Positions 1 to 64,000 of a DNA stretch of 64,000 bases are shown in pieces. Both the position numbers and the translations under genes were made by a program. Under the pieces are notes generated by a model, which searched no databases, was not told where the DNA came from, and was given only the letters and a program-made list of their open reading frames with translations. Numbering within the stretch: the stretch's first letter is position 1; each line of letters opens with the position of its first letter. This stretch comes from Cloeon dipterum (lineage: Eukaryota; Arthropoda; Insecta; Ephemeroptera; Baetidae), in contig NC_088788.1 in NCBI RefSeq assembly GCF_949628265.1, positions 25,344,335 through 25,408,334 of the forward strand. The letters run 5' to 3'.

Positions 1-2587
1 CTCACCTTGGAAGTGATGATGAAGCTCATTCTTCTTCAAATGCTTCGTTCGTTTATGCGTGGCAATCTGTTTTTATTTGCAGCGTGTATACCACGAAGGC
101 TCAGTGCAAAAATACTTTTCGCAGAAGGACGGATGCCGTAGAGCAATAAAATGAGTAGAATTTGATATAATTACGTTGCGTTGTTCGAAGGTCAGTACTT
201 AACCTATGAACCGCATGAGAATGTAAGTAAGAATTTGCACGCGGCCGCACCAATTTTCGCCCGTCCTTTGCTTTATTACCAAGCAAGCAGCTCTGTGTAG
301 CAGATCATTCGGCACGCCCGCCGAAAGCGGCGAAAAAATTGCGAAAACAAAGCGTGATTCGCATTAGATGGCCAGATGAAAACGCCGTTTTCCCATCATG
401 CAATAAATAGTTTAGCCACAGAGGAGTGCACAATAAGGAGAGATGTACGACGGAGTTTGGAGGGCGAGCACGCGGTTGTTTTACTTATCACAACAGATAT
501 TCCTACAGATTGATAACATATCTAGTGACGTTGCATTACGCAGATAGCAGAAATAACGAAGCGTCATATTTGATCAATTCAAAATCTATATTGATGTTCT
601 TGTTTGAGAGATGTGGACTAGTCGGGGTCGAAAATTGTGGCAAATCTATACGCCAACAAAGCGTGAGAATACTTGAACCAGCAAAAAATGGTTTGTTTGG
701 CTTCCAAAATATTGCTATAAACTATATATTGCATTTTATAATAGGTTAAAACCAAACAAGACAGCCCATTTATACTTTAATTGCTTGTATAATTCAACAG
801 CTATTCCAATGAAACTTATGCGAAGGCCGTAATTGGCTGGCGGAAAATTTTTGCTAAGCACTAAAAACCTTGTGACATTTCTCTAATTAAAGAAAAAATT
901 AAATGAATTGTTACGCAAACAAACAATTAAAGGATTTTTGTCGACGCTCTTTCTTCAGAGTTTTGACTCAACTTTTATGATGTTGTGTGCAAATGAATGC
1001 ATATTGTCAAATAAAATCGGTTATTAGAAAGTTAATTGCGACGTAAATTTCACCCGCCACCGAAGCTTTGACGCGCGGAAGAGTTATTCGCGAGTCCGCT
1101 GGCTATGACACCATATAATACGGAGTGTGTTGTGTTCGTTATAATCGACAATCAGAATGCAAATTCACGGCCCTAGATTCGTCTCACGAACTCTATTATT
1201 TTGCCATCAATTTTGCACGCAGATCAGTCACGAGTAATTTATGGCGGCTTAATTATTTTTATTATGCTTGCTCGCGCGAGCCGTGTGTGCCTGCCACCAA
1301 ATTCGAATTTCGGAAAGCGAGCGTGTCGCTGCCGCTGGGAAACGACAACGGGTGGGTGAGGCAACCGCACCGCTCTGAGTCTGAACGGAACTTCATCTCT
1401 GCTGGTGTTTTCTCTCCACCTGACCGACCGACTGCCCGCTGTTCGTGCGCGGTAAAAAACAATCGGCCTAAGTTTTCAAAGTCACTGCGATGAATTCGAG
1501 AAAGGCTCTGGCAAGCTCACCAGCCAGACCATGACCACTTATATTTTATGCTCTCGGCGGTGCTTTACTTTTGTGAAGGGGAATGCAATTATTCCCGTTT
1601 ATCTGCGTCGTTCTCTTATTCTCGATTTGAAGAATGCGTTTGTGTGCGATGATCTGATTTTAACCAATTTAAGCTCAGCACGAAGCGCTACTGATGGAAT
1701 GAAAGAAAGCACTCTATTAAGCCTTCAATAAAGCGCTTGTGTCTGAATACAGAGCAAAGCAAATACAAGCTTTCCTAATGAGTGTTATAAAATGTGAAAG
1801 CAATTATTTGTTTAACTGATCTCTGATGAGTTTGTATGTTATTATTACAATGAAAAAAATGAAATAAGTGCTGGAGGAGTCTGCCTTGAAACATGCTAAA
1901 ATGACTTTTGAAAATTTACAGGCAGATCATACGAGATGCGTGATTGAAACAAAAAAAAAACAAGACCGTGTTGGGTCCAAGCGAAACAGCTCGGGCGGAT
2001 GACCTGCACTGCTTACTATAATCGCAGTCTCATGTGCAATAGTCCCTTTTAATTTCGCATATTTACAAACAAGGTTTTGATGACAGCGGCAAAAAAATCA
2101 GCAGCATCACCTACCAAAAATTTACTCAACTTACTTCAAATTGACATTTTAGCTCATGCAAACTGCTTTTCGCAACTACCTTAATATCTGCCGTTTTTTC
2201 CTCCCGATACCAACTTTTAACGACTTAGATGAAATCTAACAGGTGGCATTTCGCACTTTTTGCGTTTCAACGCGGCGAAATAGCCGACCATTCGGGTCAC
2301 GACAATATCGCAAACAATCAATCGCCACAAAGCTTTCAAACAAACCAACCACAGGCTGGCCCACAGCTAGCCGGCCCAACGCGCAAACGTTTTCCGCATT
2401 AAAACGAGTTTTTGAGACACGTTGCACGGAATACTCCGCCGCGATTCCCCTTGACTGCCGGTGCCGGTGGGTCCAGGCAGCGCGCGCGCGAGAGAGAAAG
2501 ATGATCAACCTGTTGCAAAGATCAATGGATCGCCACCACAATCAGTGAAAGGTGAACCTCGCACGCGGCGGCGGCGGTGCAACCGGT

Positions 2588-2625
2588 ACACACACACACA
2601 CACACACGCACGCACGCGCACGCAA
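2588..2625. repeat. (AC)n microsatellite grading into (GCAC)n
   Basis: About ten AC dinucleotides are followed by imperfect GCAC/GCGC units. It lies in noncoding DNA just downstream of a short GCGCGCGAGAGAG purine/CpG tract near 2480-2500. Confidence 0.9.
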
Positions 2626-3956
2626 CCGTCGAAATATATGACGTAAAGTGGATAATTTGAAATCGCAAACGGGTCCTACCTTGTATTGGCATGTGACAGC
2701 GGCGCTGAGTTGGCGCTTGGTACCCCAGCGAGCGGTAATTGCTGGCGGCGCGTTCCTCCTCAATTAGCAGCAGCGGCGGTGGCGGCGACTCTGCGGAATA
2801 CATATATACACATGATTTATCGGCATTCGATCAAAATGTAAATTTGCAGGAATAAATCATGCGAGCGTGAGTGAAACTCTATCGTTCATTATAGATGCAA
2901 AAATTGGGTTAGAAATAGCTGGGAAACGCGGTATTTAAAATGTAAACTAATGCCGATATCTGAATCACTGCTTTCTTTCTCATCGATCAAAGTCACAATT
3001 TTTACATGTAAAAGAGATTAATTCAAGTAGTTCATCCGCAAGTTAGCTATTAACAATTTTACATACTCCATAACAACGACGTTCTATGCGAGTTAGCTAA
3101 AAATAATCCTTTAAAGATTTTGACGTTTTGGATCAAGTCATCAATCCTGTTTTGACTAGTTCTGACATGAGACGACAGCGAGCTCTAAAAACTGCATGAT
3201 TAATGTCTTATACTATTTTATATCTGAAAGACAAACTTTTGTGCCAGTTAAAGTTGACCTCATCTTTTCCGTTCGCAGCCGTCACCTCTCTTAATTTGTA
3301 ATTTAAAGCGCCATTACATCAAAAGACTTTAAAAAGAGAGCTAACCCTACAGCGATTGGAACTGCCTTTATCAAGAACGGACGTTGCACCGGTTGCGTAA
3401 TTCTTAACTGCTTGAGAAATCTTACCGCTCGTCACATCTGTTAAATACACTTTCCTATAAAAAAAATTAAGAATCTGAGTGTGAATGGACGGGTGGTCAA
3501 TGCAATTTCGCGACTGTCATTAATTAAAATGCCCTCGCGACAAGATATAATTTAAGTGAAATGGGTTTTGTTTTTAAAGTATTTAAAGCGATTATTTACA
3601 GCGAGCAATCACTTCATTCACTTGCAATAACGCGGCTACTTATTTCACTTTCGACGCGGCATACCGCACGAGGAGTATAATAAACCGAACGAATTTCGCT
3701 CAGACCGCTATAGCTGATTAATGGTATTTACGACCTCAGCATCAGCACTACTTGTTTCCTCCTCGTGCAGACTGAGGGGAGCAACGCCGAAATCAAATCA
3801 GGCGCCCTCCGTGACTTTGCTGGAAATGCTGCAGGTGCCAGTGGAAGAAACGAGAAGTTAATTCACAACTTGGCTGACCATATTGGGCAGTGAGGCCGGT
3901 CAATAATTTGCAGTCGGCAGCGGCGAGATAATGCTTCATGACACACTTTACGGCCG

Positions 3957-3977
3957 GCAGACCGACCGACCGACCGG
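3957..3977. repeat. Short (GACC)n tandem repeat
   Basis: Four to five copies of a GACC/GACCG unit in noncoding DNA. A related stretch on the opposite strand (GGTCGGTT units) occurs at about 9383-9407. Confidence 0.75.
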
Positions 3978-6900
3978 CTGGACTCCGTATTTTCGTAACA
4001 CGCACGCTATCGTAACTGCGTAATTAATTACAATCCGCACGCCGAAATCGCCGATAAAACTGAAAGTGCTGTCTGTACCGTTCGTCTCTTTCCCTCTCTG
4101 CTTGTCCGTATGTATGTTTGCGGTTTGGTTATACTTTGATACGAGTAATGAGAGTTTTTGCACCTCCGCACCGAAGTTCACGCTGAGCTCGCGCCGCCAC
4201 TCGACTTCAAAGGCGGCTGCTTTTATTAAATTATTGCCTCACGCTTGCTTTCCGTTTTATTATTCGGATCTGATTTGTGAGTTTTATATATAGATGCCAG
4301 ATTAAGATTATCAAACAAGGCTCAGCTGCTTTCCAATTTACGCCGGGAGAGTGTTTCGCTTGACGGCTGAATTAATCCAATTGTGCCCTACCGAGCCCAG
4401 CCCACTGGCAGTGATGATTAGCGTAAGATTTTCTGCATTCGGCCCCGGGCCCGACAATTGATTATTTCATTGCCGAACTTAACCTACATTCCAATTCGCA
4501 CGTGACACCCAAACCTCTTAATAATAACAAATTTCTCATTACATTCACTCTCGTAGGGTCGTTATTTATTTTTTCAATACCACGAAATTACTTCGCTTGA
4601 GGCAGATTGACTTCAATTTGGTTTCTTGTTAAAATCGCGTGTGCTTTATTGAGTGACAGATTTCGCTTCAAGCTCATGCACATGCTCGCATTTTATGACG
4701 CTTCAACGGTCATCGGGGTATTTACATTACTATTTCCAGTGTATCACTGCCGACGGCCAACTTCAGAGAGAAAATTACGCTTCGCATAATAAATACAAAA
4801 TAATATGCATTAGAAAAACGCTAAATGCCCTAAAGGGTTGCAAAATACTGACCCTGACTAATTCAGATCACGGCGTGTTTGCCTCGACTGATTTATTCCA
4901 CCTTTCATACAGAAAATTTCCTTTTTTTGGAGACTGAGAGCAGCTAATTAAATTTAAAAAGTTGCACGCCATTTATCACTTTAATCGGCGCCAACATACT
5001 TGCCGAAGACACTAATTTTTCTTCAGATCCCATTGGGTTTCTCTTCAAAACTTGCTCGCTAACACCTGATAAATTATCGTTGCAGCGGATGGGGAACGGT
5101 CTTCGACTTAGTTAACACGCAATTTCATGCTCCATACCACGAGAATTTTAAATCAATCAAGATTTGTACAAATTCGGCCAAAAGTACAAACATGATTAAC
5201 GATTCACAGCAGTCCGCCAAGATGCAGAGAGAGATTCACTCGCGACGGCAAGACGATGAAAAACACCGCACTCGTATAAATTATTTTATGTACACACACG
5301 GTATGTAAGAACACAGCATGTAAAACATGTTCATAACGTGTCATCACTGTCTGCTCGTGTCCATGTGAAAATTTTACTCTGCCAGCCGCAGGGCTTTTCG
5401 TTCTCTTTTCGCAGAAACATAAAAGATTTTATTGTCAAACCACGGGTTTAAACATCTGAGCATTCCGATTAACGACATTCTCATCGAATAGCGGATATTT
5501 TTTAAACTAGCAGGCATCTCCTCGAAGATCAGAAAGGAATATCTTCAGGAAGAGACTGGAAAGTATTATCATCCCACCGATCTGTCATAATGTTTTATGG
5601 TAAACATTAAAGAAACGTGATGCTACCTAAGCAGAGCATATAATTTCGGGAATAATGACACGAAAAAGTTCTCATAGTTATGTATTTAGTCAAGCCGCAT
5701 CTTCCTCGGTCTGGGAGAGAATGCGTGCTTTCTTTCTTGCTTATTTCGCCAATTTCCCTTTCCGCGTGTGTTTTGCAAATGAAAATTGATCGCAAATCAC
5801 CTGCCACGGTTGTATGTCGATGAAGTAAGCAATAATATTGTATATTATGGTACCAGCATGAGTGAGTGGAGCAAGTTTCATATTTGTATTAAAAAACCCT
5901 ACGCGATTTCTGCTCATTTCGACGTACACACACGCGCGCGCAGCGGTTTAGAGAGCGAAAAGAAAACTACGACTAGGAGAGGTGCGTGTTATTGAATAAA
6001 CAGGAAAACACGGCCACGCCTTTCGTTTAGCCCAACTCGGGCAGAGGTTATCAAAATCACTGCAGTCACTTGCGTGGGACAGTAATGATCACGGCTAATT
6101 ATCCACTCGGAAAGAAGGTGATTAAATAGTCCAAATTGAGCGGAATAGTACTTAATGGGGCTACCTACATTCTGGAAAACTTAGGAAACATATAATTGAA
6201 CTGATTTTCTATACAATAATGATGCTCATTAAAACCATCTGGCATTCAAACAAAAAATACTTGCGGGATTACGAATCAGAATATTTCGAAAATCATTAAC
6301 TTAAGTGGGAAAAGTCTTGTTTTGTTTTATTCTGAAAAGCATTAAGTAATTAACCGGAAACATTGAAAGTATATTTTTAATTGTCTCTGACCAACAAGGT
6401 GGATAAAAATTTGGATATCCTAGAACGATATGTCTGGTGGCCCCTTTATTTTGAACAATGAAGTAAGGATACGAAATAGTTTCACCATTTGTAATAGGAG
6501 ACAAATTAAGTAAAACTCGTAAAACTTAATTTTCTTTTCATAAGCTATAATTTACTTCTGTTGGATGAGAAAACTCCACGACATTTTTCATTTTTGCTCT
6601 CATAATTTTGAATAATTTCAGATTATTATTTCCTAATTAGACCTACTATTGTGGAACAGTTTTCGAAAAAGCCAAACTAACGCTAGATCACTTCACCGCA
6701 ATGAATGCGCCGAGATGTGATGCAATAAAACGTCAATAGTCGACGGTAAAAAAAACGGCAGGTTCCACAGGCTTTTTACTCAGCAGCTGATCGTGCGTAT
6801 GAGCCTGCACAAGTATTTATATTACACGTGCGTGCAGGGAGCGAGTAGTCGCCACAGACGATTGAATGGGAGACAAAAAAAAGTTAACGAGGATTTTGAA

Positions 6901-9382
6901 CGCGAATTCCGCCGTTAGCCACGACTTGATATAATATATTCATAACGAGTGTGCTTTCACTTTCATCTGAATACGCGCCAAGACCGAAATTTGCACGTAG
7001 CTGGACCAAGAGTCGCGAGTTATTAACGCCTGGCCAAAAAATTACGATTAATTGGCAGACGAGAGAATCAAAGGAAGCAGCGGTTTTGTCACTGTTCGCG
7101 CCACGCCGGATTCCCGTCGAGTGATTTGTTTGGCTAATTAAGAGTCTCCGCGAGATTGGTATGCGCGCAACTGGTTTGGAATGAAGTGGACGCGAGACTA
7201 TTTGGGTTATAGGGAATGGAAGAGAGATAGAGAGGCACTTTCGCGACATATTGAACAAATTGTGGGCAAATCGTGCGGGCCGCGCGCGGTTCATTTGCAT
7301 GTTCGTAACACTCGTTTTGAGAGCGGCCTCTCGTGCTTGCACAGATGCATGAATATTAATAATCGCCGTAATTACAGCGGTGCATTACACTGTCGGTGCA
7401 TGTACCTGCCTTTTCCCTCCCGCGACCGCTGTTTTATGCAAATGGGTAGATTTGCATTTATTGAATCACGGCCGGTGCGTTCGCGGGGCGAAACTATTAG
7501 CATGCTACAACAACATAGTCTCGGCGCAGGAATAAACACAATCGGCCATAAAGCAGCGCAGACGTAACCAACTTCCTCTTGTTAGGATACTGGAAGGCCG
7601 TGGCAGTAAAATTGCATCTTGGAAAAATAAATGGCAATACTTCCGAAATTGGTGCAAAGCACACAACGGAATGGCATCATATGCTGCACAGGAAACAATA
7701 AATTAATATTTGCGATTTACGCTCAGAAGGATCCGCACGCAGAGAAAATGAAAGCAGCAAAGCGCAAGGTTGTGAGCGTAAGCGAAAAAGAAGTTATCCT
7801 GTTAATTTAATTACGGTTTCCTTTTTCGGCGTTGGTGAAAAACGATGTCAACTAATCGGCTGGCTAATTACCAGCCAAGGAAATTAGCGCACGCGACAGA
7901 GTTTTGGCGAGCACCAAAGAGGCGACAGAGAGGGAGTCGACGCCGAAAACGCCTGTGTCATTATGTTAAACATAGAAAGTGTCCACATTGGGTTTATGCA
8001 AAATCAGCAATAAAGCTGATGACTGCACTTCATACTTCATTCATTTTTCAAAGGCTGCTGCTTGATGATAGAAAGTTATCAAGCAAGCGCGCTTCAGCAC
8101 AAAGAAAGAGTGGTCCGGTCGCTATTTTACATGTGCGCGCGGGCCGGCTCACAACTCCCGAAAACGAAGTGAATTAGAAAGCATTTATGCGGCGATTATG
8201 ATGAGTTGATGTTTTTACGCTAGCTGAATCGATAAATCAGTCTCGCTGATTAATTATCCCACTCGGGATTCTGCCCGCTCAAAAGGTCACAGAAAGTGAA
8301 TTATTTTTCCCGGCGCACAAAATTAATTATAGGTGCTTATTGTGACTAGTTGGTTTCATTCACTGATCACAATGGATCGCGGACTCACTGACAATGAGGT
8401 GTTCAAATGGAGCTTTAAGAGGCTCACTTTTATCTGCACTTTTCCTCGTGCATCTTAATTGCTCCAGGAAGTTTGTTGCCGTTAGAGCAATTTTCAAAAT
8501 TCGCTCTTATTTTAAATATTAACCGAGCTAGTTTTAAGTACTCGCATTTCAAAGAATAATTTCGTCACTTTTTTCAATAGAAAACAGCATTATAAGTGAT
8601 ATGTAGGTTGTGACGTTCGTGGGAAAAATGAAAACGCACAGGAATCATGTTTGTTGCTTGACACGTTAATAATATAGATAGGCGCTCGAAAATTCGCACT
8701 AATAAGTGACCCTCTCCTTCTTGATTTGAGCTGAGCTGGCAAAGTGATTTATATGCGTAGAGAATATTATATGCTGAACTCGCTTTGAAATAAATAGCCC
8801 AGCAGTTTCACTTCGCCCGCTGCTTCTGCTGTGTCACCCAGCATCTCGCATACAATAAACAGAAGTGAAACACACTTGCTAGGTTTTTGGCTCTGCAGGC
8901 CGTTGACAGCGAAGCGAGTCTCTCGGTGGTCTAGGTAAAGGTTGGACGCCAGCCAAAAACCTGACAGACGCGCCGATACAGCAGGTGACAACTTTTTATT
9001 CTCACAGCGTGCGTGCATTAAGCAAATATGTAGATGTGTATGCTCATTACGGGCAAATTGGCAGACGCAATTATTGGCTTTGATATGTGAATCAATTTTG
9101 AGGCGGAAGGTGCCAAACGATCTGCGGTTTCCTTGCAAGATTTTAGAAAACCAACTGGACTACATTCGCAATATCTCCTACACCTGGATGACCGAAAATG
9201 GATGATCTCGATTCTGGCCGCTAATAAACTACAACCGCGCCAACCAGCATTTATAAAGTGGATTTTATTTATTTCTTTCAATTTTGTTCAAAAATATATG
9301 ATATGCTGCTTGATCCTAGCCGCGAGCCATTTAGAAATCACCTACTTCTAGAGCGGTGAACAATTGATACTGCCGCTGCCGC

Positions 9383-9407
9383 TGGTCGGTTGGTCGGTCG
9401 GTTGGTG
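9383..9407. repeat. Short (GGTCGGTT)n tandem repeat
   Basis: Imperfect tandem copies of GGTC/GGTT units in noncoding DNA. The unit is the reverse complement of the GACC repeat at about 3957-3977. Confidence 0.7.
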
Positions 9408-10542
9408 TGAGGCGAATGATACCCCAACGAGAGTTAATTTCACGGCATAACAGTAAAAATTAATATCGGCCTACACACAATCTGTCCCTCACTCGATCAA
9501 TTGCAGCTCCGATTTCTTGTTTGTTCAGCAACTCGCCTAGAAACCTTTTAAGTCCGATCTTGGGCTGTGCGTACAGCGCCTAATTAAGGAAAGAGAAATG
9601 AGCTGGACCTCGGGCTTTTCGCGTTGCGTCAGCTCCATTGTTGTCCGATTGGACACGCTCTCGTGAAAATTTCCGCTAAAACAGATCGCGGACCTAAATT
9701 ATTTCCTCTCGATTTAAAAAGCGATCAATTATAGAGAATTACTGCATGAACTCGATAGGTGCGTGAAATTTTATATATCACGCAGTGAGCGTAGGTGTGG
9801 CACCTACACGCTCGCAAGGTAAAATTAACTTGCACGCGGCTGGCCGACAGCTGCAATAGTTCGCACAGCCTCTTGTTTCAGACTGAGTTTTGATTTCAGC
9901 AGAACTCGTTCTGCGTCAATGTAACATTATAGTGGAAGGAGGAAGTTGAAACAATAATCATCGCAGTAATTACTCTTTGAGCGCAAAATGCGTTCAAATG
10001 AAAGCGAATAAGTTGTTATATGGGTGAAAGGGGATAAATACGTAGGTCCAGCTGCACACGAGTTCGGTGTACAATCGCTGGTGCGTTTTTTCTGTTTGAA
10101 CGCAAAGCCGCGACGGTAAAAATTTAATAACAAGTTGCAGGCGATCCGATTAAATCGCTCTCAAATTGATTTATGCAGAAGACTCGCGAGTAGTTAAATT
10201 TTTACGGCACGCCAACTGCTAAGGCACGCTTTATTCTATGATTTGAGTAATAAATCGAGGCTTCTGTTGCGAAATTACTCTCTCGAGCCAGTTGCAGTGA
10301 CAGCGAACTTACCGCAATTTCGATTTTCAAGCACAGCAGTCGCTGGCGGCGGCGTTAATTTTATTAATATTCACTGCGACTAATGAAACAAACAACGAAG
10401 CCGGCTCGCCGTATGCCATGTCGGCCAAGCTTGATTTGCATTACGACCTGCAATGGCCGTTGCATAATTTTCAATTACTACCGCCCGACTGACTTGTATA
10501 CGTGTGTACTGTTGCAATAAGCCCTGATTTTTCTTGTTACAG

Positions 10543-13500
10543 AGAGCAGTACCTGTTCAACGTTTTTGAAGTGATCGTGTCCACCCTCGAGTCCAAACTG
10601 CAGAGGATAGAGAACTTGGACAAGGCCGTGGAGCACCTGATGCGACGCGTTGAAAATCTGGACAACAGAGTCACAGATAACCTGGACAAAACCGACTCGG
10701 TGATTCAGAAGCTGAGATCGTTGGATTTGCGGCTCTTCCAAGGTGGTCTCCGCGGTTCTAATAGCGCAGAGAGCACTTTGAGAGGCACCAATACTAAAGA
10801 TGCGGTCGAGTCGTTGGACATGCGACTCGTTTCGCTCAACAAGAAGGTGACCGATATCGACACCAAGTTGAATGGACTCAAGAATCAGCTTGACTCCAAC
10901 TTCTTGCCAGCCGACGACATCAACGCTGAAGCTAGCGAGAAAAAGACGATGAGCATCGACATCTCCAAAGCTATCAATGCCGAAATCATGCAGCACATTT
11001 CTCGCGAATTCGACGGCCTGAAGAACACGGCCACCAACGTCGAGCGCAAGTTGAATGTGCACATGAATTCAGTGCATGAGCAAATGAACAGAGCCCTTAA
11101 CATGATAACCGAAATTAAAGAAGCCGTGGTCGAGCCAGAAGTTAAAAACACTACTCTGCTAAGAAATAGCAAGCTGGACAAATTGGCTAGGCAAATGTCA
11201 CCTATCATCGGCGTGTCCGAAAAGATGGACGAGGTGTGGGACGTGGTTGTCGGCACAAAAAGCTCTGTCGACGGTCTCGTGCCAAAGTCTGACGAACTTT
11301 TGACGCAGACGCAACGCCAGGAACGTGCCATTAACGACATCCACGCCGATCTGCGAGTCAAGACGAACAAAATCATCCAGAACCTGGACATGGTGGAGCA
11401 GAGGCTGAAGAAGCAAGAGGAGCGACCCGTGCCAGCCGATTTGCTTTTGGACCCAACCATCGATCGTCTGGTCGAATACGACCCCGCTAGGTACACCGTT
11501 GACGGCGCTTTGCCAACCCCCGACGAAATCGTGCCTCTCACAACCCAAACGACCACGACCCCTAGACCCAGCCCAACTACAACCACGACATCGACCGTTG
11601 CCACGGCTAGCACACCTCTGCCAGTGCAAGTTGCCGCCGCCCCGAGCACCTCTGGGGCCGCTGTAAATAGGATCAACCCGTCGAGGAACAGGATAATCTT
11701 CCCTAGTGTCAAGAATAAACCGTCTCCAGCCAACACCACCTTCACGTCGGAAATAATTGCCAACGTCAAAGACGTCAAAGTAAGTGAAGCGGATAAATTC
11801 ATTTGCCCTGATTCAATGATAAAAAGGTTGAAAGTGAAATCACGCTAATAGTTAGTTACTATCCAATGCAATAATTCACGCTGGAACGTTGTATAAAAAG
11901 CATTAATGCTCACCACTTCTGCTCGTGATATTATTGCAGTGGATTGCAAGTAACAGGAAGCTATGGACCGTGAAATAAATAAAAAGATCGAGTTTGCTGT
12001 TATATTGCTGTAATAAAATGCTAAAAGAAAAGGCGTGCTGAATGTACAGTACTTTAAAAAATGTATCTTTTAATTGTAATTTCAGGGGTACTCATGCGTC
12101 GACTTGCTGAATGCTGGTATGAGAGAGTCGGCCGTCTATTATTTGCAAATCAGAGGCACCACCTACTGGTATCTAAAGGTGTACTGTGAACAAGAGGTCG
12201 CCGATGGTGGATGGACTGTAAGTATCACTTGACCGCTTTGATCTATTTCATTTTATCCATCAATGTGTTGCAACAATTATTCGGCATTTATATCGACACG
12301 AATTCATGCCTTTTATTATCAGCCAATGGATCAATAGATCAGAGGCCTTGATAAGTGGAGCCTTTTCATAAAGATTATCTTTCTCTCTTGGTGGTAATTA
12401 CCATCATATAATGCAGGTCACTGCGTATTGTGTGAGATTGTGTGCGCGGGTTTAAAAAGTGCTGATGTTAAGGAGCAGCAAAAACAAGTAGTTTTAAAAA
12501 ATATGGACCGCATGAGGCTTAGAACGCGCGCGCTATTAAAAGTAATTTAACCTCTCTGAATGGCACGCAGCGCACTCTTAGTTTTTTTTCATTTTGTACA
12601 ATTTAGAAATTTAACTGGTGGCGTTACCCAATGATTTTCACCGCGGCGAAAACGTACAGCGCTATTACATGAAACGCACGGTGAGATCACCACCGTATAT
12701 TATGAAACAGCAGAGACCATGTTGTTAATAAAATTGATAGAGACGCTTATATTGGTTCAAGCGGAGGACTATTTCTAATCGAATAATAAGAAGCAGCAAT
12801 AAAAGAGATTGCATTGTGGCCGAATTTAAATAGGTCGTAAAACTCTAAACTGAAACTAATTAGACAATAGCAAAATAAAATAAAACTGTTGCATCTATTA
12901 GCATGCATGGAATATATTTTTTATCAAACACTAATTGATAAATCTTTTTTAGGTCATTCAACGACGAGACGATTTCGGCGAGCCCAGGGAAAACTTTAAC
13001 AGAGACTGGAGTGACTATAAAAACGGCTTCGGCGACCCGAGCAAGGAATTCTGGCTGGGCAACGAAAACATTTACATGCTGACCAATAACGAAGAGTACA
13101 TGCTGCGAGTCGAGTTGGAGGACTTTGAAGGAAATAAGAGGTATAAATTTTGTGCAAACAATTGCTAATTGCAGCGAAAGGTTGCAGCCTTTAACATCCT
13201 AAAATCCGTGTGCTTGTCTTGGCAGGTATGCACAGTACTCGCACTTCAAGATTTACTCAGAGGGCGAGTATTACAAGCTAGAAATCGACGGATACGAAGG
13301 CAACGGCGGCGACTCGTTAAATGATCCCTGGTACGGAAGCAACAACAGCCCATTTTCGACATACAACAAGTGAGTTCCGCGATGCAAGAATTTTTTGTCC
13401 ATGTCGCTCATGCTTCTTGTTCTACTCTCAGAGACAATGACAGATCAAGTTTGAACTGCGCCTCAATGCTCAAAGGAGGTTGGTGGTGGAAATCGTGCGG

Positions 13501-14092
13501 AAGAGGTCTGAATGGCCTTTACCTCAACGACCCACAGGACCTCACAGCCAGACAAGGTAAGGCACCGCGAACTTGGCAAGCACTTAGCACTATTTTTTCA
13601 GCAAAGGCTTTTTGTCGACTTACTGATTAAAAACTGAAAACGATAAAAAGGAAAATGCAATATTGTCAGTCTGTCTTTTGGTTTAGACAATTTCTAGAAT
13701 ATTAATTTTTTTTAAGTCAGAACGCCATCATAAAGTTGCAATATATATATAATTCTTTTGAAAATTATAACGTAGTGGTTGGGGCACTAGCTTATTAATC
13801 ACTACTACTATTCTAATCATTAGTTTCAGGTAGTTGTTCGCTAATGCTACATATATATGCCTCAATTTCTCCTAATGTATTTTTTGGTACTAATTTTTGA
13901 ACGTTTATTTACTTGCAAGGGAGAAATAAAATGAATTGAATGCTGAATTTACTCCTCTCATTCTTTGATTTTGATTTATTAATCTTATCTTTTGTTACAG
14001 GCATTGTCTGGTTCAGATGGAGAGGATGGGACTACACATTAAAGAGAGCAAGCATGATGATCAAGCCAAAAGGAGCAGTCACGTCGCCCTAA
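10543..14092 (+). CDS. Secreted coiled-coil fibrinogen-domain (FReD) protein, 5' exon(s) not found
   Basis: Six exons are visible: 10543-11779, 12086-12217, 12953-13140, 13226-13369, 13432-13556 and 14001-14092 (stop TAA). All junctions are GT-AG and keep frame. The first exon encodes about 300 residues rich in heptad-like Leu/Asp/Lys patterns (repeated NLDK and VENLD segments), typical of a coiled coil for oligomerisation. A Thr/Pro-rich mucin-like linker of about 40 residues follows. The remaining exons encode a full fibrinogen C-terminal globe, starting with the [14 protein letters not shown] Cys segment, then [11 protein letters not shown], a [14 protein letters not shown]-type region, NDRSSLNCA and [11 protein letters not shown]. 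Family members are extracellular and bind glycans or receptors. The partner here is unknown, and I do not assign it to a named Drosophila gene. The exon opening at 10543 is preceded by a good acceptor, so the signal-peptide exon is upstream and unidentified. Domain call is firm; ligand and true start are not. Confidence 0.9.
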
Positions 14093-14801
14093 TTGATCGC
14101 AAAACGCTTTCTCAGCAAAGTACTGTCAATTTTTAAGTACTTTGCATCACCTCACAAAGATACGACGATGATAGATTTATAATTTCAATTTCACCCATCA
14201 TCCCCCCTCCCCTGTTACCGACAAACAACCGCACTCATCATCGACTAACTACCCTCTTCATCAAATCTGAGACTAAGCAAGCACCGGCCACAGAAAAATT
14301 CAGCAGAGATGGAATTTTTAACGAGGCAAAAACGTTGGGTTCCTTCCCTGGAGCGAACCATCCTAGAGGCTATGAGAACGAAAACAACTCTTTTCTTACT
14401 TGGCATACAAGACAAGAGCTCTCTTCTTAATTTTATTAGTGACTAACCTTTGAAGTGGCTAGTGAGACAATTTGTGAACATGGGCGTTAATTACACATTT
14501 TATTGCGTTTCGACACCCGTAATATAGGTAATGAAATACTAAATATTATCTTTATTTATACATTTTGCGCATCTTAACATGTAGGTGTGAAAAGCAAACA
14601 CGTATACACTTTCTCGAGAACTGCATCAAAATTGATTGGAGTTAATATATTTAACACTGACGTGCCTTAAATATGAATTGATGTACAATATAATTTAAGT
14701 TTCATCCTATTTTATGTACCCTCTCCCTACGTGTTTGTCACCAGTTTCAATTTCGTTTGTCATCATCATCGCGCCCCTAATTTTAGAGTGTAATTTTAGC
14801 G

Positions 14802-14807
14802 AATAAA
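14802..14807 (+). terminator. Probable poly(A) signal of the fibrinogen-domain gene
   Basis: AATAAA about 710 nt after the TAA at 14090-14092, with no clear earlier canonical copy. It would give a 3' UTR of about 0.7 kb. Confidence 0.5.
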
Positions 14808-14829
14808 GAGCGGAGGAAACAATATTATG

Positions 14830-16700
14830 CTGATGCAAATTGGACACACGGCTTTCTGTCAAATTTGGGTTAGTGAACTTGCTGTTCGCACGATTGGCGC
14901 CTCACAGGGAGATATTATCACATTTTCGAGGCGCCATGCCCTTCAGTTAATCAAAGTGGTGACGGTATACAAAACGCGATTTTACCACTGGCTATCGAAA
15001 TTCCTCTTTAATTGCGTCCCTAAGCATTCTCACGTCTGTCAATTTGACTTTCAACAAAAGCAAGACTCGGAATTTATTATCTGTACTGGTTGTTGTAAAT
15101 ATGCTGTATAAATAAGATTTTTTTAATAACATGAACCGACGCAGTTTTATTCACTCCCTTTAAAAATGCAAAATCTGTACAACAAAAGTTCTACTCACCG
15201 ACAGGTTTCAGCTCTTCCTTATTCCATGGACACATGCATGTCGAAGCATGCCCACTTTGGATACAGTGCTGAAGTCTTCTCTCCAAGGAATTCAACTAAA
15301 AATTTTACCCTTTTATTGAGTATCACAACCATTGTAACACATTTGAATACCTTTTTCTTAAATAATCGAGCTTCAGCCTCATATTGGTCAAGTTTGCTGT
15401 TGCTTCTTTTTTTCATTTTGAGTAGGTGAGACAATATTCTGAAACAAAAATGTAAGTGGTTAGATCTATTTTCTTTGAAGTTTCAAGAACATGGAAGTGG
15501 CCGATGAAAAAAAGGACTTACAAAGACATCAATAAGTTGTGTAACTCAACGCGTCTACCAGAAATTTCCAGAATAACATTTCTTTTGAATTATTGTTATA
15601 ATTATAAAAATGGTAAAATATATAATATATTTCAGTAATATTATATGCTTCAATGTAAAAGTATTAATCAATAAATTAACAGTATGTAGAATTGTATTTT
15701 GTTCTAAATAAATTTATATATTTTTAAAAATATTTAAATATAATTACAAAAACAATTTTTTACTAAAATAAAAGTTATTAGTGAGCAAGGAGTTGTAAAA
15801 TTTAGTTTAATCAAGCTTATAATAACGATCTTAACGAAATCGGGATACAGTACCTCGCGCCCATACAAAAGCGAAGGCTACTAGGGCAGTCTTGATAGCT
15901 AAACTAAGAGAGAGGCTAGCATAAAAATAAATCCTATAATATCCTAAAATCTAAAATAAGGGTGAAATGGAATTTTATCTTGATAATGCTTACTTTAACT
16001 TCAAGTTTTATCTTAATTGAGACATTCAATAAGGCAGGTCCCATCTCACTCAGGATCATCTATTGTTTTTCATGATTCTTGTATATTTTAAGTAGTTTCC
16101 CCCTGAACCCATTTCCGAGGATCCGGAACGCCCCGATGAATTAATAAAAAATTAATGTTAACGTTTTTTATAATAGAAATATAAAAAATAAAGTTTGCCA
16201 GAAAGGGCAAAGACCACCATGTCTAACAATAAGTCTTGGACTGAAAAAAAATTGAAAATATCTAATTTTCTTATGTCCAGGCCTAAGATCAAAGTAATTT
16301 TAATTTCACGTTGAGTAATTTCTTGGAATATAAATATTAATCAGAAGCATGCAGTCAGATATTTAAAATTTTATATTTTAATCAAAAATGATTTTTCAAA
16401 CGCAATATTAATGCGCAAATTCTCTAATTTAAATATTATTAATATTTGAATAAATCAAAGCAAACTGTCAGTACTGCCGGGATTTTGTTAACCATTTTTA
16501 ATGACGGATAAAGATTTAATTATGAGTTCGTCATACAAAAACAATTTCATTTTCATTATAATTATAATTATCAGCATTGATTATGTAATAAATGCATGAG
16601 CTTGCGTTGTGAATTGGCAGCACTGTTGTAGGAGCAGCTTGTCTGGACTGATTCACAACTGCTTACAACAAATGAAGTACTACGTTGTTTCACTATCAGT
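14830..16700. other. AT-rich intergenic stretch, no gene seen
   Basis: Between the fibrinogen-domain gene and the PRXL2B-like gene the DNA is very AT-rich, especially 15590-15780 and 16320-16460. Short open frames at 14827, 15166 and 15456 resemble no protein I know and are chance frames. A 5' UTR exon of the next gene may lie here, because an acceptor-like site ends at 16731. Confidence 0.6.
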
Positions 16701-16755
16701 AATACTTCTGCTTTTGGCTTGGTATATACAGGAGGATCCACAAACTCCAATCAAT

Positions 16756-17647
16756 ATGGAAATTAAGAACATAGCTTCTAATTTGGTCAAGAACGTGGCC
16801 ACCGGAGAGGTATAAATAAATTTAAAAATTCAATTTTAACTGCGCGTATATCTTCTTGGTCTACAGCAGTTATTGTTTTGATTTGTTTAAATTTTTAAAC
16901 CCCTTATGCAATTATGTAACCAGTCGGTGGCGATGTCCAGTGTTTGGGAAAAGCAGACTTCAGTGATCATCTTTTTTCGGCGCTGGGGCTGCGTGTTTTG
17001 CCGACTTTGGGCCCACGACCTGAAGCAAATAAGCCCACTGCTCAAGGAAAACAATGTGCGGCTAGTGGGAGTTGGTCCTGAGAACATTGGCGTCGAAGAC
17101 TTTGTTGCTGGAAAATTCTTTGATGGTGGTAATAGAGATGAGCTTAATTGCTTTGCTGGCAATGAAAGCATATTTTCTCTCTTTGCAGAATTGTTCATCG
17201 ACACTGATAAAAAGTCATACTCTGGACTTGGGTTCAAAAGGTTCAACTGGATCAGCGTAATTGTGGCTCTTTTTACCCGGGAATCGCGAGATGCTATCAG
17301 CAGAGTAATTTGTTCTTAATAGCCAAACAGAAATGGATTTGATTTCGAATATCAGGGTAAAGCAGCTAATGTTGGAGGAGACATGAAAGGCGACGGCCTC
17401 CAGAATGGAGGCGCCTTGATTGTTGGTCCAGGCGGAAAGTTGCTCTTCAGCTTCAAGCAAGACGGTCCGGCCGAACAAGTGCCAAACAGCAAAATTTTGG
17501 AGGCATGGCATTGCAACATAGTTGATACTATTGTAATTATAACTGCGACTTTGCTTTCAGGTGCTTGGGATCAAGGTCCCTGAGGGCATGAATGTCGATC
17601 AAAAGAGCCAACCAGATGCACAGTGTGACTTGCCAAAGAAGGGTTAA
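16756..17647 (+). CDS. PRXL2B: Prostamide/prostaglandin F synthase (peroxiredoxin-like 2B)
   Basis: A thioredoxin-fold redox enzyme; characterised PRXL2B enzymes reduce prostaglandin H2 and prostamide H2 to the F-alpha forms. Exons are 16756-16809, 16924-17128, 17189-17304, 17356-17502 and 17561-17647. They give 202 residues, close to the vertebrate length of about 200. Family hallmarks are the redox CxxC in RRWGCVFCRLWAHDL, then VRLVGVGPENIGVEDF, ELFIDTDKKSYSGLGFKRFN and GDGLQNGGALIVG, in the usual order. I place the start at the ATG at 16756 because it matches the family N terminus and follows an acceptor-like site (AG at 16730-16731). An in-frame upstream ATG at 16672 would add a 28-residue hydrophobic anchor. 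The fourth intron (17503-17560) begins with GC rather than GT. The substrate in this organism is inferred from the family only. Confidence 0.9.
17503..17560 (+). other. GC-AG intron in the PRXL2B-like gene
   Basis: The codon GAG (17500-17502) must join GTG at 17561 to make the conserved ILE-VLGI segment. The intron then begins GCATGG and ends CTTTCAG, 58 bp in all. No GT donor nearby keeps the frame, and reading through adds a non-family tail that stops at 17583. Confidence 0.75.
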
Positions 17648-17808
17648 TAATACCCCTCATTCGTGACTTGATTTTGCAAGACTGAATGCAATACAGTTTA
17701 TTTGGGAAGGTTATTTACTCTGTGCAACAGCTATTCCTTCATTTTCTAATTTGTTATATAATTGTACTCTTATTATCAGTGTACATCAATGTTGATTTTT
17801 TCACAATT

Positions 17809-17814
17809 AATAAA
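17809..17814 (+). terminator. Probable poly(A) signal of the PRXL2B-like gene
   Basis: AATAAA 160 nt after the stop codon, in an AT-rich stretch. The hydrophobic open frame overlapping it (17686-18003) is therefore best read as 3' UTR and intergenic sequence. Confidence 0.55.
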
Positions 17815-17819
17815 AATAT

Positions 17820-18690
17820 AAAATTTGTTGGTATAGCCAAATCTATGTACATATTTTTTATTTTAAAAACATGGATGCAGTACAAGTATTTTAATAAATT
17901 CAGTCGTCCATACATTGGATATGGAGAGGCATTATTTGTGTTTGTAACTTGGTTAATGAAGGCTATAGACGAATTTAAAACCCATGATCTTACTAAAAAT
18001 TAACGCCTATGTTGCTTCATAAAATCCTCAAAATGGAAACTAGCTATATAAACTCCCAAGTTTGTTGATTAATTCTAGAGAAGAAAATCAAAATCATTTT
18101 TTCCTAACACAAAGAGTGAAGACCGTAATTTCCATCCAAAGCAATTTTCTCTGTGTATGCTTGGTATAAAAAAGACGCCAACGGTTTTATAATAATATGA
18201 ACCTTGTATTTATAAATTTATTAATAATTTATTTATAATTTTTGCAACACGCAAATTTCGCTACAATCCGAATAGATACTGGTTATTATCCGATGGTTTC
18301 AAAGTGAACTGCGAATAATATCATACAAAAGCAGAGGCAATAGCAAAAATAATAATTGCATCATACGTTAACTCTTTATCTGAACCGGCTGCACCCAATT
18401 ACGTAATGTTCTGAGTAAATTAAACTCACCTTTGTAGATAACCTCAGTCAATTCAAACTTCAGCGGCTGTCTTCGTTATCCAGTTTGTTTGTTTGTTTAC
18501 ATTCCCCATGCCGAGTACGCCATTTTTCTTATTTACCGCCACCGCCTTTGAAAACTACCGGCTCTTCCTGGCTCTTCCTGCGCAGCCAATGCACCACCGG
18601 TTTCGTCACTACGGCAGCACCAACCAATCATTCTCGTTGCTCTCGACAGTCTCGCCCCGTTTTTGCCCCTTTCTCTGGTTTTCGTCCTGT
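17820..18690. other. Intergenic region between PRXL2B-like and glycosyltransferase genes
   Basis: AT-rich up to about 18440, then a pyrimidine-rich, CpG-containing segment (18480-18720) that looks like the promoter and leader of the downstream glycosyltransferase gene. No coding exon is supported. Confidence 0.5.
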
Positions 18691-18699
18691 CCTGTGTGG

Positions 18700-19706
18700 T
18701 GTGTGTGTCTTGTGATCGAAAGTAGTGTACGATCAGGCAAGATGAACGACTCGGTAACTGATTTTGGCGAACGTAAGGGCTTCTAGGACACGTTTTATAG
18801 AACATAGGAAAGCCTGAAGAGGCCGACAAAATTTGGGCGATTACTGTGCAACTAGACGCTGGCCTGCCGCGTAGAAATGTGATTTCAAAAGACATGAAAT
18901 TTTGTAAAATTGAATCTCAGTCAGGCTGGTTCCTCATCTGCTGCAACTGAAACGATAGCAAGGTCGCTTCATCCTTATTAAGACTCCGGCACAAAATAAT
19001 GAATGGTATTTACGGTTTACTTGTAATTGACGAGATGGAATTTAATTTTTGTCTTTACATTATGTATGTATGCGTTATTAATATTCCATTCAATTTAAAT
19101 CTCAACCCCTCATGAAGTTCTTTGCGTATGATACATACATACATACAAATCATTTTATTTTCCAGCGTGGAAATATGTATCACAATACTTAATTCCCTTA
19201 ATTCATACATGTAATATACGTAACTCACCTTCAACATTAATTTCTTGTCTCATACATATTACGTAGAGATCAAAAGGAATTCTTAAAAATTATGTATTTT
19301 AATTTTTCACCTTACTCTGACCCTTATTTTGCAAAACATGTTTTTTTAATTTGAAGTTGCAACAATAATGTGTTTGAACAATTTAAAAATCTTTATGTTA
19401 TGATAACAGTGGATTATTTTTCTCATTCAATATTTCCGTCGTTTTCGTTTTTGTGAAATAACAAGTAGTGTATGTATGTTAACAAATCTTGAAACTGTCC
19501 ACTTCGTGGCACTGTTCAGTAAATTGTAGTTAATTACACAGATAGAGTTCCATTAAGACTCTATCAATTAAAGTAATTTATTTAATACATAAGCATCTTT
19601 GTATTTAGCAAGATAACTAATTTTGTCTTCTCTATTTTCAGGTATTTTCCTCGCTGTGAGTGAGGATTTGTCTGTGGCATTTTCCAAGTAGTGCTAAACT
19701 GGAGGA
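18700..19706 (+). promoter_or_regulatory. Likely 5' leader of the glycosyltransferase gene, with a uORF
   Basis: A GC-richer segment near 18600-18760 could be the first, noncoding exon. Possible donors are TCG|GTAACT at 18754 and AAC|GTAAGG at 18773. A good acceptor at 19640-19641 opens the exon that carries the main ATG at 19707. The ATG at 18742 begins a short upstream frame of 9 or 26 codons, depending on donor, that ends before 19707. Between the two is AT-rich intron with an ATAC repeat at about 19128-19147. Transcription start is not proven. Confidence 0.45.
19128..19147. repeat. (ATAC)n microsatellite
   Basis: About five tandem ATAC units inside the probable first intron of the glycosyltransferase gene. 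Confidence 0.8.
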
Positions 19707-21974
19707 ATGCCTACAATTCCAGCCTCAAAATTGGGTCAAAACAATGTCTCAGCCAGCCAGTCATCTTGTTGTATTCGCTTGCATGTATTTTACAAGGTAA
19801 ATGATTGATGCAGAGCGTTGGTCACGCACGATTCTGCTGCTCCTTGGATCAATTAATGACACCACAGCAGCGACTTCCTGTGGCGGTGCACCTAATCTCA
19901 TATTCATTGCCTCAACCACACGCCAAAGTCACATTTTTTTCCTCCTCAAGGGCCCTCCTGGAATATATAATAAATTATTATCATCGATTCATAGCATTGG
20001 TCTTAAGCCACATGGCAGGGAGAGAAATAACTTTCAATTAACTAAAAAATTAGGTCCCAATGACGAAAACATTTATTTTTTTATATGAAGATATTATATT
20101 TCCTTCAACCTCTTTGTTGCAGGTTGTTATTGCTTCAGTGATCATCTTAGTTATTCTACAATACTGCTTTAGTGCCATCACCGAAAGCCACAAATACGAG
20201 CCATGGTTTAGTATAAGCCACCCCCAATATCCACAAAATGCGCGTGGTAAACATATTGCCAGCTCGCCCACCGGCAGCCTTTTTGAAAGACATGAAAATG
20301 AATCACAAGCGTCAGCATCCACAAATGCCACAGACTCCGGTGGGAATCTTCCTAAATGTCCTCCTGTCCCACCACATTTGGGTTTGTGACTTAATATGGT
20401 AAAACTTCAATCTTACGCACTAAAAAATATTTTTAGAGGGTCCCATAACAGTTCATAAAGAAGACGTGTCCACCGAAGTGTTGGAGCAAAAGCTCGGCCA
20501 GAGTCTTCAGCCAGGAGGATTTGGCAAGCCGGCAAATTGTCTGGCCAAGGAGAGTGTAGCCATTATTGTGCCCTATCGCGCTCGAGAGACACACTTGAGA
20601 GTGTTGCTCGCGAATTTGCACCCATTGCTGCGCAGACAACAGCTGCAGTACGCGATTTTTGTAGTAGAACAAGCTGGCAATGGGCCGTTTAATCGTGCCA
20701 TGCTGATGAACGTTGGCTACAAGGAGGCGCTCAGACTGAATAACTTCACCTGCTTCATATTCCATGATGTCGATCTGCTACCAGAGGATGACAGAAACAT
20801 TTACTCCTGTCCTGAACAACCTCGGCATATGAGTGTTGCGGTTGACGTATTTTCATACAAGTAAGTTATTTTCCTTAGTATCCTCACATGGGAATGCTTG
20901 TAGTACAGAAAATTAAAAAGCTCATCACAGTTATAATAGAAAAATTCATTGACCACGGAAAGAATTTTATTAAAAATTAAAACATTTCTCCTGGAAAGGA
21001 AAGGGTTTGATAGAAACTGAAGTGATAACACACACTATATCTATTAATATTTTTATGATAGTAAATTGTTTATCATTTTTTGAAATTTTCCTCAGAGCAT
21101 TTGATTTTCCATTTGGAACAACATAATAATCCATCATTTAATCTCCCCTTATGCAAAAAATTTATAATTTTCTGACCAAAACTAAAGGAAGTTGGAATCA
21201 AATTTTAACATGTTGTCTCGGGCTTTACACAAATTATAGCTTTTAAAGTACTAAATTATAAACATTTATTTAAATTATTTTGATCTATGTTCTTTAGAAA
21301 ATCATAACTTACACGCCAATTATTCAAAATACTCAGTTTCTACTCAGGTAATTAATAAATTAAAGAAACTATTTGAGAATTTGTGATAACGCTTGTACAA
21401 ATTACGAATGGCAAAATGAATTTCACACTGGGGAATTACACTGTATAATGATAAAAAAATTGTGTCAAAAAATGCCTAGTTTGATTCTTTTTAGGGACTC
21501 TGTAAAGCAATAGGTAATGCAATCAAACCTGGAGGTCATTATGGAATCGTGCCTTTTCCAGATTGCCGTACGCTGAGATATTTGGAGGCGTCAGCGCCAT
21601 GAGAAAAGAGCAATTTGAACTTGTGAATGGTTTCTCCAATCTCTTTTGGGGTTGGGGTGGTGAAGATGATGATATGGCCAACCGCATCAAGTTCCACAAA
21701 CTTCACATTTCAAGGTATCCAACCAACATAGCCCGTTACAAAATGCTAACTCACAAAAAGGAGAAGGCAAATCCAACCAGGTTAGTGTCGCAAATTTCAT
21801 TTGATATCAACATTCAACTGCAAAACATTGTTTAGGTACAAGTTTCTGTACAGTGGAAAACGGCGGTTCAAGACAGACGGCCTGAACTCACTGAAGTATA
21901 GTCTCAAGAAGAGGGAGCTGAAGCCTTTGTACACATGGCTCTATGTAGACATCGGAAGCTCCAAAAGCAGCTGA
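19707..21974 (+). CDS. Beta-1,4-N-acetylgalactosaminyltransferase (beta4GalT family, type II Golgi)
   Basis: Exons 19707-19796, 20123-20381, 20437-20860, 21562-21780 and 21836-21974 give 376 residues, usual for the family. A 30-residue cytosolic tail precedes one membrane span (VVIASVIILVILQYCFSAI, about residues 31-49). A Ser/Asn-rich stem and the catalytic domain follow: VAIIVPYRARETHL, QAGNGPFNRAMLMNVG, the metal-binding DVDL, then LPYAEIFGGVSAM, FWGWGGEDDD and TDGLNSLKY. Family members transfer a sugar from a UDP donor to terminal GlcNAc in the Golgi. The residue matching bovine beta4GalT1 Tyr289 is Ile264 here, the invertebrate state linked to UDP-GalNAc use, so I call it a GalNAc-transferase (Drosophila beta4GalNAcTA/B type). 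The upstream frame is closed by a stop before the chosen ATG. Acceptor specificity cannot be read. Confidence 0.93.
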
Positions 21975-22694
21975 TGGCACGCCTGGGCTGATAAGATTTT
22001 GGGCCACCTGGTAAACTAAGGATCTGAATTTTGTATCTGGAAAGTGATTGTCTGATAAGATAAGGTATTATGGACAATATAGGACTTAACCTGTCACCCT
22101 GTAAGTTATAACAAGTGAGACAAATCTCAATATAAAATTTTTGATCATCCCGTCAACCGCTTTTGTATTTAGAATCTTAGAGGCAGCAGTGTTAAAATAT
22201 TAGTACAGGCCAATTCTTCCAAAGTTAACAGCGAATCTTTTTGTCCTGGTTTTGTGATCAGGCTTGTGATATTAATAATATTTTGTCATTTGGAGGGTTA
22301 AATTCAGTTTTTTGCTGATATCATGCGTATCAGCTGGATTTGTTTTAACTGAAATTCCTCCATGTGTCTCGTTTTAATGCATCCTTGAATTGTTCCATGC
22401 TCAAAATCGGTGATAGGCTGTGTATATTTAGATCTGGTTGACTTCATTTGTTTAATGACGCACTCCAATGTAGAATCATTACAGTGATAAAATAGTTAAA
22501 ATTTTGCCTAGTTATTTTTGCCTCTTCCTGGAGTATCAAGACATTTGATTCCATTGCATTTGCCATTTAAATCTCACTGATAAAAATATCACTAGCATTA
22601 GTTTCAAAACATTTGAAACATAACTAATTATTTTTGGCTAAAACCAACAGTAAAATCGATAATATCTCACAATAATTATCACTCCCTTGTCAGT

Positions 22695-22779
22695 TTATCT
22701 CAATTAAAAGAAATGAATGGTCTGCGTTGCATTGAGAATCATCCCTTAGTTTAGTACGAGTATCTTTTAATTGAGATAA
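22695..22779. repeat. 17-bp perfect inverted repeat (hairpin)
   Basis: TTATCTCAATTAAAAGA at 22695-22711 is matched exactly in reverse complement at 22763-22779, with a 51-nt loop. It sits in the probable 3' UTR of the glycosyltransferase gene. Confidence 0.8.
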
Positions 22780-23031
22780 CTAATTATATTAGATTTTTAA
22801 ATGATCCGACCCACTGCAAATGTATCAGAAACTGAAATTGTCTGAAAAAATCCATGAGAAAGTGCGTTAGAATGATTTCATCAATATTGTAGTAAATGTT
22901 GCACATCTCTAGTCACTTAATGATTGGATGGCAATGTACATTGGAGATGTTGGTACATTCATACTTTTAAATAAATTTGCCCACCAGCCAAACGGCAAAA
23001 TGGCCCCAACCTGTCATTCCAAAGAGTTAAA

Positions 23032-23037
23032 AATAAA
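23032..23037 (+). terminator. Probable poly(A) signal of the glycosyltransferase gene
   Basis: AATAAA on the + strand, only 40 bp from the opposing SMUG1 signal at 23078-23083. Confidence 0.5.
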
Positions 23038-23077
23038 GTTTGTTAATTAATGAATACGCGAAATAATATCAAAGATT

Positions 23078-23083
23078 TTTATT
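23078..23083 (-). terminator. Probable poly(A) signal of SMUG1
   Basis: AATAAA on the - strand, 60 nt downstream of the SMUG1 stop at 23145-23143. Confidence 0.65.
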
Positions 23084-23142
23084 TCTTTTAAGTAAAAAAT
23101 TAGGAATATATTCTACATTGTGACATAAAATATAATACGGTA

Positions 23143-24221
23143 TTAAGTATACTGGATTGGATTCGAAAATTCTGATAGCAGATCTGCAGTTGACAGTATG
23201 CTGATCACGTTTTCTTCCCAATTTGCACGGCTTGTGGCGTTTCTTGGACTTGGGTGTGGTATTTCCAAAACCTAATCGAAACACAAAACCATTTTTAGTC
23301 ATGAGCCAATTTTTTTTAGCAAACTTGCCTTTTGGGATTTATCGAAAGTCTTAATCACACTCCTGGCTCTCTTTTCGGCAAACCGTCCCACACTGATAAT
23401 ATATTTGCAACCCAGAACATCCAGTGAATAACTCAAGGCTATTGAACATAAGTTGAATAGTTGTTCTTTACTGCTTCCAGCCTAACAAGTTCCATGGAAT
23501 TAGAAAACAACTCTTGACCATTTTAGATCTCACTTTAACTTCATCTGGTGTTAAGTTGCGTCCAGAGGTTCCCATGAAAATCAGCGGGCAAAAATTGTGA
23601 ACACAAAGATTTAGCAAAGCCTGCTGCGCTGGGCAGTCATTTGTCAGTTTTTTTATAACTCCCCATAATCTGGAAAAATCAGAATATTAATTGTGATTTT
23701 TTAAGGCAAATTAGCAATACTTTGCCCCGCTAACTTCCTTCCTGTGGCATTTGAGGCCTGTTACTTTTTTCGCTGGATGCTGTGGACTGGGCTGGCCAAT
23801 AAAGCCACCTAACTCTTCCAATCCAAGATAATATTTAACTGTGTCTATGTCCCCAAATGGAACCTGGTGTAAATATGTAAGATTCATTTGAGTAAATGAT
23901 ATAATTGACCGCTGAAAGATTTACCCCAGTTTGACCCATTCCCCAGGGACCAGGGTTCATTCCTAAAATAAGTATTCGCTTTGTTGCTATACAAAATCGT
24001 TGCAAGAAATAAAAGTAAAGTCCGCCAGCATATTCCATGGGGTTATACGTCATAAAAACTGGATCAGAAAAATGCACAGGCTTTAGTTGTTGACTTAGCC
24101 AGACTTGTATATTAAAGAATTGTGTTGCGGTATCGCTATTTGGCACCATGGAAAGAGGATGAGGATATGATGTGCTGCTAGTGGGAACGTTTCCTTGTTC
24201 ATCGTCATCACATTGAGCCAT
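23143..24221 (-). CDS. SMUG1: Single-strand-selective monofunctional uracil-DNA glycosylase
   Basis: A nuclear base-excision-repair enzyme that removes uracil and oxidised pyrimidines from DNA. Exons on the - strand are 24221-23925, 23863-23721, 23669-23534, 23481-23329 and 23271-23143, totalling 285 residues. The first catalytic motif is GMNPGPWGMGQTG (residues about 87-99; its Asn is the water-activating position in the family), preceded by FMTYNPMEYA. Exon 2 continues VPFGDIDTVK. Exon 3 carries CVHNFCPLIFMGTSGRNLTP, and exon 5 the HPSPRN loop with the second catalytic His. All motifs expected for activity are present. The Ser/Thr-rich first 40 residues are not conserved. The last intron (23328-23272) is of GC-AG type. 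The gene is convergent with the glycosyltransferase and divergent from DHX8. Confidence 0.95.
23272..23328 (-). other. GC-AG intron in SMUG1
   Basis: The exon end AAAAG is followed by GCAAGT, the classic consensus for GC donors, and the 57-bp intron ends ATTAG. Joining restores the conserved K-VLEIPHPSPRN segment in frame. Confidence 0.85.
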
Positions 24222-25209
24222 TTTTCTCTGCTAGAAAAAAATCAGTAAAGTTTCATGTTTTACAATAATTTTTTAGATACAATTAAAATAAAAAAAATGG
24301 GAAAATATAAAAGCTTATAATCCCAAATAAATTTTGATACGCAGAACGCAGAGGTGTCAGAGAGGTGACTTAGACACCAACATTAAATTTAAACTTTTGA
24401 CTCAAGCGTTGCAGTAAGTTAAGTAACTCATCATCACCAAAAAGGAGGTCTGAATCGATATTCTGAATATTGGCTCTGGTTGGCATCACAATTTTATAAT
24501 ATTATTTATAACTAGATAGCTACATCTACTATGGTTGGCACCCTTGAAGAAAATTAGGTTCTGGTTTGTAAATTATGCGCACGCGCAAGTATGGCGCTCA
24601 GCTTATGTTGTGTCTGATGTGATCAGGAGTAGGAAGTCGAGAGTCGAGATCATTCAGGAATCGTTTGGCTTGATGATCGCTGATCAATGTTTGTGTACAG
24701 TACATTCACATTCTTGATTTGCGACTTTGCGTTGCTTGATTTTGAGGACAGCACCTATTAGTGCTTTTCTTTACAACGCAAGGCTAAAGGAATAGGAAAA
24801 ATAAGCAAAGCATTACAAAAACCCTGCAGGTATATATGTAATTATATTTATGTAATATATAATGCTGATGCATGAATTTGTAATTTTGGTTCTTAATTTT
24901 ACTCACTCGACTTTATAATGTAATGTACCTATAACCAGAATTATCCTCGCTCAATTTTGTCTCGACAACGTTCAATGCAATCAGAATTTAGACTTCTAAC
25001 AATAATACGTAGGCAATAGAAAAATTAGAAAAACATTGCTAAATATTTAGATTTTTAATTACCATTTTGGCAAATGTGAGCAGTATTTAAATAATCATTG
25101 CTCATAGGGATATGTACATACATCATACACATAACATAGAAGACTTAAGGATTTAATATATACATAGATACATAATTTTGATTTTTCAGTTTATTCTCCT
25201 ATCAACAAA
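24222..25209. promoter_or_regulatory. Shared intergenic region between divergent SMUG1 and DHX8
   Basis: 988 bp between two start codons facing away from each other. It is AT-rich with several TACATA-type tracts (about 25110-25170) and no plausible exon. It should hold both promoters, and a 5' UTR intron of DHX8 may be included. Confidence 0.5.
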
Positions 25210-30432
<5,223 letters not shown>

Positions 30433-30546
30433 GATTAGAGGCTTTGTCAACGTATTATTAAGGTCAATATAAATTAGATTTTACTCCCAAAATTTTTTCG
30501 AGAGTTATTGGAAAAATACCAGTTGAAGAATGTCGGTTGTTAATAT

Positions 30547-30552
30547 AATAAA
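30547..30552 (+). terminator. Probable poly(A) signal of DHX8
   Basis: AATAAA 115 nt after the DHX8 stop and only 54 bp before the convergent lipase stop codon, so the two transcripts' 3' ends probably overlap. Confidence 0.55.
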
Positions 30553-30605
30553 TTACTATTTTTTATACAAATTGGCAACTTTAGAGTACATATTAAGCAG
30601 TCTGG

Positions 30606-33600
30606 TTATCTTCCGGTGCGCGTTACGTTTCTTTGAGGTCGTTGCTGACTTCCTCTCCTTTTGTTTCTATTTTGAGCCGCCGCCGCTGCCTTCTGAGCTT
30701 GCTTGCGTCTCTCGAGTGCCGCTTGGCGATTTTTGTTCCTGTTGGGGAATCCTTGAGCAAACGGTGGGTTTGCGTTTGTTGTCAAGTAGTATTCGCCACG
30801 AGCTCTGTTCAATTTCCAATAATTAAATTTTATCAAATATTAAGGGTCTCAGTACTCACGAGTGCGGGCAGTCCTCGCCCATTAAAATGTAGTCGCTGTC
30901 TTTTGGATCGCACAATCCAAAAAGATAGGAAAAGAAGTTGGCGCACGGCGAGGCGTAAAATCCCTTTTCCGTAATGATTGACTCGATAAAGTAAGGCGTC
31001 ACCTTCGTGTGGTCGCAAGAAAGCGTCTCTGAAATAAAAAAAACTTTTGAGTTCGCTGAGATGCAGTGAAATCTAAAGAAATGTACCAAAGAGCGTTCCA
31101 CCACATCCGGGCTGAGAAGTTCCACCGTTGACGTAGAAATCGGCGTGTCCGTTCGGACCCCATTGACCAAGAATTCCCGCACCAGTGTGAATTATATCGA
31201 CAAAGTGTGCGTCAGTCAGATCCAAGTCGCGTGAGCTGTTGGAACCTTGATAAAATACTACTGACGGGTCCAGACCTGAAAGAGGGGGTTTGCGTTAAAA
31301 ATCAATATTTGACCATTTTTGAGAATAAACAACAATAATAACTTGGGAGATTTCAACTCCAGCATCTTGCAACCAATCTTTTTATCCTAAAAATGCAAGC
31401 TTTTATGTTTTCGAAAGTATTTTTGAACTGAATAGGGCTATAAAATTACAATTATTATTTATGTTCAGCATAAAAGTCTCCGCTCTCTTTTTCAAGAGTT
31501 CATTTTGTTAGTGCGGCGGCCAATTACGAATAAACCAACAGCTCATTGTTATTTCATTAATTTCTGTATTAAAAAATTGATGTTACATCATTCGCCTTTA
31601 CTAAATCGTTAGTAGAGTAAAGTTTCCGCAAATTTCAGCTTTTACATTCAACAAGTAAATGTTTAGAAAGTAATAATTTGTCCGCGATGAAATAAATTTT
31701 TATGAGACGACCGATCAACAGTCTGAAAAATATGAGAGCTTCTACTTTTTACTCTTTAAATACCTGTTATGCGACCGATTTTTCCGAAATTGATGTAGTT
31801 GGCGGTGAGACCGGCGATGTGCGCACCGACACTGTAACCAATGAGGTGAAGGGAGTCCGGCGTTGTCCCGCTGACCTGGTCCAGGTAGTAAAGCAGCTGG
31901 GCGATGCAGCGTGCGCAGAAACGCGGTCCCCAGCCGACTTGACTGAGGCAGGGCTCCTTCACCAGAGTGCCGTAGTCGACGATGATTATATTGTAGTCGC
32001 CACGGATGAAGTAAGCTGCCGAAGTGAATGAATCAGAACGCATGACAATTGATCGCAGTCAATAGCTCGGAAAAAAAGAGATCTTGTTTTCGCCTTGGAG
32101 CGTGGTGAACAAGCGATCTTGATCTTGAAATGGAAACCAGTCTCGCGCGAAACTGGTGCTCATCGCACGTCGGCAATTTCACTTTTTCACTGACGCCTCT
32201 CCGTTTATTATCGTACCTTCTCTCATGTCTGGACTCGGAGATAGGTTTCTTCCTCCGCCGAAGCCGTGTATGACGACCTTTGTAGGGTGCTTCACGTTGA
32301 AGTTTGAGGCCACCAATGACATCGGATCGTTCACGTCAATCACATCCGGATCATTTTGAGTTTGTCTGCATTTATTTATTTACAGTTAAATTCAGATTTT
32401 AGACTATAAATGAAAGGAAATACCTCGTGTAAAGGTAAAATTTTATCCTTGGGTGAGGGCAGGTATATGGTTTATTAAGACACGATCCGGTTACAAAAAG
32501 ATCCGTCACAGTTTGTGGCTGCTTGCTTGGCTCCACGGCATTATTGTCGTTTTGTCTTTGAGGCCTTCTGTTCCTCGCAAGGCTTGAGTTGTTTGCTGCA
32601 ATAAAGTCAATTTGTGAGTTTCACATGAAAACGATCGAGTCTATGACTAATTTGAAATTTTTTCTCTCGCTGAACCTTGATTGTGAAGATTTCCGAGCCT
32701 ACAATTTTTTAAAATTAACGAGTACTCCTACGTGGAAATAAATTCATGATAGTCAGCTAATAGTGAAATTCTGCGTGTATTTCTGTTTTATTAATTTTTA
32801 AATCAACGTAGAATTTTTCAAAAAGTGTGAATTCCATTGAATAATTAACTTACTTCTACTAATGTCAGTTGACATTTTCATTTGAGACAAATTTGAAATA
32901 AAAATGTGAGTAATTTTTTTAGTCCTCTAATAATGAGAAAATTAATAGCAACAGAAATAATTTGGACATATTCATAAACACTTTAACGAAATTCTTGGAT
33001 TTTTAATTCTTTAATAATATAACAGAATAACTCATCCTATTATAGATTTTCACCTAGTCATGGCTAAAAGGCAAAAAAATTGCCAGCATTACACTGAGCA
33101 ATGAATGGAAAGGCACCAAGTAGTACTATTTTTTGTATTTGTTCCAAATGATGTCATAATCTGCTGTAATAATTAATAATTTTAAGGTGTTTTGCAACAG
33201 CGAGCTTGCTTTTCATAATAGCATAATAGTAGCCCGGGGAGATTAAACCACTGTTTTGGCATCACATCACGTTTGCTTTCTTTTGTCTGGCAGGTAGGAG
33301 GAAACGCGTACGCGTGTGTTCCTCCTATTAATAATGAGCACGTATGCTACCGTTGCTGGAGAAAATTTCAATAATCACACAGCACTTTAACGTTTTACTT
33401 CATGCACGATGACATATTATATCCAGAGTGAATCTGCGGATTTCCCCGACGTGTTATGCACTTCGCAAGATTCATCACGCGTGTATACTTACATTTACTT
33501 AAGCAAAAAAGTAGAGTGCGTGCTCTGTGAAAGTGTTCCTGGCCGCGGAAACTTTTGCGGCATTTATTCAGAGAGCAACGGCAAAAAAGAAACGATTGCA

Positions 33601-34648
33601 AATGAAGTGGTTGATTTTTGCTCTGCATTCACTTTTTCTTCGCCTTGTGTTTCGTGATTTCAAAGAATTTGCTCCGCTAGTAACTCGCTTGGAATATAAT
33701 GCTGCTTGTTGGCAATTTTCTTTTTCGGTGACTCTCTCGTTACAGGTGGTTATCCAGAGCAGCGGTTAGTGTAATTCGATAAGAATGTGCTGATAGCTCA
33801 AGTAAACTGATTCTTAAATAAGAGCTTTCTCGTGATGGAGGGTGGAGGTAATTGCAGAGTGCAACCAGCGGTCTAGTCTGAAGGTGTTTGTAGAATAAGT
33901 AGTTCAAGATCAAAAGTTATTTGCCATGATCACTTTCAACCGGGATTTCGCCTTAAAGAACAAACGGAAAATGCAAAATATTCACAAAAATTAGAAAACT
34001 TCCATAGCAATAAACCCGTAATATTAAAGACTTTATTTTAGAAACATGGAATAGAAACTTCGCGAGATCCTTCTGATGACCAGCGGATTATTTATAGCTT
34101 GTTGTCATTGACTGGAATTCCCATACGCTCCAGGTACAATTTCCGTATTTTCACCTTCACATGATGATACAAAATCCGGTTTTGCGATATTTATGCAGCA
34201 AGGCGAATAGGTTTTCAAGTATAAAGATAAGTAATAAACATGATATAGAAGGGTGCATAGTTAAAATCGATTAAAATAAACTAGATCGAACATTCGACGG
34301 CATTCTCCTTTAAATCTTCAAAAAATGCGCTGTTCAGCAATTTTAAAGGCTACTTAACTCTCCTACTTGTCAAACAATCGCATCCTAGTTTTTTTGGGCT
34401 TCGTTAAAACATAAATAAAACGTTTTTATCTTTTAAATTGGCTTGCTGATCATATAGAACAAATTTTGTTTTTTAAAGAAATTGCTGCATTCAAGATTAA
34501 TATTTGAGGACTTTCAAAATTCTCATTTTTATTTGATCGCATTTTCTTTAGCAACTTAAAATAAAATTTGGAAATACTCACGGATTGCACTATTTTGCCC
34601 AACCAGTGCGGCGATTGCGACCAGGACCAGAGTAAAAAGGTTCGTCAT
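30606..34648 (-). CDS. Secreted triacylglycerol lipase, pancreatic-lipase family
   Basis: A neutral lipase predicted to cleave glycerol esters outside the cell. Exons on the - strand are 34648-34582, 32595-32424, 32365-32217, 32015-31764, 31275-31087, 31028-30860 and 30804-30606, giving 398 residues with phases consistent throughout. The first exon is a signal peptide (MTNLFTLVLVAIAALVGQNS). The lipase core has KVVIHGFGGG (oxyanion region), RGDYNIIIVDYG, nucleophile Ser191 in LIGYSVGAH, Asp216 in RITGLDPS and His283 in SCDH, so the catalytic triad is complete. No PLAT domain follows, as usual in insects. Instead, after RGEYYL, the protein ends in a tail of about 50 residues rich in Arg, Lys, Gln and Ala. 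The first intron is long (about 2 kb), the rest short or modest. The lipid substrate cannot be inferred. Confidence 0.93.
32596..34581 (-). other. Large first intron of the lipase gene
   Basis: About 2 kb of mostly AT-rich noncoding DNA separates the signal-peptide exon from the rest. It holds a perfect 12-bp palindrome ACGCGTACGCGT at 33304-33315. The open frames near 33400-33770 lack splice logic or recognisable content. Confidence 0.8.
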
Positions 34649-35188
34649 GTCCAAGTCAACGTTTTCGGCACTGACCTCGAAAGCAAATGCACGTGCTCGG
34701 AAAGAAATGCAGCAGCACGTCGGCGAAGTCTTCTTTCTCCGCCACGCTCACTCACTACTGCAAAAGTGAAAGTTACTCTCGTATTTGCTTCAGCGCTCTT
34801 GAGGAGAGCGAGTCCGAGATCGAGAGCTATTGGCGGGCGAGCGCTACTCTTTCCATCGTTTGAACAGAAGTAGAGGGATTATCTCACTCAACTCAATCAC
34901 ACGCTGGATTGTATAAGGAATGATTTTACATTTTAGTGTCCCAGTATGTTGATAAACTGGACTCGTGCTTCTTGTACAGTGCAAATAAAAATATTGAACT
35001 GGTTGCCCTTCGTGTTCAACCAACGCCCATATTATCTTGAAGAAAAAAATGCAAATATAAAAACAACTTGATCTTCAGGTTGATTGAAATATTTAAAGCG
35101 GCAATATAACTTTCAATTGGTGATATTTTCATTTCTGTCATTTCCATCAATATGAAATATAATAATGGAGGTTCATCATTAATCATTA
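34649..35188. promoter_or_regulatory. Lipase promoter region and zinc-finger gene 3' end
   Basis: 540 bp between the lipase start and the zinc-finger stop, both genes reading leftward. The first 200 bp next to the lipase is CpG-containing and could hold its promoter. The rest is AT-rich and would be the zinc-finger 3' UTR. Confidence 0.45.
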
Positions 35189-37481
35189 CACTTTGCAAAT
35201 CTCGTGGCTTTTGACATGTGCGACGAAAAATTTTATGTCTTTGTAGATGATGTCGCACTTGAGACAAAACCAAGGCCCGCGGTTGTGATTTTGCTCTTGA
35301 TGCTTTTCTAGGCTGGCTTGATGCGTAAAAATCTCCCCACAGAGGCTGCAGGTCCAGAAATGCAGTAAGTCTTCTGCAAAACACTCGTCCAAAGGAGTAT
35401 TTTTGCAGTGAGTGCAATCACACGAGTTCTGTGGGTTCCGTAAGCGGTGCAAATACCTCACGTGGTTAAGCAACACCAGTTGGCTCCTGTGCTTCATTCC
35501 ACAAATAGGGCACACGTGAGATGCACCCTGAAAATGTTCTTTTTCCTCGTGCGTCCGCTTGTCCTCCTCGAACGCAAATTTTTTCTTGCAAATTTTGCAA
35601 ATGCATTCTTTTCTGCCCTTTGGGTTGCAGTTTTTCTGGTGATTGAGCAGCTTTTCTCTGTCCATGATCACGAAGAAGCACTTTTCGCACGTGAACTGAT
35701 TCTGCACCTCATTGTGGCTCCTCAGGTGCTCCATCAGTTCAAGCCGCGTTCCAAACATCGAGGCGCAGTACTTGCAGCGGTTCTTGTGATCGTTGATCAC
35801 GTGCTCGTCCACGTCTGTCGAGTGGTAGAAGGCCCGCGGACAAAAGGTGCACTGATAGGCCTCCAAGGAGGGCGAGCCCTTGCAGCAGGTGGTGATAATG
35901 AACGACGGCAGTTTCTTCACCGTCTTTCTCGTCAGGTGCTCCTTGGCCTCGTCCGGGTCCAGGACGCTGAGGCACAGCGGGCAGATCAGTTTGGGATGGT
36001 CCTTCATGTGGGTGACCAAGCCGGTGCGGCCCACGGCGGGACACCGGTCGCACTTCCAGGATGTTTGCTCCAGCCCCTTGACGATGCAGCTCGCGAGGCT
36101 GTACAGAGAATGGGGCTGATCCAGGTGGGTTTCAAGGTCACCCAGGTTGTAGAAGGTTTCGTCAGGGCAGATCGGACAGCCGAAGCAGACGTCCAGGTCG
36201 CTGTGGGACAGATTGTGGGCCTGAAGGGAGGTTCTGGACAGAGAAGTGAACGGACAGCGCGTGCAGTAGAAGTAAGAGTTGATGACAGAGGCGGTTTTTT
36301 CCTCGTTGAAAACCAGCGGACAGTTGCTGCACGCGTACCTGAAGACAAAGCAAGGGCACCTGGCTTGGTTCACTTGGTACTTTTTGAGCACAACCTTGTG
36401 TGGTTTCCTTTTGGCGTGCATCTCGGGATAGTGTGAGTGTTCTGCACAGAGCTTTTTGGTTTGGGATTTGAAATCACACTGAAGGCAACAGGCAGTGTTG
36501 TGCATGAGCGAGTGGGCTTCGGCTTGAAGCTTGTCATAACTTTTATACAGGCAGTGGCAGCAAGTCCAAAAATTGGGATCGTGCGTTACATCAGTGGTTG
36601 GCGTCAGTTGATGTTCCATACTTGCATCGAACTCTGCAGGTTCTTCTTTGACGGCCACCAAAATGTTTGCATTTGCATTGGTGTCTGGAAAGTAGATATT
36701 TGGGTTGTGATTCCTCAGCTCGTTCCGAGACTCAAATTTGCACATACAAAGGTTGCAAATGAATTTTTCTATGTAATAACTCGCGCTTGAACGGATGGTG
36801 GAACCTTCTTCGTGGATCATTTGGTGTTTGCCCAATGCGCACTGGCTTTTGAACTGCACTTTGCAAGTGTGGCAACAATATACGCCTGAATGAGTTGTTT
36901 CATGTTTCTCGACTGCTGTTTGAGACGAAGATTTGAAGTTGCAGAATCGAGAACTGAAAACGTTTCCCGTCACAGGATGGTTAAAGACGTGCTGTTCAAT
37001 ATCACTTTTTTTATAGGAAACGAGTTGGCAAACTTTGCATCTGAAGGCTCGCATGTGCTGTTCAGTTAGGTGCTTGGTGAAATCGTTAGTTGAACAAAAT
37101 TCTTCTTCGCAGCACCGGAAACGAACATTAGCATTGTTCTTCAAACTCTTCAAGCTCAAATAACTTGATAGAACTTGATCTGCGCACTTGTTTCTTTTGC
37201 TTAAATGTTCCTGGAGCTGTTCTACGTTGTCGATGGATTCATACTTGCAGATGCACTGGTACACCTTGTCATGTAGGCAACCGTACCCGTGGTAATGAAT
37301 CATATGGTTTTTCCAAAATTCTGAACTCATAAATTCCATTGGACATAGCTTGCAGTTCACACGGTCCTCCACCACAACGCTGTCAAAAGTAGCCTGCAAG
37401 GAAATAAAAAATACAAAAATAATTTTTATTTATTTATTCTTACACTCAATATTAAAGATATATTTATGATGTTCTTACCAT
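35189..37481 (-). CDS. Multi C2H2 zinc-finger protein
   Basis: A probable nucleic-acid-binding nuclear protein of 736 residues made almost entirely of C2H2 or C2H2-like fingers, about 18 by eye. Examples are CKLCPMEFMSSEFWKNHMIH at the N terminus, CHTCKVQFKSQCALGKHQMIH in the middle and CLKCDIIYKDIKFFVAHVKSH at the C terminus. Several are atypical, with long linkers or a Cys in place of the last His, and few TGEKP-type linkers are seen. This suggests it is not a standard tandem DNA-binding array. Everything but the first Met comes from one exon (37393-35189). That exon begins at an acceptor (TTGCAG) and has no early ATG of its own. The initiator is the ATG at 37481-37479, immediately before a GTAAGA donor, with an 85-bp intron between. 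No target or named orthologue is recognised. Confidence 0.88.
37394..37478 (-). other. Intron splitting the zinc-finger start codon from the rest of the ORF
   Basis: An 85-bp GTAAGA...TTGCAG intron directly after the ATG triplet. The exon 1 coding part is only the three bases of the initiator codon. Confidence 0.75.
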
Positions 37482-38892
37482 TTTGTTATTTCAAGTGGTC
37501 CTGGTGAAGTATGTATCTTTAACATAAATGGATGTCCACAATCTTCAAAATTTTCTATCCAGTTTAAAATTAGGCCAGCTAGCATCCATAAATGAAGAGA
37601 TCAGAATAATTTGGTCCATTTATTTTACTTGGTCATGGCGTCATGGCAGACACTGCAACATTGTGGTTGTTGAGTTTCTGTGAAATCAAGAATAATAGGT
37701 GACACTATTCATAACTACATACATAATGTACATAGATATGCTTCAGCACTCACCAAAAACCTTCTTAATTTTCGATGTTTCTTGTCACAGGTATTAGTTG
37801 TTGTTACTTTCATTATATCACTTTCTTTTTGGCAGTATGTAGATATATATCTACTTTGTTTTGGTCGTTTATGTTTCAAAATTAACAACGATTTATGATA
37901 TGATTTGGGTTCGGGGTGATTATTTTCTCTGCTAGCTGCTTGATCCTGATGCTAAAATGTCAACAACAGAAATCGCAGCAATCGCACCGCAAGGAAAGGA
38001 GGCGTGGCATTAATGCCTGATTAAGACATAATATCTCTGCAACTAACCGACTATTTATTACTACTGAATTTCAATTTGCCATAATTTAAGCAATTATTAT
38101 TTTCTCAGCAGTCGTACGAAAATTTGGACATTTATATGATTTTGACCGTTTTACTTATTTTTTTCATTAATCACTTACATTGTAAAATATACTAAAAGCA
38201 TTATATTATAAAATTGATTTGTATTATGCTGTGCGCAGAATTAAATTACTATCTCATTTTGTAATTAATTGTTTATTCCGTTTATTCCTTACTTAATTTA
38301 ATCTTACATAGTATATCATACAGGTTGAAGTACGTAAAGAATAGTCTCTTGTCAATCTGCCTTTCTTCTCACTTTTTTGCACATTTTAAAAATTTGGGAT
38401 TTATTTTGTAACTTTGAGCACAAAAATTATACATCAATGTCTTAAAAAGGACAAATTATAACCATCTGAACGAAATTTTTAACAATTTGGAATGTAAAAT
38501 TTTACTTTTCAGTGATAAGTTAGAAAATTTAAAAATAAAAATTGGGTCTCTTAACAGAATAATTCATTAGAACCATTAGTATAAAATGACTGTTGAAACC
38601 ATAATAACATTTTCAATTTCCAAACCACTTGTATATCAGGTTGGAGAATTTCAAATAAGGAGTAAAACTGGAAAACCGGGAGAACTATTATTCACTCTGT
38701 TGTAGAGGTTGTCTATAAATTAATGCGATTGGAATGAGGACTAAAGATTTGTTGGATAGAAATTAAAATTTAACTAAATGTTTATTGTGAACATTGAAAC
38801 GATGGAAATATCAGGAAAAAAATCAGGGAATGAGCAAGTGACTAATTGTTAAATAAATTTGCAATTCCCTCTCACACAGTTGTCGTCCATCA
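37482..38892. other. Intergenic: zinc-finger promoter and RME-8 3' end
   Basis: 1.4 kb of AT-rich sequence with no supported exon. The right part is RME-8 3' UTR, with a - strand AATAAA at 38786-38781, 107 nt after its stop. The left part should hold the zinc-finger promoter and leader. Confidence 0.5.
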
Positions 38893-41800
38893 CTACCTCG
38901 GTGAACTCTCGGTTGGTGACAGAAGGGGTGGTGGCTGATCGGGCAAATTGGCTGTTCCTCGGCCGTCTGTCAGGTATCCCATCATGCCTGATGGCGCTTC
39001 TGCAAACAAACGCAACGTTAAAGGACGATTAAAATTTAAGTCAGGCCTAACAAACCTAAGTATTTTTGTTCGTTTGGGCCTCCCAAGAATAGGTCGTGTT
39101 TCTGGTCTCTAAACTCTGCCCAGCCAGGACACTTGTCCAGCATGGCTGCGATTTTCTCTGCTAGCTGAGGGTTGCTTGTGTTCCTCAGGGCCTTGAGGGC
39201 GTGCACCAGGTGCGCCTTGTGCGCAGGCGACAGCACCGATGACGATGACTGCAGCAGCCCTAGCAAGTATGGCACTAGCTCGATTTGTACAGCCTGAAAA
39301 ATAAAGAAGTGCTAGATTAGCTCAAGCCGCAGGTATTTTACCAAGAAATGAGAAAAAATAAATAAGCCAGTCTTAAAATTTAAGGATTACCTGTCTCACA
39401 ATAGGTTCTGACCCCATTGCACTGAACCAGTTACCCAAGGTCTCGCACGCCGGTCCCTGAGCCTGAGGGTACTTCTGCATGGCCAACTTGAGAGCAGAAA
39501 CGCAGTCAGTGTTTCGGAGTGCTTCAACACAGCCCTGCGATTTATTTATCATTATTAATACATCACACATTGCTCAAATTTCTGTACTGCGTACTTGACT
39601 CTTTGAAAGGTGCAGGAACACTTTTACGGCACCAATTGTCGCCTGATTGTTGCCTTTGTTGACACAGCTGACCAGAGTTTGAACTAACTTGGGCATGTGG
39701 CCCAGACTTGGAAGGACGTCTGCGAGCTTTGGTTGGGTGGCCAGGAGGCTCACTAGCGAAACTATGGCCAGGTCCATTTTGGAACTCTAAAAAGGCGATT
39801 AAAATTTTGAAAGTCCCAAGAGATTTATTAAATACCTCTCCTGACTCTCTGGACATCAGGTCAATGGTAGTATCTAACAGCTCTCCCAAGAAATGCTTAG
39901 GTCTCTTGAGACTCCATCCAGGGTTGGTTGAGAACAATCTCAAGTAAACTCCACCGACTACCAGCTCGTCTGACTGATCTACTTGATAGTTAAAATCGGT
40001 GTCTGGCGATTTCCACTCAGCCTTGCCGTCCAACCTCTGCCTCTTTGAGAACCTAAAGAGCGAAAGTTAATTACAAGAAGTTTATAGAATTTTAAATAAA
40101 AAAAATAAGAATCATATTTAGACATCAGAGCCAGCCGCGCCGCGCCGCGCCAGCCGACTCAGCCGGTCATTTTCTCGAGCCGCCAGCCGCCGACCTTTAA
40201 TCGGCTCAGCCAGCTGAGCCGCGCCAGCCAGCCACCCATAATTTTTATCTTTTCCATTTTTCATATCACGTGCCCCAAAGCTAAAAAAAACTTAGCACCG
40301 TTCTCTGTTTCATGGAAATTTTTTCTGAAGTAGTTTGTACTCAGTAAGTCGACTGTCTTAAAAAACGCTGTTTTTCTTGTAAGTTGCAAATTTATGTAAC
40401 TTGCAACCGCATTTTTCCTCCGCAAAACCGCAATTTTTTCGGAAAAAACCCCCCAATGTGCAAAAAACTGTTTTAAGCGTTTTTTCTGCAATTTAGAGCA
40501 TTTTTTTAAATAACACATGCATTTTTATGGAAAATTCTCATGATGGATAACAAAAAACAGGGATTTTTACAAAATCAGTATAAAAGCCACTGATTGTTTC
40601 ACTAAGAGTCTAAACATTTTGACTCTTCGATCATCGCAAATTTCCAAAATTTCAGCTTTTTACGGCGCGAAATATGACTTTTAGGGGTTAAAATCTGAAA
40701 AATGCGGGAGACCCCAAAACTGTGGGTTTGTTGCCAGCTGATTTTTTGCGCATTTTGAAATTGGCGAACCCTGTTCGCAACGTGTTTTTCCAATATGAAA
40801 ACTGATTTCCCGCCTAATTCGCTTCTTTCATCTTAAAATTTCATTGCTTCTTCATTCCTAAAATATAAACTTAAATTATGGCCATTTGAAAGGAAAAACA
40901 AAAATGTAATACAAAAAACTTAATTTTAACATTACTTTGTGGTCCATTTTATAGCATACTTATAGCTTACCAGGGCTCCCCAATTTTGCAATGTGCAAAA
41001 ATTAACCACTATTTTTTGCGTATAATACCAGCGGTAAAATCCTCCAGATTTAGGTTTTTCTGCATTTTTTTCGAAAAACCCAAAAATGGTCACATTCCGT
41101 GTCAAAAGTCAGAAATTTTGGAAAATTACGATGACTCTTGAGTGTTAAAATTTTCGGTCTTTCAGAGGAATTAACCCACCGATTTTTTAAAAATCCCTAC
41201 TTTTGGTCATCCAGCATCATGAGCATTTTTGAAGTTCTATAAAAATGCATGTGATTCAGAAAAAAAACGCAAAATTTCATTAAAAAAACTCTAAAATATT
41301 TTTTAGCAATGCAGTTTGTTTTTTTCCGGAAAAATGCGGGTTTTTGCGATCGCTGCAGTTTACAGCGTGTTATACGCATCGCGTGTAAGTTGTTAGTTGC
41401 GATTTTTGAGTTATGCAGTCTTAAAAAGCACATGAGCCGGCTGCAAGCCAGCCGCCAGCCGAGCCGATGAAATTTTGCCAGCCAGCCGCCGATGTCTGTA
41501 TTGACGGCTCGGAGCCGGAAAGCCAGCCGCCGATCAAAATGCGGGCGGCTCAGATGTCTAATCATATTGATTAAAAAACGAGGCCAGACTAACTCCTGTT
41601 GTAGTTCCTTGAGATGTCTCTCAAGCGAAGTTCTCTGGTCAGTTCCCCAGACTAGTTCGGGATTTTCGTGGTTTCCATCATACAGCGCCATCGCCATTCT
41701 AGGCGTAGCTAGGATCATGTCAGACAACGAGGCAGGCAGAAAGCGAGAGAGCACTAGTTTCACCCTCGGACCCGAGAGTCGGTCGGCCGAAAGCCTTGAA

Positions 41801-44800
41801 ATCAGTTCAGCTGTTCGTCCTCTCACCTCTTCAGAGTTGTTCGAATTGCAGAAAAGGCACAGCAAATGCAGCACAGCACCTGCGAAATTTTCTCAAATTA
41901 ACTCCTCAGTTTAAAATGGTGGATGATGATGTTTCAGTTGCTGTACTGTTGCAAGCATACAAATAAATTCAAATATTAAATTTGTCTTCAACATTAACAC
42001 GGTTGATCAGTTGTGCTTTTAAATTACAGAGCTCAGTTTTGTGATAGATTGTATACCTTTAGCCAGAGCTTCTTTTACTGCTTTTGGCGAAGAAGCAAGG
42101 GCGTGCAGACAATCTAGACAAGGGGTCACGCTTTCCTCCTCTCCGAGCAAGGTCAAGAGAATGTGGTGCATAATTTCTGACACGGCTAGGTCATTGACGC
42201 ACTCTTGGTTTGAACACGCAGTGTTGAGCACTCTCAAGCAATCAGGCTGCAAACGCGGTATCACCAGCAGCCAGGACAGCAGCTTGAAGTGTCCGATCAA
42301 CTGAAGCTCCACTCCTACGATACAAATTACAATGTATTGGATTCGGGATTCGCCTCTCTACAGTGGACGGAGGTACTCACCAGGATTACCCTTTAGCACG
42401 TTTGCCAGGGATTGCAAGGCCATGTGTGAATGCACGTGTATTTTGTCCTCAGGAGGGACTGACTGCAACTTCTTTGACTGGTTTCTCAAGTACTCAAGGA
42501 GCTCCAGAACAAATCCTTTTGGTTTCTGGAAAATTTTGCCAATTTAATTCAAATATCAAAAGAATCCAAGTGTACATTTTATATTCAAAATTAACTAACA
42601 AACACGATATAGGCGATATATTTTATTTCTCATACCTGGATAATAAAGGATGGCTGCTCATTGTAGATGCGGATGAAGACACCTCCAATTATGAGCTCGT
42701 CCGAGTGTGCTGAGAAATCAAACTCTGGTGCGAGATCAACAGACGGGTCGATGGGATCATTGGGGTCGCGCCGTGTTGTTCTTTGTTGTTCAACGAAGTC
42801 GTTAAGTTGGGCTCTGGTGCCATTGTCCCAGATCAGGTATGGGTTCTCAATATTGCTGTTCAGAATTTTAAGGATCTGCGTGAAATACAAGATATAGCAA
42901 GCGTCTCATCAAAGTTTCCTGTGCAAGTTTACTTCGTCAGGGTTGTCTCCATGCAGTTGATGAGCGATGTAGGGCGTGAGCAGTCTTTCCAGACATGTTT
43001 GGGCCACCTTGTTGACAGGGTAGGTCTCTTTCTTGACTTCGTCGCCTCTGCTTTTGCCGATTTCCTTCGGCGGCTGACTAGATGTAGGTGACGGTGGGGG
43101 GAAACCACTGAGGGCTCCGCACACGCGAAGTGACAATCGCGCCAAGCGATTTTCCAAAGCCTGCAAGGGATTTTTCCTGTTTGGCATGATGATTGTAGAG
43201 AATTTTAACTTACCTGATTGTTAGAGCTCTCAGCTTGGGTGACGCCACCTTCCTCTAGAGTGTAATCATAGCCAAAAATCGCTCTCAAGGCAGGCCACAT
43301 AGCGCCTGTCTGGACTAGGGCCATTTGCAGAATCGAATCGGCAGCCAAGGAAGCAATGCATGCAGATGTGTGGCAGGCCAACTCAATCAAATGCTGCAAC
43401 ATGAAAATTATTCCTATTAGTAAGGTTGACTTCTAGCTTTTCGAAAAGTAAACCAGTTTGTGATTGGATAATTCAAGACACAGATTTATTTTATTACCCA
43501 ACTGAAAATATGGCATTATATTTCCACAATAAGACCATAAGTGATATAAAAATTAAGGTTCTTAAATTTTATTGATAATCAGCGTACCTGCCAATGGAGA
43601 ATACTACAGAGTTCCCAGACAAGACGAGGCAGCTCTACCATTTTGTCTCTGCATGCTTGGGACTTAGCACAGACTCCAAGAGTTTGCACTACGTTGCAAC
43701 ACACTCTGACAGCCACATCTTGCGGTTTAGAGCTTTTGCTCAGAACAGCCACGCACCTGGACAGTGCTTCCAGCAGGGACTGTGAAGAATATGTGTTAAA
43801 AGAACCCTCCATTTATTGAAATCAATGTCTCACATCAATTCCACCCTCGCGTCTCAGTTCTTCTGCATTCAGAGAAGAGCAATCCACCGTGTAAAAGGCA
43901 AGTTCACTGGCACTGGCAAGCAGGGGCGTCTGCTTAGAAAATAGGGCTTCATCACCGGTCTCCATTTTGATGGTCTTGATTAGTTGCGGGTAGCCTGCGT
44001 ATTTGTATGGAGACAACTCTGGAAAAATAATGTTGGCTTGATAAAGCCACAACAGAAAATGTTGACGAAGCAGCACACCTTGTTTGTATCTCCGGAATAG
44101 GATGCTTTGCGTTCTTAAAATTAGGACTATGTTTTCTGGATTTGGTCCTGATAAGTCTCTGGAATCTTTGCTGCACAGGAACTCATAAGCTTTATTGACG
44201 GCTTCAAACCGTTCCTACAGAAACAGGCCCATTGCTAAGCAACTTGACAATTTTAGTGAACAAAATCTAACCCTTCCTGCTGGGTTTTTGTCAGGGTGGA
44301 ACTTTTGAGCGTTTACAAAGTACGCCTTCCTAATTTCTGCCTCTTGAACATTTTCCGTGTCAGTTATTCCCAGTTCCCGCAGGGCGTCGGCTGTTGACAT
44401 GGCTGGAGGTTTCTTTTCTACCTCTCTCTTCCACAGCAATAACACGTCTCTAAGAAGCGAAACCTGAAACACAGGACATTATGAAAACTGCAGCTTAAGC
44501 GTAGGGCAAAAACTCAATACCGGTTCAGGAATGGGCCAATTGGGAAACTTGATTTCATCACAGAGGTGGCGCAGGTAAAACGACCCGCAGAATAGTTCTC
44601 GGTCCAGCTGAGGATACTGGACCTCTGGAATGGCACAGTGCGAGTAAATAGCTCTGGTATTGGACGAGAGTCTGGGCGAGAAGTCCGCCAAATGGGCTGC
44701 TAGTCTCTCGCACAAATGCCGCCTGCAAAAAAAAATTGCGTAAGAAAATTGACAAAATTATTCAATTTGTTGGATACCTCATTTCAGAGCTCCAGATTGC

Positions 44801-47800
44801 TTCTGGAGTGTCAAATTCTCCAAGGAAAGTCTCCGCAAATTTTTCTGGTCCATGGTTGATTAGGAAGTGGACCATAGCGTCGGGCAATAAGGGAGACAAA
44901 ATGCTCCCAGTTCCCTGAGAAATTTATTAACGTGTAAATACTTGCATTTATGTAAAATTTTGATAAAGCTGTAGTATTGTATTATTTTAAATTTCTTACG
45001 ATTAACTCGTATTTTTGTCTATATGCACTATCATTCTGAGGGTAAATTTTAAGAACAATCGTTTGATGTATGTGTCATGCATGAAAATGGATTCTGTCAC
45101 TAAATGGATTCACAACTAAATTAATTGTTTTTTACTTCTTACCTGCACTCTGCTGCTGGCCTGAAGGGTGTGTGTTGCGGAGAGGAATCGCGCGATTGGC
45201 AGGACATTGGAGCCAGTGTACATGAGCACTAAGTAAAATGCGCCAGTGAGGTAGAGTCTGGTGGCAGCCGGATTGTCAGCCATGACAGAGTGAAGGAGCG
45301 TAGCCACGCTCTCGACAATTTTAGGATCAAAGGTGAGCAGTAACTGGACGACGTGCGGCAGGCAGCTCTGGTCAGAAAGCTCCCTCTTTACTCTAGGCAG
45401 CGGTCTGATGATGGAACCGTCCGCCTCTCGAGAAGGCGAGTACTCGCTAAGTTGGATCAAAATGCCTAGCGCCAGGTGGGCCAGTTGGCTTTCATCCATC
45501 ACAGCTTCTCCGCGAGCGATAAGGCTCCACTTGAGTTGAGGCACTTGTTGCAGGAAACGCCACGACTCCATCCCCTGCGCCCAGCACTTGGTCTTGTTTG
45601 TTATTGTTTGGGCACTATACAACTCTTTCAGCTGAACCAGAAGTCAAATTAGCGATTCTGATAGTGGGAAAAGTTATATTTCATTACCGTTTTGAAGCTA
45701 ACGGGCCCTGCTCTTACATTGTTCACTTCATAATACCACTCTTTTTCCTGGTCTCTGGTCATGCCTGGTCCAGATTCCAAAACATTGCTCTGGGATGGAA
45801 CCATAGCCCTGGGAAAGGCATTTAAGTGCATGTTATTGACACAAAGCTGGAAACAAACCTGTTGGTGTGCAGGTGAGACAGTGTTACAAGGTCAATTAAA
45901 CTCTTGACCACGCCAGCATCTAGCATTAACTGACAATTGGACTTCTGGCGCACCAGCTGTCGAAGGAACAACACAATCCTATCTCTCTCAGGTTTTTCAA
46001 CACTCTTAAAAATACACAAAGAACGCATTGAAATTTTGCAACGTTTTTGTTTCATGGCAAGCTGTTTGTTCCTCACTTTGTCTAGCATTGCAACAAGGAA
46101 CTTCATGTCTGAAAAGGGCTTCAGCTCCTCGTAGTGTTGTCCATAGACAATCGACATCGCTTGAAGGCACATTGCTCGCATGTCAGCTCTTGTGGGGCTC
46201 AGCAGGAAGCGGTGGTACAGCTCAGTAAACAGCTTTGACCTGATAGCAAATAATTAGCTTGAAATTCAAAAGACGAATAATCCCATTAATCTTACGCCTT
46301 CTTGATTCCAGAACCAACTGCTATCCCCTCTCCAAGACTGGCTTGAAGGGTTGCCTCGTGGTCTCTTTCGAGGAGAAGACGCAAGTAGTAGTCGCCAATT
46401 TTAATTTCGTCTGCCAAACTTGCGTAATTAACTTCAAATTCTCTGTAGTTCCAAGATATATGAATATTTTCGGCGTCTGCCATTGTTGACGCAGTGAAGT
46501 CAGCTTCCGAAGAAAAATTGGCCAGCTCCTGCTTCAGAGCCTCTCGTAACTCTTCACGAGTCTAATAAAAATATAAATTTTTAGTCAAGTTTAAATCAAA
46601 ATCATATAACATTTACTCTGTGATTCCAGATCAGATCAGGCTGTGCGTGATCATGCCAGAATTTTGAGTAAAGCAGCGGCCAGTTGGCAGTAGACTTGAC
46701 CAACTCCCTTCTCAGTCTCAGCGCCACCGGCTTGGGCAAATTGCTTGTGTCAGTGATTTCAACCATTCCGCCGCTCACGCCAATCCTCTCAAGTCTCTCC
46801 AAACCCATTCTCGCACCCCAATGTTGAAGGGCGTGCTGGGAATAAGAGCAGTTATGCGACGGTACTATGATGGAAAAATGGTAAAATACCTCAACATGAC
46901 GCTCTACAACTTTCAAGTTCTTCTGGACAGTCAGTCCCATTTTTTGAACTCCCTTTGGTTTCAGTGACTCCATGTCATCGATCACGAGTTTGAGATTATC
47001 TCTGGTGTTTAAATGGTCCTCACTTGACTCAACTACTTTCTCATCTGACTCTAACCAGTTCAGCAAGCCATGTGGCTAAAATCGTGATTTCAAATGGTTT
47101 ATATGCAAGCCAGGTGTAAGGCAAATATGAATACCAATATTCTCTTCAGCAAGTCATTGGCTTCATCATTGTTGACACACCACAGAGCAACCAGCTGCCG
47201 CGAGAGCTGTCTGAGAGCCATAATTCTGGGCTCAGTGTCTGTCAGGTAAAAGGCACTGTGCAGATGGCGAGGCAGGGCCCCTTCTGTCAGAGCCAGTTGT
47301 TGCATTTTAGCGCCAACCTCTGCGCTGCCCTCCTCCACCAGCGCCTTCATGCAAAGCCCTGCGCCCCTCACGATTGCTAAGCAAGGATGCTGCAAATCCA
47401 AACAATCATACCAATAAAGCCACAACGAGACTGCTGATCATACTTGAAATAATTTGTAGAGGCAGCGTCCTCTTTCAGCCAAGGCTCCAAGCAGCTGGTC
47501 AAAGTGGGCAGCTGAAGTCGTTTCAGAGTAAGGAACGCACAGGGCGAAGGTCAGGACATCCAGCATGGCAGCCACCACAAGGGCGCCAGTTCCTCGTGTC
47601 TGGAAACGTTAATCAACTGTCTTAATTTCGCGTTACAATCAAAATCAGATTTATTTTTTTATTTTTTCCATCAACTACTCAACAGATCTACTCAAACAAG
47701 CTTTTGCATACCACATGTCCTGCCCACATATCCAGAAGGCTGGCTAGGAACTTTGGACTCGAAAGCAGAGATGCCTTGTTCAGCTGTTCTTGTCGAATGT

Positions 47801-50800
47801 CCCATGCTTGATGCAGTGGCACCATAAGTGCGCACACCAACTCCAAAGCGAGCTGAGCTACCGACTCATCTCCCCGACGAAGAGATTTCACTACCCGCAT
47901 GCCAATGTTTTCTCTTAGTCTGCAAGATTGATGTTCTGTCAATATCGGTGACAACTTGACAGGAAACAACAAAACTAAATATATTAATACATTAGGGATA
48001 ACTTTACCCCTCATTGTCAGTCCTGGTTTCATTTAAGAAAAAAAGAGAACCAAACGAAAAATTAGAACCTGGTCGCATTTTATATGATTTCCATGCACCA
48101 ATAATAGCTTTTTCATACACACCCTGGCAAAGTGGTGAATGAGCAGTAGCCAACTCTGCAAGCTAAGAGTCGTCTAAGCGTGTGGAACTGCACTTCCAGC
48201 TCTGTCAGCGGAATGGTTGAAATGTCCCCTTCTTTCATCATTATAGTCTCCAGCGCGCTGGTGACCTGTTTGTCTTTATTCTCTCCAAAAATGCCCTGCA
48301 AATGTACAAACGGGAAGAATATTTTTATTTTGCCCGCATGATGCAAATTACCGTCGGGGCTGTGATATGGGCTAAGCCGTTGTAAGGCACATTGGCATTG
48401 AACCGTTCCAGCAGCTCAGCGTACGGCTTGTCGCAGAGTGGCGGCTGAATTAATTTTAAGACCATTTTCTCCGTCTCTTCATCAATCATGGCCCACAATG
48501 GCAGCCAACGCATGCCTCTGGCGGTCCCATTGGTTGACACGTGAACGTTGCGGTTCCCTGCTGCCTTGATTGTGTCCAGCAAAGAGGCCAAAACAGCGTC
48601 CCTGAATTACACTAAACTCCTCAGTTCTATTTACATTAGTTTTTAGAAATTATACCTTTCATGGCACGCGTATTTCTTGCTCTGCCCATTGTCAAACTGA
48701 ACTGTAAAATTCTGCGCCGATTCCCTTGGCCGCACTAAGCAAAATATCCTTTCCAATGGCGCTATGCTACAGATCTACAAAACCCATGATCTCAATACTT
48801 TGTTCTAATTGTATAGCAAATCAGCAATTACTTGCAACGTTTGCAGATCTCGGTCAATGAGACATTGCTCAGAAAGACATAGTACTCGTCTCACTGGCTC
48901 ACTATGTCTTGACGATGTTTTCATCACATTGTATTCTCCAATTGGAGTCAGACTATCGTCACTACTGCAATTATTCATCATTTGAGTATTTTGAATAAAA
49001 TTACATAATTTTAAGAAAGATGCAACAAACTCAAAGAAAATTGGAAGGTAAATTTTGACTGATCAAGGAAAGTAGCATGCTATTTTGTTATGCTTTGGAA
49101 TTGCAAACCTAAATTTTCCTAATCTAGCACTGTTCCAGTTTTCCCACTCAATTGACGCCTCCGGCTGGCTGCTGGTTACTACCAGAGTCAATCCCAAGTA
49201 CTGAAGGGCATACTTGACCATCTTCTGCTTGATTCCAGCCCAGTCTGAACACACGAACAAATGCTGCAACACCGCAGTTTAAATATGTTTTAACTTGAAG
49301 TTAATCTTAAGCGGCACCATTCTGCCAGTCTGCTTGATTTCGACGGCCCAAGCCTCATTGGACCCATGGCAGCCAGGGCAGTTGTTGACCTTTCTCAAAC
49401 CCGCGATTTCCTTGTAAGGGTAATAGGCGAGCAAAGCGTTGCTTGTCACGTCCCTCTGCTCCAGACCAGCTGGGGCCACAGTCAGGGTCACAGGCAGGTT
49501 GATGCCTGACCAGTGGAGCTTAGATGCTGGATAGCTCTGTGTTCCAATAGTGAGAGTGTCCCATTTTGCAGTGAAGAAAAATAAATTACTTACACTAGAA
49601 GGATCCTTCTGTTTTTCAGCGCCTAAAAAATGGTGCCTGTGCACAAGCAGGTCTGTCAACAGGTCCGCTCGAAACTCGGTGCTAAACCTCATAGAGTCTT
49701 TTTTGTTTTTCTCGCTACGCACTGCTATCGTAAATTCGCCACCAAGACCATTTCCGTTTGACTGAAAGTAGAGAGGGTAGTTTTTATTTATTTTTTTAAG
49801 TAGTCCTGAAGCGATTTGTTTATATTTAGCATTTTCTTTTCAAGATGATATTGCGTAACATTAAATGAAATCAGAGTAGTCCATGCTGTCAGAAACGTTG
49901 ACTCATTCATTCAGAACCCAATCTTGATGGTGCCACAATGTAATCTACGGCCCCACTCATGAAAAATTTATTTTTCGTCCATACATTTTTGTATATAAAA
50001 TAACAACATAATTGTAGATAAGATAAAAATTTTTGACAAGTGCCTGACTGATGATGATTCATGTGATCAACACACAAATACTACATACATATGTGGAGCT
50101 CCCTGTGTACGTGGATATAATAAATTGTTTATATTAACAATAAGAACAAGATCAACAATCCCCAATGTAACAAATGAAAGAAGAGGGCCAAAGTGCATAA
50201 TATATCATTACATAGTTTCTTCAAGCAACAATAAGAACTGCAACAGAGATAATCATTTAAAAAATCAAAAACAGTCACATTTGCAAGAATCTTTGAACAG
50301 TTCAGTTGAAAATTCTCGGTGGTGCTGAAAATTCTTGATTTTCGAAAAATGGAGAGATCCGATTCGCGTTCAAAATTGAATATTTCGAGCACGACGACTG
50401 TGACTTTCAACCCAAGGGTGCTTGGCAACAGCAATGACGCTGACCTTCCATCCAGTACCATGGACCAGCTAGCCTCTGAGGAAGACCCACGAAATATCGT
50501 TAGCGAGGAAAGCCAGAGAAAAAAGATGATTAAGGATTTGCAAGTAAATTCCGAATTTTTTAAAAATTCTTTTGTTAGAATTTCCGTTGCTTGAATTTTT
50601 TTCACGAATTCTGGGTTCATCAGGTTTACGAAAGCCAACTGGCCAAGCTGAAGGCGACCGTGGAAAATTTCAACGACGTCGTGAGGGAAAAGGACAGGGC
50701 AATTGGCAATCTTAAGACGGGAATCCGCCTGCTGGTCGAGAGTGTCGGCCCTCTGGACAGTCAACTGGCGCAGTTGCAGCGCGAGAAGCAGCTGAAGAAA

Positions 50801-53800
50801 TCTGGCGACCTCGGTTTGCTGGTGCGCAAGGTCGAGCAGGACACCACTATGATCAACGAGTTCCAGGAGGCGATCTCAAATTACAAGGCGGACATTGACG
50901 AACGTAGCAACAACATTGCTGGCCACCGAGAGCGAATGGTCAAAGAGCTGGAGGCCCTGAGGTGCGTTGACTGGGGTAGTTAGGTCAAAAGTGTTAAAAG
51001 TGGTTAATTTGTTCTCTAGGGCCAAGTACAAGCAGGATATTGAGAAGGACATCGCCGGCCTGAAGGAAGTGCAACGCGCGCACAACCAAGCCAAGGCCGA
51101 GAAGAACCGATACATGGAAGAGCGCCGCGAGCAGATGGAGCGGATCAGCGAGGTGAATGACGACTGTGAGGCTCTGATGCGCGAGTTCCAGAAGTTCGCC
51201 GACGAGAGAAAAGCCATCACTCGAGCAACAAAAGAGTTGGACGCGAGCATTGAGCAGATCCAGCAGCTGGCCAACAGCGACAACCTTGCCAGCTTTGAGC
51301 TCAAGGTGGCTGACAACAAACGCAACGTCTCGCTGCACAACAGGCAGTACGCTACCCTTCAGGTAAATATGTTGTTGACTTTCTACGAGTTATTGTGTGA
51401 GCAACTTTTGTTTGTGGTCTTAGGCGAAACGAGAACAAATTCGCAAGCAGTTGTCTGAGGAGAAGTCGAGGAACTCAAAGTTAACACATGAGTTAGCCGA
51501 GGCGGTCGACGAGCAAGAATCCCTTGAGAGAATTCGTAAGAACAAACTCGAAGAACTGCATCAGTTGATCGCCAATTGCGCTGAAATACGCGGAGAGTGC
51601 GATCGCATCGCTGCTCAGACTGCGGAGTATGAACGCGAGATGGAAAAGTAAGTGCGAATATCTCATTTAATTTTCTACAATGGCAAGTTACAGAGACAAG
51701 AACTAATTTAAAAATTGGTAGTCATCATAGCTCAAATTTAAACAACCAACATTTTTTATAATAATCATTGTTACGATCCAAAATGTCCCACTATTTGATT
51801 TGATTTTCCACTTCTACAGAAAACTCAATGAAGTTCGCAAGCAGTCACAGCGTTTGAGCGTAAACATTCAAGCACAAACACAGCTAGCGCGCAGAAACTC
51901 GATGCTCTACCAATCGGCTGCCGCTGAGAGAGCGCGTCGCGAGCGCGAGGAACGTGAGCAGCGCAAGGAGGAGCTGGGCGAGGAGCTCGCGGCCCTGGAG
52001 AAGACTCTGGAAGTGGTCAGGGACTCGTGCAAGCAGGAGCTTGAGGCCACCGAGCGGTACTTTACTAGGGTCGAGGAGGAACTCAATCTCTTTGGCCAGG
52101 ACACCAACAAGGACCACGAGTTTGAAATCAACCTGGTAAGGGAACGCATCCAGCGACTCGGCGTCAGAAGCAATAGGGAGCTGACCGACCTGGACGCCAA
52201 GCTCTTGGAAACCAAGGCTCAGGTTGAGATGGAAAAGAAAGACTACAAGCTCGCCGTCATCGTTGCGCAGTTGGACGATGCGATGAGAGCCGCTGAAGAG
52301 CAGGAGGCTCAGGTCAGAGTGGTTCTTGAAGGTAAGAATTTAATGCCAGCAATGCTCAGTCATTCCTGCAACCTTCTAACTCTGCAGGAGTGGAGCAAGA
52401 AGTGGCCGCTTTAAAGAACAAACTAGCTTCAGTCAGCAAAGAAGAGTATGATCTTGAACAGCAGCTCAAGAAACTGGGAGTCACACCATCCGAGTTTGAC
52501 GTCCAAACAATTAGTAACACCGAGGAGATTAAAAGAAATGAGAGGGACACCAGGTTAGCACCCTTCGTGTTTTTTTAGTTAGTAATATAAATGAGAGAAT
52601 TTTATTCCTAGTATATCTTGAACACATTTTGTCAGAGTTAAAAAAAATCAAAACTTCATAAAATTAGTAAAATATTATTCTAGCTAAATTCACTCAATGA
52701 TAAATATTATTTGTAGTTCTTCTCCTGCCGGAGGAGCCCACAATGAGGAAGGCCTGAGGATGGTGCTGCAGCAGAAGGCGGCGGAAGTGAAGCAGAGTAT
52801 GCAGCAACTGGGGTGGAATGCTCCCCAAGAAAAACTAATTGCTACGATGGAGAACCTGGCTGGCATACCCCACACAAAGGTGTCCTACAGAATGCAGGAC
52901 GCTGCTTCTCAGATGGAGAATATTTTGCGCAGTGACCAGAGCAAGATTGACGCGCTAAAAGAAGGATCCTCTGCCAAGCCCCCCAACAAGGGATGAAAGT
53001 CACATTTTGTCATCAAAATAAAGACAATACAAAATTCAGTACTATATATTTTCATTGCTACAGAAAACTATGTATTTCAAATGAAGAGTCATGCGAGACT
53101 CACCTGGCCATGGTTGGCGTTTGGTCCAGGCAAGGCGCCCATGAAGTCGCTGTATGGCCACCGATTGGTGATTTCCATGTTGGTGGGGTTGTAAGTTGTC
53201 ACCCCAGCAGTGCCAATGGAAAATATTCGCTTGTATCTGGAAACAAACCAAGAGGCTTGTTAATGTATAAAATGTTTCACGTAATAGTAAAAAATACTCT
53301 GTAAAATTGGAAGTAATAATAATTGGTGAATATTGAAGGGCTAACTAAAAACTTATTTTATGTTAACATATGTAATGTGAGTTTTCAAAGTGATTAGGAT
53401 AAGGATTAAATTAAAGTCAAAAGTATATTTCTAGGTTAGATTATGAAAGTATTGTATTATCTGTTTTCACAATAGCTGTAGTAATATTTCAAAACAAAAG
53501 CCATCAAAAAATAATTTTTATTAATACTATAGCATTTTGTTTAAATGTAAATAAATATACCTAAAAGCCAAATCCATCGAACGAAAAAATACCTAGGAAA
53601 AATATGCCCTAGGAGCAAAATGCAAAACGCAGTTATTGACATGTGATCAGCTGCGAGTGCAACACAGTCAGCACAAGCACTGTTGTTAGCCTTAAATTGA
53701 TGGCGATAATTTTTCAAGTGAAAAACAACAAGAGCAATTTGAGTGTGAGATTATTTTACGTACTTCCCACGCCATGGCGAGTGCTTGGTGACGAGGAAGC

Positions 53801-53873
53801 AGGACTCGTCTTCGTTATCCTTGACAGGAATCATCTCCGAACCACCTGAGAACAGCCATTCGAGGAACATCAT
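38893..53873 (-). CDS. DNAJC13: Endosomal J-domain protein RME-8 (DNAJC13)
   Basis: A large peripheral endosomal co-chaperone (family length about 2,250 residues) that recruits Hsc70 and works with SNX1/retromer in recycling and clathrin uncoating. About 30 exons run leftward from ATG 53873 (a second ATG follows at 53870) to TAG 38893-38895. The N-terminal region ([39 protein letters not shown]) is split over exons 53873-53764 and 53236-53104. A 3.3-kb intron follows, then exon 49761 onward. Later landmarks in family order are [32 protein letters not shown]-like [47 protein letters not shown], the J domain and [13 protein letters not shown]. Repeated Leu-(Ile/Val)-Trp segments (LIWN, LVWG) are the IWN motifs. 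It hosts a nested gene and a transposon in introns but appears complete. Confidence 0.96.
40118..41561. mobile_element. Foldback-type non-autonomous DNA transposon in an RME-8 intron
   Basis: The element is 1,444 bp. Its ends are TTAGACATCAGAGCC (40118-40132) and the inverse of TTAGACATCTGAGCC (41547-41561): 9 bp perfect, then 14 of 15. It is flanked on both sides by TCATAT (40112-40117 and 41562-41567), a 6-bp target duplication. Next to each end is a GC-rich block of AGCCAGCCGCC-type units. Inside lie AT-rich arms that are imperfect reverse complements: CACATGCATTTTTAT at 40514-40528 is matched exactly inverted at 41239-41253, with further inverted matches around 40530-40570/41190-41225 and 40620-40660/41105-41140. 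There is no transposase-like frame. It accounts for nearly all of the 1,541-bp host intron (40053-41593). The superfamily is not assignable by eye. Confidence 0.85.
40202..40221. repeat. Perfect 8-bp-stem hairpin in the element's left GC-rich block
   Basis: CGGCTCAG-CCAG-CTGAGCCG, an exact inverted repeat with a 4-nt loop. The same CGGCTCAG half-site recurs at the right end of the element (41546-41553). Confidence 0.8.
44272..44405 (-). other. J domain of RME-8 with intact HPD
   Basis: The exon encodes [18 protein letters not shown] and then [21 protein letters not shown] in two helices around the HPD loop (HPD codons near 44291-44300). HPD is needed in J proteins to stimulate Hsc70 ATPase, so co-chaperone activity is expected. 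The domain sits mid-protein, as in all RME-8 family members. Confidence 0.93.
50349..52996 (+). CDS. Coiled-coil protein of unknown function, nested in RME-8
   Basis: I do not recognise the family. Seven exons (50349-50543, 50624 to about 50959, about 51020-51362, 51424 to about 51648, about 51820-52331, about 52388-52553 and about 52716-52996) give roughly 680 residues. The first 60 are Ser/Thr/Asn-rich and probably disordered. Nearly all the rest is charged heptad-like sequence with Glu/Lys/Gln/Arg alternation ([20 protein letters not shown] is extreme), without signal peptide or membrane span. The C-terminal 90 residues are less regular, containing [13 protein letters not shown]. This suggests a long rod-like structural, cytoskeletal or centrosomal/kinetochore-type protein, but that is only a class guess. 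The whole gene lies in RME-8 intron 2 on the opposite strand. Coding sequence is clearly more GC-rich than its introns, supporting a real gene. Confidence 0.85.
53017..53022 (+). terminator. Probable poly(A) signal of the nested coiled-coil gene
   Basis: AATAAA 21 nt after the stop codon. It allows the transcript to end before the RME-8 exon at 53104, so the two genes need not overlap in exons. Confidence 0.7.
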
Positions 53874-55528
53874 TTTAAGCCGAACGAACAAGGAACAATA
53901 ATTTCAAAATGCGTGTAATGTTTGTATGACGACTAGGGGGTGGGTGTCACTTGAGGAGTACTACAACACTAGTTCAAAGACCTCGTCGATGCAGCGGCTC
54001 ATTCGCCCTTGCTGTCCTCCGGTCCGGATTTTTAGCTCCCTTCGAACGCCAACACCACTACATTTGTGATTGGTCAACGGGACATGTACCCTGTTGTCTT
54101 ACACATGTTGCTGACTTACCATGAATGGCGCGATCGGGACGAAAGCAGCTCGAATTGGCGTAAAATCCGCACACCCAACTCTGATTACAAGTCAAGTTGT
54201 TGCTCGAGCATCTGTCAACTTGCCTACCAAGGGGGCGGATCCCGCACCCGACCCGACAGCTCCTTTGTTTTCGTCACTATTCGCAGCATGACGCAAAACA
54301 GCAGGATCACGTAGCTTTATGAAGCGCGCGAAAGTGATTCAAAGCCAGCTCATTTTTGCTGTTTTTGTTTTGCCACGATTAACAAATAAAAACAATAATA
54401 AAGTGAGCCTCAACTCCTTCTAAACCAGAACACAAACACTCATAGATTTTCATTTTGCTCTAAAGCATTATTTTATCGGCACACTTTCCCTTGCGAAAGC
54501 GCAAAGTTTTAATATAAAAAATTACATACACACCAAACGATTTCGCGATTTATCAATAAATTTCAGTTCCACTACCATAATATAATAAAAACCGTTTTTT
54601 ATGTGCAAAATTTCACTTCAAAAATTCTCATAAGCTTAAATATTTATTTACAATAATACATAGTCACTTTATACCCTCTGCTCTAATTTTGTTTTAAATT
54701 TCATGTTTCAAATGTGACTAATATCAACAGCTAGGTTGCGAACAACTTAAGTATAAGTATATATTCAATTCAACAATGATTTCATAAAAAAATTTTATAC
54801 ATAGGCAAAATGTAAAAATTGCTAAAAAAAATATACCTCAAGTACATTACATCATGTAATAAAAAATATGTTCCTGAAGTTGTAATTATGATCTTTATTT
54901 TCCAAGAGTTTGCTGTGTGTACATATTTTTATGGCCACATTTAATTCACTATTAATGTGGATAGTTTCCAAAATTATATAATGTAGAAATAGTTCATCAA
55001 TACAAGCTCACATTTATCTAATAATTGTATGGATATTCAAGCACTTGTTTAAAAACTGAATTGACAAAAAATGGTGATTGAATTGCTACTTGAAGTACAG
55101 GAAACACGAATACATGATCTAGAAAATGAAATTAGAGTGCACCAGATAGGGGGTTTCTTGGGCACAGATTGCAAGCATCAGTTGGCTTGGTGTTTTGCTG
55201 ATTTTGAGTGATGAGAGAGCAACGCCACTGAACTACAGCTCCCAATCAAACTTTTAGCAAAGCTGACAAAATCAGAGTTTTCAGAGGTCACAGAATAAAT
55301 AAACAGGGGGCATGCAGTTTGTTGAGTCACAGTCATTCACACCCTTTTAGCACTAGTTCACGATGTTAGTCCTTGTCCTTGGCAGTTTAGGGTTTCACGC
55401 TCCCCTTAATCTTTAGATCTTATCCATGAATATTAACTGTCCAATCTCTGCCATCTCAGCTGGAGGGGAGCGAGGTCTGATTTCCTATATGCTGTCCGCG
55501 TTGGAATGAATCAAGAGATTCTGGATAC
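53874..55528. other. Intergenic: RME-8 promoter and MOB4 3' end
   Basis: The first 450 bp left of RME-8's start is of mixed composition and likely promoter. 54330-55100 is strongly AT-rich with nothing recognisable. 55100-55528 is probably MOB4 3' UTR. The open frame at 54066-54314 has no family resemblance. Confidence 0.5.
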
Positions 55529-56428
55529 CTAAGCCTCCGACTCGGTCTGCAGAGTTGCTTCATCTTCCAAGATCGGAACGATTAAATTGTCGCGGGACAT
55601 TAAGTTGTACTTGATAACAAACGACGTAAATCTCCGACAGAGATAGGTGGTATTCTACAAAATAAACAATTTAAGTCTTTAATATTAGCTAGTCTCTTGT
55701 ATCATACCTCAAATTCATCGAATATAGCTCGATGATGGAAATAAGCATGCGAGAATATTCGGTACACCCTGCGGCAGACCGAGCCAAGCTTTGCAACAGA
55801 TGAATCCTTAATACTAACTCTGCAAAAACAAGCAAATTTAGAATTTATCCAGACTTTCTAGATGGATATATATATGTCAAACAGACCTGCTTGGGAAATA
55901 TTTGTTGCTGTTAAGCAGACAAGCAGCACCGTCCAGTGTGTGTCTGGTATAGTCAATGGCTGGACACTCTTTAGGAGTCTTGTGAGCCGCACAGAGGAAG
56001 ATCCATTGCTCTGTTGCTGTCATCTGGGTGCAAGCCTCAGGATGACATTCAGCCTGCAGACGCACGGCCAGGCCATTCAGTTCCAAACAAAACTGTCTGC
56101 GGATATAGGTTACATCGTTGAATTATATCGCATATTATGCACGAACAAACCTGAGATGTTCGTATTTCCACACTCCCTCGTCCTGGCTTTCGGGAGGAGT
56201 CAGAATTTGAGTTACATTCATCGGATCGTGGCAGATCTGTTGTTGGATGTATTGCTGCACCACTAGAGTGCTTTCCATTTCCTCAAATGGCTGATCCGGC
56301 CAGCGACAAAAGTCCTGCAAACAAGGTCGTTATGGAAATCTGACCTATAAATTAGACTGAATATTTACGGCGGCCTTTGTTCCAGGTCGATTCCTTCTTA
56401 GCATTGTTACACCATCGGCCATCTTCAT
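55529..56428 (-). CDS. MOB4: MOB4/phocein, MOB-family STRIPAK subunit
   Basis: A small zinc-binding scaffold protein of the striatin-PP2A (STRIPAK) complex, cytosolic and membrane-associated, about 225 residues. The start is the ATG at 56428 ([20 protein letters not shown]), like the vertebrate N terminus. Exon 2 gives [17 protein letters not shown], exon 3 [20 protein letters not shown] with the MOB zinc ligand Cys and [21 protein letters not shown] further exon gives AKLGSVCRR and HAYFHH with the His ligands, and the last exon (stop TAG 55531-55529) [12 protein letters not shown] and the SEA terminus. Sequence identity to the human protein is very high by eye. The in-frame extension upstream to 56590 is not family-like and is taken as 5' UTR. 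It is divergent from CDK8. Confidence 0.96.
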
Positions 56429-57124
56429 GGTTGCAACTTGTGTGATGTCAGCCACATTTTCCAGTCGCTCTAAAAAATCTGACCAAAGGTTTAAGCCTTT
56501 TTCCAGTTGCACCAACAAAATTCTGTCAGAGTGATAAAAGGGATAAAATCTTTTCGCAAAAAAATCTTTAGTTAGTATAATTAAATACATACATAACTTA
56601 TTATGTTCTCAAAAAGTTTTAGATTAATATAATTTAATTCTAGATTTAATTTTGTTCCTGCCAGTCAGCTCAATCTATGAAGGTAAAGACCTCGACACAA
56701 ATCGCTTGGCTGCACTGATTTCGATTTGATATTTCGAAAAGTTCTCGCAGTGGCTAAATTCACCTAACATTTTATTGGTTAGTTCCGCCCATGAACTTTA
56801 AATCTGTTACATCCCGGGCCGTCTTGCTGATAAAAAGACTATTTACACTGTAGGATCTCATCAAAGTACAAGCTTAGTCCCGCACAGTCCCGCAGGCCCC
56901 CAAACCCAAACAACAAAATCAAGCGGTTTACGGCTGGTTACTGTTACTGCATAGTGCTATTGTTTACGTCGGCTGCTGCGGCGAAAGTTTGTTTACAAGG
57001 CAATAATTAAGCCGTAAAAATTAATTTCTACAGAGGTAAGTTGCTCAAAAATTGCGATTCCGGCATGGCAATGTATTTCACTACACTTTTTATCCAATTC
57101 TGTACAGAAGACAGTTTGAAAAAC
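56429..57124. promoter_or_regulatory. Shared region between divergent MOB4 and CDK8
   Basis: 696 bp between the two start codons. It includes a CpG-containing stretch near 56870-57000 and a probable short CDK8 leader intron: donor AGAG|GTAAGT at about 57034 and acceptor CTGTACAG just before 57109, ahead of the ATG at 57125. It likely carries both promoters. Confidence 0.55.
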
Positions 57125-59221
<2,097 letters not shown>

Positions 59222-59247
59222 TTGGTTTAAAACGAAATAGACCGTTC

Positions 59248-59253
59248 AATAAA
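59248..59253 (+). terminator. Probable poly(A) signal of CDK8
   Basis: AATAAA 27 nt after the stop TGA, giving a very short 3' UTR. Confidence 0.65.
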
Positions 59254-59875
59254 TTACTTGTGTATCTATCTTGTGATTTTGATTTTCTATAAACACCTCA
59301 GCATTATTTTTGTTCAAAATTGTGACATTATTTTAAGAAACTGCAGAAGAAAATGAAAATCCATAATGATCATTTTCTAGTACATATAATTATACTTTTC
59401 ATAGCGCCATTTTTATTTTAGGGTAATGAATAGAGTTGTATCTTTTTAACTAATTAGCTATATTTAGTTGAAAAATTAAATGTTGCAGTAATTAATATTT
59501 TACCGCTCGCTTAATTTTATTGCTGAAGTGCAGCGCAAAAAAAGTTGAAAGCATAATATATGATACATTGTATACATGATATGATATATTATTAATTATA
59601 TTAATAATTATGGTCGAGTCATTTCTCTGACAATGCCTCTTGTGCTTTCTTGGTGTCTATTGTTATTTACACGGTGTGGGCGACTGCTTTGAGTGAGAGT
59701 GGCACAACTGGAATAGTGCGAATACTGCGAATTGCATTATATTACTACGCCAACCGGCTGATTGAGACGAGACAGGTATTCTGATTCTGCTACATAGCAG
59801 TTGTTGTCGTTGTCGCTAAATTCTCAGTTCGTGTTTGTTTGTTGTTGGTTGGAAGTTCCAAGTGGTAGGAACATT
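59254..59875. promoter_or_regulatory. Intergenic region with SDS22 promoter
   Basis: About 620 bp. The left part is AT-rich, with a near-palindromic ATATTATTAATTATATTAATAAT tract at about 59585-59610. The right 200 bp, just before the SDS22 ATG at 59876, is of mixed composition with GTTGTT repeats and probably contains promoter and leader. Confidence 0.45.
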
Positions 59876-61586
59876 ATGGCAGGTACATTAAGAATTGACT
59901 TCTGAACAATTTCCATCGAGATGCCATTATTTTTGACGTCTGTACAATTCGTTTCATTTTTATTATTTTGTTATCTTATCGAGTGCGTTGCGAGCCGCTT
60001 GAACTAAAAAAATTCAAATTCAGTAATACGTACATCACGCGCTGATTTAATGTTAAAAACTTAAAGCTCACATTTTAAGTTATTTTAAGTTAGTGCTGGA
60101 AACCATCTTAAGAGATTATAGATACAACAAATACAGAATTATCAACCTTCTAATTATTGTACAACGCCTACACAAACAAAAATATGAAAATACATTTATG
60201 TATTATCATATAATGTAGCTGAAAATACATAACTGTTTATTGGTTGCAGCTTTTAGCAATATTTTTGTATGTCATACCCATCATTATTCATAATCTAACG
60301 CAGTGTTTTGTAATAATACAGAATCAATACAAAGCAACGGAGACAGCGAAGTAAAACGCCTGCAAGACGGTTCTGAGGTTGAGGCACACCCCAAGAGACA
60401 CCACGCTTCGTTTGCAGCTGATGACAGTATGGACAGTGCAGCAAGCGAGCCAGAAGACAAAGGAGATGGCGAGGAAAACCCTGGAGAAATCATTGTTGTC
60501 GATGAAGACACCGATGTACATATATACACGTTTTGTGATAAATTGAATTTAATTATTTGAATGTGACTCAAACTTATTTCAGGAGTTGGACATGAACCAT
60601 CAACGAATTGGAAAAATTACAAACCTGGAGCCCCTTCAAATGCTGGAGAGGCTGTACCTGCGCTGGAATCTTATTAAGAAAATTGAAAATTTGAGCCACT
60701 TGACCACTTTGCGTGAGCTAGAGCTGTACGACAACCAAATCACCGTGATTGAAAATCTAGATTCCCTAGTCAATCTTGAGTAATTAAATCTGCAGGCAAA
60801 GTCATCGCAAATTAAAAACATATATTCTAGGATCTTGGATCTGTCATTCAACCGAATTCGTGAAATCAAAAATCTGGAAGCCCTTGTAAACCTGGAGAAA
60901 CTGTATTTGAGCTCCAACAAGATCCAGAAGATTGATAATCTGTCTCACCTGAAGAAGCTGAACTGTCTTGAGCTTGGAGACAACAAAATCAGAGTGAGAA
61001 GTTTTATTTAAATTATCAAGCCAATTCTATTGAGCTCTTTTGTGGAAAGGTGATCGAGAACCTTGACGGGCTGGAAAACCTGAAGCAGCTGTATCTAGGC
61101 AAAAACAAAATCAACAAAATCCAGAACCTGCATAACCTGAAGAATCTCGAGCTTTTGAGTCTGCAGCACAACCGACTGACAAGCATTGACAACCTTGACG
61201 GTTTGACCGCCTTAAACCAACTGTACATTTCTGAGAATGGCATTGAAGAAATTTCCAACCTGGATGGCAATCTGGAGCTCACAACACTAGATCTGGCCCA
61301 GAACAAAATCAAGGAAATTAAAAATGTGTCGCACCTGTCTAAGCTTGAGGAGTTTTGGGTATAGAACTATGTCTTATTTCAATTAAGGAACTAACTGGAA
61401 ATATTCTAGTTGAACGACAACCTGGTGGACAAGTGGTCCAACGTTGAGGTGTTGGCGAGCAATAAAGAGTTGAAGACCATATACCTGGAACGCAACCCAG
61501 TGGCTAGTGAGTCAGGATACCGTCGCAAGATCAAGCTGACCATCCCTTGGATCGTTCAAATTGATGCCACTCTGGCCGGACCGTAG
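59876..61586 (+). CDS. PPP1R7: Protein phosphatase 1 regulatory subunit SDS22
   Basis: A leucine-rich-repeat protein that binds and controls newly made PP1 catalytic subunit in nucleus and cytosol. Exons are 59876-59882, 60322-60515, 60583-60779, 60831-60993, 61050-61358 and 61410-61586, giving 348 residues (human 360). The first exon codes only Met-Ala plus one base. An acidic leader (VVDEDTD) precedes about eleven 22-residue SDS22-type repeats such as LERLYLRWNLIKKIENLSHL and LKQLYLGKNKINKIQNLHNL. The LRR cap YLERNPVASESGYRRK and the terminal QIDATLAGP match the family end. The gene follows CDK8 on the same strand and converges with ARP5. The repeats are intact, with no sign of decay. Confidence 0.97.
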
Positions 61587-61828
61587 GAAGACTGAACAGA
61601 AGGGACAGCCTTGCTTGCTTTAACCAACCAAGAACTGAAAATTATTCAACATCCTCAGCTACTAAGCGACTGGTGTCAAACATCCTCTATTTCCTTCTAG
61701 AGAGGCTTTTCAAGTATTATTATCTTACACTAGCTTTTTCCTAGAATTTGCTTCTATACAGACCCCACAGCACAGCACATCGTCTGCTCACCAATTTGGT
61801 TTTACAAAAGTTAAATTCCAAACGTTTC

Positions 61829-61834
61829 AATAAA
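61829..61834 (+). terminator. Probable poly(A) signal of SDS22
   Basis: AATAAA 243 nt after the stop. It is immediately followed by TTTAAT at 61837-61842, which reads ATTAAA on the other strand for ARP5. Confidence 0.6.
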
Positions 61835-61836
61835 AT

Positions 61837-61842
61837 TTTAAT
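61837..61842 (-). terminator. Probable poly(A) signal of ARP5
   Basis: ATTAAA on the - strand, about 71 nt downstream of the ARP5 stop, two bases from the opposing SDS22 signal. Confidence 0.5.
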
Positions 61843-61912
61843 ACCTATGTAATCAGTTACACTGTCACGTTATTCCATTAAAAGATTTACAGTTAAAGCC
61901 GTTCACTAAATC

Positions 61913-64000
61913 TCAAAACATTTCTTCAACAACTTCTTGCTGCGAACAGTCCATCGCGAGGGCGACATTTTGCCAGTAGGGATTGGAGGCGGAGTGGGTG
62001 GCCAGGTACTCTCCTCCAAATTCATCATACATGCTCTTAGTAATACTCGAGGCGCGCAGCCACTCAGGGTTGAGTGCTAACTCTCTGGCTCCATACCAAG
62101 CACTTAACGAAGGGCAACTTGACCGCCTAATGTTGAATTTAGAGTGGAAAGGTCTCATTTCCATCACCTCTTTGTGCAACCTTGGGAGCAGGCCAGGAAA
62201 TTTTGACGAGCCACCTACAGAAATCATTGGAGTTATAAAATTATTTCAATAATAACCACATTATTGCTTTTTGAGTCACGCATCTTTTGATGGCTTCAAA
62301 TACTTAAAGCTTTTGCAAAAAATGGTGAATTAAATTTCAAAAAATTTCAAATTCCGTTGAAATGTGTGACTCATAAACTCCAACGCTTTGGAGTTAGAAT
62401 CTTTGAAAAAAAAATACTAGCGCTTTTTTAGTTATAATTTAAAAATAGATAATGTAATTTAAAAACGGGACTAGGAGAACCAGCAGAATACAGGATTTTT
62501 CTTGACGTTTTCCTGAGACGACAGGAATTGGAGAGGACGAGAAAGAAAAATCCGATCTTTGTTTTACGCCTTGTTAGACCCTGGCTTTTTAAATCGCGAG
62601 AAAACATTAGCTAACCTGTGATGTAAATGTCATTGACTAAACGGTGTTGTTCGTCTTGCGAGAACTTCTTGAGCACATACTCGATAGTTTCGGCGATCCC
62701 ACCCTGTTCGTGGCCTAACATTGATGGCTGGAACAACAGTTCAGGCACCCTGATAAGCTCGGTCCCCAGTGCGAATTGGTATTTTTCTGGTATGCATGTG
62801 AAGAGGGGCATCAGCTGCTGCTCCTGCGCCATATTCAGCTCTGGCGCGTACCGGCCAAGGATTTCCTCCAACTCCGCAAGACGCTCGCTCTCTTCTTCAC
62901 TGTCCGAGTCTCCTCCATCCTACACAAGATAAAAAACTGATGAAGGGACAAATATAAAGACAACAGGACAAGTAGTTATGTGATAATATCTTATAGATTC
63001 AGCCCTGACCAATAAAACAAAAGCATTAGCAGCTTGATTTAAAAAAAAATGGAGTTTGTTTGAAAATTTTAACCACATTTCTTATTTGAAAAATATTACG
63101 TTTCAAAAATAAAATTTAATACATTTGCAGAGGAATTCCAAACATTTTTAAAATGTATATTGGGAAATTAAAAATTCTAGATGAATTTAAATTTATTTCC
63201 AAGGTTGTTTGGTTAGCATATTGAAATATTATTAACAAATTAATTGAAAGTGAGAGAACTTTATTTCAATATGCCATCACCATCAGAACAATTATCACCA
63301 TGAAAAGATTTTTTCCAAATTTTCATTCTTTGTTATGTTACGGGCCTAGCCTTTAATCCATTAATTCCCTTGCAGGTAAAATTGGAAATTTAACGTAATT
63401 CTAATTTTTAAGAATTTATCAATGAATGCTATTTTCACTTGAAGCTTGAGGCCACTTATCCCCAAAGAAACACGAATTAATATTGGATATATTTAAAAAT
63501 ATTGCACCTTTTGTATAGCCTTGTAGACGTCCCAGTCTTCATCTTTCATGCCAAAATTGTCCTCTCGCTTGTCCTTCTTGGCAAGTTGGCTTATTATGCG
63601 CATTCTCTCCTGCGCAGCGACTGTCCTGCGTTTCGCCATGTCCTGCTTCTTTTGCCGCCGCGCCACCCTCTTCTCCAGCAAACTCTGTCTCTTCTGCTTT
63701 AGCTCAGCTATCCAGTTGCCCATGTCGTTGGCGTCGTTCGGCATGGGCAGCTCCTGCAGCAGCTTGGACGTTTTCACCTGACATGAGGAATTTTCGATTA
63801 TTAGCGACTCCGATAGACAGAAGAGAATAAACACACCTCATTTTTTGCCGACGGCGTTTCCTGAGTATCTTCCATGGTTGTGTTCATCACCGCTAGGATT
63901 TTGCTCTTGGTCTTCTTGATCCTGGCTTTCAAATTGCTGATAGCCTTGTTCAGCTCTTGACGATTGCTCAAGTCAAACTCCTCCAGAGCCTGCTGTAGAT
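61913..64000 (-). CDS. ACTR5: Actin-related protein 5, INO80 complex subunit (3' part; runs off window)
   Basis: A nuclear actin-related protein of the INO80 chromatin remodeller. Only the C-terminal half is in the window; the N-terminal actin fold begins beyond 64000. Exons seen on the - strand are 64000 to about 63838 (a Lys-rich helix with NLKARIKKTKSKIL), about 63777-63508 (KRRTVAAQERMRIISQLAKK, the ARP5-specific coiled insertion), about 62920-62614 (acidic DSDSEEESERLAELEE, then RVPELLFQPSMLGHEQGGI) and about 62216-61913 (GGSSKFPGLLPRL, EMRPFHSKFNI, SAWYGARELAL, the GGEYLATHSASNPY family end). The large charged insertion between actin subdomains is the mark that separates ARP5 from other actin-related proteins. 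The intron 63507-62921 is AT-rich with nothing else seen. The Drosophila name is Arp5. Confidence 0.95.

What the first reader, a model, noticed from the sequence alone, without database searches (positions are those of the whole stretch)
40112..41567. Complete foldback-type transposon inserted in a small RME-8 intron
A 1,444-bp segment has matching inverted ends (TTAGACATC...GATGTCTAA), an exact 6-bp flanking duplication TCATAT, GC-rich subterminal blocks and long imperfect inverted arms, so most of the element can fold on itself. It encodes no transposase-like frame. Removing it and one duplication leaves an intron of about 91 bp, the size of its neighbours. The intact duplication suggests a fairly recent insertion. 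A 6-bp duplication is uncommon and does not let me name a superfamily; this may be an undescribed family.
Basis: seen in the sequence. Interest (0 to 1): 0.7.

Follow-up and report, generated by a model that had tools for sequence, protein, structure and literature searches.

The report
Non-autonomous hAT transposon in an intron
A 1,442-base mobile DNA element without genes of its own sits in an intron of the RME-8 gene; it belongs to a family of many copies that bears the marks of hAT-type cut-and-paste transposons, so it is a new example of a familiar kind.

Summary
The insertion is real, but its ends were placed one base too far out. Copies elsewhere in the same genome fix the element at 40119-41560 (1,442 bp, TAGACATCAGAGCC...GGCTCAGATGTCTA), flanked by an 8-bp, not 6-bp, duplication (ATCATATT). 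It is one of at least 25 near-full-length places; its 14-base end occurs 93 times, reversed control 0. Exact 8-bp duplications of different sequence flank 19 copies (plus the window); two other insertions have uninterrupted empty sites. YRYR stands at positions 3-6 of the duplication in 11 of 19, a bias published for the hAT transposase hATx-6. Ends of two of three hAT kinds in this genome match in 10-11 of 15 bases, and one complete hAT there has an 8-bp duplication and GC-rich subterminal repeats. The internal arms do fold (z -7.8). Best reading: a recently multiplied non-autonomous hAT family, moved by a transposase supplied in trans. No autonomous partner with the same ends was found. So the 'uncommon 6-bp duplication, unnamed superfamily' is resolved; whether the family is already listed is open, since no repeat library could be searched.

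The parts
40111..40118 (+). [quoted passage not shown]
   Evidence: length fixed by the other copies
40119..41560 (+). the whole non-autonomous element, 1,442 bp
   Evidence: complete copies stop matching at or within a few bases of these ends (query 6-8 to 1449-1454 in most) and their duplications start exactly there
40119..40132 (+). left terminal inverted repeat TAGACATCAGAGCC (13 of 14 bases match the right one)
   Evidence: TAGACATCNGAGCC found 93 times in the genome, reversed control 0
40119..40238 (+). left GC-rich subterminal block with GCCAGCC/AGCCGCC repeats
   Evidence: 69% GC and motif positions; left ends of 12 copies aligned
40421..40689 (+). left inverted arm (element 303-571)
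   Evidence: 69% to the right arm; fold
41076..41348 (-). right inverted arm (element 958-1230)
   Evidence: fold
41439..41560 (+). right GC-rich subterminal block; its GCCAGCC repeats lie on the same strand as in the left block
   Evidence: a 30-base piece of this block found 47 times with up to 3 mismatches, reversed control 0
41547..41560 (-). right terminal inverted repeat TAGACATCTGAGCC (read on the minus strand)
41561..41568 (+). [quoted passage not shown]

Best explanation
It is a non-autonomous transposon (a large MITE-like element) of the hAT superfamily. A hAT transposase made by another element recognised the TAGACATC ends and probably the GC-rich subterminal repeats, cut the element out of a donor site and joined it to a target opened by an 8-base stagger; gap repair left the ATCATATT duplication on both sides inside an RME-8 intron. 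The internal inverted arms make most of the middle self-complementary but need not take part in transposition. Shown: ends, 8-bp duplications, copy number, empty sites of two other copies, target bias, fold, and a similar design in hAT elements of this genome. Inferred: the transposase, the role of the subterminal repeats, and the cut-and-paste chemistry (from Hermes and Kat1 as described in PMC4763223, passages seen).
For: 8-bp duplications: one search has 14 of 19 end pairs exact, one search has 3 of 6 exact; (up to 3 mismatches in the ends, at most 2 in the duplication, identical duplications counted once) lists 21 pairs, 18 exact; with the window 19 exact. Empty sites: the joined flanks of L016 match L038, L042 (twice) and L044 without the element, those of L060 match L068, L072, L076 and L032; that is 2 of 19 junctions tested, against fetched loci only. 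Target bias: YRYR at positions 3-6 in 11 of 19 against 5.3% of window 4-mers and 5.0% in flanks, P about 5e-10 (the motif was read off these same sites, so this P is too small); 17 of 19 depart at most once. [quoted passage not shown] A hAT element in the same genome (L078+L047, C5) has a PF05699 domain (E 2.4e-13), ends TAGAGCACTGTGCGG, subterminal ACCGCA-type repeats and an exact 8-bp duplication GTGGAAAC; a second hAT end is TAGAGACCTGCGCGG (L050). These match the family's end in 10 and 11 of 15 bases.
Against: No hAT transposase gene with these ends was found: of 13 PF05699 hits only one, L052, lies within 10 kb of any of the 93 exact ends (1.4 kb; next 12.4 kb), and that end belongs to a separate copy (L028) beyond the hAT's own end. 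The end match beyond TAGA is only suggestive (6 and 7 of 11; shuffles reach it in 5% and 1.6%), and a third hAT kind (L056/L057) matches in just 5 of 15. Eight of 25 end pairs lack an exact duplication (L028, L029, L037, L040, L043, L059, L062, L063). Only 4 of 19 duplications fit the Ac-type nTnnnnAn fully and none the Buster-type nnnTAnnn. The GCCAGCC repeats lie on one strand at both ends, so the two ends are not mirror images.
Confidence: 0.87

Rival explanations
1. A non-autonomous Mutator-like element (MULE): these also make 8-9 bp duplications, can have long or foldback inverted ends and subterminal repeats, and are active in other animals.
For: MULE transposase genes are in the genome (9 hits), some in a repeat 99.9% alike over 4.3 kb. 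Muta1 of Aedes makes 8- or 9-bp duplications and has subterminal tandem repeats (PMC5225508, passages).
Against: None of the 9 MULE hits lies within 170 kb of an exact family end, and the two MULE copies fetched hold no TAGACATC and no GCCAGCC on either strand (their own ends lie outside what was fetched). The exact duplications are 8 bp, none 9. Muta1 shows little or no target preference, this family a clear one. The inverted ends are about 14 bp; Muta1's are 145 bp.
Confidence: 0.06
2. A non-autonomous P-type or other element with 8-bp duplications (P, Merlin).
For: P-type transposase genes are present (18 hits), two of them in a repeat 99% alike over 3.9 kb; that P elements give 8-bp duplications is recalled.
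Against: None of the 18 hits lies within 23 kb of an exact family end; the two P-type copies fetched hold no TAGACATC (their own ends were not established). Merlin was not searched.
Confidence: 0.05
3. A foldback (FB-like) element with 6-bp duplications of an undescribed superfamily.
For: Internal inverted arms and a strong fold.
Against: The duplication is 8 bp in each exact case. The arms do not reach the ends. Two related members (L034, L036) keep the ends but show no arm match of their own at E 1e-5; against this, one search shows one arm of the window copy matching the opposite strand of L036's place at 71%, so a weakened arm may remain there.
Confidence: 0.02

Closest known systems
hAT superfamily (Hermes, hobo, Ac; hATx-6 of Hydra)
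   Same: 8-bp duplications, short inverted ends starting TAGA, subterminal repeats, YRYR bias at TSD sites 3-6 as reported for hATx-6 (PMC8721813, passages)
   Different: no transposase; T at site 2 and A at site 7 are only weakly favoured (15 of 36 each on the symmetrised count of 18 duplications)
hAT MITEs such as Mar and the BuT2 MITEs of Drosophila (PMC3517528, PMC3942097; passages)
   Same: non-autonomous, no coding frame, short inverted ends, 8-bp duplications, recently multiplied
   Different: longer (1.4 kb against 610 bp for Mar and 532-927 bp for BuT2 short copies); Mar has CAG(G/A)GGTAGGC ends and nnnTAnnn duplications; here there are internal inverted arms and very GC-rich subterminal blocks
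The hAT elements of this genome (L078+L047 with L052, L050, L056/L057)
   Same: TAGA ends; for the first, 8-bp duplication and GC-rich subterminal repeats; ends 10 and 11 of 15 alike in two of three kinds
   Different: other end letters at several positions and another repeat motif; not the direct source of this family
Muta1 family of MULEs (PMC5225508; passages)
   Same: 8-bp duplications possible, subterminal repeats
   Different: 8 or 9 bp duplications, 145-bp inverted ends, little target preference

Membership tests
hAT superfamily (non-autonomous member) | 8-bp target site duplication | tested here: met
   19 exact 8-bp duplications (plus the window); 8 of 25 end pairs without an exact one
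hAT superfamily (non-autonomous member) | short inverted ends beginning YAG, resembling hAT ends of the host | tested here: met
   TAGACATCTGAGCC; 10 and 11 of 15 with two hAT kinds, 5 of 15 with a third; beyond TAGA only suggestive. The YAG rule is recalled
hAT superfamily (non-autonomous member) | target bias like that of hAT transposases | tested here: met
   YRYR at sites 3-6 in 11 of 19, the bias reported for hATx-6
hAT superfamily (non-autonomous member) | an autonomous element with the same ends and a hAT transposase | tested here: not met
   none of 13 PF05699 hits was found in an element with these ends; not required of a non-autonomous family, and the partner may be lost, diverged or missing from the assembly
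hAT superfamily (non-autonomous member) | mobilised by a hAT transposase | not testable with these tools
   needs a transposition assay
Buster family of hAT | nnnTAnnn duplications | tested here: not met
   0 of 19
Ac family of hAT | nTnnnnAn duplications | tested here: inconclusive
   4 of 19 have both bases; 15 of 36 each on the symmetrised count of 18
MULE | 8-9 bp duplications without target preference and long inverted ends | tested here: not met
   no 9-bp case, clear preference, ends about 14 bp
MITE | no coding frame, many copies, conserved ends and duplications, usually under about 800 bp | tested here: inconclusive
   met except the size, 1,297-1,451 bp in the 17 copies aligned (no frame); the usual size limit is recalled
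Foldback transposons | long inverted repeats reaching the ends | tested here: not met
   arms are internal (303-571 and 958-1230 of 1,442), about 69%; the definition is recalled

The most novel reading that the evidence does not exclude
The family can pick up host gene DNA: two places (L070, L075) have its left end followed by about 3 kb of shared DNA (89% alike) with a TAZ zinc finger gene (domain seen in L070), and unrelated DNA beyond the first 8 bases outside the end. If the missing other end lies further on, this would be a hAT family that carries and spreads host genes without coding for its own transposase.
Probability: 0.1. Interest if true: 0.4.

Novelty: new member of a known kind. 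Interest (0 to 1): 0.2.

Why it matters
It turns an apparently odd 6-bp, unclassified element into an ordinary hAT passenger, and shows how one base shared between flank and element at each end can mislead a single-copy reading. The family is a recently multiplied series of insertions, useful for dating and for finding its transposase; it is not a new mechanism.

Tried and rejected
Autonomous partner: PF05699 (13 hits), the transposase of the nearest hAT as query (11 matches at 5 loci), P-type PF21787 (18 hits) and MULE PF10551 (9 hits) gave no element with the family's ends; distances from the 13, 18 and 9 hits to the 93 exact ends were computed. Ends with mismatches were not used for that: with up to 3 mismatches an 18-base end pattern gives 818 places against 323 for the reversed control, so many are chance (list cut off). 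Two further TAGA...CTG candidates in hAT loci (L049, L053) were not followed. Merlin and other 8-bp superfamilies were not searched.

Long end-to-end copies (L058 4,821 bp, L059 3,460 bp, L032 3,134 bp) hold DNA unrelated to the element and no frame above 177 aa. L070/L075 looked like a longer, coding member; the coding part found is a TAZ zinc finger (E 4.9e-9 in L070) of a gene region also present elsewhere without exact family ends, and the other end was not found, so capture is unproven; 7 of the 8 bases just outside the end agree between the two, which speaks for duplication rather than two insertions.

Host: nematode (TTAGGC) and insect (TTAGG) telomere repeats 0 hits; nematode SL1 RNA 0 hits, but no control genome rang either. 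Host not identified. An orthologous empty RME-8 intron could not be sought: no relatives are held. No repeat library (Repbase, Dfam) was available; exact-string literature searches gave 0 papers.

Full report
Observation. The segment reads as described, apart from its exact ends. Searching the window's own genome (190.1 Mb, 10 contigs, five of them 33-43 Mb) with 40112-41567 gave 116 matches; 25 places including the window cover at least 1,300 of the 1,456 query bases, and only 40 of 796 candidates were scored, so the count is a lower bound. Matches of complete copies begin at query base 6-8 and end at 1449-1454 in most rows, and the duplications of those copies begin exactly at query bases 8 and 1449, that is, at 40119 and 41560. 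The element is 1,442 bp and the duplication is ATCATATT, 8 bp.

Duplications. Of 19 end pairs with exact 8-base ends found in L009-L044, 14 have an exact 8-bp duplication, none longer; the five without are L028, L029, L037, L040, L043. Of six further pairs in L058-L063, three are exact (L058, L060, L061) and three not (L059, L062, L063) (a second pairing in L058, with an upstream TAGACATC that lacks the rest of the end, is left out). Allowing up to three mismatches in the ends and at most two in the duplication, and counting identical duplications once, 21 pairs remain, 18 exact; the window makes 19.

Empty sites. The joined flanks of 19 insertions were compared with the fetched loci and the window only. 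Two have uninterrupted relatives: L016 in L038, L042 (twice) and L044, and L060 in L068, L072, L076 and L032. The alignments, made for L038, L042 (one place) and the four relatives of L060, run through a single copy of the 8 bases, with one or two mismatches in it for L060. L036 and L068 hold the same insertion in duplicated flanks. The window's own empty site could not be tested.

Target. At positions 3-6 of the duplication 11 of 19 are YRYR and 17 of 19 depart at most once; the background is 5.3% in the window and 5.0% in flanks. The motif was seen in the same data, so the computed P of 5e-10 overstates. The report on hATx-6, found afterwards, describes the same bias at sites 3-6 (PMC8721813, passages). 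The Ac-type nTnnnnAn (PMC8961557, passage) fits 4 of 19 fully; the Buster-type nnnTAnnn (PMC3517528, passages) fits none.

Relation to hAT elements of the genome. PF05699 gives 13 hits. One (L047), joined with its upstream stretch L078, is an element with TAGAGCACTGTGCGG on both sides, exact duplication GTGGAAAC, ACCGCA-type subterminal repeats and a hAT dimerisation domain. L052 carries a relative of it with the same right end. L050 ends in TAGAGACCTGCGCGG, L056/L057 in TAGAGCGTATTC. The family end matches these in 10, 11 and 5 of 15 bases; beyond TAGA, shuffles reach the match in 5%, 1.6% and 95%. So two of three hAT kinds resemble it, suggestively. Of the 13 hits only L052 lies within 10 kb of an exact family end, and that end belongs to another copy.

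Family. TAGACATCNGAGCC occurs 93 times, reversed control 0; a 30-base piece of the right subterminal block 47 times with up to three mismatches, control 0. Nine of the exact ends lie on C3 8.79-8.94 Mb, where the two fetched (L076, L077) share their flank, so not all are independent. Of 17 full-length copies aligned, ten (window included) form a subfamily with mean pairwise identity 96.1% (93.6-98.3%), the window's nearest being 97.7%; five others form a second group at 92.3%, 82-85% from the first; L034 and L036 stand apart. With the intact duplication this supports a fairly recent insertion; no rate was applied.

Anatomy. The outermost blocks are 69% and 63% GC; GCCAGCC occurs ten times, all on one strand, five at each end. 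The arms 303-571 and 958-1230 are 69% complementary, and similar arms are found in 15 of 17 copies (not in L034 and L036 at E 1e-5, though one search shows one arm of the window copy matching the opposite strand of L036's place at 71%). Folding is beyond 60 shuffles (z -7.8). No frame above 120 aa and no Pfam match above its cut-off.

Host gene. RME-8 is confirmed on the minus strand by PF19432 (E 2.3e-24 and 4.9e-18) and GYF_2 (E 5.8e-9) at 45-50 kb. The two exon pieces beside the element gave no Pfam match; I assign them to RME-8 from strand, order and a recalled resemblance to human DNAJC13. Joining the flanks gives in-frame stops, so the element lies in an intron. The splice sites are not certain; the intron without insert is about 77-103 bp by hand reading.

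Verdict. A non-autonomous hAT family, most likely moved in trans by a hAT transposase not identified here. The finding's odd feature, a 6-bp duplication, is a boundary error. New member of a known kind; low interest.

Noticed in passing
L070:347-4001 and L075:3466-7001: A left end of the family is followed by about 3 kb of DNA shared at 89%, with a TAZ zinc finger in L070; beyond the first 8 bases outside the end the two differ. Capture of host DNA or duplication next to an insertion.
   Followed up: partly
G000 C3:8792498-8935241 (L076, L077 and unfetched ends): Nine exact family ends in 143 kb; the two fetched share the flank CTTCCATT, which points to duplication of a segment carrying one insertion.
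   Followed up: no
L062:201-1597: Both ends are right ends and the 8-base flanks are reverse complements of each other: it looks like a head-to-head inverted duplication of a locus rather than one element.
   Followed up: no
L079/L080 and L081/L082: A MULE-bearing repeat 99.9% alike over 4.3 kb and a P-type repeat 99% alike over 3.9 kb, with open frames at the domain: other DNA transposons that look young in this genome.
   Followed up: partly
L078+L047 (G000 C5:29276554-29280787): A 4.2-kb hAT element with exact 8-bp duplication GTGGAAAC; its relative in L052 ends about 0.5 kb from a copy of the present family.
   Followed up: partly
L051:1895-3237: A tandem array with a period of about 173 bp, units about 98-99% alike, starting about 160 bases after a hAT domain.
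   Followed up: no
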